In this document: positions 1 to 64,000 of the stretch, piece by piece
How the letters are laid out: each line of letters begins with the position of its first letter
Position numbering within the stretch: the stretch's first letter is position 1
Source of the DNA: Luteimonas sp. ANT-B3E
Lineage (GTDB): Bacteria; Pseudomonadota; Gammaproteobacteria; Xanthomonadales; Xanthomonadaceae
Length of the DNA: 64,000 bases
Assembly (NCBI GenBank): GCA_001683895.1
Contig: LXQJ01000029.1
Location: 1-64,000, forward strand
Direction of reading: 5' to 3'
The notes under the pieces: model-generated
Database searches by the model: none
What the model saw: only the letters and a program-made list of their open reading frames with translations
What the model was told of the DNA's origin: nothing
Position numbers and translations under genes: made by a program

Positions 1-4
1 GAGG

Positions 5-23
5 GTGTCAGAAATTTTGTGTG
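5..23 (+). repeat. IS256 left terminal inverted repeat
   Basis: The sequence GTGTCAGAAATTTTGTGTG pairs with the complement of 1347-1365 at 16 of 19 positions. The repeat lies 34 bases upstream of the transposase start, the usual layout for this family. Confidence 0.75.
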
Positions 24-56
24 CGGGGCAGAACATAACCATGCCCAGGAGCATGT

Positions 57-1310
57 ATGCCACGCAAGAAGAAGTTGACCCCCGGCGCCACGCCGGGACC
101 GGAAATCCCCAAAGAGCTGCTTGAGCGGCTGGTGCCGGGGCCGATGACAGCCGACGGCTTCGAGTCGATGTTCAAGCAGTTCAAGAAGGCGTTCATCGAG
201 CGCGCCCTGGGCGCCGAGCTCGACGCCCATCTGGACAGCGACGAGGGCGCCGCCGGCCGGGGTGGTGGCAACCACCGCAACGGCCGCAGCGGCAAGACGG
301 TGCTCACCGACGACGGCCCGGTGCGGGTGGAGATCCCGCGCGACCGGGCCGGGACCTTCGAGCCGCAGCTGATCCCCAAGCATGAGCGCCGGTTTGCCGG
401 TTTTGACGACAAGATCGTGTCGATGTACGCCCGCGGCATGACCGTGCGGGAGATCCAGGGCCACCTGGCCGAGATGTACGCGGTGGAGGTGTCGCCCGAG
501 TTCATCAGCAAGGTCACCGACGCGGTCCTGGCCGAGGTGACGGCCTGGCAGGCCCGGCCGCTGGAAACGATGTATCCGGTGGTGTTCTTCGACGCGCTGC
601 GGGTGAAGATCCGCGAGGACGGCGTGGTGCGCAACAAGGCGATCTATCTGGCGCTGGGTGTGCTGGCCGACGGCACCCGCGACATCCTGGGGCTGTGGAT
701 CGAGAACACCGAGGGCGCGAAGTTCTGGATGAAGGTGTTCAACGACCTCAAGACGCACGGCGTCAACGACATCCTGATCAGCGTGACCGACGGCCTCAAG
801 GGGCTACCCGAGGCGCTGGAGGCGGTGTTCCCGGCCACCACGCTGCAGACCTGCATCGTGCACCTGATCCGCAACAGCCTGGACTACGCCAGTTGGAAAG
901 ACCGCAAGGGGCTGGCCGCCGCGCTCAAGCCGGTTTACACCGCCGCCAGCGCCCAGGCCGCGGAGGCGGCCCTGGACGACTTCGAAGCCGGGCCATGGGG
1001 CGGGCGTTTCCCGACCGTGGTCGCGTCCTGGCGGCGGGCTTGGCCACGGGTGGTGCCATTCTTCGCGTTCCCGCCCGACGTGCGCAGGATCATCTACACC
1101 ACCAACGCCATCGAGAGCGTGCATGCGCGGCTACGCAAGATCATCAAGACGCGAGGGCACTTTCCCAGCGACGAGGCGGCCAGCAAACTCATCTGGCTGG
1201 CCCTACGCAACATCACGGCCGACTGGCGCCGCGCCACCCGGGAATGGAAGGCCGCCATGAACCAGTTCGCGATACTCTACGAAGACCGATTCACGCTGGC
1301 ACGGACCTGA
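57..1310 (+). CDS. IS256-family (mutator-type) transposase
   Basis: DDE transposase that would cut and move the surrounding element. The 417 residues match the normal family length. The catalytic triad is visible: Asp179 in FFDALRVK, Asp245 in VTDGLKGLPEA and Glu353 in TTNAIES, the signature spacing of the mutator/IS256 group. The N-terminal ~60 residues carry the family's typical FKKAFIERALGAELDAHL stretch. The ATG at 57 gives a full-length protein. No frameshift or internal stop is present, so the element may still be active or recently was. Confidence 0.93.
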   Translation: MPRKKKLTPGATPGPEIPKELLERLVPGPMTADGFESMFKQFKKAFIERALGAELDAHLDSDEGAAGRGGGNHRNGRSGKTVLTDDGPVRVEIPRDRAGTFEPQLIPKHERRFAGFDDKIVSMYARGMTVREIQGHLAEMYAVEVSPEFISKVTDAVLAEVTAWQARPLETMYPVVFFDALRVKIREDGVVRNKAIYLALGVLADGTRDILGLWIENTEGAKFWMKVFNDLKTHGVNDILISVTDGLKGLPEALEAVFPATTLQTCIVHLIRNSLDYASWKDRKGLAAALKPVYTAASAQAAEAALDDFEAGPWGGRFPTVVASWRRAWPRVVPFFAFPPDVRRIIYTTNAIESVHARLRKIIKTRGHFPSDEAASKLIWLALRNITADWRRATREWKAAMNQFAILYEDRFTLART

Positions 1311-1346
1311 CACGCACTGACTGACGAAACGGACCAAAGCGTCTCA

Positions 1347-1365
1347 CACACAAAAAATCGGACAC
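1347..1365 (-). repeat. IS256 right terminal inverted repeat
   Basis: Read on the minus strand this is GTGTCCGATTTTTTGTGTG, matching the left end at 16 of 19 positions. It lies 37 bases after the transposase stop. Confidence 0.75.
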
Positions 1366-1368
1366 GTC

Positions 1369-1577
1369 CGGTGCTGCGCTCGGACAACGGACCGGAATTT
1401 CTCGGACAAGCATTCACCGGCTGGACCAAGGTCAGCGGCGTGGCGATCCAGTGCATTCAACCCGGCAAGCCCAACCAGAACGCGTCCGTCGAACGCTTCA
1501 ATCGAACATTCCGCGAGGAAGTACTCGACCAACATCTCTTCGCCCGCCTACAGGACGTTCGCGAGGCCGCTCACTGA
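1369..1577 (+). pseudogene. IS3-family transposase (orfB) fragment
   Basis: This is the C-terminal catalytic part of an IS3-type integrase-fold transposase. LRSDNGPEF contains the second catalytic Asp, and NASVERFNRTFREEVLD contains the catalytic Glu. Both ends are lost. The upstream part is replaced by the IS256 element at about 1368. The downstream part breaks near 1570, just after DVREAA, where intact relatives continue into a WxxxYNxxRPH-type stretch. It cannot make a working transposase. Confidence 0.85.
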
Positions 1578-1578
1578 C

Positions 1579-1811
1579 GGCCTCCGTGTGCTAAAGGGCG
1601 CCGAGCATCTGAAGCTCTATCAGTTCAACACGCTGACAGCGAACACTATTTCTGCTCTATCTGCGGCATCTACACCCATCACCAGCGGCGCTCCAGGCCA
1701 AACGAGTACGGTTACAACGTCGGCTGCCTCGCTGGCGTCGATCCCTTCGCGATTCAGGATGTTCCGACCAATGACGGCATCAACCATCCAGCGGATCGGC
1801 ATCATCCCTGA
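1579..1811 (+). pseudogene. GFA-family (CENP-V/glutathione-dependent formaldehyde-activating-like) gene remnant
   Basis: The first frame reads LRVLKGAEHLKLYQFNT. A one-base loss near 1642-1644 shifts the reading, and the next frame gives HYFCSICGIYTHHQRRSRP, then YGYNVGCLAGVD and a TGA at 1809. This is the C-terminal half of a GFA-fold zinc protein; CSICG carries zinc-binding cysteines. The 5' half is missing at the junction with the IS3 fragment. The function is lost. An attC-like site follows the stop at once, which suggests the gene was once a cassette. Confidence 0.75.
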
Positions 1812-1866
1812 TAGTTCGCTGAAGCCGAGGCCGCTTCATGGATCGGCCTCGTGCAGGCGTCACGCC
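1811..1866 (+). repeat. attC-like cassette recombination site 1
   Basis: Imperfect inverted repeat closely resembling the ~60 bp attC of Pseudomonas/Xanthomonas-type integrons as I remember it. The left arm TTCGCTGAAGCCGAGGCCGC is followed by a GATCGGCCTC right arm and a CAGGCGT stretch. It sits between the GFA remnant and the next gene. Confidence 0.7.
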
Positions 1867-1879
1867 CTACCTGCATCCC

Positions 1880-2341
1880 ATGCGCGCACTTGAGACAAGA
1901 ATTCCGCCGCCTATTGTCATGGTGTTGGCCGGGGCAATCGGCTGGCTCGCCTCGCGCTGTCTCCCAGCGCTCTCGCTCCCGCTGCCGTTCAACAAGGTCT
2001 TGGTCATCAGCCTGGCGACGGCTGGCATCGCGCTCAACCTCCTTCCCAAGCTGGCTTTTGCGCGTGTGTCGACTACCGTCAATCCACTTCGCCCAGCTTC
2101 CAGCACATGCCTTGTGACATCGGGCATCTATCGCTACACGCGCAACCCCATGTACCTCGGCCACAGCGTCATTCTTCTTGCCTGGGCGGTGTTCCTGCAC
2201 AACGCGGCGGCGTTCTCGACCGTCCCTGTCTTCATGCTCTATATCTCACGGTTCCAGATACAGCCGGAAGAAAAGCATCTCGCCGTCCGCTTCCCGGGCG
2301 CCTACGCTGCCTTCCGTCAACGCACCCCGCGCTGGCTATGA
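1880..2341 (+). CDS. Isoprenylcysteine carboxylmethyltransferase-family membrane protein
   Basis: Small integral membrane methyltransferase-like protein (153 aa) of the ICMT/phospholipid methyltransferase superfamily. Hydrophobic segments lie near residues 8-25, 34-50 and 95-115. The family core GIYRYTRNPMYLGH is followed by a C-terminal EEKHLAVRFPGAYAAFRQRTPRW, the SAM and acceptor-binding signature of these short bacterial members. The substrate is unknown. I chose the ATG at 1880 because everything upstream belongs to the attC-like site. It lies alone between two attC-like sites, as a single-gene cassette would. Confidence 0.8.
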   Translation: MRALETRIPPPIVMVLAGAIGWLASRCLPALSLPLPFNKVLVISLATAGIALNLLPKLAFARVSTTVNPLRPASSTCLVTSGIYRYTRNPMYLGHSVILLAWAVFLHNAAAFSTVPVFMLYISRFQIQPEEKHLAVRFPGAYAAFRQRTPRWL

Positions 2342-2345
2342 TGGA

Positions 2346-2401
2346 AACAGTCCATTCAAGCCGAACCGGGTTTGCGGGCCGGCCGCATGCAGGCGTCGGA
2401 G
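2346..2401 (+). repeat. attC-like cassette recombination site 2
   Basis: Follows the preceding stop by four bases. The left arm ATTCAAGCCGAACC, a GGGTTTGCGGG centre and a CCGGC/CAGGCGT right side make it one of the best preserved copies in this array. Confidence 0.75.
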
Positions 2402-2420
2402 GGATGGAGTCTACGGCACA

Positions 2421-3017
2421 ATGAACCTTGCTCTGTTCGACTTCGACGGCACGATTACCGTACGGGAGATGTTCCCGGCTTTCATGCAGCTTGCAGTCGC
2501 GCCCCGCCGCCTCGCAGCTGGCAAGGTGCTCCTGGCGCCACTGATTGTCGGATATAAGCTGGGGTTCGTGTCGGGCACCGTTGTCCGGGCCGCAATCGTC
2601 AAGTTCGGATTCGCTGGCGTGCCTCTCGCCGTCCTGGACGCTCACGGCTCGACTTTCGCCCAGTCGGCATTGCCTCCAGTGCTGCGCCCGCAAGCCCTTG
2701 AACGCATCCACTGGCATAAGAGTCAAGGCGATACGGTCGTGGTGGTCTCGGGGGCATTCGATACCTACCTGCGCCACTGGTGCCGAACGCACCAGATCGA
2801 GCTCATCTGTTCTTCCCTGGAGCACAGGGACGGCGTGCTGACCGGTCGCTATCTCGGGCGTCAATGCGTTCTGGGGGAGAAGGCGCGGCGTGTCATGGAA
2901 GCCTATGACCTCTCACGCTACACCCGCATCTATGCGTACGGTGACACCAGGGAAGATATGGAGCTGCTTGCGCTGGCCCATGAGCGGTACTATCGGTGGC
3001 AACGGATACTCGCGTGA
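2421..3017 (+). CDS. HAD-IB family phosphatase (phosphoserine phosphatase-like)
   Basis: HAD-superfamily hydrolase (198 aa) that forms an aspartyl-phosphate intermediate. Motif I is FDFDGTIT with nucleophile Asp7 and Asp9. Motif II is VVVSGAF, motif III includes the Lys in LGEKA, and motif IV is YGDTREDMELL. The length and the helical cap between motifs I and II fit the HAD-IB group. The substrate cannot be read from the sequence. The ATG at 2421 lies just upstream of motif I, and earlier in-frame starts fall in the attC-like site. It stands alone between two such sites. Confidence 0.88.
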   Translation: MNLALFDFDGTITVREMFPAFMQLAVAPRRLAAGKVLLAPLIVGYKLGFVSGTVVRAAIVKFGFAGVPLAVLDAHGSTFAQSALPPVLRPQALERIHWHKSQGDTVVVVSGAFDTYLRHWCRTHQIELICSSLEHRDGVLTGRYLGRQCVLGEKARRVMEAYDLSRYTRIYAYGDTREDMELLALAHERYYRWQRILA

Positions 3018-3032
3018 CTGCCGGCGCGGGCT

Positions 3033-3086
3033 CAGACACTTCATTCAAGCCAAACGGGCCCGGCAGATTGGTCAGTTTCGGGCGCC
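3033..3086 (+). repeat. attC-like cassette recombination site 3 (degenerate)
   Basis: The left arm TTCATTCAAGCCAAA is well kept. The right arm ATTGGTCAGTTTCGGGCG still pairs partly with it. It is weaker than sites 1 and 2. Confidence 0.5.
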
Positions 3087-3111
3087 ACGTGGCGCGGGAG
3101 GATCGTGGCGC

Positions 3112-3534
3112 ATGCGACAAGCGATTGCCCATCTCTCGCTGCTCGTCCGTGACTACGACGAGGCCATCGACTTCTACGTCGGTGTGCTCGGCTTCCAGCT
3201 CATTGAGGATGCTTGCCGGCCAGAGCAAAGCAAACGGTGGGTTGTCGTGGCGCCTTTCGGCAGCTCAGGCGCCTCGGTTGTTCTGGCGCGGGCATCTTCG
3301 CAAGAGCAGCTCGCGATGGTCGGCAACCAGATAGGCGGCAGAGTGTTCCTGTTCCTGCAAACAGACGACTTCTGGCGCGACTACGATCGCTTTGTCGCAG
3401 CGGGCGTCATCTTTGCAAGGCCGCCCGCCGTGCAGCCATACGGCACGGTAGCAGTGTTCTAGGACCTTTACGGCAATCTGTGGGATCTGCTGCAATACAA
3501 CGAGTCGGCCCCCTACACGCTAGGAGCTGCTTGA
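3112..3534 (+). pseudogene. VOC (glyoxalase/bleomycin resistance)-family gene with in-frame stop
   Basis: Reads MRQAIAHLSLLVRDYDEAID onward as a typical vicinal-oxygen-chelate protein. A TAG at 3460-3462 interrupts it after AVF. The same frame then continues DLYGNLWDLLQYNESAP to a TGA at 3532. Relatives have FEDxxGNxWDL here, so the stop replaces the codon of the expected Glu and removes the last beta strand. The 116-residue truncated product would lack part of a metal-site half. Probably inactive. The ATG at 3112 follows a GGAGG at 3096-3100. Confidence 0.85.
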
Positions 3535-3578
3535 GAATTCATAGGAGACGGCTCCGCTTTCCGGGTTGGCTCAAGTAA
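3532..3578 (+). repeat. attC-like cassette recombination site 4 (degenerate)
   Basis: The right half CGGGTTGGCTCAAGT and the AATTCAT start match the array consensus; the left arm is eroded. It overlaps the start of the next gene by one base. Confidence 0.5.
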
Positions 3579-4120
3579 TGGATCAGATGCTCGAACCAGT
3601 ACGCATGCGCACCACGAACCTCGACCTTCGACCGTTCACGCTGGATGATGCAGAGGCGTACTGGCCTCTCGTGTCGCTTCCAAACGTCCTTAGGTACACC
3701 GGTGAAGAACCGCAGACGTCGCTTGACGCGGTTCGCCAGATTCTGCTGACTCGTCCGCTCAGGGACTATTCCGTTCATGGCTTTGGACGTATGGCATGCA
3801 TCGAAAGGGCAACAGGCCGGCTGGTTGGTTTCAGCGGTCTGAAGTATCTCGAAGACCTGCGAGAGGTGGATATCGGCTACCGCTTCCTGCCTGACTGCTG
3901 GGGAAAAGGGTATGCCACCGAGAGCGCCCGAGCACTCATGCAGGTGGGTGCCGCGGAGCACGGCATCGAACGCGTTATCGGACTGGTGGAGCCGCAGAAC
4001 ATCGCTTCAGCGCGAGTGCTGGGCAAGCTCGGCCTTGCTTTCGCGTGCAAGGTAAGGGTGGACGATAGCGTCGCCGAGTTGGATCTGTATGCGCGACCCG
4101 GGACCGGTCCCAGCAGTTGA
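3578..4120 (+). CDS. GNAT-family N-acetyltransferase (RimJ/RimL-like)
   Basis: Acetyl-CoA-dependent acetyltransferase of 180 aa. It opens with the RimJ/L-type TTNLDLRPFTLDDAEAYWPL. It has YRFLPDCWGKGYATESARALM, the acetyl-CoA pyrophosphate loop (motif A), and ends with the motif B segment NIASARVLGKLGLAF. The acceptor could be a protein N-terminus or a small molecule; nothing here decides. The ATG at 3578 is chosen over an upstream TTG at 3566 that lies in the attC-like site. It is a single gene between two attC-like sites. Confidence 0.88.
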   Translation: MDQMLEPVRMRTTNLDLRPFTLDDAEAYWPLVSLPNVLRYTGEEPQTSLDAVRQILLTRPLRDYSVHGFGRMACIERATGRLVGFSGLKYLEDLREVDIGYRFLPDCWGKGYATESARALMQVGAAEHGIERVIGLVEPQNIASARVLGKLGLAFACKVRVDDSVAELDLYARPGTGPSS

Positions 4121-4168
4121 TTACAACCCGAAGCGCTTCGCGGATCAGCCTTGGCACCGGCGTGAGCC
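4119..4168 (+). repeat. attC-like cassette recombination site 5
   Basis: Starts inside the preceding stop codon. Its left half AACCCGAAGCGCTTCGCGGA is close to the classic attC centre, followed by TCAGCC and CGGCGTGAGC in place of the right arm and the R' core. Confidence 0.65.
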
Positions 4169-4285
4169 GCCATCTCTCGATCTTGCCGGGTGAGAGACAC
4201 CCTCGAGCTATTACGCGTCCTCAATCCGGCCAGGCTGCGTCCGCACTGTTCCCTTGTTCGATCGCTTGCCAAGCTGTGGCATCCT
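4169..4285 (+). other. Short unit between attC-like sites with no recognisable gene
   Basis: About 117 bases between attC-like sites 5 and 6. Neither strand gives a reading frame resembling a known protein, and the longest frames run through the attC-like sites. It may be a gene-less cassette or the remains of one. No promoter or small RNA feature is evident. Confidence 0.4.
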
Positions 4286-4333
4286 CATCTCATCGCCGAG
4301 GCTGCTGGTCGGCTCGACTCGGACGGTGAGCCC
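4286..4333 (+). repeat. attC-like cassette recombination site 6
   Basis: Ends with GGTCGGCTCGACTCGGACGG then TGAGC, close to the right arm and R' core of the other copies. The left arm CATCGCCGAGG is partly conserved. Confidence 0.55.
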
Positions 4334-4334
4334 G

Positions 4335-4829
4335 ATGGATAAGTTGTCTGGGCTCGAAGAGAACCCTGCGGTTGGCGGTCTCTCCTTTCGACTCGCCCGC
4401 ACCGATGATCTGTCAGAGCTTGTACGGATGCTCGCTGACGACAAGCTCGGTGCCCAGCGAGAGGTCTGGTCTTCTCCGCCTGTGACTGGCTACGTGGAAG
4501 CATTTGAAGCAATCGTGGCCGACCCGAACAACGAGCTGGTCGTTGCAGTGATCGATGAGGCGATTGTAGGCATGCTCCAGATCACCTTCATTCCGTACCT
4601 TACCTATCAGGGTCGCTGGCGCGCGCTGGTTGAAGGCGTGCGCGTCTCTTCGGATACAAGGTCGCACGGCATTGGCACCGCATTGCTCAGGCGAGCAATC
4701 GAGCGCGCTCGGGAGCGGAACTGCGTGATGGTTCAACTCACCACCGACCGTTCACGACAGGATGCGCAGCGATTCTACGAGCGCTTGGGCTTCGTGTCGT
4801 CGCACGACGGCATGAAGCTTCACCTCTAG
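4335..4829 (+). CDS. GNAT-family N-acetyltransferase
   Basis: Single-domain acetyltransferase of 164 aa. LSFRLARTDDLSELVRML is the usual first strand and helix. GVRVSSDTRSHGIGTALLRRA is motif A with the R/Q-x-x-G-x-G/A-type acetyl-CoA loop. DAQRFYERLGFV is motif B. The acceptor is unknown; relatives act on drugs, amino acids or peptides. The ATG at 4335 begins directly after attC-like site 6. It has no operon partner and is flanked by attC-like sites on both sides. Confidence 0.88.
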   Translation: MDKLSGLEENPAVGGLSFRLARTDDLSELVRMLADDKLGAQREVWSSPPVTGYVEAFEAIVADPNNELVVAVIDEAIVGMLQITFIPYLTYQGRWRALVEGVRVSSDTRSHGIGTALLRRAIERARERNCVMVQLTTDRSRQDAQRFYERLGFVSSHDGMKLHL

Positions 4830-4830
4830 T

Positions 4831-4887
4831 GCCAGACAACCATTCGAGTCGACCGCACCTCGTGGGTTGGCTGAGTGCAGCGTGTGG
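4831..4887 (+). repeat. attC-like cassette recombination site 7
   Basis: Begins one base after the stop. GACAAC resembles the R'' core. The arms CATTCGAGTCGACC and GGGTTGGCTGAGTGCAGCGT follow in the expected order. Confidence 0.65.
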
Positions 4888-4905
4888 TCGCAAGCGGAGA
4901 TTCCT

Positions 4906-5304
4906 GTGAACCTCAACCAAGTTGCGCTCCCGGTCGCCGACTTTGATCGCTCGGTCTCCTTCTATCGCGACATGGGCTTTACGCTCATCGTTCACGCTCC
5001 AGCGCGCTACGCACGATTCGAGTGCACCGAGGGCAGCTCGACTTTCTCACTTCATGCGGCCACTTGCCCAATGGGTAACACCGGAGTTGTCGTGTACTTC
5101 GAGTGCTCCGATCTGGACGAGCGGGTCGAGTGCCTCATTGCGTCTGGTTTCGAGTTCACGCAACGCCCCACGGATGAGCGCTGGCTTTGGCGGGAAGCCC
5201 GTCTCAGTGATCCGTCCGGTAATGTGATCTGTCTGTATTGGGCCGGCGAGAATCGCAGAAACCCGCCTTGGCGCGCTGCGGTCCAGGAATTCGGCTCAAA
5301 CTGA
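4906..5304 (+). CDS. VOC-family (glyoxalase-like) protein
   Basis: Protein of 132 aa with two beta-alpha-beta-beta-beta repeats of the vicinal-oxygen-chelate fold. The first repeat is LNQVALPVADFDRSVSFYRDM. The second contains VVVYFECSDLDERVECL and ends LSDPSGNVICLYW. The histidine often found in strand 1 is replaced (NQVAL) and the last-strand Glu is absent (ICLY), so a standard metal centre is doubtful; it may bind a ligand instead. The GTG at 4906 is preferred because a GGAG Shine-Dalgarno sits at 4896-4899, six bases upstream; longer starts fall in the attC-like site. Confidence 0.8.
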   Translation: MNLNQVALPVADFDRSVSFYRDMGFTLIVHAPARYARFECTEGSSTFSLHAATCPMGNTGVVVYFECSDLDERVECLIASGFEFTQRPTDERWLWREARLSDPSGNVICLYWAGENRRNPPWRAAVQEFGSN

Positions 5305-5344
5305 AACCCTTTCACGTCCAGATCTTGTTCATGAGGTAGCACGC
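5288..5344 (+). repeat. attC-like cassette recombination site 8 (degenerate)
   Basis: AATTCGGCTCAAACTGAAAC overlaps the last codons of the preceding gene and matches the attC left arm. The right part TTGTTCATGAGGTAGCACGC is eroded. Confidence 0.45.
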
Positions 5345-5749
5345 ATGGAAGGGGTCAGCCACATCACCTTCATCGTTCGTGACTTGGAGCGCATGTCGAC
5401 ATTTCTGTGTGAGGGGCTTGGCGCGCGTGAGGTGTATGACAGTGCAGGGCGCAACCACTCTCTCTCGAGGGAAAAGTTCTTCTTGCTTGGCGGGGTGTGG
5501 CTCGCTGCCATGGAGGGGGAGCCTCCCTCAGAGCGGTCGTATCAGCACATTGCGTTCGCAGTTGCTGGTGACGATCTGGCTGCCTACCAATCGCGCCTTG
5601 AATCGATTGGCGTCGAGATCCGGCACCCCCGCAGTCGCACTGACGAAGAGGGCCAGTCTCTCTATTTCTACGATTTCGACAATCATCTGTTCGAGTTGCA
5701 CACGGGGACCCTAAAGGCGCGACTCGCCGCATACGGCGCTGGAAGCTAA
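5345..5749 (+). CDS. FosX-like fosfomycin-inactivating VOC enzyme
   Basis: Closely resembles FosX, the Mn(II)-dependent epoxide hydrolase that adds water to fosfomycin. At 134 aa it has the family length. The metal ligands expected for FosX are present: His6 in VSHITF, His68 in YQHIAF and Glu117 in HLFELH. Glu43 in SLSREKFFLLGG sits where the catalytic base of FosX lies; the glutathione-using FosA group lacks it. The segments YFYDFDNHLFELHTGTL and LAAMEG also match. An attC-like site begins in its stop codon, so it looks like a cassette-borne resistance gene. Expression and activity are unproven; no obvious promoter is seen. Confidence 0.85.
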   Translation: MEGVSHITFIVRDLERMSTFLCEGLGAREVYDSAGRNHSLSREKFFLLGGVWLAAMEGEPPSERSYQHIAFAVAGDDLAAYQSRLESIGVEIRHPRSRTDEEGQSLYFYDFDNHLFELHTGTLKARLAAYGAGS

Positions 5750-5806
5750 CAGTACTTCCCGGTCGAAACCCGTTGGCGAGCGACCTTGTTTCAGCCGCTG
5801 GATGGC
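5745..5806 (+). repeat. attC-like cassette recombination site 9
   Basis: GCTAACAGTACTTC at the stop of the FosX-like gene matches the R'' core region. GGTCGAAACCCGTTGGCG, CGACCTTGTTTCAG and GGATGGCG follow in the order of the attC consensus. It is the last recognisable site. Confidence 0.65.
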
Positions 5807-5909
5807 GCCGGCGGGGCCATGGCGGCTATTTGGCGCGATGCTGTCGTGGCGTCGAGCGCGAGGCCACCCCAAGCTCTGTTGGCCAATTCAACGAGTCCGG
5901 AGAGATCAC

Positions 5910-6353
5910 ATGGAGTCACAAATGAAGATTGACGGAAATGCTGTAAGGGCTATACGTGAGGAGAGGTCCTGGTCGCAGGAGCATCTGGCAAACGCGGCCG
6001 GCCTCAGCGCACGCACGATACAAAGAATCGAGGCCGACGGCGTCGGCTCATCTGAGACCCGGCTGGCCCTCGCCGGAGCGTTTGGCGTCTCGGTGTCGAG
6101 TCTTGCTCCGTCTTCGGACATCGACTTGGCTGCTTTGGCAGGCTTTTACCGCGGTCGGATCTTTGGCTGGGTTGGCTGGTGCACGGGGGCTGCTGGAGCG
6201 CTCGCCGGGATTACCAGCGGAGTGCTTGCAGGTAGCGTGTCTATGGGACAGGCAGGTGCCGCCCTGGGCGTAGCAGGTGCAGGCCTGGGCATCTTTGCTG
6301 CTCTGATGGGTCACTTGCAGTATCGGGTGCGCGCTCGAGTGGCTGTAGGCTAG
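5910..6353 (+). CDS. XRE-family regulator with C-terminal membrane helices
   Basis: Protein of 147 aa. Residues ~8-62 form a Cro/C1-type helix-turn-helix (AVRAIREERSWSQEHLANAA, then LSARTIQRIEADG). Two glycine/alanine-rich hydrophobic segments near residues 88-110 and 115-135 look like transmembrane helices, so the DNA-binding domain would be tethered to the inner membrane. The ATG at 5910 follows GGAGAG at 5899-5904. The gene lies after the last attC-like site and has none of its own, so it may mark the right border of the array. Targets are unknown; the ~100 bases before it hold nothing recognisable. Confidence 0.8.
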   Translation: MESQMKIDGNAVRAIREERSWSQEHLANAAGLSARTIQRIEADGVGSSETRLALAGAFGVSVSSLAPSSDIDLAALAGFYRGRIFGWVGWCTGAAGALAGITSGVLAGSVSMGQAGAALGVAGAGLGIFAALMGHLQYRVRARVAVG

Positions 6354-6623
6354 CAAGTGCCTCTGGTGTGGGCGCGGTAGTGGCGGTGGAGCCGGTGGAA
6401 GCATCGGTTGCGATACGCTGCGCATCTTGAGGGGATCGTTCCAGCGATCGTTCGCTCTGAAATGGTCGATCCGTATGTGATTGATTTTGAAGGCATCTGG
6501 CGGGTGAGGTCCGACTCCCTTTCACCCGTCCCAACAACAGCGCGGCGGCGTCCTGACAGGGGTGCCGCCGTTTCCATTACAGCCCGGGGGCTGGCTAACC
6601 AGGTGCACGCAGGTGGCGCAGCG

Positions 6624-7070
6624 ATGATCGTGCTTGGCTGGCGGGAATGGGTGGCGCTGCCCGCACTTGGGCTGGACTGCGTGCGCGCCAAGGTCGACAC
6701 CGGTGCGCGCAGCTCGGCGCTCCACGTCGACGCGCAGTGGCGTTATGTCGAGGGGGGGGCGCCGTGGGTGGGGTTCCGCCTGCATCCGGCGCGCAGCACA
6801 GGCGAGGCCGCCGAATGCCGTGCGCCGCTGGTGGACGAGCGCGAGGTGTCGGACTCCGGCGGCCACCGCACGCGCCGCGTGTTCCTGCACACGACGCTGG
6901 CGCTTGCCGGGCAGGTGCGCGACATCGAGGTCAACCTCTGCCATCGAGGCGGGATGCGGTTCCCGATGCTGCTTGGGCGCAGTGCGATCACGGGCGCGTT
7001 CACCGTCGACCCCGCACAGTCGTCGGTCCACGGCCGCCCGCCGCACTGCCATCCACGGACTCCCGCATGA
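6624..7070 (+). CDS. RimB-type retropepsin-like protease (ATP-dependent zinc protease family)
   Basis: Protein of 148 aa of the COG4067 family, called RimB where it neighbours RimK. The retropepsin-like active-site segment is [18 protein letters not shown] near residues 17-34, with Asp in DTGA as the expected catalytic residue. A second strand element [14 protein letters not shown] near the C-terminus matches the paired flap/psi loop. The stop overlaps the rimK start (ATGA at 7067-7070), so translation is coupled. RimB and RimK are thought to act together on glutamate tails. The ATG at 6624 fits the family length. The 270 bases upstream hold no gene I can support. Confidence 0.85.
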
Positions 7071-8023
7071 AGCTCGCCATCCTGTCGCGCAACAGCAAGC
7101 TGTACTCGACCCGCCGGCTGATCGAGGCGGCGCGCGTGCGCGACCACAGCGTGCGCGTGCTGGACCCCCTGCGCTGCTACATGCGCATCAGCGAGGCGGG
7201 GTTCGACCTGCGCTACAAGGGCCTGCCCATCGCCGGCTATGGCGCGGTGATCCCGCGCATCGGCGCGTCGGTCACGCGCTACGGCAGCGCGGTGCTGCAC
7301 CAGTTCGAGCTGATGGGCACCTACACCCCGAACACGTCGTCGGCGATCGCGTCGGCGCGCGACAAGCTGCGCTGCCACCAGCTGCTCGCAGCGCGCGGGA
7401 TCGGCCTGCCGGTGACGGTGTTCGGCGACAACCCCGACGATACCGTCGACCTGCTGGCGATGCTCGGCCCGCCGCCGCACGTGATCAAGCTCAACGAGGG
7501 CACCCAGGGCGCGGGCGTGATGCTCACCGAGAAGCCGTCCGCGTCGCGCAGCGTGATCGAGGCGCTGCGCGGGCTGTACGCCAATTTCCTGGTGCAGGAG
7601 TTCATCGGCGAGGCCGAGGGTGCGGACCTGCGCTGCTTCGTGGTCGGCGAGCGCGTGGTGGCGGCGATGCGGCGCACGGCGTCGCCCGGCGATTTCCGCT
7701 CCAACCTGCACCGCGGCGGCAGCGCCGAGGCGGTGGTGCCCGACGCCGCCGAGGTCGAGGTCGCGGTGCGCGCGGCGTCGGTGCTGGGCCTGGGGGTCGC
7801 CGGTGTCGACCTGATCCGCGCCGCGCGCGGCCCGCTGGTGCTCGAGGTCAACGCCTCGCCCGGACTGGAGGGCATCGAGCAGTCGACCGGTGTCGACATC
7901 GCGGGTGCCATCGTGGACTACGTCGCCGCGCAGGCGGCGGTGCACGCCGCGGCGCTGCCGCGCCGCCCGCGGCGCCGCGCCGCGCGCGCGGACGGGTCGC
8001 CGCGTCGCTTAACGACGTTTTAA
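7067..8023 (+). CDS. rimK: RimK-type ATP-grasp alpha-L-glutamate ligase
   Basis: ATP-grasp ligase that adds glutamate residues to the C-terminus of ribosomal protein S6 in well studied relatives. The 318 residues match RimK. It starts [38 protein letters not shown] opens the central domain, and [15 protein letters not shown] is the ATP-binding Lys/glycine-rich loop. [19 protein letters not shown] and [14 protein letters not shown] carry the Mg/ATP-contacting Arg, Glu and Asn. The last ~25 residues are a basic tail. It overlaps rimB by four bases. The 279 bases after it hold only the likely promoter of the next operon. Confidence 0.93.
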
Positions 8024-8302
8024 TTGGCGCGGGCGTAGCGTCCGCGAGGCTACGGCATGCCACGCAGGTGTCCCTGCAGGCGCGACGTTCGACGATGGTG
8101 GCAGCACTCCATTGGGCCCGGCCGACTCCCCCGTCGCCCGGGCCGTTCTTTGCCCGCCCCGGTACGTGGCGGGCGTCGCGCCGGTGAGCCGCAAACGCTG
8201 TGACAGAATCCCGGGTTCGGCCACGCGGAACGCCACCACGCGACGCGGGTCACAGTGGCCGCGCACGGCGCGCCATCCCCTCCAGCAAAAGGACTCCGCC
8301 AG

Positions 8303-8986
8303 ATGCGCATCCTCGTCATCGAAGACAACCAGGACATCGCCGCCAACCTCGGCGACTATCTCGAGGATCGCGGCCACACCGTCGACTTCGCCGCCGATGG
8401 CGTGACCGGCCTGCACCTGGCGGTGGTCCACGACTTCGACGCCGTGGTGCTGGACCTCAACCTTCCGGGCATGGACGGGCTGGAGGTCTGCCGCAAGTTG
8501 CGCAACGACGCCCGCAAGCAGACCCCGGTGCTGATGCTGACGGCGCGCGACAGCCTGGACAACAAGCTTGCCGGCTTCGATTCCGGCGCCGACGACTACC
8601 TGGTCAAGCCGTTCGCGCTGCAGGAGGTCGAGGTGCGGCTCAACGCGCTGGCGCGCCGCGGCAAGGGCGTACAGACACGCGTGCTCGAGGTCGCCGACCT
8701 GGAATACAACCTCGACACGCTGGAGGTGCGTCGCGGCGGCAAGCTGCTGCAGCTCAACCCGACCGCGCTGAAGATCCTGCAGGCACTGATGGAGGCGTCG
8801 CCGGCGGTGGTGACTCGGCAGGAGCTCGAGACGCGCGTCTGGGGCGAGGAGCTGCCGGATTCCGACTCGCTGCGCGTCCACATCCACGGCCTGCGTGCCA
8901 GCACCGACAAGCCGTTCCCGACGCAGCTGATCCAGACCCGCCACGGCATCGGCTACCGGATCGCCGCACCCGATGCCAACGCCTGA
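8303..8986 (+). CDS. OmpR-family DNA-binding response regulator
   Basis: Two-domain response regulator of 227 aa. The receiver spans ~1-115, with acidic pocket Glu7/Asp8, phospho-acceptor Asp51 in VVLDLNLPGMDG, Thr80 and Lys102 in YLVKPF. The winged-helix domain covers ~125-222 and ends TQLIQTRHGIGYRI. The stop lies inside the downstream kinase gene (14 bp overlap), so the pair is one operon. TGTGACAGAAT at about 8198-8208 could be the -10 region of its promoter. The size and layout resemble ColR/ColS of xanthomonads, but I do not claim that identity. Confidence 0.92.
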   Translation: MRILVIEDNQDIAANLGDYLEDRGHTVDFAADGVTGLHLAVVHDFDAVVLDLNLPGMDGLEVCRKLRNDARKQTPVLMLTARDSLDNKLAGFDSGADDYLVKPFALQEVEVRLNALARRGKGVQTRVLEVADLEYNLDTLEVRRGGKLLQLNPTALKILQALMEASPAVVTRQELETRVWGEELPDSDSLRVHIHGLRASTDKPFPTQLIQTRHGIGYRIAAPDANA

Positions 8987-10331
8987 CGGCGGCACGCCGG
9001 AGGTACCCCGCAGGATGCGGCGCTACCGGCGCCGGCTGCGCAGCCGCATCATCCTGTCGTTTCTGCTGCTGGGTTTCGGGCTGACCGCGCTGTTTGCGTT
9101 CGCGACCCAGATCGCGCGCAGCAAGGTCGAGAACGACCTCGTCGAAGACGTGATGAACCGCAACATCGACGAGTACGCGCGCCGCTACTACGGCGACCCG
9201 ATGCGCGACCCGGACGTGCCGGTGACGAACATGCGGGCCTACGCATTCACCGTCGACCGCATCGACCGCGTGCGCCGTGACTTCCCCGAGTGGGTCGAGC
9301 TGTCCACCGGCAACCACAGCCTCAACGGCATCGACGAGGACGGTTCGCCATTCTCGTACCGGTTGGCGGTCCGCAAGACCGACAGCGAGTGGTTCTTCCT
9401 CGCCTACGACATGACGGAGTCCATCCGCGGCGAGGCGCAGTTCACCCGTGCGATCTATGCCTCGGTGCTGGTGTTCTCTCTGCTGTCACTGCTGGTCGGC
9501 TGGTGGGCGGCGTCGCGGGTCATGAGCCCGGTGTCGGAGCTCGCCAGGCGGCTACGCCGCTCAGGCAGCAGCACGCAGCCGGAATCGCTGGCACGCGGGT
9601 TCGCCGACGACGAGGTCGGCCAGTTGGCCGGCGCGCTCGACGACTATGCCGCACGGTTGACCGAGGTCGTGGCCCGCGACCGCGAGTTCAACGCCGACGT
9701 CAGCCACGAGCTGCGCACGCCGCTGGCGGTGGTCAAGGGGGCGGTCGAGCTGCTGCTGTCGAAACCGGACATCGACGCCAAGACCCACGCGCGGCTGCTG
9801 CGCATCAAGCGCGCCGAGGAGCAGTGCACCGACCTGATCAGCGCGCTGCTGCTGCTGTCGCGCAACGAACGCGGTCACGGCGCGACCGACATCGGTCGCG
9901 TCGCTGAACAGCTGCTCGAGGCCCATCGCACGCAGCTCGGGGGCAAGCCGCTGGTGTTGCGGCTGGAGGGCGCGGAGCGCGGGGTGGTGGTCGATGCGCC
10001 GGAGTCGGCGGTCACGGTGGCGCTGGGCAACCTGATCGGCAATGCAGTCAAGTACACGCAGACGGGCGAGGTGGTGGTGCGCGTGGGCGAGGGCTGCGTC
10101 GAGGTGGTCGACTCCGGCCCGGGCCTCAGCGCCGAAGACGCGGCCAAGCTGTTCGAGCGCGGCTACCGCGGCACCCACGCCGAGCATTCGCAGGGCGGCG
10201 GCATCGGGCTGTCGATCGTGCGCCGGCTGTGCGCGCTGTATGGCTGGGGTGTCCGGGTGGTCCCCGGTGAAGCGCGCGGCGTGGTCGCCACGCTCGACTT
10301 CGCGCCGTCGACGGAGGCCGCCGACGGCTGA
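8973..10331 (+). CDS. Sensor histidine kinase
   Basis: Membrane histidine kinase of 452 aa partnering the upstream regulator. Transmembrane helices lie at ~25-46 and ~161-179, with a ~110-residue periplasmic sensor between them. A short HAMP-like linker follows, then the HisKA helix with His245 in NADVSHELRTPLAVVK. The HATPase domain has the N box GNLIGNAVKYT and the G boxes VVDSGPGLS and GGGIGLSIV. The sensor resembles no ligand-binding domain I can name. The ATG at 8973 overlaps the regulator; a second Met at residue 15 is possible. Confidence 0.92.
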   Translation: MPTPDGGTPEVPRRMRRYRRRLRSRIILSFLLLGFGLTALFAFATQIARSKVENDLVEDVMNRNIDEYARRYYGDPMRDPDVPVTNMRAYAFTVDRIDRVRRDFPEWVELSTGNHSLNGIDEDGSPFSYRLAVRKTDSEWFFLAYDMTESIRGEAQFTRAIYASVLVFSLLSLLVGWWAASRVMSPVSELARRLRRSGSSTQPESLARGFADDEVGQLAGALDDYAARLTEVVARDREFNADVSHELRTPLAVVKGAVELLLSKPDIDAKTHARLLRIKRAEEQCTDLISALLLLSRNERGHGATDIGRVAEQLLEAHRTQLGGKPLVLRLEGAERGVVVDAPESAVTVALGNLIGNAVKYTQTGEVVVRVGEGCVEVVDSGPGLSAEDAAKLFERGYRGTHAEHSQGGGIGLSIVRRLCALYGWGVRVVPGEARGVVATLDFAPSTEAADG

Positions 10332-10385
10332 GGATCCGCGGCCCATGGCGCGCGGCGTCAGCCGCTACCGCCGGGCCGCCCGGCG

Positions 10386-11306
10386 TCAGATCGGGTCGAG
10401 CCAGCCGTGCACGTCAGGCGTGCGGCCGTCGAACAGCCCGAAGAACAGCTCCTGCATCTGCCTCGTCACCGGGCCGGCCTTGCCGCTGCCGATCTGGCGT
10501 CCGTCGACCGAGCGGATCGGCGTGATCTCTGCCGCGGTGCCGCACATGAAGAGCTCATCGCACAGGTAGAGGTATTCGCGCGGCATGTCGCGTTCGACGA
10601 TCTCCAGGCCGGCGCCGCGGGCCAGGGTGATGATGGTGTCGCGGGTGATGCCGTCGAGCAGCGCCGCGCTGACCGGGGTGGTGTGCAGCGCGCCCCTGAA
10701 CACAAGGAACAGGTTCTCGCCGGCGCCTTCGGACAGCAGGCCTGTCGACGCCAGCGCGATCCCTTCGCCGAAGCCGAGCCGGCGCGCCTCGCGCGCGATC
10801 AGCTGGCCGGACAGATAATTGCCGCCTGCCTTGGCGCCCGCCGGGATGGTGTTGGGCGCCACCCGCTGCCAGCTGGAGACGCAGGCATCGATGCCGTCCT
10901 CGAGCACGCCGTCGCCAAGGTATGCGCCCATTTCCCATGCTGCCACTGCGACCTCGGTCGGGGTGTCGGCCGACAGGCCGAAGCCGCCGAGTCCGCGGAA
11001 CGCGACCGGGCGCAGGTAGGCCTTGCCGAAGCCGTTGCGGCGGATGACCTCGTGGCACGCGGCGTTGATGTCCTCGCGCGGATACGGGATATCCATGTCG
11101 TAGATCCGCGCCGAGGCGTACAGGCGGCGGGTGTGGTCGTCGAGGCGGAAGATCGCCGGGCCAGCGGGCGTGTCGTAGGCGCGGATGCCCTCGAACACCG
11201 ACGAGCCGTAATGCAGCGCATGCGCCATGACGTGCGTGGTCGCGTCGGCCCAGGGCTTGATGCCACCGTTGTGCCAGATCCAGTCGGGGTAGTGCATCGG
11301 GGACAT
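10386..11306 (-). CDS. ilvE: Branched-chain amino acid aminotransferase
   Basis: PLP enzyme that transfers the amino group between glutamate and the keto acids of leucine, isoleucine and valine. The 306 residues match class IV aminotransferases. Lys159 in IPAGAKAGGNYLSG is the Schiff-base lysine, at the same position as in E. coli IlvE. HALHYGSSVFEGIRAY near residue 30 and LSEGAGENLF near 190 are family signatures. It is convergent with the histidine kinase gene, with a 54-base gap lacking a clear terminator. Confidence 0.95.
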   Translation of the reverse strand: MSPMHYPDWIWHNGGIKPWADATTHVMAHALHYGSSVFEGIRAYDTPAGPAIFRLDDHTRRLYASARIYDMDIPYPREDINAACHEVIRRNGFGKAYLRPVAFRGLGGFGLSADTPTEVAVAAWEMGAYLGDGVLEDGIDACVSSWQRVAPNTIPAGAKAGGNYLSGQLIAREARRLGFGEGIALASTGLLSEGAGENLFLVFRGALHTTPVSAALLDGITRDTIITLARGAGLEIVERDMPREYLYLCDELFMCGTAAEITPIRSVDGRQIGSGKAGPVTRQMQELFFGLFDGRTPDVHGWLDPI

Positions 11307-11377
11307 CCGGAGGGCTGCAGCCGGCTATTGTGCCGGCTGGGGCGTCGCGGTGTCCCTTCGGGTTGGAGCCGGACGCG

Positions 11378-12064
11378 CTACAGGCTGATCCACCAGCAGT
11401 CCATGTGCCGGCGCAGGCCCAAAGTGGTGCGCGACGGCGTGATCCCGTCCGTCAGCGTCTGCTCCAGCCGCAGCGCGACAGGCGCGCGCGCGCGCGCTGC
11501 CTGGGGATACGCGTCGACCCCTCGCGCCGACGCGCCCGGCAGATCGCCGGCGGCCGCGGCGCGCATCGACGCCCCGTTGCCGGCAATCTCGGCGGTCGGC
11601 GGCTGCGGTGACGGTGCCCACCCTGGCGTGGACGCGTGCGTCGGCGCGGGACCGGCAGCGACGGCCGGCGCCGCGGGCCGCAGTGCGGTGACGTCCACCA
11701 GCGGACGTTGCGCGATGGCGTCGAGCCGGTCGACGATCGCGTAGCCGCTGCGCGACGACATGCCGGGCCAGTGATAGACGCTTGCCAGGCGGTTGGTGTC
11801 ACGCGCATCGATGGCGCTCGTGACCTCGAACACCAGGTCCTGCAGCCGCCGCTGGCATCCGCCGCGGTAGGGCGCGCGCGCGGCGCCCGGTGCAGTGCCC
11901 ACGCGCTCCACGGCATCGACCTCGGCGCACGCCCGGTCGGTGAAGATGGTGCCGCCATCGCTGCCGGTGCAGCGACGGATCTGGGCCTCGGCCGGCAGCT
12001 GCCAGGGCAGCAGCACGAGCGAAACGGCCACCGACGCGGCAGCCAGGCGGATGGGCGCGGACAT
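11378..12064 (-). CDS. Secreted protein of unknown function, DUF4124-like N-terminus
   Basis: Protein of 228 aa. Residues 1-28 look like a signal peptide ending at AEA-Q. The next segment IRRCTGSDGGTIFTDRACAE resembles the cysteine-containing DUF4124 repeat common in secreted proteins of xanthomonads. The middle (about 125-185) is Pro/Ala-rich and probably disordered. A short conserved-looking C-terminal stretch ends HMDCWWISL. No catalytic motif is visible. It lies upstream of ilvE on the same strand with a 71-base gap; co-transcription is possible but unproven. Confidence 0.7.
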   Translation of the reverse strand: MSAPIRLAAASVAVSLVLLPWQLPAEAQIRRCTGSDGGTIFTDRACAEVDAVERVGTAPGAARAPYRGGCQRRLQDLVFEVTSAIDARDTNRLASVYHWPGMSSRSGYAIVDRLDAIAQRPLVDVTALRPAAPAVAAGPAPTHASTPGWAPSPQPPTAEIAGNGASMRAAAAGDLPGASARGVDAYPQAARARAPVALRLEQTLTDGITPSRTTLGLRRHMDCWWISL

Positions 12065-12197
12065 CGCGGAAGCTTAGCCTCCCGCAGCGGTCGCGGGCGC
12101 CGTGGGCCGTCCCCTCGCGCGCTGCGACGGGGCTGCGTTCAGCGCGCGGAGCACTCCAGCCGCGCGATGCGATCGCGCCGCGAGGGCGGCGGGTGCC

Positions 12198-13022
12198 TCA
12201 GCCCATACGCGCCAGCACCGCCTGGGTCGGCCGCGCCAGGTTGAGCGTGTAGAAGTGCAGCGCCGGGGCACCGCCGTCGACCAGCCGCCGGCACAGGCCT
12301 GCCACCACGTCCGCGGCGAACGCGCGCACGGCGTTGGCGTCGTCGCCCAGGGCCTGCATGCGCTTGTCGATCCAGCGCGGGATTTCGGCGCCGCAGGACT
12401 CCGAGAACCGGCGCAGCTGGCTGAAGTTCGAGATCGGCATGATGCCGGGCACGACCGGGATCTGGACGCCGAGCGCGCGCACGGCATCGACGAAGTGGAA
12501 GTACGCGTCGGCGCTGTAGAAGTACTGGGTGATCGCGCCCTGGGCGCCGGCGTCGACCTTGGCCTTGAAGTGCGCGAGGTCGCGCAGGGCGTCGCTGGCC
12601 TGCGGATGGGTCTCGGGGTAGGCGCCGACCTCGATATGGAAGTGGTCGCCGTGCTCGGCGCGGATCAGCGCGACCAGGTCGGCCGCGTAGCGCAGGTCGC
12701 CGGGGTGGCCCATGCCCGATGGCAGGTCGCCGCGCAACGCGACGATGCGCCGGCAGCCGAGCGCCCGGTAGTCGGCGAGCAGGGACAGGAGCTCCTCGCG
12801 GGTGCCGCCCACGCACGACAGGTGCGGCGCGGCGTCGAGCGCGTGGTGCTGGATGAGACGGGCGATGGTGCCCGAGGTGTAGCTGAGGGTGGAGCCGCCG
12901 GCACCGAAGGTGCACGACACGTATTCCGGCGCATGCGCCTTGAGCCTGTCGACGGTGCGATCGAGCTGTGCGCGCTGCTCGTCGGTCTTGGGTGGGTAGA
13001 ACTCGAAGCTGATGGCGGTCAT
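12198..13022 (-). CDS. metF: 5,10-methylenetetrahydrofolate reductase
   Basis: Flavoenzyme that makes 5-methyl-THF for methionine synthesis. It is 274 aa, the normal bacterial size. FEFYPPKTDEQRAQL at the start contains the catalytic Glu region. YVSCTFGAGGSTLSYT and IVALRGDLPSGMGHPGDLRYA line the FAD barrel, and IPVVPGIMPISNFSQLRRF is the conserved C-terminal strand. The ATG at 13022 is preferred; longer starts would run through the operator. It lies downstream of ahcY on the same strand but has its own promoter and palindrome, so its expression is probably tied to the methyl cycle. Confidence 0.95.
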   Translation of the reverse strand: MTAISFEFYPPKTDEQRAQLDRTVDRLKAHAPEYVSCTFGAGGSTLSYTSGTIARLIQHHALDAAPHLSCVGGTREELLSLLADYRALGCRRIVALRGDLPSGMGHPGDLRYAADLVALIRAEHGDHFHIEVGAYPETHPQASDALRDLAHFKAKVDAGAQGAITQYFYSADAYFHFVDAVRALGVQIPVVPGIMPISNFSQLRRFSESCGAEIPRWIDKRMQALGDDANAVRAFAADVVAGLCRRLVDGGAPALHFYTLNLARPTQAVLARMG

Positions 13023-13048
13023 GGGAGTTCGGCGTCCACTGTGGGCGC

Positions 13049-13076
13049 AATATATCCTTTCATCCGCATGAAAGGA
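13049..13076 (-). promoter_or_regulatory. metF promoter with perfect 22-bp palindromic operator
   Basis: TCCTTTCAT (13055-13063), a CCGC spacer and ATGAAAGGA (13068-13076) form a perfect 9+4+9 palindrome. On the minus strand it is followed directly by TATATT (13054-13049), a good -10 box 27 bases upstream of the ATG. A bound repressor would cover the -35/-10 spacer. Related motifs lie next to ahcY and metK. Confidence 0.75.
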
Positions 13077-13121
13077 AACATTCGACGCAACGCTGCGCTT
13101 CCCGGGGCAGTGCTGCAACGA

Positions 13122-13146
13122 GAACGGGCACCTTGCGGCGCCCGTT
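13122..13146 (-). terminator. Hairpin after ahcY (possible terminator)
   Basis: On the minus strand GAACGGGC and GCCCGTTC pair across a GCAA-capped inner stem, 29 bases after the ahcY stop. No U-run follows, so it may be a weak terminator or an RNA-stabilising hairpin between ahcY and metF. Confidence 0.45.
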
Positions 13147-13174
13147 CGGTGTCACGTGGTGATCGACGATCCGA

Positions 13175-14605
13175 TCAGTAGCGGTACTGGTCCGACTTGT
13201 ACGGACCTTCAAGCGGAACGCCCAGGTAGTCGGCCTGCGCCTGGGTCAGCCTGGTCAGCTTCACGCCGATCTTCTCGAGGTGCAGGCGCGCCACCTCCTC
13301 GTCGAGGTGCTTCGGCAGGAGGTAGACCTTGTTCTCGTAGCGGTCCTTGTTCTCCCACAGGTCGATCTGCGCAAGTGTCTGGTTCGCGAACGAGGCCGAC
13401 ATCACGAAGCTCGGATGGCCGGTAGCGCAGCCGAGGTTGACGAGGCGGCCTTCGGCGAGCAGGAACATCGCCTTGCCGTCGGGGAACACGAACTTGTCGA
13501 CCTGCGGCTTGATGTTGATGCGCTCGACGTCCTTCAGTGCGTAAAGCGCGTCGACCTGGATCTCGTTGTCGAAGTGGCCGATGTTGCAGACGATCGCCTG
13601 GTCCTTCATCGCCTGCATGTGCTCGACGGTGATGATGTCCTTGTTGCCGGTCGTGGTGACGTAGATGTCGGCCAGGCCGAGGCTGTCCTCGACGGTGCCC
13701 ACTTCATAGCCTTCCATCGCCGCCTGCAGCGCGCAGATCGGGTCGATCTCGGTGACGATCACGCGCGCGCCGTACATGCGCAGCGACTGCGCCGAGCCCT
13801 TGCCGACATCGCCATAGCCGCAGACCACGGCGACCTTGCCCGCCAGCATCACGTCCATCGCGCGCTTCAGGCCGTCGGCCAGCGACTCGCGGCAGCCGTA
13901 GAGGTTGTCGAACTTGGATTTCGTGACCGAGTCGTTGACGTTGATCGCAGGCACCAGCAGCGACTTGGCCTCGACCATCTGGTACAGGCGGTGCACACCG
14001 GTGGTGGTCTCTTCGGACACGCCCTTCCAGTCCTTGACCACGTTGGTCCAGAAGCCCGGGCGCTCCTTGGCCACTCGCTTGAGCAGCTGCTTGATCACAC
14101 CTTCCTCGTGCGAGGCGGCGGGTTCGTCGACCCACTCGCTGCCGTTCTCCAGTTCAAAGCCCTTGTGGATCAGCAGGGTGACATCGCCGCCGTCGTCGAT
14201 GACCAGCTCCGGACCCTTGCCGCCCGGGAAGCTCAGCGCCTCCAGCGTGCAGTCCCAGTACTCCTCCAGCGTCTCGCCTTTCCAGGCGAACACGGGGGTG
14301 CCGCTGGCGGCAATCGCGGCCGCGGCGTGGTCCTGGGTCGAGAAGATGTTGCACGACGCCCAGCGCACGTCGGCGCCGATGTCCTTCATCGTCTCGATCA
14401 GGACCGCGGTCTGGATGGTCATGTGCAGCGAGCCGGTGATGCGCACGCCCTTCATCGGCGCCTCGGACGCGTACTTGTGGCGGATCGACATCAGGCCCGG
14501 CATCTCATGCTCGGCGATGTCGATTTCCTTGCGGCCCCAGTCGGCCAGCGCGATGTCGGCGATCTTGTAGTCGGCCTTGGGGGCCAGATTGGTGACGGCA
14601 TTCAT
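13175..14605 (-). CDS. ahcY: S-adenosylhomocysteine hydrolase (adenosylhomocysteinase)
   Basis: NAD-dependent enzyme that splits S-adenosylhomocysteine into homocysteine and adenosine, clearing the inhibitor of methyltransferases. The 476 aa fit the long bacterial form. [18 protein letters not shown] and [15 protein letters not shown] belong to the substrate domain. [18 protein letters not shown] is the NAD-binding glycine loop. The C-terminus [18 protein letters not shown]...YRY supplies the tetramer-completing Lys and Tyr. The ATG at 14605 follows GGAG on the minus strand. An SAH riboswitch and an operator-bearing promoter lie directly upstream. Confidence 0.97.
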
Positions 14606-14649
14606 GTCGTTTCTCCGGATGGGCGCGAGCGATGCGCTCGCCATCAAAC

Positions 14650-14716
14650 CGGGCGCCGTTGCGTGGACGTCCCGCCGAGCCTGGCCGTCTGGAACGCGGT
14701 CGCAGCGCCCCTCGGC
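14650..14716 (-). ncRNA. SAH riboswitch in the ahcY leader
   Basis: On the minus strand the leader contains CCGAGGGGCGCTGCGACC, then GGCCAGGCTCGG, then AACGGCGCCC: the three conserved blocks of the S-adenosylhomocysteine riboswitch. CCGAG (14715-14711) pairs with CTCGG (14679-14675). GGGCGC (14710-14705) can form the pseudoknot with GCGCCC (14656-14651). In studied cases SAH binding turns expression on. Its 3' end is 45 bases from the ahcY start. Confidence 0.9.
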
Positions 14717-14728
14717 GAGGCGACCGCC

Positions 14729-14756
14729 ATTATATCGCTTTCTCGCGATGGAAGGA
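14729..14756 (-). promoter_or_regulatory. ahcY promoter with palindrome-like operator
   Basis: On the minus strand TCCTTCCATCGCGAGAAAGC is followed by GATATAATGG. TATAAT (14734-14729) is a consensus -10 box. The upstream 22 bases align with the metF palindrome with few changes. Transcription would start around 14722, just ahead of the riboswitch. Confidence 0.7.
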
Positions 14757-14811
14757 TGCGTAGAGCGGGTCGCGCTGTTGCGCGTCAGGCCTGCGCGTCG
14801 TCGGCAAGGGC

Positions 14812-15546
14812 CTAGACCAGCCAGTCCGGCTTCGGCAGCGCCTCGACGCCGCGTCGCAGCGTGTCGTTCCACTGCTCGCGTACCTGCCGCAGATAGGCGT
14901 CCTCCTCTTCCAGCCGGTACCGCTTGCCAAGCAACAGGCTGGAGCGCCGGTAGACGAACAGGTCCAGCGGCGGGCCAACGGAGACGTTGGAGCGCATCGT
15001 CGAATCGAACGACACCAGCGCGCACTTGCAGGCCTCGTCCAGGGTGGTTTTCGACGTGATCACGCGGTCGAGGATCGGCTTGCCGAACTTGATCTCACCG
15101 GCCTGGAAGTAGGGCGTGTCGGGCGAGGTCTCGATGAAGTTGCCCTCGGAATAGACCAGGAACAGCCGCGCTGCCTCGCCCTGGATCTGGCCGCCGACGA
15201 TGAACGAGGCGCCGGGCTCGATGTTGCCGTCGCGCAGGTAGGCGTCGTCGCGTGTGCGGATCTCACGCATCGCGTCACCCACGTGCTGGGCGACCTCGAA
15301 CATCGACTTGGCGTTCTCCAGCCCCGGCCGTCGAGGGTCGTGCAGCGCGCGGTGTTCGAGCAGGTTGAGCGCGTTCTGGGTCACCGACAGGTTGCCGGCC
15401 GACAGGGTCACGATGACGCGCTCGCCCTCGCGCCCGAACACCCGCATCTTGCCGGCGCGGCGGACGTCGTCGACGCCTGCGTTGGTGCGGGAATCGGAGG
15501 CGAAAACGATGCCTTCGTCGAGGTTCAATCCGATGCAGTAGGTCAT
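14812..15546 (-). CDS. Anbu-type proteasome-related peptidase
   Basis: Protein of 244 aa of COG3484 (Anbu, ancestral beta-subunit), an Ntn-hydrolase related to 20S proteasome subunits. It begins [20 protein letters not shown], so removal of Met1 exposes Thr2 as the expected N-terminal nucleophile. The DSR/Lys region ([20 protein letters not shown]) matches the catalytic Asp-Lys elements of the fold. The start at 15546 is fixed by this requirement. It is followed in the known gene neighbourhood by alpha-E and permuted ATP-grasp proteins, both present just upstream here. The physiological substrate is not established. Confidence 0.92.
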
Positions 15547-15610
15547 GGCGTTGGCGATGGTCCTGGAGGAAGGGGCGTCGCCATGGGCGACGGGGCCGCG
15601 CGTCGCGACA

Positions 15611-16624
15611 TTATCGTCGCAACTGCCGTTGGCGCTGGCGCTGCGACGACGTGGTGCGCGGCGGGCTGAGGTCGATGACCGACATGAACTGCCGGTGGAC
15701 CTCGGTGCCGAGGCGCGCGAGGCGGTCCATCGCATCCTGCAGCCAGGGCTCGAGGCCGGTGGTCAGGATCTCGTCGATGCGCGCGTAGCGCGACTGCGCC
15801 GACAGCGCGCCGGCCTGGCGCACGCACTCCATCGACTCGCCGCCGCCCAGCTGCCGCAGCACCTCGTGCAGCGCGCTGGCGCAGGTCAGCAGCGAACGCG
15901 GGTTGTCGGGCTGCAGCAGCATCAGTTCGGTCACGGCCGCCGGATTGACGGAGGCGCGGTACAGCCGGCGATAGGTCTCGAACGCCGACAGCGACTGCAG
16001 CAGCGCGCTCCACTGGAAGTATTCGATCGCATCGCGTGCGTCCACGTGGTCGGGCAAGTCTCCCTGGCTGCCGACCACGTCGAGCAGGCGGATCGCCCAG
16101 TCGGCGCGTTCGATAAACACGCCCAGCTGCATGAACTGGTAGCCCTCGCCACGACCCAGGGTGCCGATGGTGACGCCGCGGAACGACGCCGAGCGGCTCT
16201 TGGTCCACTCCAGCACGCTGCTGGTGCCGTCGCGGCGCACGCGGTCCATGTCGATGCCGCGCATCTCCAGCCACGAGGTGTTGAGGTCCTCATACATCTC
16301 CGAGGTGATCGCCACGCGCTGCGCGCGGGCATTCTCGCGGGCGTCGCGGAAGCAGCTGAACACCGATGACGGATTGTCCGGCGACAGCAGAACGTGCTCC
16401 AGCACACTCTCGGGCGTGATCTGGCCGTGGTCCTCGTTGAACGTCTCGAGGATGCCCAGCGCGTCCAGCGCGCGGCGCCATGGAGCGGCCTGGGCCTTGC
16501 CGCGGTCGAGCCGCTCCGGGAGCATCGCGATGCGCAGGGTGACGTCGAGCAGGCGCGCGGTGTTCTCCGCGCGCTCCATGTTGCGCGAGGCCCAGTACAG
16601 GTCACGGGCGGTCCTACAGAGCAT
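15611..16624 (-). CDS. Alpha-E domain protein (COG2307)
   Basis: An all-helical protein of 337 aa that starts MLCRTARDLYWASRNMERAE, the diagnostic opening of the alpha-E family. It contains a repeated YWxSR/ERAxxTARLLD-type helix pattern. The last ~25 residues (after SVIDLSPP) are Arg/Gln-rich and low in complexity, an unusual tail. Its ATG follows the ATP-grasp stop with no gap (TGA then ATG at 16627-16622), so the two are translationally coupled. Alpha-E proteins often accompany permuted ATP-grasp proteins and transglutaminase-like enzymes; their biochemical role is still unclear. Confidence 0.9.
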   Translation of the reverse strand: MLCRTARDLYWASRNMERAENTARLLDVTLRIAMLPERLDRGKAQAAPWRRALDALGILETFNEDHGQITPESVLEHVLLSPDNPSSVFSCFRDARENARAQRVAITSEMYEDLNTSWLEMRGIDMDRVRRDGTSSVLEWTKSRSASFRGVTIGTLGRGEGYQFMQLGVFIERADWAIRLLDVVGSQGDLPDHVDARDAIEYFQWSALLQSLSAFETYRRLYRASVNPAAVTELMLLQPDNPRSLLTCASALHEVLRQLGGGESMECVRQAGALSAQSRYARIDEILTTGLEPWLQDAMDRLARLGTEVHRQFMSVIDLSPPRTTSSQRQRQRQLRR

Positions 16625-18037
16625 TCATGCCTCCAGCACCCACGTGTCCTTGGTGCCGCCGCCCTGCGACGAGTTGACCACCAGCGAGCCTTCGCGCAGC
16701 GCGACCCGGGTGAGACCGCCCGGGATCGCGTGGATGCGTCGCCCGCTGAGGATGTACGGCCGCAGGTCAATGTGGCGCGGCGCGAGGCCACTGTCGACGA
16801 AGGTCGGGCAGGTCGACAGCGACAGCGTCGGCTGCGCGATGTAGTTGCCGGGGTTGGCGATGATCCGCTGGCGGAACTCGGCGATCTCGTCGCTCGTGGA
16901 CGCGGGGCCGACGAGCATGCCGTACCCGCCCGCGCCGTGGACCTCCTTGACCACCAGCTCCGGCAGGTGCTCCAGCGCGTAGCGCAGGTCCTCGGGGCGC
17001 CGCAGCTGCCAGGTCGGCACGTTGTGCAGGATCGGCTCTTCGCTGAGGTAGAAGCGGATCATCTCGGGCACGTACGGGTACACCGACTTGTCGTCGCCGA
17101 CGCCGGTGCCCGGCGCGTTCGCAAGCGTCACCCGTCCCGCGCGGTAGGCGCCGAACAGTCCCGGCACGCCGAGCAACGACTCGGGGCGGAATACCCTGGG
17201 ATCGAGGAAGCTGTCGTCGATGCGCCGGTAGATCACGTCCACGCGCTGCGGCCCGCGCGTGGTGCGCGCGTAGACGACGTCGTCGCGCACCGACAGGTCC
17301 GCGCCTTCGACCAGCTCCACGCCCATCTGCTGGGCGAGGAACGCATGTTCGAAGTAGGCCGAGTTGGCCGCACCTGGCGTGAGCACCGCGACCGTCGGGT
17401 AATCGACGCCGGCGGGGGCGGCCTCGCGCAGGATCTCCAGCAGCGCATCGGGATAACGCTCCACCGGCGCGATCTGCTGCCGGGAAAACAGCTCCGGCAG
17501 CAGTCGCGCCATCATCCGCCGGTTCTCGAGCATGTATGACACGCCGGACGGCACCCGCAGGTTGTCCTCCAGCACGTAGTACTCGCCGTCACCGGCGCGT
17601 ACCAGGTCGATGCCGCTGATGTGCGAGTACACGCCGCCGGGCACCTTGATGCCAAGCATCTCGGGCCGGAACTCGCTGTTGTTGACCACCAGCTCGCGCG
17701 GGACGATGCCTTCCTTGAGGATACGCTGCTCGCCGTAGACGTCGCCGAGGAACAGGTTCAGCGCGTGAGTGCGCTGGCGCAGGCCGGTCTCGAGCATCCG
17801 CCATTCCGAGGCCGGCAGGATCCGCGGCACCATGTCGAACGGGATCAGGCGCTCGTTGCCCGATTCCTCGCCGTAGACGGAAAAGGTGATTCCGACGCGA
17901 TGGAACGAGAGCTCCGCCTCGCGGCGCTTCCGTGCGAGCTCTTCCTCGGGCATCCGCTGCAGCCATTCGTCGAACGCTCGATAGTGCCCGCGGACCTCGC
18001 CGTTGGCGTCGTGCATTTCGTCGAAGCGTTGCGTCAT
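16625..18037 (-). CDS. Circularly permuted ATP-grasp protein (COG2308)
   Basis: Protein of 470 aa. NLFLGDVYGEQRILKEGIVP, FRPEMLGIKVPGGVYSHISG and YYVLEDNLRVPSGVSYMLEN carry the family's ATP/Mg-binding acidic residues in permuted order. VVKEVHGAGGYGMLVGP is the glycine-rich loop. Members are predicted peptide or amide ligases. The ATG at 18037 is used; a longer frame upstream has no recognisable content. It heads the run ATP-grasp, alpha-E, Anbu, in which the first two genes touch and the third follows after 64 bases. A transglutaminase-like partner often seen in such clusters is not in this window. Confidence 0.9.
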   Translation of the reverse strand: MTQRFDEMHDANGEVRGHYRAFDEWLQRMPEEELARKRREAELSFHRVGITFSVYGEESGNERLIPFDMVPRILPASEWRMLETGLRQRTHALNLFLGDVYGEQRILKEGIVPRELVVNNSEFRPEMLGIKVPGGVYSHISGIDLVRAGDGEYYVLEDNLRVPSGVSYMLENRRMMARLLPELFSRQQIAPVERYPDALLEILREAAPAGVDYPTVAVLTPGAANSAYFEHAFLAQQMGVELVEGADLSVRDDVVYARTTRGPQRVDVIYRRIDDSFLDPRVFRPESLLGVPGLFGAYRAGRVTLANAPGTGVGDDKSVYPYVPEMIRFYLSEEPILHNVPTWQLRRPEDLRYALEHLPELVVKEVHGAGGYGMLVGPASTSDEIAEFRQRIIANPGNYIAQPTLSLSTCPTFVDSGLAPRHIDLRPYILSGRRIHAIPGGLTRVALREGSLVVNSSQGGGTKDTWVLEA

Positions 18038-18187
18038 GCGGGGTCCGCGGGACAGGGCGTCGCGGAGTGATAGCACGGGGGGCGGTGAGCGGACAGCGAA
18101 GGCGCCAGGCATCCTTCCTGCATCGAAAGACGGGAGTGCGGCACGGAAACGGTGCCGGGCGCGCTGCCGGTTCCGTGCTCCGCGAAA

Positions 18188-18217
18188 GAAGACGGACCGC
18201 GGTAGCGGTCCGTCTTC
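18188..18217 (-). terminator. metK transcription terminator
   Basis: GAAGACGGACCGC, a four-base loop and GCGGTCCGTCTTC make a perfect 13-bp stem 32 bases after the metK stop. On the minus strand it is followed by TTTCG. The short U-run is modest, but the stem is strong. It separates metK from the ATP-grasp gene. Confidence 0.75.
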
Positions 18218-18248
18218 GGGACTGCCGGCGGGCCGGTGGGCCCGGCGA

Positions 18249-19463
18249 TCAGCGCTTGAGGCCGGCGGCCTTGCGCAGTTCGTCGGCCTTGTCGGTCTGC
18301 TCCCACGAGAACGACGTCGCGGTGTGCTGCTTTCCGGCGCTGTCGGTATAGCTGACCTGGCGCGGCTTGCGGCCGAAGTGGCCGTACGCGGCCGTCTCCT
18401 GGTACATCGGGTGGATCAGGTCGAGCATCTTGATGATGCCGTATGGACGCAGGTCGAAGTGGCGGCGGATCAGCGACTCGATCACGTCGTCGCCGACCTT
18501 GCCGGTGCCGAAGGTGGTCACCGAGATCGAGGTCGGTTCGGCGACGCCGATCGCATACGAAACCTGCACCTCGCAGCGGTCGGCGAGCCCGCCGGCGACG
18601 ACGTTCTTGGCGACATAGCGCGCCGCGTACGCGGCCGAGCGATCGACCTTGGACGGATCCTTGCCCGAGAACGCACCGCCGCCGTGGCGCGCGTAACCGC
18701 CGTAGGTGTCGACGATGATCTTGCGCCCGGTCAGGCCGCAGTCGCCCACTGGCCCGCCGATGATGAACTTGCCGGTTGGGTTGATGTGGAACCTGGTGCC
18801 CTTGTGCAGCCACTTCGCCGGCAGCACCGGCTTGATGATGTGTTCGCGCACGGCCTCGACCAGGTCCTTCTGCTTGACGTCGGGATCGTGCTGGGTCGAC
18901 AGCACCACCGCGTCGATGGCGACAGCGCGGTCGTTCTCGTAGCGCAGCGTCACCTGGCTCTTGGCGTCCGGGCGCAGCCACGGCAGCGGCGAGTTCTTCT
19001 TCTTGCGCACCTTGGCCTGCTGCTCCACCAGCCGGTGGCTGAGGTGGATCGCGGCCGGCATGTGGCTGTCGGTCTCGTTGGTGGCGTAGCCGAACATCAG
19101 GCCCTGGTCGCCCGCGCCCTGCTCCTCGGGCTTGCGGCGGTCGACGCCCTGGTTGATGTCGGGCGACTGCTTGCCGATGAGGTTCAACACGCCGCAGGTG
19201 GCGCCGTCGAAGCCGACGTCGGAGCTGTCGTAGCCGATGTCGACGATGACCTTGCGCGTGAGCGCCTCGAGGTCGATCCACGCGCTCGTGGTGATCTCGC
19301 CGGCGACGATCGCCACGCCGGTCTTGACCATCGTCTCGCAGGCTACGCGCGCGCGCTTGTCCTGGGCCAGGATCGCGTCCAGCACCGCATCGGAGATCTG
19401 GTCGGCGACCTTGTCGGGATGGCCTTCGGAGACCGATTCGGAGGTGAACAGATAGCTCGACAT
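18249..19463 (-). CDS. metK: S-adenosylmethionine synthetase
   Basis: Makes SAM from methionine and ATP. It has 404 aa and all family landmarks: [21 protein letters not shown] at the start (ATP/methionine site), [13 protein letters not shown] in the central domain, the P-loop-like [19 protein letters not shown], and [16 protein letters not shown]. The ATG at 19463 is the only start consistent with the conserved [11 protein letters not shown] motif like that at metF and ahcY lies 10-31 bases upstream. Confidence 0.97.
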
Positions 19464-19472
19464 CAGGCTTTA

Positions 19473-19494
19473 TCCCTGCATTCGGATGAAAAGA
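19473..19494 (-). promoter_or_regulatory. metK operator-like motif
   Basis: On the minus strand TCTTTTCATCCGAATGCAGG then GA aligns with the metF palindrome (TCyTTTCAT, four-base spacer, ATGmAgGGA). GATAAAG follows where metF and ahcY have GATATAT. The right half is imperfect. The motif is very close to the start codon, so transcription may begin only a few bases before the ATG or the site may lie downstream of the promoter. Confidence 0.6.
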
Positions 19495-19621
19495 TGGGCG
19501 CACAGGATACACGGCGCCCGCAGCGTCTGCATTCTGGCCGCCGGACTGCGTCGGGGCGGACAAGCCCTCCTTGCACGCCCCTGATCGGGACCAGAATCTT
19601 TGACCGGGGATGTCTGGTGCG

Positions 19622-19897
19622 TGATGTTTGGTGCCGCGCTTGCAACGTTCGACCGGCGCTTGGCGACATATGCACCACCCTGTCCATCGACAACGATGTG
19701 CTCGCAGCCATCCAGGCACTTGCCGAGCAGCGGCGCAGCAGCATCGGCGAGGTCATCTCCGACCTCGCGCGCAAGGGGCTCACCCCCCGTCCAGCCGGCG
19801 CCGACGTTCCGTCACGGCATCCAGCTGATCCCGGTGCGGCCGGGCGGGCATGGCCGCGCTAAAACGGATCAACCGGCTGCGCAAAGAATCGCCGTGA
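19622..19897 (+). pseudogene. VapB-like antitoxin remnant preceded by a VapC scrap
   Basis: FGAALATFDRRLATYA at 19625-19672 looks like the C-terminal end of a PIN-domain VapC toxin. It runs straight into TLSIDNDVLAAIQALAEQRR and IGEVISDLARKGL, a ribbon-helix-helix antitoxin N-terminus. The reading then shifts to APTFRHGIQLIPVRPGG, and shifts again to ALKRINRLRKESP with a stop at 19895. The normal ATG is damaged (ATATGCACC instead of an in-frame start). At least two frameshifts prevent a full antitoxin. Confidence 0.7.
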
Positions 19898-19980
19898 CCA
19901 TCGCGCGTTGCAAAAAGCCGGATGGGCTGAAAGCGCGCGTCGGCACATAGCCCCCCGCATGCCCGCACGTCAGCACCGGG

Positions 19981-20371
19981 CCATGGCTGCTGGATGTCGA
20001 CGTGCTGCTGGCGCTGGTGGATCCGCTGCACAGCCAGCACGGCCGCCCCCTCGCGTGGGTTGCCGCGGCGTCGACGCAATGGGCACGCGACACGCTCACG
20101 CAGAACGGTGCGCTGCGCATCATGGTGCATCGCCGCTATACCAATCCGGTCGCCACGCCCGCCGAGGCGCACGTGCTTTCGCGTCTGTGCTCGCTGCCAG
20201 GCCAGGTGTTCTGGCCGTGCCACGCTGCTGCCCCACGTGCAGATCACCGTCACCTACCTGCTCGCGTTGGCCACCAAGCACGGCGGCAGGTTGGCCAACT
20301 TCGCCAATCGGCTGGTGACCGATGCGGTGCAGGGCGGCGAAGATGCCTTGCACTGGATCGATTGTCCCTGA
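19981..20371 (+). pseudogene. VapC-like PIN-domain toxin remnant
   Basis: Starts WLLDVDVLLALVDPLH, where the first Asp is the conserved PIN acidic residue. It continues NGALRIMVHRRYTNP and LPGQVFWPC. Near 20217 the frame changes and a stretch of ~20 residues typical of VapC is missing. The rest reads LLPHVQITVTYLLALATKHG, then GRLANFANRLVTDAVQGG, and ends at 20371. The usual FDRRLVTD acidic site has become FANRLVTD. No clear start codon remains. It is the degraded partner of the antitoxin remnant just upstream. Confidence 0.72.
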
Positions 20372-20390
20372 AGAACGCTGCCTCGACGAC

Positions 20391-23300
20391 CTACAGTGCC
20401 AGCACGCTGTCGATGTCGCCAGCGTCGAGCGCGTTCATGTAGCCCAGCACCAGGTCGCGGGTGCGGTAGTGGCCGAAGGCGGCTTCGTCGGCGGCACGGA
20501 CGATCGGAAATGTGTCGAGGATGTAGCGGGCGTCGTCGCGGTCCAGGCCGTACAGGCGGAAGAACAGGGCATCCAGCCGGGCCATGCGGTGGCGTCGGTC
20601 CTCGGCGTCCCAGGCGAACGGCGGGCCGTCGAAGTCCAGATCGCGCGCGAACGGTGCCAGGTCATGCGCGGTGTAGCTCAGGTGCAGCACCTCGCGGCAT
20701 ATCAGGTCGGCGACGGTGCCGGGGCCGAGCGGTTCGGCGAAGCAGGCGGGGGCGATCAGGGGGAGCTGTTCGACGATGTACCAGTTCAGATATGTGCTCT
20801 GGATTTTCTGGCGGGCAACGTAGTCGAGGGCAAAGCAATTCAGATTTGCAAGGAGAAGCGCCATGCTGATCCCGCGCTGCGGCGTGGCACTGGTCGCAAG
20901 AATCAACGGCAAGGTGTTGCCGGCCGCACATGAGGGCACGACAGCGGCAATTGCCGTGCGTGCGTCTGTGCCTCGCGCGATGTCACGAAATCCGATGACC
21001 CAGCTGGGCGCATCTATCAGTTGCTCGGCACTGGAAGGTACCCAGAACTGCGGCGTGGCGGACCACAGCGGATCACGTTTGTTGGCTTCCGTTGCGCCCC
21101 GACTCAATGCCGCGTTGTGGAGATTTTCTTCGTTCGTGGTGACCGAAGACGCGCGGTGGTCGAACTGATGGACCATGCGGCCGACATGGAGCGGCAGCAT
21201 TTCATCGGCACCCCGCCGCCAGCGCGAACCACCGATCGGATACCAGCCTTCGGCCTGCAACTCGTCATGGCGCTTGAACAGCCCCGAATCGTTGGTCATA
21301 TCGAACATACGCGTGTAGCGCACCGGCCACACCGACTGCGCCGGCTGTGGCGGACTCAGGCGCTGCGGCCGCCGATCCACGAACACCGGGCTCTCACGAT
21401 AGATCCGCGTGGTGATATCGGCATCGCGCTGGCTGCGGAAGACCGGTGCGGTGCCGGTGTTGGGATTGACCGCCTCGAAGTCCTCAGGGCCAAGCTCGAT
21501 CGTGCGCGACGGCACGTCCTCGACCCGGTGCAGGTAGAACGCGCAGCGCGTGGTGGCGAAGGTGCGCGCGGCGCCGCCGAACACCAGTGCGCTGAACTTG
21601 AAACGGCTGTCCACGTCCGGAAAGAACACCTTCCTGTTCTCGAAGTCGAACAGCGCGCCCAGGCGCCCGGTGGTGGACAGGCTGCGGAAGAACCCGGCCG
21701 CGCCCTTGTCGGCGCTGATGCCCGAGGGCACCAGCAGCGCGACGATGCCGTGGCCGCGGATCAGCGCCTGCGCGCGCTCGACGAACAGCGAATACAGGTT
21801 GATGTCGCCGCCAGACAGCAGTGGATACGCGCCACAGTCGCGTGCCACGCGCGCCATGGTTTCAGCACGCGCGCTGGCGTGCTCGTAATCGGCCCACAGC
21901 GGGTCGCCGGCGGTCTGCAGCGCGCGGATCATGCGCGTGCGGTCGGCGGCGCGCGATTGCTGGGAAATTGCGGGCCGACGTTCGGCAAACCATTCCACCT
22001 GCTGCAGTTTCAAACGGTCCCACGGCGGGTTGCCCAGCATCACGTCGAATCCACCGTGCGGGCTGCCGGTTTCAAGCCCGCGCCAGGCCGTGGGAAAGGC
22101 CAGCTCCCAGTGCAGGAAGGTTTCCCGTGTGGCCAGTGCGCGGCATTCGTCGAGCAGCGCATTGATCGCGGCGACTTTGGGCGCATCGTCGATGGTGGTG
22201 CCGGTGGCGCCGTGCTGCAGCACGATCAGCAGGTTGTCGCCGAAGCGCCCCGACAGCAGGTCGGCCAGCGCCGCGTGCTTGTCGCCACGCTGCTTGCGCG
22301 GCGCATCGATTGGCGCGCTCCAGCGCAGCGCCTGCCAGAAGTCCAGCAGCCGCACCAGCGGTGCCAAGGTGTCCTGCGCCTCCTGCATCAGGTGCTTGGA
22401 CAGGTTGACCTCGGCGATATCGACATCGGTCAGCTCGCCGATGGCCTGCAGCGATTCGGAGGCGATGCCAATGGTCCGCAGATCGTTCTCGGCGAACAGG
22501 CCGCCGCGCCGGCGCAGCTCGGCGATCACCTCGCCCAGGCGTTCGCCGCACAACGCATCGCCGCAGCGAAGGTGGTGGTCGAGGAACGACAGCGGCGCGC
22601 CGACGGTGAAGGTTGCAACCACAGCGACAGCTTGGCCAGCTCGACCGCCATCGGGTTCTTGTCTGCGCCGTGGATCACGCGCTTGAGGATCATCCGGCGC
22701 ACGATGTGGCGGTCGTCGAGCTGGTTTTCGTCCAGCGTCCAGACGCCCTCGCGTGCATTGGCCAGCAGGCGGCCGCGGATATCGCGGATGCGCGCGGCCA
22801 CCGGCGATTCGTAGTGCCAATCGGGCAACGCGCTGTTGACGTGAGTCGCGGCGCTGGCAATTTTTTCCAGCACCTCGTCGGCCAGATAATCGACCGCCGT
22901 GACCAGGAAGTGGCCGCTGCCCATGGCCGGGTCGCACAGCTTGAGCGACAGGATCAGCGCGGCCGGATCGTGTGCCTCCAGCCCATGCCGGCGCGTGTTG
23001 ACGGAGCCGTGTTCGCCACGCAGCACCTCGAAGCGCTGCTCGAATGCCGCGCCTTGCTCGGCGATCAGCGGGGTCAGCGATTCGGCGATCAGCAACTTCA
23101 CCAGATCATCGTGCGTGTAATAGCTGCCGCTGGCCTTGCGCGCGAAGCTGGACGGCTGCACCACCAGGTGTTCGTGCGCGTCCAGCGCCACCGCCTGCTC
23201 CAGCAGGCGCTCATAGATCGAACCAGGTGCTGCACCGACAGGTCGCGATAGTTGAGGCGGCGCAAGTTGCCCTGCGCGTCGGCCTCACGCGACAGGGCAT

Positions 23301-24501
23301 CGACCAGCGGGGCCACCACCGCATCGCCCAAGCCGATGCGCGCCAGCAGTGGCTCGCGCACTTCATCGAACAGGCCAACGTTGTAGGCCGGCAAACCGAG
23401 TCCGGCGTCGCCACCTGCAATCGCGCGGAACAGCCCGCGTAAGTGCTGCCAGTAGCGCTCGATGCCGGCAGAAAATACGTCATTGTTGTCGCTGCCGCGG
23501 GCGATATCGTCGCGGATACGGCGCAACGAATAGTCGTCGTAACGCGCATCGCGCACCGGCAGCAGGTTGCGATCTTCGGCATACAGCACGAACAGCAACC
23601 GGTACAGCAGGGTCAGCGCGGCCCGTTTGAGCTGTTCGCGATAGTCGCGCGAGTGCGGATCGCGCTGCGGGTCGGCGGCGGCCAGCGCCATGATTAATTG
23701 CGGGAAAACTTCATCGAATACGCGCTGGCCGAGCGAGTGGGAAACGCGGCTTTCCCAGTGCCGGCTTTTCATCCAGGGCAATGCGGTGGAACGTGCGACT
23801 TTCGCTGTCATCGGGCTGGGGCAGGAACGCGGGCGCGCGGACAACAGGTAGAACACCATGAGCGCGTGCACGGTGTCGCCAATCGGCGCGGCCAGCAGGT
23901 CCGCGGTCAGGCCGGTGACGCCCAGCAGGTGGGCCAGGTCGATCTCGACGAACTCTTCCGAGCGCGAACGCGCGCCCTGCCAGTACAGCCGCCACTGGCG
24001 ACCGTTGGTTAGGAAGCCCCACATCACGGCGCGGTCGGAGGCGATTTCGGCTTGCGACAGATAGCGCAGCATCTGGCTGGACGGGGTATCGATTTCCAGA
24101 CGATTGCCGGCGTTGCCGCGGTCGAGGGGGCGCAGCCAGCGCTTGCTTTCGACAATGGCGGTCCCGTGCCGGACGTTTGTCCAGGCGTGGTTCGTCCAGC
24201 GCCACCTGGCGCGTCCCGGCACTCGCAAACAGCAGCGCGTCAGGTACGTCGGCGCGGCCGCGGGCATTGGTTTGCTGCTGCGGCGCGGCAGCAGATGCCA
24301 GCCCAGTGCCAGCAACACCGGCGTGATCAGCTCAGCTTCGGTCTGCGCCTCGTTGAGCTGGGTATCGCCGCGGACGCGCGCATGGATACGCTGCAACTCT
24401 TCGGTGAAGGCGGCGAACTGTGCTTGATCGAGACCGCGCCATGCGGCGCTGCCGCGGATGCCTTGATCGAGGAAGTCTTGGGTAAACAGGGATCCGTGCA
24501 T
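20391..24501 (-). pseudogene. Type IIG-like restriction-modification enzyme (Eco57I-type N6-adenine methylase), frameshifted
   Basis: A protein of ~1370 aa would start MHGSLFTQDFLDQGIRG at 24501. An N-terminal nuclease-like part reads ADVPDALLFAS, then AIVESKRW (a possible PD-ExK site). Next come the SAM motif CDPAMGSGHFLVTAVDYLA, the adenine-methylase motif MLGNPPWDRLKL, and a long C-terminal specificity-like region ending DAGDIDSVLAL. The reading frame breaks near 24285 and 24175, near 23830 and 23745 (each pair restores frame), near 23224 and near 22612. The last two look like single G losses in short G-runs. Either the gene is dead or the assembly has indel errors here. The frame from 22612 down to 20391 is fully open. 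Confidence 0.8.
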
Positions 24502-24594
24502 GGACGACCGACGCGTGAAAGCTTCGGGATGGTAAACGAAGCGGTCAAGGTACGATGGCGGCGCGGTTACCGGAGCTCCACCCTTGGCGTACCG

Positions 24595-24627
24595 GTTATA
24601 CCACCCGATCACTTATGGTGGTATAAC
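24595..24627 (+). promoter_or_regulatory. Perfect 11-bp inverted repeat before the nucleotidyltransferase gene
   Basis: GTTATACCACC and GGTGGTATAAC flank an 11-base spacer, perfectly paired, 26 bases before the ATG at 24653. The right arm contains TATAAC, a plausible -10 box, so a protein bound here could repress the gene. No U-run follows, so a terminator is less likely. Confidence 0.6.
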
Positions 24628-24652
24628 TCGGGTGCGTCCCCGGAGCCCCGCC

Positions 24653-25711
24653 ATGTCCCTATACCGCGAACTCCCCGCCGCCGCACAGACCGCCTACGCC
24701 GAGCTGTACGAACTGGTGCAGGTGGCGGAAACCAGCCGTTCACCGGCGTTCCTGACCGGCAAGGTCGCCTACAAGACGGTCAAAGGGTCGCGCTACGCCT
24801 ACTGGGCGTTCAAGGAGATCGACGGTCGCAAGCGCGAGTATTATCTCGGCCCGGAAGGCCCGGCGATCGCCGCGATCGAGGCAGCACGCGCGAGTGGCGC
24901 GCCGGCGCTGGACGCGGTGGCGCGGCAGGCCGCCGCTGCGGTGGCCCACGGTTGCGTGATCACGCCGCCCAAGCACTATCGCATCGTCAAGCGGCTGGCG
25001 GATTACCAGTTCTTCCGCGCCGGCGGACTGCTGGTTGGCACGCATGCGTTTCTCGCGCTCGGAAACCAGCTGGGCGTCGCATGGGGTAGCGCTACGCGCA
25101 CGCTGGACCTGGACTTTGCCCATGCGGGGCCGGGCGGCAATGTCGCCGTGGCGCTGCCGGCAAACCTGGACGTCGATGTGCCGGATGCACTGGCATCGTT
25201 GCAGATGGGTTTCCTGCCCGCGTTGGGTGGATCGAAGGGTTTTGCCAGCCAATACGTCAGCGATCCGGAACCTGACCTGCGCATCGATTTCCTGACCGTA
25301 CTTCGACGTGCTGCAGGCGAAGTACAAGCCCCGCAGTTGGGCGTGGCGTTGAGCCCGCTGAAATTCATGGACTACCTGATCGAAGCGCCGGGGCAAGGGG
25401 TGCTGATCGACCGGGCCGGCGCTGCGCTGGTCAATCTGCCCGACCCGGCGCGCTACGGACTGCACAAGTTGATCGTGGCGCACGAGCGAGGCGCGCGGCA
25501 TCCCAAGCACGACAAGGACATCCTGCAGGCACTGGCGCTGATCGAATGGCACCTGGCGCGCGCGCCGCACCTGTTGCTGGATGCGTGGAAGGACCTGGCC
25601 GCGCACGGGGCAGCCTGGGTCGAGCGCGCGCACGCGTCGTTGGCGCTGGTACCGGCGGCGCAACAGGATCTGGTGATCCGGTTCGAGCAGGCGGTGAAAC
25701 TTCGTAGGTGA
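24653..25711 (+). CDS. GSU2403-family nucleotidyltransferase-fold protein
   Basis: Protein of 352 aa resembling the COG5397/NTP_transf_8 group. VGTHAFLALGNQLGVAWGSA leads into TRTLDLDFAH, which supplies the DxD-type acidic pair of the nucleotidyltransferase fold. PDLRIDFLTVLR may supply the third acidic residue. ARYGLHKLIVAHERG near residue 265 is the basic helix seen in the group. Members are poorly characterised; a toxin-like or RNA-modifying role is possible by fold only. The ATG at 24653 is preferred over an upstream TTG inside the inverted repeat region. It is divergent from the broken restriction gene. Confidence 0.75.
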   Translation: MSLYRELPAAAQTAYAELYELVQVAETSRSPAFLTGKVAYKTVKGSRYAYWAFKEIDGRKREYYLGPEGPAIAAIEAARASGAPALDAVARQAAAAVAHGCVITPPKHYRIVKRLADYQFFRAGGLLVGTHAFLALGNQLGVAWGSATRTLDLDFAHAGPGGNVAVALPANLDVDVPDALASLQMGFLPALGGSKGFASQYVSDPEPDLRIDFLTVLRRAAGEVQAPQLGVALSPLKFMDYLIEAPGQGVLIDRAGAALVNLPDPARYGLHKLIVAHERGARHPKHDKDILQALALIEWHLARAPHLLLDAWKDLAAHGAAWVERAHASLALVPAAQQDLVIRFEQAVKLRR

Positions 25712-25889
25712 TGAGGAGCATCCTCGTGGTCTGCGCTGCGCCGATTCTGCGTCCGCAGGGATGACGAGCAGGACAACGCGCGGGGGCGAAAAGAACAATC
25801 GACTCCCTGGGCGGTGTCGGTGGCACACACCCAGGCGGCTGCGGGTGCCATCCGTATTGCGCGCATGTCGCCCCAACAGCACGAGCGAG

Positions 25890-28800
25890 TCACGCCGGGG
25901 CGAACAACGCCTCGATGTCGGCCTCGTCGAACTGCAGCGTGGTGCGGGTGCCTCCGCCCAGCAGGGCCTGGGCGAGCCCGGCTTTGCGTTGCTGCATGCG
26001 CTGGATTTTCTCCTCGACCGTGCCCGTGCAGATCAGCTTGTAGACAAACACCGGCTTGTCCTGGCCGATGCGGTGAGCGCGATCAGTGGCCTGTGACTCT
26101 GCGGCCGGATTCCACCAGGGGTCGTAGTGGATCACGGTGTCGGCGGCGGTGAGGTTGAGGCCAACGCCGCCTGCCTTGAGGCTGATCAGGAACAGCGCTA
26201 CCTCGCCGTCCTGGAAACGCCGGATCGGGGTCGCGCGGTCGCGGGTGCTGCCGTCCAGCCGCACGTAGGCGATGCCGCGTTCGCGCACCGCGGCCTCGAT
26301 CAGGTCGAGCATGCCGGTGAACTGCGAGAACAGCAGGATCCTGCGGCCTTCGTCGACCAGTTCATCGAGCATCGGCAACAGCACGTCGAGCTTGGCCGAC
26401 GGCGGCGAGGTACCGGCGGTGCGCGCCTTGCCGTCCAGCTTGACCAGGCGCGGATCGCAGCAGGCCTGGCGCAGCTTGAGCAACGCATCGAGCACTACAA
26501 TGCTCGACTGCGCCAGCCCGCGCTTGGCCAAGGCCTCGCGCACGCGGCCGTGCATCGCCAGGCGCAGGGTTTCGTACAGCTCGCGCTGGCGCCCGGCCAG
26601 TTCGATTTTGTGTTCGATGATGGTCTTGACCGGCAGTTCGGGTGCCACAGATTCCTTGTCCCGGCGCAGCATGAAGGGCGCGATGCGGCGGTTGAGCCGG
26701 GCTTGGCGGTCGGCGTCGCCGTGCTTCTCGATCGGGGTGCGGAAGTGCTTCGCGAAATGCCTGGCATCGCCGAGCAGGCCTGGCAACACGCAGTCCATCT
26801 GCGCCCAAACTTCGCCCAGGTGGTTTTCCACCGGCGTGCCAGTGACGGCCAAGCGGCGTTGCGCCGGGATCACGCGTGCGACCTGCGCGGCATGGCTGCG
26901 CGGGTTCTTGATGGCCTGCGCCTCGTCGAATACCACCAAAGTGAACTGCTGTGCGAGCAGGGCCTCGCGGTCGCGCGGCAGCAGAGCGTAAGTGGTGATG
27001 ACCAGGTCGTGGTCGCCGATGCGGTCGAAGTGCGCGGCACGATCGCTGCCGTGCAGCAGCAGCACGCACAGATCCGGAGTGAACCGTGCGGCCTGGTCGC
27101 ACCAGTTGCCGACCACCGAGGTGGGGCACACCACCAGCGCCGGATGCGGCAGGCGCCCGCGCTGTTTTTCGGCCAGCAGGTGCATCAGCACCTGCAGGGT
27201 CTTGCCCAGCCCCATGTCGTCGGCGAGCACGCCGCCGAGTCGGGCATCAGCCAGGAACTGCAGCCAGCGCAGGCCTTCCAGCTGGTACGGGCGCGGGGTG
27301 GCCAACAATCCCTTGGGCGTGCGCAGGGTGAGATCACGTCCGGCCTTGCGCAGCTGCTCGGCAAAGGCCTGCGCGGATTTCGCTCCGGCCAGCAGCAGTC
27401 CAGCGCCGGATGGCGATTGCAGATCGGCCAGCGCGTCCACGGCCAGGCGCGGGATGCGCAACGACGCGCCTTCGTGCAGGGTCGTCGGCGACATCCACTC
27501 CAGCAGCGGCGCCAGCAGTGCGCGGACGCGAGTCAGCGGCAGCGGCACGCGCCGACGTTCATCCAGCGGCGCCAACCACACGGCGTCGGCGGATTCGTCT
27601 GTGGCAGGCTGCAGCGCAAATCGCGGGTCTTCCAGCGCGCGCGCAAGAATCGGCAGCAGCGACACACGCTCTTCGCCGATCTGGATGCCGAGCTCAACCT
27701 CGAACCACTCACCGCCGCCGGCGTCGTCCAGCGCGCCGTACCAGGCGTCCGGGGCGTCGGTCAGCTGGATCGGATAATCAGGCGCAAACTCGATCAGGAA
27801 CCCCGCGGCGGCGAGCGTCGGACTGAGCGCCGGCATCGCCCCCGGGTCGCGCGAGGCCAGCGGATCGCGCGGCATCCAGTCACTGTCGGCAACCCAGTCG
27901 GTCATCGGCCAGGACAGGCCGCGGTGCTGCGCGGCCTGGGTCAGGCCCAGGTCCAGCAGGCGCTTGAACGCGGCTTGCTCGCTCGCGGCATCGCGCGCGA
28001 TCAGCAGCAGTTCGCCGTTCACCACACGCTGCTCGGGTCGCGCCGAGGATGCCGCGGCGACGCGCTGGCCGCCGTAGTCGAATTCCAGTCGTGCAACGGG
28101 CAGCATCGGCGCACGCACCTGCTGGTGGCGATGCCAGGCAGTCTGCGCTGCGGCATCTTCCGGATCGGGCGCCGCCGCCATGAACGTCAACCGTGGGGTC
28201 GGTGGCCCCTTGATGGTCCGCCGCGATGCCGGCGTCAGTGGTGGCGGCAGCGCGGCGAGCTGTGGCTGCTGCCGCCAATACTCTATGACGTGGTCGACGT
28301 GTCCGGGGGCCAGCGGTGGCATCTCCAGCAGACGCTGCGCCAGTTCGGGATCATGCTCGATGCGGCCAAGGCGCCGCTGCGCGCGATCCACGTAGCACAG
28401 ATGTCCGGCACGCAGCAGCAGCAGCCCGTCGATGCCGTCAGCCAACAGCCGCTGGCTGCCATCGGCCTGCAGCTGCCATTGCCAATGCAGGACCAGCGGC
28501 TCGCCCACCATCAGCTGACCTTCACGTGGCTTCTGCCAGCCGCACCACTGGGTGCCCATCAGTGATTCCACCAGCTCGATGGCGCGTGGACCGCCGAGCC
28601 GGTAGCCATCGCCGCCGCTGGACATCGGCTGCATGCGCAGCGCCGCCACCAGGCTGTACTGGGTGTCGTCGAGATCGTGCTGTTGCGTCATATGGCCGAA
28701 GCCACCGATGCGCAGTGGCTCGGGCTTGCCCCAGTCACCGTTCTTCAGACGGTTCAGCCACACGGGGCGCACCGTCAACGCTGGCAGCCCCGCGCCGCCC

Positions 28801-29216
28801 TCGAGATCGAAGAGGAAGCCCAGGCGTCGCTCGTCCGGCTTCGAGACGGCTGGTGACGAAGGCGGGCGCCGCACAGTCTGGAACCATCGATCCCACGGTG
28901 CAGTGGACACCGTGCGTGCCGCAACCGGGTCCGCGTCCAGGCGATGGAAGAACGCAAGCAGCAGCGCCACCGCGTGTTTGCATTTGCTGCCCAGTGGACA
29001 GCTGCAGCGATGACTCACCAGTTCGAACCCGTCGCCATCCGACGTCATTTCCAGTGAGGTCCGATACGGTCGGCGCTCCGTGCCCAGCACCTCGCCGGTG
29101 AGCCGCCAGGCTTCATCGAGCAGCTCGATGTGTGCCTCGATCACGCGGCCGCGAGCGAAGTAGTCATGGCCGCGCCGGATGCTGTTCTCGTCGAAGACCT
29201 GCCGGAGCAGGTGCAT
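25890..29216 (-). CDS. SWIM zinc-finger SNF2-family DEAD/DEAH-box helicase
   Basis: Large Swi2/Snf2 ATPase of 1108 aa, presumably a DNA translocase that remodels or strips DNA-bound proteins. A SWIM zinc finger lies at residues ~71-81 (CSCPLGSKCKH). A long unassigned middle follows. The helicase core is intact: LADDMGLGKTLQVLMHLL (Walker A), VVFDEAQAIKN (DEAQ box), VTGTPVENHLGE and the C-terminal LKAGGVGLNLTAADTVIHY then QATDRAHRIGQ. The ATG at 29216 begins MHLLRQVFDENSIRRGHDY, the family's usual opening; earlier starts add no conserved sequence. Such genes are widespread in bacteria and need not belong to the adjacent defence patch. Confidence 0.92.
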   Translation of the reverse strand: MHLLRQVFDENSIRRGHDYFARGRVIEAHIELLDEAWRLTGEVLGTERRPYRTSLEMTSDGDGFELVSHRCSCPLGSKCKHAVALLLAFFHRLDADPVAARTVSTAPWDRWFQTVRRPPSSPAVSKPDERRLGFLFDLEGGAGLPALTVRPVWLNRLKNGDWGKPEPLRIGGFGHMTQQHDLDDTQYSLVAALRMQPMSSGGDGYRLGGPRAIELVESLMGTQWCGWQKPREGQLMVGEPLVLHWQWQLQADGSQRLLADGIDGLLLLRAGHLCYVDRAQRRLGRIEHDPELAQRLLEMPPLAPGHVDHVIEYWRQQPQLAALPPPLTPASRRTIKGPPTPRLTFMAAAPDPEDAAAQTAWHRHQQVRAPMLPVARLEFDYGGQRVAAASSARPEQRVVNGELLLIARDAASEQAAFKRLLDLGLTQAAQHRGLSWPMTDWVADSDWMPRDPLASRDPGAMPALSPTLAAAGFLIEFAPDYPIQLTDAPDAWYGALDDAGGGEWFEVELGIQIGEERVSLLPILARALEDPRFALQPATDESADAVWLAPLDERRRVPLPLTRVRALLAPLLEWMSPTTLHEGASLRIPRLAVDALADLQSPSGAGLLLAGAKSAQAFAEQLRKAGRDLTLRTPKGLLATPRPYQLEGLRWLQFLADARLGGVLADDMGLGKTLQVLMHLLAEKQRGRLPHPALVVCPTSVVGNWCDQAARFTPDLCVLLLHGSDRAAHFDRIGDHDLVITTYALLPRDREALLAQQFTLVVFDEAQAIKNPRSHAAQVARVIPAQRRLAVTGTPVENHLGEVWAQMDCVLPGLLGDARHFAKHFRTPIEKHGDADRQARLNRRIAPFMLRRDKESVAPELPVKTIIEHKIELAGRQRELYETLRLAMHGRVREALAKRGLAQSSIVVLDALLKLRQACCDPRLVKLDGKARTAGTSPPSAKLDVLLPMLDELVDEGRRILLFSQFTGMLDLIEAAVRERGIAYVRLDGSTRDRATPIRRFQDGEVALFLISLKAGGVGLNLTAADTVIHYDPWWNPAAESQATDRAHRIGQDKPVFVYKLICTGTVEEKIQRMQQRKAGLAQALLGGGTRTTLQFDEADIEALFAPA

Positions 29217-29395
29217 CTGCTGTGCGCCGCTGCGCGAGGGAGTTGTCACGAGGATGAGAGGCGATGGGAAAGCGCCGCAGTCTAGCGGAGTCGGTCTGGA
29301 CGACCACCGTCTGCGCGCGCAACGAGCCCGTTTCTGCATGCGCACTGCGCCATCGGGGGCCCGGTCGCGCCTCCTGTGGCTGCTAGCATCAGCGC

Positions 29396-30406
29396 ATGGA
29401 TTCCCTCACTCAGATTGTCCTCGGCGCCGCGGTCGCCGCCGCTGCTGCGCCTGCGCGCGATCGTCGCGCCGCACTGCTGGCCGGGGCCGCGCTCGGGACG
29501 CTGCCGGACCTGGATTCGCTGCCGCTCATGCTGCTGACCGACGATCCGGTCGCCCTGATGACGCTGCATCGGGGAGTGAGCCACTCACTGTTCGTGCTGC
29601 CCGTGCTCGGCTGCCTGCTGTGGTGGTGGTTCGGTCGCAGGAACGGGCGGGTCGCGGCGTCGCCGCACCGTTGGTTCTGGGCCATCCAGATGGCGCTGCT
29701 GACACACCCGCTGCTGGATGCGTTCACGGTCTACGGCGCGCAGCTGCTGCGGCCCCTGTCGACGCCGCCGGTGATGTGGTCGAGCCTGTTCATCATCGAC
29801 CCGATGTACACGATCTGGCTGCTGGGCGCCGTGGTCGCGGCCTGGTCGCTGCGTGCGCGCCCGGCCGCGCAGCGCGCGCTGGTCGCCGGCCTGGTGGTCA
29901 GCACTGGCTACATCGGCTGGTCACTTGCGGCCAAGGCGATGGTCGACCACGAGGCGGAGCTGGCACTGGCGGCCATGGGACTGGGGGACGCGCCGCGGTT
30001 CTCGGCGCCGACGCCGCTCAATACCGTGCTCTGGCGCGTCGTGGCGATGACGCCGTCTGGCTACGTCGAAGGCCACCGCTCGCTGTGGGCGGACCGCGGG
30101 CGCCCGATGGTCTTCACCGGATATCCATCGGACACCCAGGCGCTTCGCGAGGCCGCCACGGTGCCTGCCGTGGGGCGCCTGGCATGGTTCAACCATGGCT
30201 TCATGCGGGCGCGCGTCGACGACGACGGCCTCGAGCTGGCGGACCTGCGCATGGGCGCCGAGCCGGACTACTTCTTCCGCTTCGTCGTGGCCGAGCGCGA
30301 TGCGGGGGGCTGGCGTGCGATCACGCCACGCCAGCGCGAAACCGGCCGCGACGCCGGGTCGCTGCTCGACGGCACCTGGCGTGGCATCACCCGCGGCATG
30401 GAATGA
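29396..30406 (+). CDS. YdjM-family membrane-bound metal-dependent hydrolase
   Basis: Inner-membrane protein of 336 aa. The N-terminal half has several hydrophobic helices and conserved charged motifs: MDSLTQIVLGAAV, GTLPDLDSLPL (Asp pair), HRGVSHSLFVLP (His residues) and HPLLDAFTVYG. These match the metal-ligand pattern of the YdjM family (PF04307). The C-terminal ~150 residues form a soluble domain of unknown role with VFTGYPSDTQALREAA. The substrate is unknown. It is divergent from the helicase gene. Confidence 0.85.
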   Translation: MDSLTQIVLGAAVAAAAAPARDRRAALLAGAALGTLPDLDSLPLMLLTDDPVALMTLHRGVSHSLFVLPVLGCLLWWWFGRRNGRVAASPHRWFWAIQMALLTHPLLDAFTVYGAQLLRPLSTPPVMWSSLFIIDPMYTIWLLGAVVAAWSLRARPAAQRALVAGLVVSTGYIGWSLAAKAMVDHEAELALAAMGLGDAPRFSAPTPLNTVLWRVVAMTPSGYVEGHRSLWADRGRPMVFTGYPSDTQALREAATVPAVGRLAWFNHGFMRARVDDDGLELADLRMGAEPDYFFRFVVAERDAGGWRAITPRQRETGRDAGSLLDGTWRGITRGME

Positions 30407-30834
30407 GGCGCGGTCGCGGCACGCGCGACGAGACGCGCCGGTAAACGCCGCATCTGGTGCATCGCCCCCGGGCCACCCGCAACCGGTAGCCGCCCGTCGG
30501 TCGTTCCGGGTCGCGATCGGCGCACGGCGCCGCGCGGGGATGTGCCAGCAGCTCACGTCGCGCGCATGCGGTTGAAGGCACGATGACGAGCCGTCGAGCA
30601 GGATGCTAAAACGTCCAGGACGATGCACGGCACGGTGTGTCGCCTCCCTGGTATGACCGGTGGTCGCCGGGCATGGTGAGATGCGCTCGCTTTTGGTGAT
30701 CGCCCACCAGGGACGCGGGTGTGCTGCACAAGCCGCCGACGGTGGATTTCCGTAGTTCGGCGTCAACGTCGCACAGCCAGCCCCTTCCCTCGCGCGCCAC
30801 AGGGCGCCGTTCACGGACAACCCAAGGATCCGAC
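30407..30834. other. 428-base gap without a recognisable gene
   Basis: No frame on either strand resembles a known protein, and no tRNA or small RNA is evident. The stretch probably holds the promoter and leader of the carbonic anhydrase gene, but I cannot point to convincing -35/-10 boxes. Confidence 0.5.
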
Positions 30835-31611
30835 ATGCCTTCCATGACCCCGCATGACATCTCATCTTCGCGTCGTCGCGCACTCGGCACCCTGTGCAGC
30901 TGCGCTGGCGCCGCCGGGCTGACCCCGCTGCTTGGCGGCGGAGCGCTGCGTTCGCTGGTCGCCGGCGGTCTCGCCGCGACCGCGGCCGCACCGGCGCTTG
31001 CCGCCAACGTCAAGTCCAACATCACGCCGGACGCGGCACTCGAGATGCTGAAAGCCGGCAATCGCGCCTTTCTCAAGGGTGAGTTGCCGCCGATCATCAA
31101 CAACGCCGAGCGGCGGCTGCAGATCGCGGAGTCACAGGCCCCATTCGCGGTGCTGGTGAGCTGTTCGGATTCACGCGTGCCGCCCGAGGCCCTGTTCGGC
31201 CGCGGCCTGGGTGACTTGTTCATCGTGCGCGTGGCCGGCAACACCATTTCACAGCAAGGCCTGGGCAGCATCGAGTACGCGGTCGCCGAACTTGGCGTGC
31301 CGCTGGTGCTGATCCTGGGCCACCAGCGCTGCGGCGCGGTGGCCGCCGCGGTGTCCGTCGTCCGCGAATCGACGCTGTTCCCCGGCGCGATAGGCGACAT
31401 GGTGCAGCCGATCCTGCCGGCGGCGATCACCACGCGCGCGGACGAGGGCGACTGGCTGGACAACGCCGTGCGCCGCAATGTCGTCAACGTCGCCGAGAAG
31501 CTGAAGATCTCCGGCAAGCTGATCGAGGATCCGATCGAGGAGGGCAGGCTGCGCGTCGTCGGTGCCCGCTACGACCTCGACAATGGCACCGTCGATTTCT
31601 TCCACGAGTAA
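30835..31611 (+). CDS. Exported beta-carbonic anhydrase
   Basis: Zinc enzyme that interconverts CO2 and bicarbonate. It has 258 aa. The N-terminus has SSRRRALGTLCSCAGAAG, then a hydrophobic stretch to APALAAN: a twin-arginine-like signal that would send the folded enzyme to the periplasm. Zinc ligands Cys110, His163 and Cys166 and the Asp112/Arg114 dyad are visible in CSDSRVP and GHQRCGAV. The ATG at 30835 keeps the signal intact. The gene stands alone. Confidence 0.92.
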   Translation: MPSMTPHDISSSRRRALGTLCSCAGAAGLTPLLGGGALRSLVAGGLAATAAAPALAANVKSNITPDAALEMLKAGNRAFLKGELPPIINNAERRLQIAESQAPFAVLVSCSDSRVPPEALFGRGLGDLFIVRVAGNTISQQGLGSIEYAVAELGVPLVLILGHQRCGAVAAAVSVVRESTLFPGAIGDMVQPILPAAITTRADEGDWLDNAVRRNVVNVAEKLKISGKLIEDPIEEGRLRVVGARYDLDNGTVDFFHE

Positions 31612-31667
31612 CCCCGTCTCTTGCCGATGCACGGGTCCGGGCCGTGCCCGACCGGCGCGAGCCCGGC

Positions 31668-32666
31668 TCAGGCGGCGAGAGATGCGTGGCGCGCGTCGCT
31701 GTCCGCCAGCGCATCGAAATACTCGCGCGTGAGCCGCAGCTGCTCCGCTGCCGTTCCCGCAACCACGACGCGGCCGCGGAATTCCGCGTGCTCGGCGTGG
31801 CCGCGGACGTACCAGCCCAGGTGCTTGCGGGCGATGCGCACGCCGCTGCGCTCGCCGTAGAACGCGTGCAGCGCGGCGAGGTGCGACAGCAGGATGTCGC
31901 GCACCTCGTCGCGCGCAGGCGGCGGCAGGTCTTCGCCGGTGGCGAGGAAGTGCGCGATCTCGCGGAAGATCCACGGCCGTCCCTGCGCGGCGCGGCCGAC
32001 CATGACCGCATCCGCCCCGGTGTGCCGCAGCACCTCCACGGCGCGCCGCGACGAGTCGATGTCGCCGTTGGCGATCACCGGGATCTCCAGCTCCGACTTG
32101 ATGCGCGCGATGGTGTCGTACTCGGCGGTACCGGTGTACTGCTGGTCGCGGGTGCGCCCGTGTACCGCAAGCGCTTGAACGCCGCAGTCCTGGGCGATGC
32201 GCGCGATCACCGGGGCGTTGCGGTGCATGGCGTCCCAGCCGGTGCGGATCTTCAGCGTCACCGGCACGTCCACCGCCGCCACCACCGCCGCGACGATCCG
32301 CGCGACCAGCGCCTCGTCGCGCATCAGTGCCGATCCCGCCCACGCGCTGCAGACCTTCTTCGCCGGGCAGCCCATGTTGATGTCGATGATCTGCGCGCCG
32401 TGGGCCACGTTGTGGCGCGCGGCCGCCGCCATGACCTCGGGGACGGTGCCGGCGATCTGCACGCCCACCGGGGCCGGCTCGCCGTCATGGTCCATTCGGT
32501 GACGCGACTTGCTGGTGTCCCAGAAGCGCGGGTCGCTAGTCGTCATCTCCGACATCGCCAGCCCCGCACCCAGGCGCTTGCAGAGCTGCCGGAACGGCTT
32601 GTCGGTGACGCCTGCCATCGGCGCCAGTACGACGTTCGGGGCGATGGTGTAGGGGCCAATGCGCAT
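31668..32666 (-). CDS. dusB: tRNA-dihydrouridine synthase B-type
   Basis: FMN enzyme that reduces uridines in the tRNA D-loop. It has 332 aa. NVVLAPMAGVTDKPFRQLC starts the TIM barrel. DINMGCPAKKVCSAWAGSAL contains the catalytic Cys100. VHGRTRDQQYTG and VIANGDIDS then GADAVMVGRAAQGRPWIF bind FMN and tRNA. DusB genes often precede fis; here the downstream neighbour is the convergent carbonic anhydrase gene, so fis is not adjacent. Confidence 0.94.
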   Translation of the reverse strand: MRIGPYTIAPNVVLAPMAGVTDKPFRQLCKRLGAGLAMSEMTTSDPRFWDTSKSRHRMDHDGEPAPVGVQIAGTVPEVMAAAARHNVAHGAQIIDINMGCPAKKVCSAWAGSALMRDEALVARIVAAVVAAVDVPVTLKIRTGWDAMHRNAPVIARIAQDCGVQALAVHGRTRDQQYTGTAEYDTIARIKSELEIPVIANGDIDSSRRAVEVLRHTGADAVMVGRAAQGRPWIFREIAHFLATGEDLPPPARDEVRDILLSHLAALHAFYGERSGVRIARKHLGWYVRGHAEHAEFRGRVVVAGTAAEQLRLTREYFDALADSDARHASLAA

Positions 32667-32714
32667 CGGCAGAGTGTAGCGCCGGCGCCGCGCGCAACCG
32701 GCCCGGGCGCCCGC

Positions 32715-33680
32715 TCAGTCGGTGAAACGCGCGTCGACGTCTTGGCGCGTCGGCATGCCCGCGGCCGCGCCGTGGGCTTCGGTCGACAGTGCCGCGAAGC
32801 GCTGGGCGACGCGCAGCAGGGCCGCGAACGGCAGCGAAGGCGAAGTCGCAAGCATCGCCGCCAGCGCGCCGCTGAAGGCATCGCCGGCGCCGGTGGTGTC
32901 CACCGGGCGCACGGCTTCCGCGCCCAGTCGGTAGTAGGCGCGGTCGTCGCCGCGCAGCGCGTCGTCGGCGTGCGAGACGAAGCAGCCGCTGGCGCCCAGC
33001 GTCACCACGACGCTGCCTGCGTGCGACAGCTCGCGGCACAGCGCGTGCAGGCGCGCCTGGTCGATGCCGGAGATCGTGTCGGGGTCGATGCGGTCACCGA
33101 CATGACGCGCCAGCAGCCCGGCGAACTCGGTCTCGTTGGGCGTCACGATGTCGGCCAGCGCCAGCAGCTCGCCGCTGGTGGCGGCGTTGGCCGGCGCCGG
33201 GTTGAGCATCGTGGTGGCGCCGTGCGCGCGACCGGCGCGCAGCGCGGCGATCACGGCGTCTGCCGGCGATTCAAGCTGCGCCAGCACCACGGCGGCGCCG
33301 ACGAAGGCCGCCGCGTGCGCAGCGACGTGCGAGGCGGGCAGCAGCGCGTTGGCGCCGGCACCGACCATGATGCAGTTGCGCCCCTGTTCGTCGAGGTAGA
33401 TGCCGGCCGTCCCCGTTGGCGCGTCGGCCGCGAACGCCGCCACCGCGATGCCGTCTGCCGCCGCCAGCGTTCGCGCCAGCGCGCCGGCGACGTCGTCGCC
33501 CAGCGCGCAGACGAAGGTGGTGACCGCCCCCGCGCGCGCCGCGGCGGTGGCCTGGTTGAAGCCCTTGCCACCGGGTCCAGACGCGTAGCGCCCGGCGAGT
33601 GTCTCGCCCGGCAGTGGCAGCGTCCCCGCGGTCCAGACGTGGTCGACGTTGAACGACCCCAGCACCACGACCCGTGCCAT
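32715..33680 (-). CDS. rbsK: Ribokinase
   Basis: PfkB-family kinase that phosphorylates D-ribose at O5. It has 321 aa. VVVLGSFNVDHVW and the di-glycine motif SGPGGKGFNQATAAARAG lie at the N-terminus. TPNETEF is in the middle, and the C-terminal anion hole and catalytic Asp are in RPVDTTGAGDAFSGAL. The ATG at 33680 is four bases after the transporter stop; a TTG at 33692 would overlap that gene. With the nucleoside transporter upstream it likely completes uptake and salvage of nucleoside-derived ribose. Confidence 0.92.
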   Translation of the reverse strand: MARVVVLGSFNVDHVWTAGTLPLPGETLAGRYASGPGGKGFNQATAAARAGAVTTFVCALGDDVAGALARTLAAADGIAVAAFAADAPTGTAGIYLDEQGRNCIMVGAGANALLPASHVAAHAAAFVGAAVVLAQLESPADAVIAALRAGRAHGATTMLNPAPANAATSGELLALADIVTPNETEFAGLLARHVGDRIDPDTISGIDQARLHALCRELSHAGSVVVTLGASGCFVSHADDALRGDDRAYYRLGAEAVRPVDTTGAGDAFSGALAAMLATSPSLPFAALLRVAQRFAALSTEAHGAAAGMPTRQDVDARFTD

Positions 33681-33684
33681 CGGC

Positions 33685-34980
33685 TCAGCCAAAGTGGGTC
33701 AGGACGCCGGCGATGGTCGCCGTCATCATGGTGGCGATCGACCCGCCCAGCACCGCGCGCAGGCCAAAGCGCGCGAGGTCGGCGCGGCGTTCCGGCGCGA
33801 TGCCGCCGATACCGCCGATCTGGATCGCGATCGAGCTGAAGTTGGCGAAGCCGCACAGCGCGTACGTCGCGATCAGCGTGCCCTGCGGTGTCAGCGACAC
33901 GCCGGCGACGTTGCCGCGCAGGATCTCGCCGAGCTGCACGTACGCGACGAACTCGTTGAGCACCACCTTGGTGCCGATCAGTCCACCGACGGTGCTCGCG
34001 TCCTGCCACGGCACGCCGATCACCCAGGCCAACGGCGCCAGCACCGCGCCGAGCAGGGACGACAGGTCGGTCGGGCGCCCGATCAGCTGCTGCAGCCCGG
34101 TGACCTCGCCGAACCACGTCAGCGGGGCGTTCAACAGCGCGATCAAGGCGATGAAGGCGAGCAGCATCGCACCGACGTTCAGCGCCAGCTTCAGGCCGTC
34201 GGCCGCACCGGAGGCGGCGGCATCGATGACGTTGGCCGTCGTCTTTTCGACGTTGACGCGGACCCGACCGAGGGTCAGCGGCTGCTGGGTCTCGGGCACC
34301 AGGATCTTGGCGATCACCAGCGTCGCCGGCGCAGCCATGAAGCTCGCGGTGATCAGGTGCTTGGCGTAGGACGCCTGCAGCGCCGGGTCGCCGCCGCCCA
34401 GCAGCAGCACGTACGCGCCAAGCACGCCGCCGGCGATGGTGGCCATGCCGCCGACCATCAGCGTCAGCAGCTCGGACGGCGTCATGCCGGCGATGTAGGG
34501 GCGTACGACCAGCGGCGCCTCTGTCTGGCCGATGAAGGCGTTGGCGCAGACCGACAGCGTCTCCGCGCCGGATACGCGCATCAGCTTGGTGATCACCCAC
34601 GCCATGCCCTGCACGATCTTCTGCATCGCGCCCAGGTGGTAGAGCACGCTCATGAAGCTGGCGAAGAAGATGATCGTCGGCAACACCTGGAACGCGAACA
34701 CGAAGCCGAACTTGGTCGGGTCGGCGAAGTCGCCGAAGATGAAACGCGCGCCCTGGGTGGTGAATCCGAGCAGCCGCACGAAGCCGCTGGACAGGGCGTC
34801 GAAGAGGATGGCGCCCCAGGGCGTCAGCAGCACCAGCGAGGCGATCGCGAGCTGGAGGGTGAGGCCGATGGCGACCAGGCGCCAGTCCACGCGCCAGCGG
34901 TTGTTGGAGAACAGCCAGGTCAGGCCGATCAGCACCGCAAGACCGAACAGGCCGAAGCCGATCCGCGAAAGACCTTCCAT
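33685..34980 (-). CDS. NupC-family concentrative nucleoside transporter
   Basis: Ion-coupled inner-membrane nucleoside importer of 431 aa, the normal CNT length. Family signatures are LPTIIFFASFMSVLYHLGAMQKIV, NAFIGQTEAPLVVRPYI (nucleoside site) and NEFVAYVQLGEI with CGFANFSSIAIQIGGIGGIAP (transport core). The N-terminus has three hydrophobic helices. The ATG at 34980 is used. It is the first gene of a two-gene unit with ribokinase. Confidence 0.93.
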   Translation of the reverse strand: MEGLSRIGFGLFGLAVLIGLTWLFSNNRWRVDWRLVAIGLTLQLAIASLVLLTPWGAILFDALSSGFVRLLGFTTQGARFIFGDFADPTKFGFVFAFQVLPTIIFFASFMSVLYHLGAMQKIVQGMAWVITKLMRVSGAETLSVCANAFIGQTEAPLVVRPYIAGMTPSELLTLMVGGMATIAGGVLGAYVLLLGGGDPALQASYAKHLITASFMAAPATLVIAKILVPETQQPLTLGRVRVNVEKTTANVIDAAASGAADGLKLALNVGAMLLAFIALIALLNAPLTWFGEVTGLQQLIGRPTDLSSLLGAVLAPLAWVIGVPWQDASTVGGLIGTKVVLNEFVAYVQLGEILRGNVAGVSLTPQGTLIATYALCGFANFSSIAIQIGGIGGIAPERRADLARFGLRAVLGGSIATMMTATIAGVLTHFG

Positions 34981-35055
34981 TCCGTTTCCCGAGAGCGCCC
35001 CGCGGCGTGGGCGCAGCCTAGTGCAGGCAGCGGGTGCCGGCAACCGCGCGCGCGC

Positions 35056-36192
35056 TCAACCGTCGCGCGCGACCACGCGGTTGCGGCCGGCGGCCTTGGC
35101 CTCTTTCAGACGGCGGTCGGCGGCGCCGAGCAGCGCCGACGTCGTAGCGCCATCCAGCGGCCATGCCGCCAGCCCGGCGCTGAAGGTCAGCAGGAACGCG
35201 GCGGCGCCACGCTCTGGCAGGAACGGCCTGGCAGCCATGTCGCGCCGCAGCCGGTCCAGCCGTTCCCAGGCGCTGCCGACCGGGCAGTGCAGCACCAGCA
35301 CGAACTCCTGCCCGCCGATCCGTGCCAGTACCTCGCGGCCATCGACCATCGCGCTCAGGTTCGCGGCCACGTGGCGCAGCGCGCGGTCACCGCCGGCATG
35401 CCCGAGGTCGGCGTTGATCCGCCCCAGCTGGTCGACGTCGAGCAGGGCCACGGTCAGCGAACCGCCATCGTTGCGCGTGGCGGCGAACACGTGCGGCATC
35501 CGCTGCAGCAGCCAGGCGCGGTTGGGCAGACCGGTCAGTCCGTCGTGCCCGGACAGCTCCACCAGCCGCTGCATGCGGTACACGATCGCGGCGGTGAGCA
35601 GCGTCGCCATCACCAGCAGGAGCAGCCGCTGGGCCTGCGCGGCCACGGAGGCGACCCCGTAGTCGGGCGAGACGAGCGCCTCGCCGGCCGGTGCCATCGC
35701 CAGCACCCACCACGCCAGTGCGCCGTACTGCGCGATCGCCAGCGCGCCGGCATACAGCGTCAGGCGGCCGTCGTTGCGCAGCGCGGTGACCAGGATCGCG
35801 AACAGGTACAGCGGCCAGACCACCAGGCTGTTGACGGCCGCCACCGGGTCGCCCTGGCCCAGCAGCGACAGCACCAGGCTGGTCAGGGTGACGTCGTAGG
35901 TTCCGGTGGCGAAGGCCAGCCAGCGATGGCGGCGGCGGCGCCGGGCAAGGGCCAGCCAGACCTGCGCCATCACGTTGGCGATCACCGCGCCCACGAGGCC
36001 TGCCAGCACCTCCCGGATCGAAGCGCCTGCCGCGGCGGCGATGAGCGGCAGCAGCAGCACCAGCGCGGACAGCAGGGCGCGGATCCGCGCGACCAGCAGC
36101 TCGCCGCCGGCGCCGGCCTCCAGCATCACCTCGTCGGGGCGCGCCAGCAGACGCGACGCCAACGACTCCCGCCCCCGTGTCGGTGACGCCAT
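35056..36192 (-). CDS. Membrane GGDEF-domain protein with a GGQEF site
   Basis: Protein of 378 aa with about six transmembrane helices (residues ~35-205) and a C-terminal GGDEF domain starting GHDGLTGLPNRAWLLQRM. The active-site loop reads ARIGGQEFVLVL, so the first acidic residue of GG(D/E)EF is Gln. That residue normally binds metal and GTP, so cyclase activity may be weak or lost and the protein may be a sensor or effector. The inhibitory-site RxxD is not obvious. The ATG at 36192 is chosen. It is divergent from the heme-uptake genes. Confidence 0.88.
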   Translation of the reverse strand: MASPTRGRESLASRLLARPDEVMLEAGAGGELLVARIRALLSALVLLLPLIAAAAGASIREVLAGLVGAVIANVMAQVWLALARRRRRHRWLAFATGTYDVTLTSLVLSLLGQGDPVAAVNSLVVWPLYLFAILVTALRNDGRLTLYAGALAIAQYGALAWWVLAMAPAGEALVSPDYGVASVAAQAQRLLLLVMATLLTAAIVYRMQRLVELSGHDGLTGLPNRAWLLQRMPHVFAATRNDGGSLTVALLDVDQLGRINADLGHAGGDRALRHVAANLSAMVDGREVLARIGGQEFVLVLHCPVGSAWERLDRLRRDMAARPFLPERGAAAFLLTFSAGLAAWPLDGATTSALLGAADRRLKEAKAAGRNRVVARDG

Positions 36193-36285
36193 GCGCGGTT
36201 CCCCGGTGCGAGGCGGAAGCATAGCCCGCGACGGGCGGACGCCGCTGCGCCAGCCCATGGCGATCAAAAAAAAAAGGGAAGTCGC

Positions 36286-36317
36286 TTGACATGAAGATGA
36301 GAATGATTAGCATTCAC
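36286..36317 (+). promoter_or_regulatory. Fur-box promoter of the heme uptake genes
   Basis: A consensus -35 TTGACA (36286-36291) is followed by GAGAATGATTAGCATTCAC (36299-36317), which matches most positions of the 19-bp Fur box. A run of ten A residues at 36266-36275 could serve as an UP element. Iron-bound Fur would block the promoter 26 bases before hemP. Confidence 0.85.
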
Positions 36318-36342
36318 GTTTCGTCCACCCGGAGTCCGTGCC

Positions 36343-36543
36343 ATGTTCGCCAGTCGCACGAGTGGTCCCAACGCCCCATCCCGCACGTCGCGGTCAGCGA
36401 CCCTGTCCGATGTGGCGCCCCCCGTGGAGACGGTCGACAGCCTGCGGCTGCTGCACGGGCACCGCGAACTGCTCATCCGCCACGGCGACGAGGTCTACCG
36501 CCTGCGCCACACCCGCAACGATAAGCTGATCCTCACCAAGTAA
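36343..36543 (+). CDS. hemP: Hemin uptake protein HemP
   Basis: Small protein of 66 aa. The C-terminal VDSLRLLHGHRELLIRHGDEV then YRLRHTRNDKLILTK is the complete HemP domain, ending in the conserved KLILTK. The N-terminal ~25 residues are Ser/Thr-rich and variable. A GGAG lies at 36331-36334 before the ATG. It is first behind the Fur box and followed by a TonB-dependent receptor, as in other proteobacteria. HemP is required for, or regulates, heme receptor expression in some species. Confidence 0.93.
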   Translation: MFASRTSGPNAPSRTSRSATLSDVAPPVETVDSLRLLHGHRELLIRHGDEVYRLRHTRNDKLILTK

Positions 36544-36642
36544 GTTCCCGCGCGCGGCATGCCGCGCGTCCGCCCCACCCAGGCCGCAAGCCCACCGGAG
36601 CATTGCCGGACGCCAGCAAGCCTCGCATCCCTGCGAGCATCC

Positions 36643-38994
36643 ATGCGCCCGACCGTCCTGCCTCGACCCCGCAACCTGCGAGTCGCGATCGCCCTCGCCC
36701 TGCTGCTGTCGGCCATCGCCGGCGCGCAGGCGCGCCCTGCATCGCCCGATGTCGCCCCCGACACCGGCGCCGACGCCACGACAGGCACGGGCGCGGCGAC
36801 GATCGGCGAGCTCGCCCGGATCACGGTCACCGCTACGCGCATGGCGCGCGCCGTTGCCGACGTGCCGCACACCGTCGACGTCATCGACCGCGAGCGCATG
36901 GACACGCTGCTGGTGCGCGACCTCCGCGAGCTCTTCCGCTACGAGCCCGGCATCACCGTCAACGACAGCTTCGGCCGTTTCGGTATCGGCGACATCCGCA
37001 TCCGCGGCCTTGGCGGCAACCGCGTGCGGATCCAGACCGACGGCATCCCGGTGTCGGATGCATTCGCGATCGGCAGCTTCTCCAACGCCAACCGCAACCT
37101 CGTCGATCTCGACACCCTCAAGCGCGTGGAGGTGGTCCGTGGGCCGGCGAGCGCGCTATACGGCTCCGACGCGCTGGGCGGAGTTGTGGCGTTCATCACC
37201 AAGCAGCCGCAGGACTACCTCGCCGATGGGCAGTCGACATCCTTCAGCGCGAGGCTGGGCTACCAGGGCGATCGCCACGGCGTGTTCGCCGGGACGACGG
37301 CGGCGTTCGGTGGCGCACGCTGGTCGGGGTTGGTGGCCGCCGGACACCGTGAGGGCCGCGAGATCGAGAACCGCGGCACGGTGGGCGGCGTCGGCGCGAC
37401 GCGTACGCTGCCCAATCCGCAGGACAGTGACGGGCGCAGCGTGCTGGCCAAGCTGGTGTTCTCGACAGGGGCCCGCCAGCGCCTGCGGCTCACGGTCGAG
37501 GGCAATGAGGATCGCGTGCGCACCGACCTGCTTACCGCACGCGGGTTCCAGGCGCTGACCCGCGCGACCAACACGCTGGTGACCGGCGACGACCGGCAGA
37601 CGCGTGCCCGCGTGTCCTTCGCGCACGAGGTCGACGACATCGCGGCCCGGTTCGTCGACAGCGTCGACTGGCAACTCTACCGGCAGGACAGCGAGACCAC
37701 CCAGGACACACGCGAGCAGCGAACGCTGCCGGCACCAGCGCTGGCCGACATCCGTGAGCGCACCTTCAATTTCGACCAGCGCCTGCACGGGCTGCAGGCC
37801 AATGCGCGAACGTCCTTCACCGTCGGCACGGTGCGTCACGATGTCGCCTACGGCATCGAGCTGACGCACACCGACACCCGGCAGAAGCGCGACGGGCTGC
37901 GGAGCTTTCCGCTCACCAGGGTCACCACCCCGGTGCTGTCGCCCGATGTGTTCCCGGTGCGCGACTTCCCCAACAGCACCAACACGCAGGCAGGCCTCTA
38001 CCTGCAGGACGAGATCGCGTTCGGCGGCGGCGACGTCCGGTTGATCCCTGGCCTCCGCGTCGATCACTACCGGCTGGACCCGGAGGTTGACGCGATCTTC
38101 GCCGGCGACAATCCCGGCGTCGCGGCGATCGGCTTTACCGAGACCAACCTCTCACCGAAGCTTGGCGCGGTCTGGCACTTCGCGCCGCAGTGGTCGCTCT
38201 TCGGCGGCTACACGCGTGGTTTCCGCTCGCCTCCGTACAACGACGTCAACATCGGCTTCACCAACCTGCAGTTCGGGTACACGGCGATCGCGAACCCCGA
38301 CCTGCGGCCGGAGACCAGCGACGGTCTCGAAGCCGGGCTGCGCTTCGTCGGCGATGCCGTCTATGCCAGTGTCTCCGCCCACTACACGCGATACGACGAC
38401 TTCATCGAGTCGCTGCGCCAGGTCGGATTCGATCCAGCGCAGGGGCCCTTCGGCCTGGCCATCTTCCAGTCCCAGAACGTGCACTCGGCGCGCATCCACG
38501 GCATCGAGCTCAGGACGGGTGCCGACCTCGGGGTACTGGCGGACGCCTGGGAAGGCTGGTCACTGCGCTGCGCTGCTGCCTGGACGCGCGGCAAGGGCAG
38601 GGGGCCCGAGCAGGCGGACATCGGCGACGGGGCAATCGAAGAGCAGGTGCGCACGCGCGTGCTCGACAGCATCGATCCGCCGACCGCAGCGCTGGGCATC
38701 GCGTATGAACGCGCGCGATGGGGCATGGAGCTGGCGGGACGCTTTGCCGGCGGCAAGCGCGATGCGTCCTCCGACGCGGCCTATCGCCAGCCAGGGTATG
38801 GCGTGCTGGACCTCTACGCGCACTGGAGGTTCATGCCCGGCGCCAGGGTCGACGTCGGCGTGCGCAACCTGGCCGATCGCCGCTATTCCACGGCTGGCAG
38901 CGTGCCGCAGCTGCTGCCTGCGGCGTCGACGACGCTGGATCGCTACAGCGCACCGGGTCGCAACGTGGTCGCGAACGTGTCGTGGTCATGGTGA
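36643..38994 (+). CDS. TonB-dependent heme/hemoglobin receptor
   Basis: Outer-membrane receptor of 783 aa. A signal peptide ends near AGAQARP. A possible TonB box is ARITVTAT, and the plug domain follows (VDVIDRERMDTLLVRDLREL ... IRIRGLGGNRVRIQTDGIPV). A 22-strand barrel ends with NVSWSW, whose terminal aromatic residue is the outer-membrane insertion signal. The FRSPPYNDVNIGF region resembles the FRAP/NPNL segment of hemoglobin/transferrin/lactoferrin-type receptors. The ATG at 36643 gives a proper signal peptide. It lies behind hemP under the same Fur box. Confidence 0.92.
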   Translation: MRPTVLPRPRNLRVAIALALLLSAIAGAQARPASPDVAPDTGADATTGTGAATIGELARITVTATRMARAVADVPHTVDVIDRERMDTLLVRDLRELFRYEPGITVNDSFGRFGIGDIRIRGLGGNRVRIQTDGIPVSDAFAIGSFSNANRNLVDLDTLKRVEVVRGPASALYGSDALGGVVAFITKQPQDYLADGQSTSFSARLGYQGDRHGVFAGTTAAFGGARWSGLVAAGHREGREIENRGTVGGVGATRTLPNPQDSDGRSVLAKLVFSTGARQRLRLTVEGNEDRVRTDLLTARGFQALTRATNTLVTGDDRQTRARVSFAHEVDDIAARFVDSVDWQLYRQDSETTQDTREQRTLPAPALADIRERTFNFDQRLHGLQANARTSFTVGTVRHDVAYGIELTHTDTRQKRDGLRSFPLTRVTTPVLSPDVFPVRDFPNSTNTQAGLYLQDEIAFGGGDVRLIPGLRVDHYRLDPEVDAIFAGDNPGVAAIGFTETNLSPKLGAVWHFAPQWSLFGGYTRGFRSPPYNDVNIGFTNLQFGYTAIANPDLRPETSDGLEAGLRFVGDAVYASVSAHYTRYDDFIESLRQVGFDPAQGPFGLAIFQSQNVHSARIHGIELRTGADLGVLADAWEGWSLRCAAAWTRGKGRGPEQADIGDGAIEEQVRTRVLDSIDPPTAALGIAYERARWGMELAGRFAGGKRDASSDAAYRQPGYGVLDLYAHWRFMPGARVDVGVRNLADRRYSTAGSVPQLLPAASTTLDRYSAPGRNVVANVSWSW

Positions 38995-39168
38995 CCCGCG
39001 GCCGCCCGACGACCGCCAGCGACCGCGATCCCCCACGCCTCGCCGCGCATGCCGGCAACTGGATGCCGCCCCGACCCTGCAGGCGGTGGTTGTCGCGTTA
39101 GAACGCGCCGGCCGCTCGCGAGCCGCTTCCTCGCCTTTTCCCACCCGACCCATCACCGGAGTGCCCCG

Positions 39169-40161
39169 ATGAACCGCCATGCCATGCCGCTGTTCCTGAT
39201 GATGTTTCTCGCAGCTGGCGTCCACGCAGGAGACACCGTGCCTGTCCCGCCTGCCGACCCGACCGCGGATCGGCGCGCGATCCTGGCGATGCAGGGCGAG
39301 TACGCAGTCGACTTCGCCTTCGACGAAACCGTGCTGCTGCAGCCTGGCTACGAGCGCGCGTCCGCGATGCGAAGCGCCGCCAGCGAGACCGTGGTGGTGG
39401 TCGAAGACGGCGGCACCGGTTCCCGTCCCATGCGCATCGTGCTGCAGCACCTGCTGGTGGATCGCAGGAGCGGCCACGTCACCAAGCACTGGCGGCAGGA
39501 CTGGACGTACGAGGCGTCGGAACGGTTCGAGTTCACCGCCCACCAGACGTGGCGGATGGTGCCGATCGCGGCGGACACGACGCGTGGCGCATGGACCCAG
39601 TGCGTCTACGAGGTGTCGGACGCGCCGCGCTACTGCGGCACCGGCCGCTGGAACCACCGTTACGGCGTCGCCACCTGGACCAGCGACCGCACCTGGCGCC
39701 CGCTGCCGCGGCGGGAGTACACCAGGCGGGACGACTATAACGCGCTCAACGTCGAGAACCGGCACACCATCGTTCCCGGAGGATGGACGCACGAGCAGGA
39801 CAACACCAAGACCGTACGTGCCGACGACGGGTCGACGGTCCGCACCATCGCGCGCGAATCCGGCTTCAACGACTACCGCCGCGGTGGCGACACCGACTTT
39901 GCCCCCGCCTACGCCTACTGGGACGCGACGAAGATGTACTGGGTACGCGTGCGCGCCCGATGGCAGCGTGCATTCGCGACCCACGGCGGGGTGCAACTGA
40001 TGACACCGGTCGACGGGATGCCGATCGTCATGGCGACGTTCCAGCACGCCGACCGCGTCGTTGCCGGCGAGGAGGTGGGCGAAGACGAGATTACGCGCGT
40101 GTTTGACAGCTGGGTCGCCGCGCCGCCGGCGGTGCCCGTGGCTGCTGCGGCGGCACGCTGA
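39169..40161 (+). CDS. DUF6607-family secreted protein
   Basis: Protein of 330 aa with a signal peptide (MNRHAMPLFLMMFLAAGVHA, then GDTV). The body is rich in Trp, Tyr and Arg: HWRQDWTYEASERFEF, YCGTGRWNHRYGVATW and GWTHEQDNTKTVRADD. These match the DUF6607 family as I recall it, found after TonB heme receptors in xanthomonads. The function is unknown; the position suggests a periplasmic or surface part in heme uptake. It follows the receptor after 174 bases and may be co-transcribed. Confidence 0.75.
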   Translation: MNRHAMPLFLMMFLAAGVHAGDTVPVPPADPTADRRAILAMQGEYAVDFAFDETVLLQPGYERASAMRSAASETVVVVEDGGTGSRPMRIVLQHLLVDRRSGHVTKHWRQDWTYEASERFEFTAHQTWRMVPIAADTTRGAWTQCVYEVSDAPRYCGTGRWNHRYGVATWTSDRTWRPLPRREYTRRDDYNALNVENRHTIVPGGWTHEQDNTKTVRADDGSTVRTIARESGFNDYRRGGDTDFAPAYAYWDATKMYWVRVRARWQRAFATHGGVQLMTPVDGMPIVMATFQHADRVVAGEEVGEDEITRVFDSWVAAPPAVPVAAAAAR

Positions 40162-40262
40162 CGCCGGACCGATCCGCGCCTCGGAGTGGCGCGGCCTGGC
40201 TCCGGAATCCGCCGGTCGGGCGTGCCTATACTGCGGGCCACCGACGGGCTGGGGAGTACGAC

Positions 40263-41231
40263 ATGGGCAGCGGTACCTTCATTGCGGTGGTCCTGGCGAT
40301 CGCATTCGTGATGTTCTTCTTCAAGATGGTCCGCATCGTGCCGCAGGGGTTCGAGTGGACCGTCGAGCGCTTCGGCAAGTACACCCACACGCTGTCGCCA
40401 GGGCTGCACCTGCTGATCCCGGTGATGCAGGCCATCGGCCGCAAGGTCAACGTGATGGAGCAGGTGCTCGACGTGCCGTCACAGGACGTGATCACCAAGG
40501 ACAACGCGGTGGTGAAGGTCGACGGCGTGGTGTTCTTCCAGGTCCTGGATTCGGCCAAGGCCGCCTATGAGGTCTCCAACCTCGAGATCGCGAGCATCGC
40601 GCTGGTGCAGACCAACATCCGCACCGTGATCGGCTCGATGGACCTCGACGAATCGCTCAGCAACCGCGAGACCATCAACGCGCAGCTGCTCAACGTGGTC
40701 GATGCCGCGACCAATCCCTGGGGTATCAAGGTCACCCGCATCGAGATCCGCGACATCCAGCCGCCGCGGGACCTGATCGACTCGATGGCGCGCCAGATGA
40801 AGGCCGAGCGCGAGCGCCGCGCGGTGATCCTCGAAGCCGAGGGCCACCGCAGCTCCGCGATCCTGCGCGCCGAGGGCGAGAAGCAGGCGGCGATCCTGCA
40901 GGCCGAGGGCGAACGCGAAGCCGCGTACCGAGAGGCCGAGGCCCGCGAGCGCCTGGCGGAGGCCGAGGCCAAGGCCACCGAGATGGTGTCCAACGCGATC
41001 GCCGCCGGCGACGTGCAGGCGATCAACTACTTCATCGCGCAGAAATACGTCGAGGCATTCCGTGAGCTCGCCACCGCACCAAACGCCAAGTTCGTGATGA
41101 TGCCGATGGAGACGAGCGGGATCATCGGCTCGATCGCCGGCATCGCCGAACTGGGCAAAGAGGCGCTGTCCAAGCAGCAGGTAGCGACCCAGGCGCGCGT
41201 CAATCCGCCGTCCGCGCGACGGGACGCCTGA
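40263..41231 (+). CDS. qmcA: SPFH/stomatin-family membrane protein (QmcA-like)
   Basis: Protein of 322 aa. One N-terminal transmembrane helix (residues ~5-21) is followed by the SPFH/band-7 domain (VPQGFEWTVERFGKYTHTLSPG ... GVVFFQVLDSAKAAYEV). A long Ala/Glu/Arg-rich coiled coil (~175-245, MKAERERRAVILEAEG repeats) drives ring assembly. It pairs with the NfeD-like gene three bases downstream, the common QmcA-YbbJ arrangement in membrane quality control. Confidence 0.9.
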   Translation: MGSGTFIAVVLAIAFVMFFFKMVRIVPQGFEWTVERFGKYTHTLSPGLHLLIPVMQAIGRKVNVMEQVLDVPSQDVITKDNAVVKVDGVVFFQVLDSAKAAYEVSNLEIASIALVQTNIRTVIGSMDLDESLSNRETINAQLLNVVDAATNPWGIKVTRIEIRDIQPPRDLIDSMARQMKAERERRAVILEAEGHRSSAILRAEGEKQAAILQAEGEREAAYREAEARERLAEAEAKATEMVSNAIAAGDVQAINYFIAQKYVEAFRELATAPNAKFVMMPMETSGIIGSIAGIAELGKEALSKQQVATQARVNPPSARRDA

Positions 41232-41234
41232 GCC

Positions 41235-41669
41235 ATGCGCTGGGACGTGGTGGCCTGGGCGGCGATAGCGCTGGTGCTGATCGCGGCCGAGACCCTGGCA
41301 CCGGGGGCCTTCATGCTGTGGATGGGCTTTGCGGCCGCGGCGGTGTTCCTGATCGTGCTGGTGGTGCCGGGGCTGCCGCTGCTTGCCCAGGTGATCGCGT
41401 TCGTGCTGCTGAGTATGGTCGCTGTCCTGGCCTACCGCAGGTGGTTTCGTGGCCGCGAGCGCCCCAGCGACAGCCCGCTGCTCAACCGTCGCGCCGAGCA
41501 GATGCTCGGGCGCGTGGCGCCGCTCGACCAGTCCATCAACTCGGGCCGCGGCCGGATCAAGCTCGACGACGCGTACTGGGTCGTCGAGGGGCCGGACCTC
41601 GTTGCCGGCACGCCGGTGCGCGTGGTCGCGGTCGTCGGGATGACCCTGCGCGTCCGGGCTGCGGAATAA
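41235..41669 (+). CDS. NfeD-family membrane protein (YbbJ-like)
   Basis: Protein of 144 aa. Helices at about 5-22, 25-45 and 48-68 are followed by a C-terminal OB-fold (NRRAEQMLGRVAPLDQSINSG ... YWVVEGPDLVAGTPVRVVAV). This is the short NfeD type that partners SPFH proteins. It starts just after the qmcA stop, so the two are co-translated. Confidence 0.9.
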   Translation: MRWDVVAWAAIALVLIAAETLAPGAFMLWMGFAAAAVFLIVLVVPGLPLLAQVIAFVLLSMVAVLAYRRWFRGRERPSDSPLLNRRAEQMLGRVAPLDQSINSGRGRIKLDDAYWVVEGPDLVAGTPVRVVAVVGMTLRVRAAE

Positions 41670-41774
41670 CAGCCCGCGGAGCAGGACGCTGCGGCGCACG
41701 ACGCCTGCCGGCACGCGCCGTGGGCCCGCCGTGCCATCTGGGATAATCCCCGCCTCCGCACACGGGCCCCACCG

Positions 41775-42890
41775 ATGACCAAGCAGACGATCCTCAACGA
41801 CGCCCACCGCCGCGCCGGCGCGCGCATGGTCGACTTCGGCGGCTGGGACATGCCGCTCAACTACGGCTCGCAGATCGACGAGCACCATCAGGTGCGCCGC
41901 GATGCCGGGATGTTCGACGTTTCGCACATGACCGTCGTCGACCTGCATGGCGCGCAGGCGCGGGCGCTGCTGCACCGGCTGGTCGCGAACTCGGTCGACA
42001 AGCTGAAAAAACCGGGTCGCGCGCTGTACACCTGCATGCTCGATGCCGACGGCGGGGTGATCGACGACCTGATCGTCTACTACCTCGCCGGCGACCACTA
42101 CCGGATCGTCGTCAATGCCGCCACCCGAGACAAGGACATGGCATGGATCACCGCACAGGCCGCGCCATTCGCGGTCGAGGTGCGCGAGCGACGTGAGCTG
42201 GCGATGATCGCGGTGCAGGGCCCGACCGCCCGCGCGCGGGTCATCGGTCTGCTGGCCGACGGTGACCGCGAGCGGATCACAGCGTTGGCCAAGTTCGCTG
42301 CCGCCGACGCCGTCACCGCCGACGGCCACGCCCTGTTCGTCGCGCGCACGGGGTACACAGGAGAGGACGGCTTCGAGCTGATCGTGCCAGAGGCGGACGC
42401 GGTCGCGCTGTGGGAGGCGCTCCTCGCCGCCGGCGTCGTGCCGGCCGGGCTCGGCGCGCGGGACACGCTGCGGCTCGAAGCTGGGATGGCGCTGTACGGG
42501 CAGGACATGGACGAGTCGGTATCACCGTACGAGGCCGCGCTGGCGTGGACGGTGTCGCTGGACGGCGGGCGGGCGTTCAACGGTCGTGCCGCGCTCGAGC
42601 GCCAGAAGCGCGACGGCGCCCCGCGACAGATGGTGGGGCTGGTGATGGACGACAAGGGCGTCCTGCGCCACGGCCACAAGGTACTGACGCCGCTGGGCGA
42701 CGGCGAGATCCTGTCGGGGACGTTCTCGCCCACACTGGGGCGTGCGATCGCCTTCGCACGCGTGCCGATGGGCGATCTCGGCACCGGCGCCGACGCCGGC
42801 GTCCGGGTCGACATCCGCGGTCGCGAGGTGCCGGTGCGGGTGGTGAAGTTCCCGTTCGTGCGCGACGGCCAGCCGCAGGCCGGCATCTGA
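41775..42890 (+). CDS. gcvT: Glycine cleavage system T protein (aminomethyltransferase)
   Basis: THF-dependent enzyme that takes the aminomethyl group from lipoylated H protein to form methylene-THF and ammonia. It has 371 aa. It starts [20 protein letters not shown]. It contains [14 protein letters not shown], the THF-site region [36 protein letters not shown] and the C-terminal domain ending [22 protein letters not shown] at 41742-41747 is a plausible -10 box. The H-protein gene follows after 70 bases; the P protein is not in the window. Confidence 0.96.
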
Positions 42891-42960
42891 TACGCGCGCG
42901 GCCGGCTTGGTTAGACTATCGCCCCAATCCCCTTGACAGCCGCACCCGGAGCCCCATCCC

Positions 42961-43356
42961 ATGAGCGAGATCCCAGGCGACCTGAAGTTCATGAAGTCCC
43001 ACGAGTGGGCCCGCGTCGAAGGCGACGGCAAGGTCACGGTGGGTATTTCCGACCACGCGCAGGGACTGCTGGGCGACCTCGTCTACGTCGACCTGCCCGA
43101 GGTTGGCGACCGCGCCGAGGCCGGTAACGCGTGCGCGGTAGTGGAATCGGTCAAGGCGGCGTCCGACGTCTATGCGCCGGTGTCGGGGACGATCACTGCG
43201 GTCAACGCCGCACTTGCCGACAAGCCCGAAACCATCAACGAGGATGCTTACGGCGACGGCTGGCTGTTCGTCGTGGAAATCGATGATCCGGAGCAGCTCA
43301 ACGAGCTGATCGATCCGGACGACTACGCGGAGCTGATCGAGGGCGACGACGACTGA
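42961..43356 (+). CDS. gcvH: Glycine cleavage system H protein
   Basis: Lipoyl carrier of 131 aa that shuttles the aminomethyl intermediate between P, T and L proteins. The lipoylated Lys65 sits in [34 protein letters not shown] at the start and [13 protein letters not shown] near the end are signatures. A terminator follows, closing the gcvT-gcvH unit. Confidence 0.96.
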
Positions 43357-43383
43357 TCCCGCTGCGGGTCGGTCCGTGGAAAG

Positions 43384-43410
43384 CGCAGCGGCGACGCTGC
43401 GTTTTTTTTT
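43384..43410 (+). terminator. Rho-independent terminator after gcvH
   Basis: CGCAGCG, a GCGA loop and CGCTGCG form a perfect 7-bp stem followed by nine T residues, 28 bases after the gcvH stop. Confidence 0.9.
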
Positions 43411-44195
43411 GTTCCGGGTCAGTCGCGGTTTGGCGACGGACGCTTCCTGCGCGCCTACATGCAGGTGCCGGGTGCGACAGAATCTTGCGCAGTTGCCAAC
43501 AATTGCCGCGGCGCGCCGACCATGATGGAACGATTCCGACCGGTTGCTGCACCGCCGCGGGAAGGGCAGCGACACCATGCCGCGGCGACGCCGTGCACAC
43601 GCCATGCGACTCGCGCGAGTGCGTGGCGTCGATGTGCGTTGTGTCTTTCGCTGCTGAAAACAAGCGCTTTCCGCTTCCGCCGCACCTGCGGCGTGCCTGC
43701 GCCGGCGCGATCGCAGGCGACCGCATCGCGCCGCGGCCGATGGATTACCCGCCCCGATCGTCATCGCGTGCGCCGACATCGATGCGACAGGGTGTTGACA
43801 GTGGAAAAAACGGTGATTAGGTTTCGCGACATCAGACGTGGCCACAGCAGCGAGTGAGTCGAACCCAGGCAGCGACACGCAACACACACCAGGACTCCGC
43901 CCGCGACGATTCACGGTGGACGCAGGGAGACGCTCCCCCGCGGAAAGCCGGCGCCATCTCCGACACGTCGCCTGCAGCGCCCGTCGAGGCGAGCACGAAC
44001 CTGTCGAACACTCCCCGAATGCAGTCTTCTGGATGTCTATTCCAGGTGGCAACGGTGCATGCCATGCCGGCATGCACGCGAAGAATCCGACCTGCGCGCG
44101 GTGCGCGCCGGCGGTTGATCGCGGGTCCGATACCCGCGGTGTAGTGCGTACTGGGCCGTTGTAACAGCTAGTCCACAGACGAGGAGAGCCATCAC
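43411..44195. other. 785-base region without a recognisable gene
   Basis: Lies between the gcvH terminator and the histone-like gene. Short frames exist on both strands, but none resembles a protein family or has a convincing start. TTGACA at 43795-43800 and TTAGGT at 43817-43822, 16 bases apart, are a possible promoter pointing at the histone-like gene. That would give a leader of nearly 370 bases, long enough for RNA-level control. No tRNA or known riboswitch was recognised. Confidence 0.4.
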
Positions 44196-44708
44196 ATGGC
44201 CACGAAGAAAGCGGCAAAGAAGAAGCCTGCCAAGAAGGCGGCGAAGAAATCGGTGCGTGCGTCGGCGAAGAAGGCCGCCCGCACCGTCAAGAAGGCGGTC
44301 CGCAAGGTCGCCAAGAAGGTGACCAGGAAGTCGCCGGCCCGCAAGGTCGCGAAGAAGAAGGTCGCCAAGAAGAAGGTCGCAAAGAAGTCGGCGAAGAAGG
44401 CCACCCGCAAGACCGCGAAGAAGACTGCCAAGAAGTCCACAAAGAAGACGGCCAAGAAGACCGCGAAGAAGACCGCCCGGAAGTCCACGAAGAAGACCGC
44501 CAAGAAGACCGCCAAGAAGACCGCAAAAAAAGCGACTCGCAAGACCGCGAAGAAGGCCACGAAGAAGGCCGGGGCACCGCGCGCGAAGAAGGCGGCCAAG
44601 AAGGCGCCGGCCAGGAAGGTTGCAAAAAAAAAGGCCGCTAGCCCGGCCCGTCGCGTGAAGAAGGCGCCGGCGGTGTCGATCCCGGCAGCGCCCGCACCCC
44701 TGATGTAA
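44196..44708 (+). CDS. Lysine-rich histone H1-like DNA-binding protein
   Basis: Protein of 170 aa made almost entirely of K/A/T/R repeats such as KKTAKKTAKK and KKVAKKKVAKK, with a short Ala/Pro tail ending SIPAAPAPLM. This resembles the C-terminal tail of eukaryotic H1 and bacterial AlgP/HctB-like proteins that coat and compact DNA. It has no globular domain. The gene's repeat units (AAGAAG-rich) are prone to slippage, so length may vary between strains. A GAGGAGAG at 44180-44187 serves as the ribosome site. A terminator follows. Confidence 0.88.
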   Translation: MATKKAAKKKPAKKAAKKSVRASAKKAARTVKKAVRKVAKKVTRKSPARKVAKKKVAKKKVAKKSAKKATRKTAKKTAKKSTKKTAKKTAKKTARKSTKKTAKKTAKKTAKKATRKTAKKATKKAGAPRAKKAAKKAPARKVAKKKAASPARRVKKAPAVSIPAAPAPLM

Positions 44709-44731
44709 TTCCCGCAACGCGCGTCACCAGG

Positions 44732-44772
44732 ACTCCTTCTCCGCGTGCCCAGGCGGAGAGGGGGTTTTTTTT
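44732..44772 (+). terminator. Terminator after the histone-like gene
   Basis: CCTTCTCCGC and GCGGAGAGG pair around a short loop, followed by eight T residues at 44765-44772. It lies between convergent genes and mainly serves the + strand. Confidence 0.82.
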
Positions 44773-44820
44773 ATCAGCCAGGCACGTCCGCCGTGCAGGC
44801 CGGCGAGGTAAAACCCCGCT

Positions 44821-46251
44821 TCAGCGCGGGCGAGCGCTCGCGGTCGAGGACACGCTGCCGCCGGCAGTACGCATGACGGGAGCGGCGCTTGAGCCGTCCG
44901 TCGCATGGTCGCCGGCATCGTCCATCGCCAGCACCGCCGCGTCGCTGAGCTCGACATCCAGCCACCGCTTCGCAGGCAGGCCGATCGCGCGGTCCAGGAT
45001 GGTCGGCAGCAGCCCCGACGGCACGCTGCTCTCGCTGTTCCACAGGATGACGACGCCGAAATCGCGCTCGGGCACCATCGCCATCAGCCCGCGATAGCCC
45101 TGTACGGCGCCGCCATGGAAGACGACACGGTGGCCGGAGTAGTCGTACACGCGCCAGCCCAGCCCATAGCCCGCGGTATTGAGCCGTTCGCGCCGCCATG
45201 ACGATCCGCGCAGTTCGCCCGGGGTGCCGACGATCGGGGCCTGCAGCGTCGCCAGCAGCGGTGCCGGCAGCACGTCGGGACGGTGCCCGCCCTGTGCGAC
45301 CAGCCATTGCGCCATGTCGCTGATGCTGGCGTTGACGCCGGCGGCCGGCGCGACGCGGTAGTAGGTCGGCTTGGGCACCAGCGACTGCCAGCCAGCGCCG
45401 GCGCGCACGTGCGGCTTCGCCCAGCGCGCGCTGGCCTGGATGCCTTCGAGCCCGTAGCTGGCATCGTTCATGCCCAGCGGCTTGAAGATGCGGCTGGCGA
45501 CGGCCTCGCTGAAAAACTGCCCGGTCGCGCCGAACACCACGTCGCCGACGAGGCTGAAGGCGATGTTCTGGTAACTGAAGCAGTCGCCGACGCCGCAGGT
45601 CATCGGCGCGATCGCGAGCTTCTGCACGAGGGTGTTGTAGTCAGCGTTTCGCTCGAGATCGCGATCATAGGAATTGCGTGCAAGCCCGACGCGGTGGCTG
45701 AGCACGTCGGCCACCGTCAATCGCTGCGCGGCAAGCGGGTCGGACAGGCGCAGTGACGGCATGTAGTCGGCGACGCGGCTGTCCCAGCGCAGCGAGCCTT
45801 CGGACACGATCATCCCGGTGACCGTGCCGGCGAACGCCTTGGACAATGAGGCCAGGCGGAAGACCGTATGCGCGTCCACGGGCTCGGCGGCGCGCACGTC
45901 GGTGATGCCGTAGCCGCGTGCGCTGAGCACCCGGCCGTCGTGCACGATCGCCATCGCCAGCCCGGGCACGCGCTGGTTGGCGACGACTTCCTGTGCCATC
46001 GCCTCGAACAGGCGCACATCGAAGCCGTCGGCCAGTGGCATCGCGCGCTCCGCGGGCGGGCGATAGGCGGGCGTGCCGGCCGCGGCGGCGGACACAGAGA
46101 CTGCCGGCGTCGCATCGACGGCGGCGATGTCGGACTCGCCGGTCCAGCGAAGCGGCGTCTGCGCGACGCTGCCGGTTGCCATCGGCACAAGCAGCGACAC
46201 CAGGACGACGCGGCGGAGCCCGCGCGGGAGCGTGCGTGCGTTGGGTTTCAT
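44821..46251 (-). CDS. Exported beta-lactamase-fold serine hydrolase (class C-like)
   Basis: Protein of 476 aa with an N-terminal signal segment (LRRVVLVSLLVPMATGSVAQ). The serine-hydrolase motifs are FRLASLSKAF (SxxK), the tyrosine motif in CFSYQNIAF (YxN) and VFHGGAVQGY (HxG). These match class C beta-lactamase/esterase/D-aminopeptidase relatives. A specific substrate cannot be named, and resistance activity should not be assumed. The ATG at 46251 is the start that keeps the signal peptide; the frame stays open upstream only as a shadow of the genes opposite. It is divergent from lemA. Confidence 0.87.
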   Translation of the reverse strand: MKPNARTLPRGLRRVVLVSLLVPMATGSVAQTPLRWTGESDIAAVDATPAVSVSAAAAGTPAYRPPAERAMPLADGFDVRLFEAMAQEVVANQRVPGLAMAIVHDGRVLSARGYGITDVRAAEPVDAHTVFRLASLSKAFAGTVTGMIVSEGSLRWDSRVADYMPSLRLSDPLAAQRLTVADVLSHRVGLARNSYDRDLERNADYNTLVQKLAIAPMTCGVGDCFSYQNIAFSLVGDVVFGATGQFFSEAVASRIFKPLGMNDASYGLEGIQASARWAKPHVRAGAGWQSLVPKPTYYRVAPAAGVNASISDMAQWLVAQGGHRPDVLPAPLLATLQAPIVGTPGELRGSSWRRERLNTAGYGLGWRVYDYSGHRVVFHGGAVQGYRGLMAMVPERDFGVVILWNSESSVPSGLLPTILDRAIGLPAKRWLDVELSDAAVLAMDDAGDHATDGSSAAPVMRTAGGSVSSTASARPR

Positions 46252-46332
46252 CGACCGGGTCCCCTGCGTATGCTGCTGTGCAGGCCGATCATAGCGCCTC
46301 AATCCGGACTTGCATGAACAAGGGGAGCTTTC

Positions 46333-46935
46333 ATGGGTAGCACGTTGATCCTGCTGGTTATTCTCGGTCTGATAGTGGCCTTCGCGCTGTGGGGCGTCGG
46401 AATCTACAACGGGCTCATCGCGGCCCGCAACGCCTTCAGGAATGCGTTCGCGCAGATCGACGTGCAGCTGCAGCGGCGCTTCGACCTGATCCCGAACCTG
46501 GTCGAAACCGCGAAGGCCTACCTGCAGCACGAGCGCGGCACGCTGGAGGCGGTGACCGCAGCGCGGACCGCGGCGCAGGCCGGACTGTCGGCGGCGAAGG
46601 CGAGCCCCGGCGATCCGGCGGCGATGGCCGAGCTGGCGCAGAGCCAGGGCGCGCTCAACGGCGCATTGGGCCGACTGATGGTGGTGGTGGAGGCCTATCC
46701 GGACCTCAAGGCCAACCAGAACATGATGCAGCTCACCGAGGAGCTGACCAGCACCGAGAACAAGGTCGCGTTCGCGCGGCAGGCCTACAACGACTCGGTG
46801 ATGACCTACAACACCAAGCGCGAGGTGTTCCCGTCCAGCGTGGTGGCCGGCATGTTCCAGTTCGCACCGGCAGCGCTGCTCGAGATCCCGGCGGACCGTC
46901 CCGAGATGCGCGACGCACCCAAGGTGCAGTTCTAG
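46333..46935 (+). CDS. lemA: LemA-family protein
   Basis: Protein of 200 aa. One N-terminal membrane helix (residues ~4-24) is followed by the LemA helical bundle: GLIAARNAFRNAFAQIDVQLQ, RRFDLIPNLVETAKAYL, YPDLKANQNMMQLTEELTST and ENKVAFARQAYNDSVMTYN are all diagnostic. The molecular role is unclear. It is followed by an M48 protease gene after 21 bases, a common pairing suggesting joint action at the membrane. Confidence 0.93.
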   Translation: MGSTLILLVILGLIVAFALWGVGIYNGLIAARNAFRNAFAQIDVQLQRRFDLIPNLVETAKAYLQHERGTLEAVTAARTAAQAGLSAAKASPGDPAAMAELAQSQGALNGALGRLMVVVEAYPDLKANQNMMQLTEELTSTENKVAFARQAYNDSVMTYNTKREVFPSSVVAGMFQFAPAALLEIPADRPEMRDAPKVQF

Positions 46936-46956
46936 GGCCCGGACGGCGCGGCTGGC

Positions 46957-48840
46957 ATGAACTTCTTCGAGCGCCAGGCGCAGGCCCGTCGCAACACGAC
47001 CAGGCTGGTGGTGCTGTTCGCGCTGGCCGTGGCCGGCATCGTGCTGGCGGTGAATGCCGCCGTGGTGGTGTTCTACGGTGCCAGCGTCCAGGCGCTGGCG
47101 ACGGCGACGCTGCTGACGCTGGGCACGATCGCGCTCGGGTCGCTGTACCGGATGGCCAGCCTGCGCGGTGGCGGCGACGGCGTGGCAACGCAGCTGGGCG
47201 GGGTGCCGGTGCCCGAGGACACCACCGACCGCCACCTGCGACGGCTGCGCAATGTCACCGAGGAAATCTCCATCGCCTCCGGGGTACCGATGCCGCGGCT
47301 GTACGTGCTCGAGCACGAAACCGGGATCAACGCCTTCGCCGCCGGCTATGCGCCGACCGACGCGGTCATCGCCGTCACCCGGGGCGCGCTGGAAGCGCTC
47401 AACCGCGACGAGCTCCAGGGCGTGGTCGCGCACGAGTTCAGTCACGTCCTCAATGGCGACATGCGCCTCAACATCCGGCTGATGGGCGTGCTGTTCGGCA
47501 TCCTGATGATCAGCCTCATCGGTCGCAAGATCCTGTACGTGGGCGGCGGCCGTGGGCGCGGCGCCGCGGCGGTGCTGGCGGCCGCCCTGGTGGCGATGGC
47601 GGTCGGTGGCATCGGCCTGTTCTTCGGTCGCATGATCAAGGCCGGCGTCAGCCGCAGTCGCGAGCACCTGGCCGATGCGTCCGCGGTGCAGTTCACGCGG
47701 CAGACGGTCGGACTGGCGGGCGCCCTGAAGAAGATCGGCGGTGTCGGCGAGGGATCCAGGCTGGCGGCGAAGGGCGAGGTCGAGGAGGTCAGCCACATGC
47801 TGTTCGGCGATGGCGTCGGGCTGTCGGGGCTGTTCGCCACGCATCCGCCCCTGCTGTCGCGGATCCAGGCGCTGGAGCCGACGTTCCAGCCCGCCCAGCT
47901 GCAGCAGCTGCGCACGCGCTGGCAGGCGGGGGCGCCCGACGGGCTGGACGAGGACGTGCGCATGGGGCTCGACGCCGGCAGCGGCGCGCGACTGCCGGAC
48001 GCGTCCGCACAGCTGGCGATGACTCCGGCGATGGTCGCGGCGCAGGTGGCGCGTCCGGAGCACGACGACTACCGGCGCGCAGACGCGATCGTCGGCGTCA
48101 TGCCCCAGCGCCTGCGCGAGGCTGCGCGCGGACGCGACGCGGTAATGCCGCTGCTGCTGGCGCTGTTGCTGGACAAGGAGCCTGATGTCCGCGCGAAGCA
48201 GCGCGCCGACATTGTCGCGCGGCTGGGCAGTGCCACCGCCGACGCCGCCAACGCCCTGCGTGCCGACGCGCTCGCCGAGCTGCATCCGATGCTGCGGCTG
48301 CCACTCGCCGAACTGGCGTTCCCGGTCCTGCGGCTGCGGCCGAGGCCGGCGCTCGACGCGTTCCTGGCGACGGTGCATGCGGTCGTCCACAGCGATGGCC
48401 GCGTATCGCTGTTCGAGTACTGCCTCGGCCGCCTGCTGGAGACGCAGGTTCGCGAGTCGCTGGACCCGGCGCGCTACGCCCGCTTCGGGCGGCGGCGCGC
48501 GTCCAGCGTCAAGGCCGAGTTCGCGACCCTGCTGGCGGTGGTCGCGCATGCGGGTCACACCGACCGCGAGTCGGCGCAGCGCGCGTACCTGGCGGGGTTG
48601 CAGCGCGTGCTGCCGCGCGACCACGTGGACTATGCGCCCCCGGCGGAAGGCGTCGCTGCGCTCGACGCCGTCTGGGAACCGCTGGACGCGCTGGACCCGC
48701 TGGCCAAGCAGGTGCTGGTGGAAGCGCTCACCGACGCCGTCGGCCACGACGGACGCGTATCGGTGGCGGAGTCGGAGCTGCTGCGCACCATCTGCGCGGT
48801 GCTGCACTGTCCGCTGCCGCCGATGCTGGAGCAGCACTGA
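46957..48840 (+). CDS. M48-family membrane zinc metalloprotease (HtpX-like) with long C-terminal domain
   Basis: Protein of 627 aa. Two N-terminal membrane helices (~17-40 and ~46-64) precede the protease domain with zinc motif HEFSH (His159, Glu160, His163), then further helices near 183-220. SREHLADASAVQFTR supplies the third ligand Glu. The domain ends near residue 310. The last ~300 residues are soluble and helix-rich, unlike HtpX itself (~290 aa); they resemble the TerB-like extension of some LemA-linked proteases, but I am not certain. It is in an operon with lemA. Confidence 0.9.
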   Translation: MNFFERQAQARRNTTRLVVLFALAVAGIVLAVNAAVVVFYGASVQALATATLLTLGTIALGSLYRMASLRGGGDGVATQLGGVPVPEDTTDRHLRRLRNVTEEISIASGVPMPRLYVLEHETGINAFAAGYAPTDAVIAVTRGALEALNRDELQGVVAHEFSHVLNGDMRLNIRLMGVLFGILMISLIGRKILYVGGGRGRGAAAVLAAALVAMAVGGIGLFFGRMIKAGVSRSREHLADASAVQFTRQTVGLAGALKKIGGVGEGSRLAAKGEVEEVSHMLFGDGVGLSGLFATHPPLLSRIQALEPTFQPAQLQQLRTRWQAGAPDGLDEDVRMGLDAGSGARLPDASAQLAMTPAMVAAQVARPEHDDYRRADAIVGVMPQRLREAARGRDAVMPLLLALLLDKEPDVRAKQRADIVARLGSATADAANALRADALAELHPMLRLPLAELAFPVLRLRPRPALDAFLATVHAVVHSDGRVSLFEYCLGRLLETQVRESLDPARYARFGRRRASSVKAEFATLLAVVAHAGHTDRESAQRAYLAGLQRVLPRDHVDYAPPAEGVAALDAVWEPLDALDPLAKQVLVEALTDAVGHDGRVSVAESELLRTICAVLHCPLPPMLEQH

Positions 48841-48861
48841 CGCCTGCCGCGGTGCCCGGGG

Positions 48862-50487
48862 TTACCGGCCCAGGATGAGGTCCGCAGCGCGCTCGGCGAT
48901 CATCACCGTCGGCGCGTTGGTATTGCCACCGGGCAGCGTCGGCATCACCGACGCGTCGACCACGCGCAGGCCGTCGACGCCGCGGACGCGCAGCCAGGGG
49001 TCCACCACCGACGCGTCGTCGCTGCCCATCCGGCAGGTGCCGACGGGGTGGTAGACGGTCTCGGCCTTGGCGCGCACGAAGGCCTCCAGCCCGGCGTCGT
49101 CGAGGTCGTCGCGCACGGGGAAGATGGGCGCGCCTCTCCACGGGTCGAACGCGGGCTGCGCGATGATCCGGCGCGAGAGACGCGCGCATTCGACCATCAT
49201 CTGCAGGTCGAAGCCCTCCGGGTCGGAGAGGTAGCCCGCGGCGATCCGTGGCTTGTCGCTGGCGCGGTTGCTGGCCAGCGACACGCGGCCGCGGCTGCGC
49301 GGACGCAGGAAGCACGCGTGCAGCGTGAAGCCGTCGCCCGGTAGCCGACGTCGCCCGTGGTCGTCGAGCATCGCCGGCACGAAATGCAGCTGGATGTCGG
49401 GGCGCGCATCCGGCGCCAGCGGCGAACGCACGAACCCGCCGCCCTCGGCCACGTTGCTGCTGCCCGGGCCGGTGCGGCCGCGGAGGAAATAGTCGAACGC
49501 GATGCGCGCGTCGCTGAGGCGGTCGTAGCTGACGCCGGGTGCGGTGTGATGCAGGGTGCAGATGTCCAGGTGGTCCTGCAGGTTGCCGCCGACGCCAGCG
49601 GCATCGACCACGACATCGATACGCTGGCCGCGCAGCGCATCCGCGGGCCCGATGCCCGACAGCATCAGCAGCTGCGGCGAGTTGATGGCGCCGCCGCACA
49701 CCAGCACCTCGCGCGTCGCGTGCTGGTGGAAGGCGCGCCCGCCGGCGGCGTAGACGACGCCGTTGGCGCGTGGCGCACCACCCGGCGCGACGTCGAAGGT
49801 GATCCGACTGGCTAGCGCGCCGGTGACCACGTCGAGATTTGGACGCTGGCGCGCGGGTGCGAGATAGGCGACCGCGCTCGAACAGCGCGCGCCGTCGCGC
49901 TGGGTCACCTGGTAGGCACCAACCCCTTCCTGCGTCGGGCCATTGAAGTCGCCGTTGGCCGGCAGCCCGGCCTCGACGCCGGCCTCGACGAACGCGTGCG
50001 TAAGCGGGTTGACGTGGCGCAGGTCCGACACCGACAGCGGGCCATCCCCGCCGTGCAGCGCGTCGCCGCCGCGGCTGTTGCCCTCGCTGCGCCGGAAATA
50101 CGGCAGCACCGCCTCCCATTCCCAGCCGGTGGCGCCGGACGTGGCCCAGCTGTCGTAGTCGCCCGGCACGCCGCGCACGTAACACATCGCGTTGATCGAA
50201 CTCGAACCGCCCAGCACCCGGCCGCGCGGCCACCACAGGGTCCGCCCATCGAGCTGCGGCTCCGGCGCGGTGTCGTAGTTCCAGTTCACACCCTTCATGC
50301 CGACCAGCTTGGCCAGCCCCGCGGGCATGTGGATGAAAGGGTGCCAGTCGCGCGGACCGGCCTCCAGCAGCAGCACGCGGGCCGCGGGATCCGCGCTCAG
50401 GCGGTTGGCGAGGACGCAGCCCGCGGAGCCGGCGCCGACGATGACGTAGTCGTAGGCGGCATCGCGGAGGGCAGGGCGGACGGGCAT
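48862..50487 (-). CDS. GMC-family FAD oxidoreductase (choline dehydrogenase-like)
   Basis: Alcohol dehydrogenase/oxidase of 541 aa. The FAD-binding YDYVIVGAGSAGCVLANRLS lies at the N-terminus. WPRGRVLGGSSSINAMCYVRG and GGAINSPQLLMLSGIG are the two GMC signatures. YHPVGTCRMG provides the catalytic His near the C-terminus. It is similar in size to BetA, but no betB or betI is adjacent, so choline as substrate is only one option among primary alcohols. It is convergent with the M48 gene, with 21 bases between. Confidence 0.92.
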   Translation of the reverse strand: MPVRPALRDAAYDYVIVGAGSAGCVLANRLSADPAARVLLLEAGPRDWHPFIHMPAGLAKLVGMKGVNWNYDTAPEPQLDGRTLWWPRGRVLGGSSSINAMCYVRGVPGDYDSWATSGATGWEWEAVLPYFRRSEGNSRGGDALHGGDGPLSVSDLRHVNPLTHAFVEAGVEAGLPANGDFNGPTQEGVGAYQVTQRDGARCSSAVAYLAPARQRPNLDVVTGALASRITFDVAPGGAPRANGVVYAAGGRAFHQHATREVLVCGGAINSPQLLMLSGIGPADALRGQRIDVVVDAAGVGGNLQDHLDICTLHHTAPGVSYDRLSDARIAFDYFLRGRTGPGSSNVAEGGGFVRSPLAPDARPDIQLHFVPAMLDDHGRRRLPGDGFTLHACFLRPRSRGRVSLASNRASDKPRIAAGYLSDPEGFDLQMMVECARLSRRIIAQPAFDPWRGAPIFPVRDDLDDAGLEAFVRAKAETVYHPVGTCRMGSDDASVVDPWLRVRGVDGLRVVDASVMPTLPGGNTNAPTVMIAERAADLILGR

Positions 50488-50611
50488 CGCGGCAACCTAG
50501 GGGCGTGCCCTAGAGCATATGCTCGTCACGCGACAAGGCCACGGTGATCGAGCGTTGCGTCGCCGATGCGCTACCGTGCGCTGCCGCAGGCGCGGTGGTG
50601 ACGGGTCGACG

Positions 50612-51988
50612 ATGGGCAGCAGCGGTTCTGGCGTGGAAGCGGGTCGACGCGGCGCGTTCCGGGAAGCACTCGGCGAGTCACCGCCGCTCTGGTGGGCGCT
50701 GGTGTATTTCTTCAGCCTGCTGTGCGGCTACTACGTGCTGCGACCGGTGCGCGACGCGATGGCCGCGTCGTCGGACGTGGCCTCGGTGTTCCCGCCCGCA
50801 TTCATCGCGCTGGGCGAGCACTACGGGTTTTCCGTGGGCGCGTTCACGGTGCAGCTGCTGTTCACCGCGACCTTCGTGGTGATGCTGGTGCTGCAGCCGG
50901 TGTACGGCGCACTGGTGTCGCGGTTCCCGCGACGGGTGTTCCTGCCGGTGGTCTACCTGTTCTTCGTTGCCTGCCTGCTCGGGTTCTGGTGGGCGTTCGA
51001 CAGCGCGCTGCCGGGTCGTGGCGCGCTGTTCTTCATCTGGGTGGCGGTGTTCAACCTGTTCGCGGTCACGGTGTTCTGGAGCTTCATGGCCGACGTCTTT
51101 GACAACGTCGACGCCAAGCGCTTTTACGGCTATATCGGCGCTGGCGGCACTTTGGGGGCGCTGTGCGGCCCGGCGATCACGCGCATGCTGGTGAAGCCGG
51201 TGGGTATCGCCAACCTGCTGCTGGTGTCGGCGGGGTTCATGGGCGTGTGCCTGCTGTGCATCTTCAAGCTCCGCCGCTGGGCGCTGCTGCGGGAGCGGCT
51301 GCACGGCGACAACGGCGGCGAGCGCGCGATGGGCGGCTCGGTGCTTGCCGGCCTGCGCCTGGTCTGGGAGCGCCCGGTGCTGCGCGCGATGGCGATCCTG
51401 ATGTTCTTCGGTGTCGGCGTGGGTATCCTGCTATACAACGAGCAGGTCGCCATCGCGCGCGCGGCTTATCCGTCCGCCGAGGCGAGCACGCGCTACTTCT
51501 CGACCATCGACTGGGCCATCAACGGCCTGACCATCGCGATCCAGCTGCTGCTGACGCGCTGGCTGCTGCGCCGCTATGGCGTGGCGCCGCTGCTGCTGCT
51601 GCCGGCGATCGCGATCCTGCTCGGGTTCGCGCTGCTGGCGGCGTCGCCGCTGCCGCTGCTGGTCGCGGTGGTGCAGGTGATGACGCGCGCCGGCGAGTTC
51701 TCGTTGGCCAAGCCCGCCCGCGAGACCATCTACACCCTCGTCGACCGCGAATCCCGCTACAAGGCCAAGGCGGTGATCGATACCGCCATCTACCGCGGCG
51801 GCGACGTCACCTTCGCTTGGGCGCACAAGGCGCTGGCGGCGATGGGCTCGAGCCTGGTGTTCGTGGCCGGCATCGGCATCGCCGCGGCGATGACCTTCGG
51901 CGCATGGCGCCTGGTCCGGGCGGAACGCACGCTGCGGCAAGTGCCGCCGGCTGGCGGCGTCCCCGCGACCGATCCGGTGGCACGGTGA
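50612..51988 (+). CDS. MFS-fold transporter resembling the ATP/ADP translocase (COG3202) family
   Basis: Inner-membrane protein of 458 aa with about twelve hydrophobic helices. The opening VYFFSLLCGYYVLRPVRDAM is characteristic of the NTP/NDP exchanger-like COG3202 group. FWSFMADVFDNVDAKRFYGYI with GAGGTLGALCGP in the first half and KPARETIYTLVDRESRYKAK in the second are also typical. In free-living bacteria the substrate of these proteins is unknown; nucleotide exchange should not be assumed. The ATG at 50612 precedes the first helix by ~25 residues. Confidence 0.83.
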   Translation: MGSSGSGVEAGRRGAFREALGESPPLWWALVYFFSLLCGYYVLRPVRDAMAASSDVASVFPPAFIALGEHYGFSVGAFTVQLLFTATFVVMLVLQPVYGALVSRFPRRVFLPVVYLFFVACLLGFWWAFDSALPGRGALFFIWVAVFNLFAVTVFWSFMADVFDNVDAKRFYGYIGAGGTLGALCGPAITRMLVKPVGIANLLLVSAGFMGVCLLCIFKLRRWALLRERLHGDNGGERAMGGSVLAGLRLVWERPVLRAMAILMFFGVGVGILLYNEQVAIARAAYPSAEASTRYFSTIDWAINGLTIAIQLLLTRWLLRRYGVAPLLLLPAIAILLGFALLAASPLPLLVAVVQVMTRAGEFSLAKPARETIYTLVDRESRYKAKAVIDTAIYRGGDVTFAWAHKALAAMGSSLVFVAGIGIAAAMTFGAWRLVRAERTLRQVPPAGGVPATDPVAR

Positions 51989-52028
51989 GCGCATTTGCCG
52001 TTTTCACCACGTCGAAGGACAAGACCGC

Positions 52029-52991
52029 ATGACCGCGGTCGACCGCTCCCGGCGCCGCGCGCGGCGCCTGACCTGGCTGCTGCGGATCACCGTGGGCGGC
52101 ACGCTGGCGCTGCTGGCATGGGGCGCGATCATCGAGCCGCAGCGGCTGGTCGAGCGCGACCACGTGCTGGCGCTGCAGCAGTGGCCGGCGTCCTGCGACG
52201 GGCTGCGCGTCGACGTGGTCGCCGATACGCACACCGGCTCGCCGTACAACAAGCTCGACAACCTCGACCGGCTCGTGGAACGCCTGCTTGCCAGCGACGC
52301 CGACGCGGTGCTGCTGGGTGGCGACTACGTGATCCTGAGCGTGTTCCTGGGCCGGTACATCCCGGCCGGAGACATTGCCGCGCGTCTGCGGCCGCTGACG
52401 GCGCGCAAGCCGGTCTACGCGGTGCTCGGCAACCACGACTGGTGGAAGGACGGCGAGGCGGTATCGCGTGCCTTCGCTTCGGCCGGAGTGACCATGATCG
52501 ACAATCGCGCGCTGCCGTTGGCGTTCGGGGGCTGCGAGTTCTGGCTCGCGGGCATCGGCGACCTGATGGAGGGCGACCCGGACGTCGCAGGCGCCTTCGC
52601 CACGATCGACGACGCGGACGCGCCGGTACTGGTGCTGACCCACGAACCCGACACGCTGCCCCGGATCCCGCTGCGCACTGCGCTGACAATCGCTGGCCAC
52701 ACCCATGGCGGGCAGATGGACCCGTGGCCATTCCGCAGCCAGCCGTCGCCCTTCGTGCGCATGTCGCATCGGCTGAAATGGCACGTGCGCGACGACGCCG
52801 GCCGGGACCTGTTCGTGACCCCCGGCATCGGCACCAGCATCCTGCCGATGCGCATCGGGGTGCCGCCGGAGATCTCTCGGCTGACGCTGCGCAGCGCGGC
52901 CGTCGTGGAGGCGACGACAGATCAGGCGGCACCCCCGCCGCAGCGCAAGGCTGGGCCGCCGGCACGCGCCGAGAGCGTTCCCGCCGGCTAG
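52029..52991 (+). CDS. Membrane-anchored metallophosphoesterase (YaeI-like)
   Basis: Calcineurin-like phosphoesterase of 320 aa with one N-terminal membrane helix (~17-36). Metal-site motifs occur in order: VVADTHTG (D-x-H), LLGGDYV (G-D), LGNHDWW (GNHD), THEPD and AGHTHGGQM (GHxH). The group includes UDP-2,3-diacylglucosamine hydrolase-like and phosphodiesterase enzymes. The C-terminal ~25 residues are Ala/Pro-rich. Its stop overlaps the end of the convergent small membrane gene by four bases. Confidence 0.9.
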   Translation: MTAVDRSRRRARRLTWLLRITVGGTLALLAWGAIIEPQRLVERDHVLALQQWPASCDGLRVDVVADTHTGSPYNKLDNLDRLVERLLASDADAVLLGGDYVILSVFLGRYIPAGDIAARLRPLTARKPVYAVLGNHDWWKDGEAVSRAFASAGVTMIDNRALPLAFGGCEFWLAGIGDLMEGDPDVAGAFATIDDADAPVLVLTHEPDTLPRIPLRTALTIAGHTHGGQMDPWPFRSQPSPFVRMSHRLKWHVRDDAGRDLFVTPGIGTSILPMRIGVPPEISRLTLRSAAVVEATTDQAAPPPQRKAGPPARAESVPAG

Positions 52992-53365
52992 CGCACGGCC
53001 GGCAGCGCGCACACCACCACGCCCAGCGCGAACGCCGCGCTCAGCGCGTGCACGCCCGGATGATGGATCCGCAGCCAGGCAAACTGGCTGCCCAGCCTCA
53101 GCAGCCAGAACCCCGCCATCGCCAGCAGCAGCGCGCGTCCGCCGTGCGTGTCGGCGAGCGTGTCACGCCACCACAGGCACGCCGCGCCCGCGCAGGCGAA
53201 CACCAGCACCAGCTGGGTGTTGGCAATCTGCACGATGGCGCGATTCGCGACGGTCGTCGTGCGCAACGACGCCGGCCAGGCGAACAGACGCCAGAACGCG
53301 ACGTGGAACACGGCGAAGGCGAGCGCGTGGAGCCCCGCCAGCGTGATCCAGGCCGACGTGTCCAC
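52988..53365 (-). CDS. Small membrane protein of unknown function
   Basis: Protein of 125 aa with four predicted transmembrane helices, near residues 5-27, 45-65, 78-95 and 103-122. Basic loops (SLRTTTVANRA, RLGSQFAWLRIHHPG) lie between them. The pattern is like small DUF-type integral proteins of ~120-130 residues, but I cannot name the family. It lies directly downstream of fadE on the same strand (20-base gap), so it may be co-transcribed with it. Confidence 0.7.
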   Translation of the reverse strand: MDTSAWITLAGLHALAFAVFHVAFWRLFAWPASLRTTTVANRAIVQIANTQLVLVFACAGAACLWWRDTLADTHGGRALLLAMAGFWLLRLGSQFAWLRIHHPGVHALSAAFALGVVVCALPAVR

Positions 53366-53385
53366 GGGCTGGCCCGTACCCGCCG

Positions 53386-55872
53386 TCAGGCCGCTTCGCG
53401 TGCCGAGGCGCCAGGCGTCCCCGCCTGCGGCTGGTCGTAGAACGACGCCGCACGCAGCTCGTGCACGTCGAAGTCGTCGACCATGATCGCGTCCAGCGTC
53501 AGCTCGCGCAGTTCCTCGAGCTGCGTGCGCTCGGCAGCAGTGATCCAGCCTTCGCGCACCCCTTCGTCCAACTGCTTGTCGAAGTCCAGCGCCTCGATGT
53601 CACTGTTCTTCAGCGCCTTGAGGAACTTGCGCTCCACCGGCTCCGCGGCCACCACTTTCGGCAGCGACGCGTGAACGCGGCCGGCCGGGTTGTTGTCGCA
53701 CGGCGTCAGGAACACGCCGTCGGCCAGGCGGTCGCGCGCCTCGCCCGGGTTCATCAGCAGCGACGCCACGCGGTGGCCCAGGCGGTCACTCGGCGCCTCG
53801 GCGCGACGCCCCAGCGGAAACACCAGCACCCACAGCAGCCAGCCCACCGGACGGATCGGGAAGTTGCGCAGCGCAGCCGACAGTGCCAGCTCGATCTTGT
53901 GCACGCTGTCGTGGAAGGCCCAGGCCAGCAGCGGCTGGTCGCCGACCTGCGAGCCCTCGTCGTGGTAGCGCTTGATCATCGCGCTGGCCATGTACAGGTG
54001 GCTCAGCACGTCGCCCAGCCGGCCTGACAGCGACTCCTTGAACTTCAGCTTGCCGCCGAGCATCAGCATCGACACGTCGCCGACCAGCGCCAGGTTGGCC
54101 GAGTACCGGTCCATCTTGCGGAAGTAGCGGCGCGTGTAGTCGTCACCGGGCGCCTTGCCGACCTTGGCCCCGGTCAGCCCGTACCAGAACGAGCGTACCG
54201 CGTTGGAGATCGCGAAGCCGATGTGGCCGAACAGGTTGTGGTCGAACTCCTCCAGCCCTGCGCGCGCATCCGGGTTCTGCGCGGCGCGCATCTCCTTGAG
54301 CACCCACGGATGGCAGAGGATCGCGCCCTGGCCGAAGATCAGCAGGCTGCGGGTCATGATGTTGGCGCCCTCGACGGTGATGCCGATCGGCGACGCCTGC
54401 CAGCCGCGCCCCAGGTAGTTGCGCGGGCCGAGAATGATGCCCTTGCCACCGTGCACGTCCATCGCGTCGCCGATGACCTCTCGCGCCATCGTCGTGCAGT
54501 GGTACTTGGCGATCGCCGACGGCACCGCCGGCTTCTCTCCGCGATCGACCGCTGCCGCGGTGGCCTGGGCCAGGGCGCTGGTGATGTAGGCCTTGCCGCC
54601 GATGCGCGCGAGTGCCTCCTCCACGCCCTCGAAACGGCCGATCGACAGGCCGAACTGCTTGCGGATGCGCGCATAGGCGCCGGTGACCACGGCGCCGGAC
54701 TTGCAGCCGCCGCTGGACGTCGCCGGCAGCGTGATCGAGCGGCCGATGGACAGGCACTCGTTGAGCATGGCCCAGCCGTGGCCGGCACAGTCTTCACCGC
54801 CGATCAGCTGCGACAGCGGAATGAACACCTCTCGGCCCTGGATCGGCCCGTTCTGGAACGGCGAGTTGAGCGGGAAATGCCGGCGGCCGATCTCGACCCC
54901 GGGCGTCTCGCGCGGCAGCAGCGCCAGGGTGATGCCGATGTCCTCGACGTCACCGATCATGCCGTCCGGGTCGTACATGCGGAACGCCAGCCCGATGATC
55001 GATGCCACCGGCGCCAGCGTGATGTAGCGCTTGTCGAAGGTCAGCTTGACGCCGACCACCTGCGCGCCCTCCCACTCGCCCTGGCAGACGATGCCGTAGT
55101 CGGGAATCGAGGTGGCGTCCGAACCGGCGAACGGCCCGGTCAGCCCGAAGCAGGGCACCTCGCGTCCGTCGGCGAGCCGGGGCAGGTAGTACTCCTTCTG
55201 CTCCTGGGTGCCGTAGTGCATCAGCAGCTCGCCCGGGCCGAGCGAATTCGGCACGCCGACGGTTGAGCTGACCACGCTCGACACCGACGCGATCTTCTGG
55301 ATCACCTTGTGGTGCGCGAACGCGGAGAAGCCGAGCCCGCCGTACTCCTTCGGGATGATCAGGCCGAAGAACCTCTGCTGCTTCAGGTACGTCCACATCG
55401 CGGGCGGCAGGTCGACGAGGACGTGGGTGATCTCCCAGTCGTTGGTCATCCGGCACAGCGTCTCGACCGGGCCGTCGAGGAACGCCTGCTCCTCTGCGGT
55501 CAGCACGGGCTTTGGCTGCGACAGCAGCACGTCCCAGGCCGGGCGGCCCGAGAACAGCTCGCCTTCGAAACCCACCGAACCGGACTCGAGCGCGATGCGC
55601 TCGGTCTGCGACAGCGGCGGCAGGATCTTCCGGTAGAAGGTCAGCAGCGGTGCGGTGATGTAGGGCTTGCGGATCTGCGGCACCAGCAGCGGCACCGCGA
55701 TTGCCGCCACGAGCAGCGTCACGATCGCGGTAGCGACCCCGGACGCGCCGAGAAGCCAGGCTGCGACCAGCAGGGTCGCGGTGAGTGCCACCCACGTGGC
55801 AAGGCGCATGCGGTGGTAGGCCGCGAACGCGCCCGCCAGTAGCAGGATCAGAAAGGGAATGGCGATGGTCAT
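53386..55872 (-). CDS. fadE: Long-chain acyl-CoA dehydrogenase FadE
   Basis: First enzyme of fatty-acid beta-oxidation, of the large FadE type (828 aa). Two N-terminal hydrophobic helices (~1-60) anchor it to the membrane. IIPKEYGGLGFSAFAH and the substrate/FAD region GLTGPFAGSDATSIPD follow. ATSSGGCKSGAVVTGAYARIR and IGDAMDVHGGKGIILGPRNY complete the dehydrogenase core. The C-terminal ~280 residues match the FadE-specific extension. The start at 55872 (MTIAIPFLILLL) gives the first helix. It is divergent from a TetR gene, its likely regulator. Confidence 0.94.
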   Translation of the reverse strand: MTIAIPFLILLLAGAFAAYHRMRLATWVALTATLLVAAWLLGASGVATAIVTLLVAAIAVPLLVPQIRKPYITAPLLTFYRKILPPLSQTERIALESGSVGFEGELFSGRPAWDVLLSQPKPVLTAEEQAFLDGPVETLCRMTNDWEITHVLVDLPPAMWTYLKQQRFFGLIIPKEYGGLGFSAFAHHKVIQKIASVSSVVSSTVGVPNSLGPGELLMHYGTQEQKEYYLPRLADGREVPCFGLTGPFAGSDATSIPDYGIVCQGEWEGAQVVGVKLTFDKRYITLAPVASIIGLAFRMYDPDGMIGDVEDIGITLALLPRETPGVEIGRRHFPLNSPFQNGPIQGREVFIPLSQLIGGEDCAGHGWAMLNECLSIGRSITLPATSSGGCKSGAVVTGAYARIRKQFGLSIGRFEGVEEALARIGGKAYITSALAQATAAAVDRGEKPAVPSAIAKYHCTTMAREVIGDAMDVHGGKGIILGPRNYLGRGWQASPIGITVEGANIMTRSLLIFGQGAILCHPWVLKEMRAAQNPDARAGLEEFDHNLFGHIGFAISNAVRSFWYGLTGAKVGKAPGDDYTRRYFRKMDRYSANLALVGDVSMLMLGGKLKFKESLSGRLGDVLSHLYMASAMIKRYHDEGSQVGDQPLLAWAFHDSVHKIELALSAALRNFPIRPVGWLLWVLVFPLGRRAEAPSDRLGHRVASLLMNPGEARDRLADGVFLTPCDNNPAGRVHASLPKVVAAEPVERKFLKALKNSDIEALDFDKQLDEGVREGWITAAERTQLEELRELTLDAIMVDDFDVHELRAASFYDQPQAGTPGASAREAA

Positions 55873-55963
55873 GGCATGGGCTCCGGCGAGCGCTGGCTCG
55901 GATGTCGGGTCGCGGTATCGCGTCTTGCGCGTAGGCCCGGGCACGGCGGGACCGCCGGCTTGA

Positions 55964-55981
55964 CCATACGGGCAAGTATGG
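55964..55981. promoter_or_regulatory. Palindrome between fadE and tetR (probable TetR operator)
   Basis: CCATAC, a six-base spacer and GTATGG form a perfect inverted repeat in the 202-base divergent gap. A related half-site cluster, GTATGGATAC, lies at 56056-56065 just before tetR. The spacing fits binding by a TetR dimer controlling both promoters. Confidence 0.55.
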
Positions 55982-56074
55982 AGAAGGGTGCCGGGCTGTG
56001 TCAACGTCACGGCACACGATCGCCCGCGGAGTTCGATACTGTTCCATGCATCAGCGTATGGATACACTCCGGCC

Positions 56075-56698
56075 ATGAAGAGCACAGCGGCACGGGCGCC
56101 CGACGGCGGCGTCATCCCGGCCCCCCGGGCGGCGAGGACAGAGCGCGGAAGGCTGAGCGCCGATGATTGGGCCGAGGCCGCGCTCGACCTGATCGCCGAG
56201 CAGGGCATCGCGGCATTGGCGGTCGAACCGCTTGCGCGCCGGCTGGGCGTCACCAAGGGCAGCTTCTACTGGCATTTTCCGTCGCGCGACGCACTGCTGC
56301 AGGCCGCACTGGAGCGCTGGGAGACGGTCGAGCAGGAGGAGGTCTTTGGCAGGCTGGCCGCGCTGCCGGACCCACGTGAGCGCTTGGGTGCGCTGTTCCA
56401 GCTGGTCGCGCACGAGTTCAAGTCGCACGTGGTCTACAGTGCGCTGCTGAAGGCGCTCGACCATCCCGCGGTGCAGCCGGTCATCGAGCGCGTGTCGCAG
56501 CGGCGCCTCGACTACCTGACTGCGTCCTTCAGGCAGACGGGGCTCGGACGTACCGAAGCCGTGCACCGGGCGCGGCTGACCTATGCGGCCTACGTCGGTT
56601 TCCTGCAGCTCAACCTGCAGCTGCACCAGGCGCGGATGCCGCAGGACGAGTTCGAGGACTATGTCGCGCACCTGACGCGGACCCTCGTTCCCGCCTGA
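56075..56698 (+). CDS. TetR-family transcriptional regulator
   Basis: Protein of 207 aa. The N-terminal helix-turn-helix spans ~30-75: WAEAALDLIAEQGIAALAVE, then RRLGVTKGSFYWHFPSRDALL, the classic TetR recognition helix. The C-terminal ligand domain ends QARMPQDEFEDYVAHLTRTL. The first ~25 residues are a flexible Ala/Pro-rich tail; a later start is possible. The divergent position next to fadE suggests control of fatty-acid degradation, probably with an acyl-CoA or fatty acid as signal (inference). Confidence 0.9.
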   Translation: MKSTAARAPDGGVIPAPRAARTERGRLSADDWAEAALDLIAEQGIAALAVEPLARRLGVTKGSFYWHFPSRDALLQAALERWETVEQEEVFGRLAALPDPRERLGALFQLVAHEFKSHVVYSALLKALDHPAVQPVIERVSQRRLDYLTASFRQTGLGRTEAVHRARLTYAAYVGFLQLNLQLHQARMPQDEFEDYVAHLTRTLVPA

Positions 56699-56839
56699 GG
56701 CAAGCCCTTGCGCGGAACGCCGGCGACCGCTGGAGGCGCTTTCGATCCCGCTGCATCCCGCAGTGCGTCGAGACTTGCCCGCCACCGCCTCGGTAGACTC
56801 GCACCCCCACGGCCCCCGTCGGTGCCGGGAGTCCCGTGC

Positions 56840-58633
56840 ATGAGTGCCGTCCGTCCGTTCGAACCCGCCCCCGCCGGCACGTCGTTGCCTTCGCTCGCGA
56901 GCTGGGTGGCCGATGTCGCCGCGCTCACGCGCCCGGACCGCATCCAGTGGTGCGACGGCAGCGACCGCGAATACGCGGCGCTGATCGCGTCGATGGCAGC
57001 CGACGGCACGCTGCTGCCGCTGAACCCGGACACGCACCCCGGCTGCTGGCTGCATCGCTCCGATCCGCGCGACGTGGCGCGCGTCGAGCACCTGACCTTC
57101 GTCTGCCACGCCGATGCCGCCGACGCCGGCCCCAACAACCACTGGATGGCGCCTCACGCGGCGCACGCCAAGATGGATGCGCTGTTCGCGGGCTGCATGG
57201 AGGGGCGCACGCTGTACGTGGTGCCGTACTGCATGGGGCCGATCGGTTCGGAGCTGGCGCGCTGCGGGGTCGAGATCACGGACTCGCCGTACGTGGTCGC
57301 CAACATGCGGCTGATGACGCGGATGGGTGCCGACGCGCTCACGCGCATCGAGCGCGAGGGCGGGCAGGGCGGCACGTTCGTCCGCGGACTGCATTCACTG
57401 GGCGAGCTGGACCCCGATCGCCGCTTCATCATGCATTTCCCGGAGGAGCTCGCGGTCAAGTCGTATGGTTCCGGCTACGGCGGCAACGCGCTGCTGGGCA
57501 AGAAGTGCCACGCGCTGCGGCTGGCGTCGTACCAGGCGCGGCACGAAGGCTGGCTGGCCGAGCACATGTTGATTGTCGGCATCGAGGACCCGCGCGGCGA
57601 CACCCACTACATCGCCGCGGCGTTCCCCAGCGCCTGCGGCAAGACCAACCTCGCGATGCTGATCCCGCCACCGGCCTACCGCGAGGCGGGGTGGAAGGTA
57701 TGGACCGTCGGCGACGACATCTGCTGGATGCGGCCGGGCGAGGACGGCCGGCTGTGGGCGATCAACCCCGAGGCCGGATACTTCGGGGTCGCGCCTGGCA
57801 CCAGCGCGGCGTCGAACCCCAACGCGCTGGCGACGATCCAGCGCGACACCATCTACACCAACGTGGCGCTCATCGACGACGACCAGCCGTGGTGGGAAGG
57901 CCTCGACGACCGCGTGCCGGCGCTCGACTGGCAGGGACGCCCCTACGATCCCGCCAACGGCCCGGCCGCGCATCCGAATGCGCGGTTCACCGTGTCGGCT
58001 CGGCAGTGCCCCAGCTGGTCGCCGCGCGCGGAGGATCCGCGCGGCGTGCCGATCAGCGCGATTGTTTTTGGCGGCCGCCGCGCCTCGCTGGTGCCGCTGG
58101 TGTTCGAGGCGCGCGATTGGACCCACGGCGTGCTGATCGGCGCCGCGATGGGCTCGGAAACCACCGCCGCCGCGACAGGCGCGGTCGGCGTGATGCGACG
58201 CGACCCGATGGCGATGAAACCGTTCTGCGGCTACAACTTCGCGGACTACTTCGCCCACTGGCTGTCGTTCGACACGCCGGGCGCAAAGCTGCCGAAGATC
58301 TTCCACGTCAACTGGTTCCGCAAGGGCGACGACGGCACGTTCCTGTGGCCGGGTTTCGGCGACAACCTGCGCGTGCTCGAATGGATGATCGGCCGGGTCG
58401 ACGGCCGCGCGAACGCCGTGGAAACCCCGATCGGCTATTTACCCACCGACGCCGACCTGAATCTGGAAGGGATTGCCTTGTCCGGCGACGCCCGAGCAAC
58501 GCTGTTCGGTTTCGACCGCGCCGGCTGGCAGGCCGAACTGGCCAGCATTGGCACCTACCTCGACGAATACGGCCCGCGCATGCCGCAAGGGTTGAAGGAA
58601 GAGCAGCAGTGGATTGCTATCTGTCTGAAGTGA
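56840..58633 (+). CDS. pckG: Phosphoenolpyruvate carboxykinase (GTP)
   Basis: Gluconeogenic enzyme converting oxaloacetate and GTP to PEP, GDP and CO2. The 597 aa match the GTP-dependent class. Signatures are PNNHWMAPHAAH, ALLGKKCHALRLAS (metal site), the P-loop AAFPSACGKTNLAML, KVWTVGDDICWMRPG, and RRDPMAMKPFCGYNFADYF with FHVNWFRKG. The ATG at 56840 gives the normal length. It would work with fadE-derived acetyl-CoA during growth on fatty acids. It marks the last clearly core gene before the lower-GC lanthipeptide region. Confidence 0.96.
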   Translation: MSAVRPFEPAPAGTSLPSLASWVADVAALTRPDRIQWCDGSDREYAALIASMAADGTLLPLNPDTHPGCWLHRSDPRDVARVEHLTFVCHADAADAGPNNHWMAPHAAHAKMDALFAGCMEGRTLYVVPYCMGPIGSELARCGVEITDSPYVVANMRLMTRMGADALTRIEREGGQGGTFVRGLHSLGELDPDRRFIMHFPEELAVKSYGSGYGGNALLGKKCHALRLASYQARHEGWLAEHMLIVGIEDPRGDTHYIAAAFPSACGKTNLAMLIPPPAYREAGWKVWTVGDDICWMRPGEDGRLWAINPEAGYFGVAPGTSAASNPNALATIQRDTIYTNVALIDDDQPWWEGLDDRVPALDWQGRPYDPANGPAAHPNARFTVSARQCPSWSPRAEDPRGVPISAIVFGGRRASLVPLVFEARDWTHGVLIGAAMGSETTAAATGAVGVMRRDPMAMKPFCGYNFADYFAHWLSFDTPGAKLPKIFHVNWFRKGDDGTFLWPGFGDNLRVLEWMIGRVDGRANAVETPIGYLPTDADLNLEGIALSGDARATLFGFDRAGWQAELASIGTYLDEYGPRMPQGLKEEQQWIAICLK

Positions 58634-58804
58634 AACGCTGGATGGTGGTGAGCGCGGGATCGCAGGACATCCAAGAACGAATAAAAATTACCGCCTCAAT
58701 CGCTCAGCATCTTACCCAGCCAGTCAGCGTCTTGCGCAGGGCCGTCGAAGCCGGCTTGCCCGATGGCGAGTCGGGTCGTGACTTGGCGCGAGCGCCGATA
58801 GCGG

Positions 58805-60232
58805 TCAACGGATGGATTGGGCGTGACGAAACGCGTGCTCCGGGTCGTATTGTCGTTTGATCTCCAGTAACCGGGGATAGGTATCTCCGTAATAGGCTTG
58901 AGCCCAATTGTCCAGGCGAAGATCGGCATAGCCTTGGTACACATGGCCACTTGCATGCCGACTGAGGGTCGCCTGTGAAGCATCGACCCACTGCCGTGCA
59001 TGGTTACGCAGGTCCTCCGTGGAGCGCGCGCCGACCATTACTGTATGGCGGATCAACATGCGCGGTGTGCGATGCAGGAAGCATGCGGCCGCGTTTTTGC
59101 GGGTATAAGCCCCTCCCCATGGAACGATCTCCAGTTCGCGGAACTCTGGGTAGCGCCGATCGTCCTGGAACCGAGACACGCATTCCCGGATCGCGTCGAT
59201 GCCTAGATGACCTTCAAAGAAATCCGAACGCGTGAATTGGTAGCCGGTCTGTTGATACGGACGGCTTGGTTGCCATGCCTTTGCAGTTTCGTGACTGAGC
59301 AGACCGACCAGATAGCCGGCCGCAGCGGATGCAGCAAGTGACCAAGTGTGCAGATTGCCAGCCAAGGCCCCCAGGAAACGGGACACCTCCGTCAGATGGG
59401 TTGTCGTCTGGACGGGATTGCCAAGGACAATGCCGAATAGTTCGATATGTCCGGCATCCTCCGGATCATCTGGTCCGTACAGACCGAGTTCCAGATTGAT
59501 GTCCTGACTGGCGTCTGGTGCCCATTGTTGCCAGCGGTCGATCAATCCGACGGCTTCATGCAGCGGCCAGACCCCCCGGCAGACAGTCAATCCATTCAGT
59601 GGGTAGGAGCGAAGTGTGATCCCGGTGACGATGCCCAAGCCAGCAGTACCGGCCCCGCGCAACGCCCAAAACAGTTCCGGATTGCTGTCGGTAGAAGCTT
59701 CCAGAACACGCCCGTCGGCGGTTACGACCTGCAGACTCTCGACCTGGTCTGTCGTCAACCCATAACGACGACCCAGAAACCCGAACCCACCGGCCAAGCT
59801 TAGACCGCCGAGCGCCACCCAAGGGCATCCGCCAGTGGGAAGCACGTGACCATGAGCAGCCAAGGCTCGGCTGAGGTCCGCTGCACAGATGCCGGGCTGT
59901 ATTCGAACCGACGCATCGCCGTGCTCGATCCGGTTCATCTCGCTCAGATCGACTATGGCACTGGCGCTGGAGGAAAGATCAGCAAAACAGTGGCCACCGC
60001 TGCGTACCGAAAAAGGGATTTGGTGCAAGCGAAGGAACTCCAGCGATGCGCGCACATCGCTGAGTCCTTCACAGCGCAGCAGTGCCCGCGGAAAGGCAAG
60101 AGCTTTGCCGGCAGCGAAGTGCTTACCTGCGAGCACCATGCGCTCGTCGCCGGGACGCACCACTACGCCCTGCAATCGGCTCTGTAGTGCAGACCAGTCG
60201 ATCGCGCCGAGGCGATCCTGGTCCTCAGTCAT
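58805..60232 (-). CDS. Berberine-bridge-type FAD-linked oxidase in a lanthipeptide operon
   Basis: Secondary-metabolism oxidase of 475 aa. The PCMH-type FAD domain carries His81 in RSGGHCFADLS and Cys136 in LPTGGCPWVALGG, the pair that links FAD doubly and covalently in this family. LSLAGGFGFLGRRYGLTTDQ and ELFWALRGAGTAGLGIVT are further FAD contacts. The C-terminal BBE motif is NWAQAYYGDTYPRLLEIKRQ then YDPEHAFR. The start at 60232 overlaps the ABC gene end by eight bases. In this operon it is likely a tailoring enzyme for a peptide. No leader peptide or secretion signal is visible, so it acts in the cytoplasm. Confidence 0.88.
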   Translation of the reverse strand: MTEDQDRLGAIDWSALQSRLQGVVVRPGDERMVLAGKHFAAGKALAFPRALLRCEGLSDVRASLEFLRLHQIPFSVRSGGHCFADLSSSASAIVDLSEMNRIEHGDASVRIQPGICAADLSRALAAHGHVLPTGGCPWVALGGLSLAGGFGFLGRRYGLTTDQVESLQVVTADGRVLEASTDSNPELFWALRGAGTAGLGIVTGITLRSYPLNGLTVCRGVWPLHEAVGLIDRWQQWAPDASQDINLELGLYGPDDPEDAGHIELFGIVLGNPVQTTTHLTEVSRFLGALAGNLHTWSLAASAAAGYLVGLLSHETAKAWQPSRPYQQTGYQFTRSDFFEGHLGIDAIRECVSRFQDDRRYPEFRELEIVPWGGAYTRKNAAACFLHRTPRMLIRHTVMVGARSTEDLRNHARQWVDASQATLSRHASGHVYQGYADLRLDNWAQAYYGDTYPRLLEIKRQYDPEHAFRHAQSIR

Positions 60233-62117
60233 CACGCTCTTCCAATCCGTGCAATTTGGTCTGGAGGCGATAGAGTTCGGCGTAACGTCCGTCCATCTGC
60301 AGCAACTCCGGATGGCGACCGTATTCAACCAGGCTCCCTCGTTCCAGCAAGAAAATTTGATCCGCGTTGCGGATGCTGGCGAGACGGTGGGTGATGAGGA
60401 TGACAGTCCGATCGCGAGCCAGCTTGCGCAGAGACTCGTAGACGGCATGCTCGGCCTTCGCGTCCAGCGGCGCGGTCGGTTCGTCCCAGATCACCAGCGG
60501 TGCGTCCCGATACAGGCCACGGGCGACGGCCAGGCGCTGCCACTGGCCTGCCGACAGATCCTGCCCTCCATGGAACTCGGGAGAAAGCAATGTCTGCCAA
60601 CCCTCCGGCAACCCCTCAATCACTTCTAACGCGCGGGCTTGTTTCGCCGCTTCCAGCAGCGCCGCAGCATCAGGATCGATGCGTGTATGGCGACCAAGAC
60701 GCACATTGTCGAGGGCGCTGCGTGGCCAGCGGATCGGTCCCTGTTGCACCATGACAACGCGATCGGCAAGGCTTTCAGACGCCATCTCCAACAGGTCGAC
60801 GCCATCCCAGGTAATCTGGCCGGAGCTCGGGTGGTATAGACCTGCAATCAGTTTGGCCAGTGTGGTCTTGCCCGAACCGTTTTCGCCAACTAGCGCGATG
60901 GTCTGACCAGGCTCGATAACCATAGAAATCTCGCGCAACGCCATACCACGGTCGACGCCCGGATAACAAAAGCTGACCTGATTCAGTTTGATGCGCCCCG
61001 GATGCGTCGGCGCACTGGCGCTCTTTGCGGGGCGGCTGCGCTGCGTCGACTGTTCGACAAACTCGCGATAGTCGGTAATGTACAGTCCCTTCTCGAAAAG
61101 CTCATGGGCCATCTGCATCAGCCTGGCCAGAGATGCACTTGTGCTTCGAATCGCGATGACTGCCGTTCCTGCCACGGCCAGATCAAGCCACTGCGCGTGC
61201 AGCATCAGCGCCAGAGCTAAGAAGGTGCCGACCAGCCCCAGGCCGGAGAGGAAGCGGCCCCAAGCCATTGACCTTGCTTCTGCCAACCCCAGGTTCACCA
61301 GATGATCCTGCAGAAGAGTGGCGCAGCGGCCGTATTCGGACAGGACATAATCCTGCGCCTGGTTGGCCCGAATCTCGGGCGCAGACTCGCGCTGGGTGGC
61401 CAGTTCAGCCATCATTTGCGTCTGTCGGGTGAGTGCGATCGTGGTCGGCATGCCGGCATACTGCAAACGGGCGGCGTTCAGAGCCGCCCACCCTTCCGGA
61501 AGTAGTGCTAGCACCAGAATCAGCAATAAAACAGGATGCAACCAGAGCAGGGCGACGGCTGCGCCCGCAACGGCGAAGGCCGCGCTAAGGGCTTCGACCA
61601 GACTGGCGGTTGCGCCCTCCATGTGCATCACGCCGCGGTCGCGTGCGCGATGCAGTTGATCGTAGAAGCCGGGATCGTCAAACGACGCCAGGTCCACCTG
61701 CAGACTGACCCGGAACAGGTCCTCCTCGGCGAGGCGATGCACCTTTGGGACCATACGGGCTTTGGCCATTTGCGTGCCAACGTCCATGGCCATACGGATC
61801 AAGTGCGCAACACCCAGCAGAAGCAACCCGGGCAGCGCGGCGCGCAGTCGTTCCGGGCTCGGCCCGCCTGCGAGTAGCTGACCCAAGACATGGGTGGTCA
61901 ATAGCAGTGCCCAGGCGGTGGAGGCGCCAGAAAATAGTTGGGTCACCACCACAGCCAGCGAGGATCCGGGCGCGGCGCGTCGAAGAACACTCAACACCGG
62001 CCGCACCGCCAAGCCCAAGCGCCGCGTCAGCGATAAAAGCCCGGAAGCCGACTGGGGACCATCCTCCAGACGCCAGTAGGGCGAATGCAGCTTTTCGCGG
62101 CCCGCTTCGGTACTCAG
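60225..62117 (-). CDS. ABC exporter (fused membrane and ATPase domains), probable CTG start
   Basis: Half-transporter of 630 aa. A six-helix membrane domain (residues ~60-330) is followed by an ATPase with LVGENGSGKTTLAKLIAGLY (Walker A), DLSAGQWQRLAVARGLYRDA (signature), VIWDEPTAPLD (Walker B) and ILITHRLASI (H loop). No C39 peptidase domain is present, so it does not cut leader peptides itself. The first ATG/GTG/TTG-type start (TTG, 62018) would cut off ~33 residues of good coding sequence. A CTG at 62117 overlaps the lanM stop (CTGA) and follows GGAGGG by eight bases. It probably exports the modified peptide or gives immunity. Confidence 0.88.
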   Translation of the reverse strand: MSTEAGREKLHSPYWRLEDGPQSASGLLSLTRRLGLAVRPVLSVLRRAAPGSSLAVVVTQLFSGASTAWALLLTTHVLGQLLAGGPSPERLRAALPGLLLLGVAHLIRMAMDVGTQMAKARMVPKVHRLAEEDLFRVSLQVDLASFDDPGFYDQLHRARDRGVMHMEGATASLVEALSAAFAVAGAAVALLWLHPVLLLILVLALLPEGWAALNAARLQYAGMPTTIALTRQTQMMAELATQRESAPEIRANQAQDYVLSEYGRCATLLQDHLVNLGLAEARSMAWGRFLSGLGLVGTFLALALMLHAQWLDLAVAGTAVIAIRSTSASLARLMQMAHELFEKGLYITDYREFVEQSTQRSRPAKSASAPTHPGRIKLNQVSFCYPGVDRGMALREISMVIEPGQTIALVGENGSGKTTLAKLIAGLYHPSSGQITWDGVDLLEMASESLADRVVMVQQGPIRWPRSALDNVRLGRHTRIDPDAAALLEAAKQARALEVIEGLPEGWQTLLSPEFHGGQDLSAGQWQRLAVARGLYRDAPLVIWDEPTAPLDAKAEHAVYESLRKLARDRTVILITHRLASIRNADQIFLLERGSLVEYGRHPELLQMDGRYAELYRLQTKLHGLEERDD

Positions 62118-64000
62118 AATTCGCTCCCTCCGGGTATCAGGATCGAGGGCAAGGCGCTGTCAGGATGCGCCCTGAGCAGTTGGTAGGCGATGCCGCCCAC
62201 GCCGGTCATGAGGGCTGGCGCAAAAGCATCCCGCGCCATTCCACAGGAAGGCCCGTGATCCTCGAGGCTGGTCAGGATCAACCCGAGCAGTTGCTCACTA
62301 GATAACCCTTCTGGCCCCTCACCGGCACCAATTGCCTGCTCGAGCAATTCCCAAGCGCCCAGGTCGCCGTGGCAGGTGCAGTGATTCCAGCCAAGACCGA
62401 GGCGCCAGGTTGCGGCCGCGGATTGGCGCACTATTTTCCGCGTACGCGTATGCGCGAGTCGCGGATCCAGATCGGCATGGGCCAGTCCGATGCCAACCGA
62501 ACCATGGCACCAGACGGCAGCAGTTTTGGCGCCCTCGAGCATGCGCAGATCCAGCCAGTTCTGCTCCTCCTCGTCGAAGAGCGCATCCTCGAAGGCAAAC
62601 GCAGCTTGCGCTGTCTGCAGGTGGCGCGGCTCACCCGTCTCGCGAGCTAGTCTGGTCAGGGCCCAGCCGATGCCGGTGACGCCGTGCGCGAACCCGCCGA
62701 CGCCTTCCGGCCATTGGCTATGGCTCCAGAATGCCCGATCCTCTTTGCGCCGGGCCTGCTCGCATAGCCGATCACCAAACTGCCACGCCATTCCCAGGTA
62801 GCGCTCGTCCGCCGTCTTTCGTGCAAGGGCAAGCAGAGGAACGATCGCCCCCGCCGTGCCGGAAAGCATGTCGTGCATTTCATCGGCCGCAACGGCTTCG
62901 GGAATACCTGCGGCCAATGTACAGGCGCGTTCCAGCCAATTACCTCCTTTGATGTCCCAGTGCGCCAATGCCAGGTACATCCAGATCTGCGATCCCAGAC
63001 CGATGTAGGCGCCCGGCGCCGGCGGTCGAATCCTGATGCCCTGCTTGCGCAGACCCGCGCGCTTGGCCTCAGCCAGATCCAGAGTGCGCAGCGTAGCGGC
63101 GAACAGAGCTTCAAGACCCGCCACTGGGTCGGCGCGCCCGGCCGCGGTTTCGCGTAGGTACGCCCCTGCCAGGAGTGCGATGCCGGAAGTCCCGTTGTAC
63201 AAATCCTGTTCCAGCGGCTGTACCGCCCAGCCCGTTGGACTGAGAACCGGGGCGATCCATGCAACGCTACGATCGGCGCCATGAATGGCGTTGGTGATCA
63301 GGCCCCTAACAATCTGGGCAGCCTGACGCCGGCGGCGTCTGTCCAGATCGCCCGCGCGAACGCGCTTGGGCAGCAGCGAAGCACCATCGGGCATCCATCC
63401 ATCGTTGATATAAGCGCTAACCAACGACGCCTGAATGACGTTGCGTTCGAATTTCAGGTCGGCTGAACGCCATTGCTGGAAGGCGGTTTCTGCAAGATCG
63501 CGCCGCGGCAGCCAATGGGTTCCGCGTGGCCCCTCCAGTTGCCCGTCGCGCACAAGGGTCGAAAAGAAGGGAATGTCGCCCTCCATCAGATCCTCGATTT
63601 CAGCATCAATCACTGCAGGATCACTGGGCGCCGAAGACACGTTGACGGCCATTTTTGCCAGGAGATCGCGCGCACGCTGACGTGCCGGTTCCTGCTTGTG
63701 CAGCGAAACCGGGTGCCACAACATGCGGCCCACCTCGGCATACACCTCGGTGGCTCTCGGCACGACCCGAATGCGGCAGTTGGCAAAAGCTTCGACGCGG
63801 GCTTGTAAAACACCTGCGGCATCCAGGCGTTGTAGCGTGCCGGTTATCTCATCAAAGCCGGTCAGTACTTGGGGCCAGTACTGGGCAAGCGCGGGCTGCA
63901 GGCTCGGATGATTCTGCGAGATCGGCGTCTTGATCAGCGTGGTGCCGATGTGCGCCTCGTCAGAGCCGGCTTTGAGGATGCCAGGTTGCGGTAGCAATGG
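62114..64000 (-). CDS. Class II lanthipeptide synthetase LanM (C-terminal ~628 residues; start lies outside window)
   Basis: Bifunctional enzyme that dehydrates Ser/Thr and cyclises Cys onto them in a precursor peptide. The visible part begins in the dehydratase domain (DUF4135): ILKAGSDEAHIGTTLIKT, NCRIRVVPRATEVYAEVGRM and MEGDIPFFSTL. The LanC-like cyclase follows, with LYNGTSGIALLAGAYL. Zinc ligands are in VWCHGSVGIG and CTCHGDLGAWELL. The frame is open to the window edge; the N-terminal part and any precursor gene lie beyond 64000. The stop overlaps the ABC start. GC is clearly below that of the core genes, suggesting transfer. Confidence 0.92.
   Translation of the reverse strand, partial: PLLPQPGILKAGSDEAHIGTTLIKTPISQNHPSLQPALAQYWPQVLTGFDEITGTLQRLDAAGVLQARVEAFANCRIRVVPRATEVYAEVGRMLWHPVSLHKQEPARQRARDLLAKMAVNVSSAPSDPAVIDAEIEDLMEGDIPFFSTLVRDGQLEGPRGTHWLPRRDLAETAFQQWRSADLKFERNVIQASLVSAYINDGWMPDGASLLPKRVRAGDLDRRRRRQAAQIVRGLITNAIHGADRSVAWIAPVLSPTGWAVQPLEQDLYNGTSGIALLAGAYLRETAAGRADPVAGLEALFAATLRTLDLAEAKRAGLRKQGIRIRPPAPGAYIGLGSQIWMYLALAHWDIKGGNWLERACTLAAGIPEAVAADEMHDMLSGTAGAIVPLLALARKTADERYLGMAWQFGDRLCEQARRKEDRAFWSHSQWPEGVGGFAHGVTGIGWALTRLARETGEPRHLQTAQAAFAFEDALFDEEEQNWLDLRMLEGAKTAAVWCHGSVGIGLAHADLDPRLAHTRTRKIVRQSAAATWRLGLGWNHCTCHGDLGAWELLEQAIGAGEGPEGLSSEQLLGLILTSLEDHGPSCGMARDAFAPALMTGVGGIAYQLLRAHPDSALPSILIPGGSEF

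Follow-up and report, generated by a model that had tools for sequence, protein, structure and literature searches.

At the end of a 64,000-nucleotide stretch of Luteimonas sp. ANT-B3E DNA (the window), and just beyond it, lies what is probably a four-gene class II lanthipeptide cassette of the DUF6229 family, in which a cytosolic oxidase tailors the LanM product before export. Gene content and order, overlaps between genes, recurrence, cofactor residues and a predicted fold form the basis of this proposal, from which we infer the substrate, site, reaction and cell location of the oxidase and the order of the steps.

Table 1. Genes of the putative lanthipeptide operon.
Feature	Coordinates	Strand	Remarks
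BBE-type FAD oxidase, 475 aa from ATG	58805..60232	-	His81, Cys136; YQG at 432-434 replaces Y/FxN
ABC exporter, 630 aa from inferred CTG start	60225..62117	-	ATPase domain, without C39 peptidase domain
LanM, 3' part in window	62114..64000	-	gene runs on past window, same contig
DUF6229 precursor gene, 62 aa	contig 65002-65190, outside window	-	AGGAG, ribosome-binding-like, before gene

An earlier note on this DNA had read these genes as a lanthipeptide operon and proposed looking upstream of position 64000 for a precursor, whose absence was to count against the idea. A precursor gene is present there, 1 kb beyond the window edge. Its product matches Pfam DUF6229 (E 6.8e-23), and it adjoins lanM and encodes a core rich in Ser, Thr and Cys (Cys at 40, 49, 53, 61 and 62; the core has Phe57 and Tyr60). 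LanM scores 574.5 bits against TIGR03897 (cut-off 304), exceeds the cut-offs of both PF13575 and PF05147, corresponding to dehydratase and LanC-like cyclase domains, and aligns to LicM2 through WCHG and CHG, the zinc-site motifs. The reading as a lanthipeptide operon is supported. At full length lanM extends to about 64996 (a GTG 5 bases past the precursor stop; 960 aa), with an alternative ATG at 65047 that overlaps the precursor gene (977 aa).

The precursor-lanM-ABC-oxidase operon occurs in five genomes: that of the window, two relatives (G332, of the same genus, and G020), a Comamonas and a Sphingopyxis. The arrangement is not a chance one, as it recurs in four genomes besides the source. 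A sixth oxidase of the group is encoded in a Burkholderiales MAG by a truncated ABC-oxidase pair. The ABC and oxidase frames overlap in all five operons, by 8 (window), 4 (G332), 8 (G020), 14 (Comamonas) and 4 (Sphingopyxis) bases. The neighbors of the five operons mostly differ, and no additional gene was seen in common beside them. LanM is present at 101 of the 102 DUF6229 loci examined, three pairs of which overlap in the DNA covered; the locus lacking it, L231, is a hit below threshold located close to the end of a contig, and neither L219 nor L231 has a precursor by the pattern used. An ABC gene is found at 11 of the 102 loci and the oxidase at five, never without the ABC gene: 5/11 loci with ABC carry it versus 0/91 without (Fisher p 6e-6 on distinct precursors, uncorrected for relatedness).

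Gene trees, which do not include L195 and L204, give different pictures of this distribution. On the ABC tree, which is mostly unresolved, the oxidase label requires two changes, as few as in 10 of 500 shuffles, and clusters weakly; we do not claim a single gain. On the LanM trees the label is scattered, with five changes for five rows, a value reached in 500 of 500 shuffles, and two same-genus LanM relatives beside the window copy have neither ABC gene nor oxidase. Repeated loss or transfer is therefore needed. Transfer, to which the earlier note had seen lower GC as pointing, is supported at the sequence level by a GC3 of 0.59-0.70 in the four operon genes versus 0.82-0.92 in four flanking genes, and by a LanM that is 66% identical both to that of Comamonas and to the same-genus G332 copy. 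Plasmid carriage was rejected, the closest plasmid-borne matches to the oxidase being ~32% identical.

The coordinates confirm three overlapping minus-strand genes, as first described. The 8-base overlap between the ABC gene (stop at 60225) and the oxidase start stands, whereas the 4-base overlap of lanM and the ABC gene holds only given a CTG start within CTGA (62117). The sole ATG, GTG or TTG start of the ABC gene is a TTG at 62018, which would give 597 aa. A CTG start is plausible for the window gene, because a CTG or GTG lies at the same place in other operons (CTG in CTGA in G332 and Comamonas, GTG in GTGA in Sphingopyxis; the exception is G020, with a CTG 17 bases upstream of the lanM end) and because a PYWR motif, lost in the shorter reading, follows the CTG-type start in all five. 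Searches for promoters and RNA families revealed neither a sigma-70-like promoter nor a match in Rfam. A single terminator-like hairpin was seen on the opposite strand, a number close to chance expectation.

The oxidase matches PF01565 (FAD_binding_4; 89.9 bits) and PF08031 (BBE; 54.9 bits), both above cut-off, and carries both predicted FAD-attachment residues that had been reported for it, His81 in RSGGH and Cys136 in GGCPWV; the pair is present in all six oxidases of the group. Possession of both covalent FAD residues is typical of the BBE subfamily, though not universal. Its predicted fold (mean pLDDT 92.1) best matches EncM by Foldseek and 6eo4 by VIA-align (Z 46.2). In contrast to typical members, all six enzymes have Gly in place of the Asn of the Y/FxN motif that defines BBE enzymes. 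Among the best 80 of 568 relatives there are 73 YxN, two FxN, one LxN, one unreadable and three YxG sequences; all three YxG sequences come from the operon group, and Asn is kept in 76 of the 77 others, the remaining one being the unreadable case. By its sequence the oxidase is a divergent BBE branch and not a typical member, because YxG replaces Y/FxN. Loss of the Asn could lower oxygen use, and the enzyme may therefore be a dehydrogenase. At the N-termini of the six proteins the highest 15-residue hydropathy is 0.57, and RR occurs in two without a hydrophobic stretch.

On alkaloids, sugars and polyketides, BBE-type oxidases carry out ring closures and difficult oxidations of C-H and C-N bonds. 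Several structurally solved relatives of the window enzyme are carbohydrate oxidases, and the oxidase is missing from 97 of the 102 DUF6229 loci, so that it might be a passenger that oxidizes a small molecule such as a sugar or alcohol, travels with the exporter and leaves the peptide untouched. We consider this rather unlikely: the ABC and oxidase frames remain overlapped in operons whose surroundings mostly differ, YxG is confined to the operon group among the best 80 of 568 relatives, and within the genus the oxidase is found only in the operon. Across 52 genus genomes, no match to the oxidase profile exceeds 800 bits except those of the two operon copies; four other genomes have weak matches (best 87 bits).

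If the oxidase acts on the peptide, as we favor, the precursors offer some indication of where. The pattern [EQ]T-x3-SG[QRK]C is present in 5/5 oxidase-operon precursors versus 0/5 from ABC-only loci and 0/86 other precursors. In these five sequences its conservation suggests that the oxidase acts on the N-terminal half of the core peptide, or it may reflect shared ancestry. Only the longer motif forms are exclusive to oxidase operons. The short form SG[QRK]C was rejected as an oxidase-tied motif, since 5 of 30 precursors from other clades also carry it, and SG[QRK]CGT likewise occurs in 4 of the 86 precursors at loci with neither ABC gene nor oxidase.

An extra Cys near the core start in four of the five oxidase-operon precursors, together with a CC ending in all five, raises the possibility of Cys chemistry, in which the oxidase forms a disulfide or oxidizes the extra Cys, Cys40 in the window precursor, or the C-terminal Cys pair (AviCys-like). 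This is unlikely, since the Comamonas precursor has His at the extra-Cys place, three ABC operons without the oxidase also have the extra Cys, and CC ends 45 of the 46 precursors compared and therefore does not track the oxidase. A Cys40 disulfide was rejected as the shared reaction. LanD decarboxylases, moreover, have a different flavoprotein fold, which counts against an AviCys-like product.

Aryl oxidation or a Tyr/Trp crosslink is very improbable. The window core does contain Phe57 and Tyr60, and BBE-like enzymes can act on phenols, as stated in the accessible part of PMC11375781. However, the G332 and Sphingopyxis precursors (2/5) lack both Tyr and Trp from the PAG motif to the C-terminus. 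The aryl or Tyr form of the side-chain oxidation or extra crosslink suggested at the outset therefore finds no support as a reaction common to the group, although it may apply to the window copy alone. These two precursors contain no F, Y, W or H within their last 25 residues, and a leader cut after Gly near residue 31 would leave one Phe (G332) or one His (Sphingopyxis).

The domain search did not match C39 anywhere in the ABC protein, in agreement with the expectation of an exporter without a peptidase domain; the N-terminal C39 of a LanT is lacking. Nor was C39 found in the source genome (89% complete) or in G020 (99% complete). Among 19 scanned DUF6229-bearing genomes, 14 have a C39 match, which may act in trans in these. 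Five have none (G000, G020, G118, G343 and G370, the full operon being present in G000 and G020), and C39 in trans was set aside as a general answer. On the same strand, 210 bases upstream, is an S9 peptidase gene; the N-terminus of its product resembles, by eye, a secretion signal. Relatives of it occur in all 52 genus genomes, the listed ones besides the window's own being 26-37% identical. It was rejected as leader protease because the other four operons have no related gene at that place, apart from a hydrolase on the opposite strand in Comamonas with a 28% match. A separate leader protease within the system, as previously anticipated, thus found no support.

The closest described systems share the precursor family. 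Rhodanocin (LanII) from Dyella sp. 333MFSha, in the part of PMC9576775 available, likewise pairs a DUF6229 precursor with a class II synthetase in a gammaproteobacterium; its rings use Cys8, Cys11 and Cys23 of the fragment, a different spacing from that of the window precursor, and a possible double-Gly motif was not cleaved by the protease LahT150. The same part reports activity of one DUF6229 peptide against Klebsiella. In the window operon an exporter and an oxidase are present in addition, and the word "oxidase" is absent from the main text of PMC9576775. In Lysobacter class II clusters 21 of 27 unique precursors are DUF6229, according to the accessible part of PMC11451712, the main text of which contains neither "oxidase" nor "FAD". 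Conversely, the window oxidase shares its predicted fold, PF01565 plus PF08031 and His/Cys with the BBE-like oxidases EncM, plant BBE-like enzymes, GilR and Dbv29 treated in the available part of PMC11375781, and differs in the Gly; the main text of that paper has no word beginning "RiPP", "ribosomal" or "lanthi".

In the open-access literature searched we found no BBE-type oxidase tied to a lanthipeptide, including the available parts of PMC12402327 (where the BBE-like oxidase is in the fibrostatin cluster and the lanthipeptide cluster is separate), PMC10100901 (where the oxidase belongs to a carbazole cluster) and PMC10783134. Previously published close matches that include this oxidase, which the earlier note had named as a counterargument, did not appear there. 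Among the papers listed for RiPP and "berberine bridge", none by title concerns such a peptide. Lanthipeptide oxidoreductases include LanD and MibO/MibH. To these the accessible part of PMC7268733 adds LanJA, LanJB and, in the vicinity of class IV genes, FAD-dependent oxidoreductases; all are redox enzymes encoded with lanthipeptide synthetases, as in the window, and differ in belonging to other families as far as these are named there, none being called BBE-type.

In the pathway that we propose, LanM would dehydrate Ser and Thr and form the (methyl)lanthionine rings of the C-terminal core, as is expected from its family. The cytosolic oxidase, with doubly tethered FAD, would then abstract a hydride from the peptide modified by LanM; the most likely site is the N-terminal part of the core (its first half), where [EQ]T-x3-SG[QRK]C lies. 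The likely outcome would be a loss of 2 Da, either through oxidation of a Thr or Ser beta-alcohol to the ketone or through conversion of a backbone amide to an acyl imine that is captured by water or a neighboring group. The dedicated ABC protein would export the finished peptide, and the leader would be removed by a protease encoded elsewhere. A different outcome, in which the producer protects itself by having the oxidase inactivate the peptide within the cell, has a precedent in the overoxidation of naphthyridinomycin of which NapU is capable (available part of PMC11375781), and no other common gene was seen beside the five operons. It is highly unlikely, as the product sent out through the dedicated exporter would then be inactive, and no result favors it. 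For the tailoring pathway, we tentatively suggest, at somewhat less than even confidence, that the YxG branch acts on a ribosomal peptide that is macrocyclic and installs an oxidation new to lanthipeptides; one example would be an additional bridge formed by an acyl imine or a beta-ketone within the N-terminal ring segment.

An operon common to at least three bacterial families couples a BBE-type oxidase to a lanthipeptide, and the change specific to this group sits in a motif credited with shaping the oxygen pocket. As a guide to where the modification may be sought, there is the precursor segment that oxidase operons alone carry. The oxidase may install a chemical change so far undescribed in lanthipeptides.

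The contig is 148,422 bases long, and sequence beyond the window, which forms its first 64,000 bases, was also examined. The earlier note had called for a precursor gene upstream of position 64000, and a DUF6229 open reading frame is present there (E value 6.8e-23 over residues 6-62), encoding a peptide whose C-terminal end is GTGSGQCGTACSGSFTRYCC. Translation of LanM from a GTG five bases past the precursor stop gives 960 residues; in the other four oxidase operons, described below, the LanM length is 960-966 residues. The protein scores 574.5 bits against a cut-off of 304 for TIGR03897, and alignment to the solved LicM2 covers its WCHG and CHG motifs, which have a zinc role. Directly upstream of the precursor lies a minus-strand S9-family peptidase gene (contig 65401-67398, outside the window). 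Among the matches listed for the other 51 genomes of the genus, its relatives share 26-37% identity with it, and thus none of them is a close counterpart. Elsewhere, a Mutator-family transposase gene (window 57-1310) lies at the contig start within a lower-GC stretch, and GC falls to 0.53 in contig 76001-77000 (L002 18001-19000), which includes 125 unknown bases.

Genes of the lanthipeptide operon
Gene	Position	Strand	Features
precursor	65002-65190 (contig, outside window)	minus	62 aa, DUF6229
lanM	about 62114-64996	minus	TIGR03897, LicM2 alignment
ABC	60225-62117	minus	ATPase domain; apparent CTG start at lanM overlap
oxidase	58805-60232	minus	FAD_binding_4 and BBE domains

Recurrence was assessed at 102 DUF6229 loci. 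Of these, 41 belong to the window's family, counting the window itself; 59 were added later, 49 in a second family of the same order and 10 in the window's own; the last two, of Comamonas and Sphingopyxis, entered the sample via their oxidases. LanM is present at 101 of these loci, and 11 have the ABC gene, scored at more than 300 bits. An exporter like the window's was not found within the stretch fetched at the other 91 (for example L046 and L047), which include two same-genus LanM neighbours of the window copy on the tree. The oxidase occurs at five loci, always with the ABC gene. Besides the window these are G332, from its genus, G020, from a different genus within the family, the betaproteobacterium Comamonas sp. 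KCTC 72670 and the alphaproteobacterium Sphingopyxis sp. HIX. When these four are compared with the window in that order, identities are 66, 54, 66 and 46% for LanM, 72, 60, 70 and 48% for ABC, 59, 49, 56 and 36% for the oxidase, and 82, 69, 63 and 60% for the precursor. The flanking genes are mostly unlike one another, except that proteins whose starts closely resemble each other, FadE-like by our reading, are encoded near the window copy (53386-56256) on one side and near the G020 copy (L063 12547-15021) on the other. We read the precursor, lanM, ABC and oxidase genes as one cassette.

DUF6229 itself was detected in 34 of 395 genomes of the window's family, in 38 of the 197 from the second family, in three of 369 class-wide genomes (two own or family, one under the cut-off) and in three of 398 phylum-wide genomes, all own or family. 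Three genomes carry paired DUF6229-lanM loci of different type (L042/L072, L223/L224, L225/L226), oriented towards one another at a distance of about 17-20 kb.

The transfer proposed earlier from lower GC is supported by a GC3 of 0.59-0.70 in the four operon genes versus 0.82-0.92 in four neighbours, and by the Comamonas LanM equalling the same-genus LanM in identity. An oxidase match over 800 bits is found in two of 52 genus genomes, and four others give weak matches, none above 87 bits. On the LanM trees, the oxidase label is scattered no less than in shuffles, which counts against the proposed action of the oxidase on the peptide. On the ABC tree, which is mostly unresolved, the label is clustered with two changes, a value as low in 10 of 500 shuffles.

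The ABC protein contains an ATPase domain and gave no C39 match in the domain search, consistent with the peptidase-less exporter first proposed. The four-base lanM/ABC overlap stands only if ABC starts at CTG. This CTG, within CTGA, has equivalents in G332 and Comamonas, and Sphingopyxis has GTG in GTGA; the apparent CTG start in a CTGA overlap is thereby seen in three of the five oxidase operons (L002:4117, L050, L073), with GTGA in a fourth. The G020 junction has CTG and a 17-base overlap. A PYWR motif follows in all five.

A C-terminal Y/FxN motif marks the BBE subfamily and contributes to the shape of the oxygen pocket, according to the review PMC11375781. YxG replaces it in six oxidases, namely those of the five operons and a Burkholderiales MAG. 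In the MAG just ABC and oxidase are visible, at a contig end, and for this reason its link with a lanthipeptide is presumed. Across 84,980 species genomes, 568 relatives were found, and the motif in the best 80 of the 568 reads YxN in 73, FxN in two, LxN in one and YxG in three, all of this group, with one unreadable. Ala140 and Gly142, close to the FAD cysteine, are invariant in the six and occur in 3 and 4 of 32 oxidases outside the group, respectively. Weak oxygen use could be a consequence of the missing Asn.

Both FAD-attachment residues named previously, His81 and Cys136, are present. The AlphaFold model (mean pLDDT 92.1; 38 sequences) resembles EncM by Foldseek (TM about 0.85) and plant BBE-like oxidases by VIA-align (6eo4, Z 46.2, rmsd 2.1 over 435 residues). 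No export signal is evident in the first 45 residues of the six enzymes (maximum 15-residue hydropathy 0.57), which suggests a cytosolic location; RR occurs within this segment in two. Among the papers listed from the open PMC library, none links a BBE-type oxidase to a lanthipeptide, and none of the described close matches that the earlier note had raised was met there. The papers covered include PMC9576775, PMC11451712, PMC7268733, PMC11375781, PMC12402327, PMC10100901 and PMC10783134.

The segment [EQ]T-x3-SG[QRK]C occurs in all five oxidase-operon precursors, in none of five distinct precursors from loci with ABC but without oxidase, and in none of 86 other distinct precursors. In contrast, the C-terminal half, CGTxC[ST]xSxTxxCC, is found in 5/5, 5/5 and 5/86, respectively. 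Judged from these sequences, therefore, the oxidase-associated part of the precursor is the N-terminal half. SG[QRK]CGT is also present in four of the 86 precursors without oxidase, and with five sequences the N-terminal segment may reflect shared ancestry. Two of the five oxidase-operon cores lack F, Y, W and H over their final 25 residues and have neither Tyr nor Trp from PAG onward. Both absences argue against aryl chemistry as a reaction shared by the five oxidases. Candidate reactions on the putative peptide substrate would be oxidation of the beta-alcohol of surviving Thr or Ser, or conversion of an amide to an acyl imine, for which section 8 of PMC11375781 offers a BBE-type precedent in FmqD, acting on a peptidyl alkaloid.
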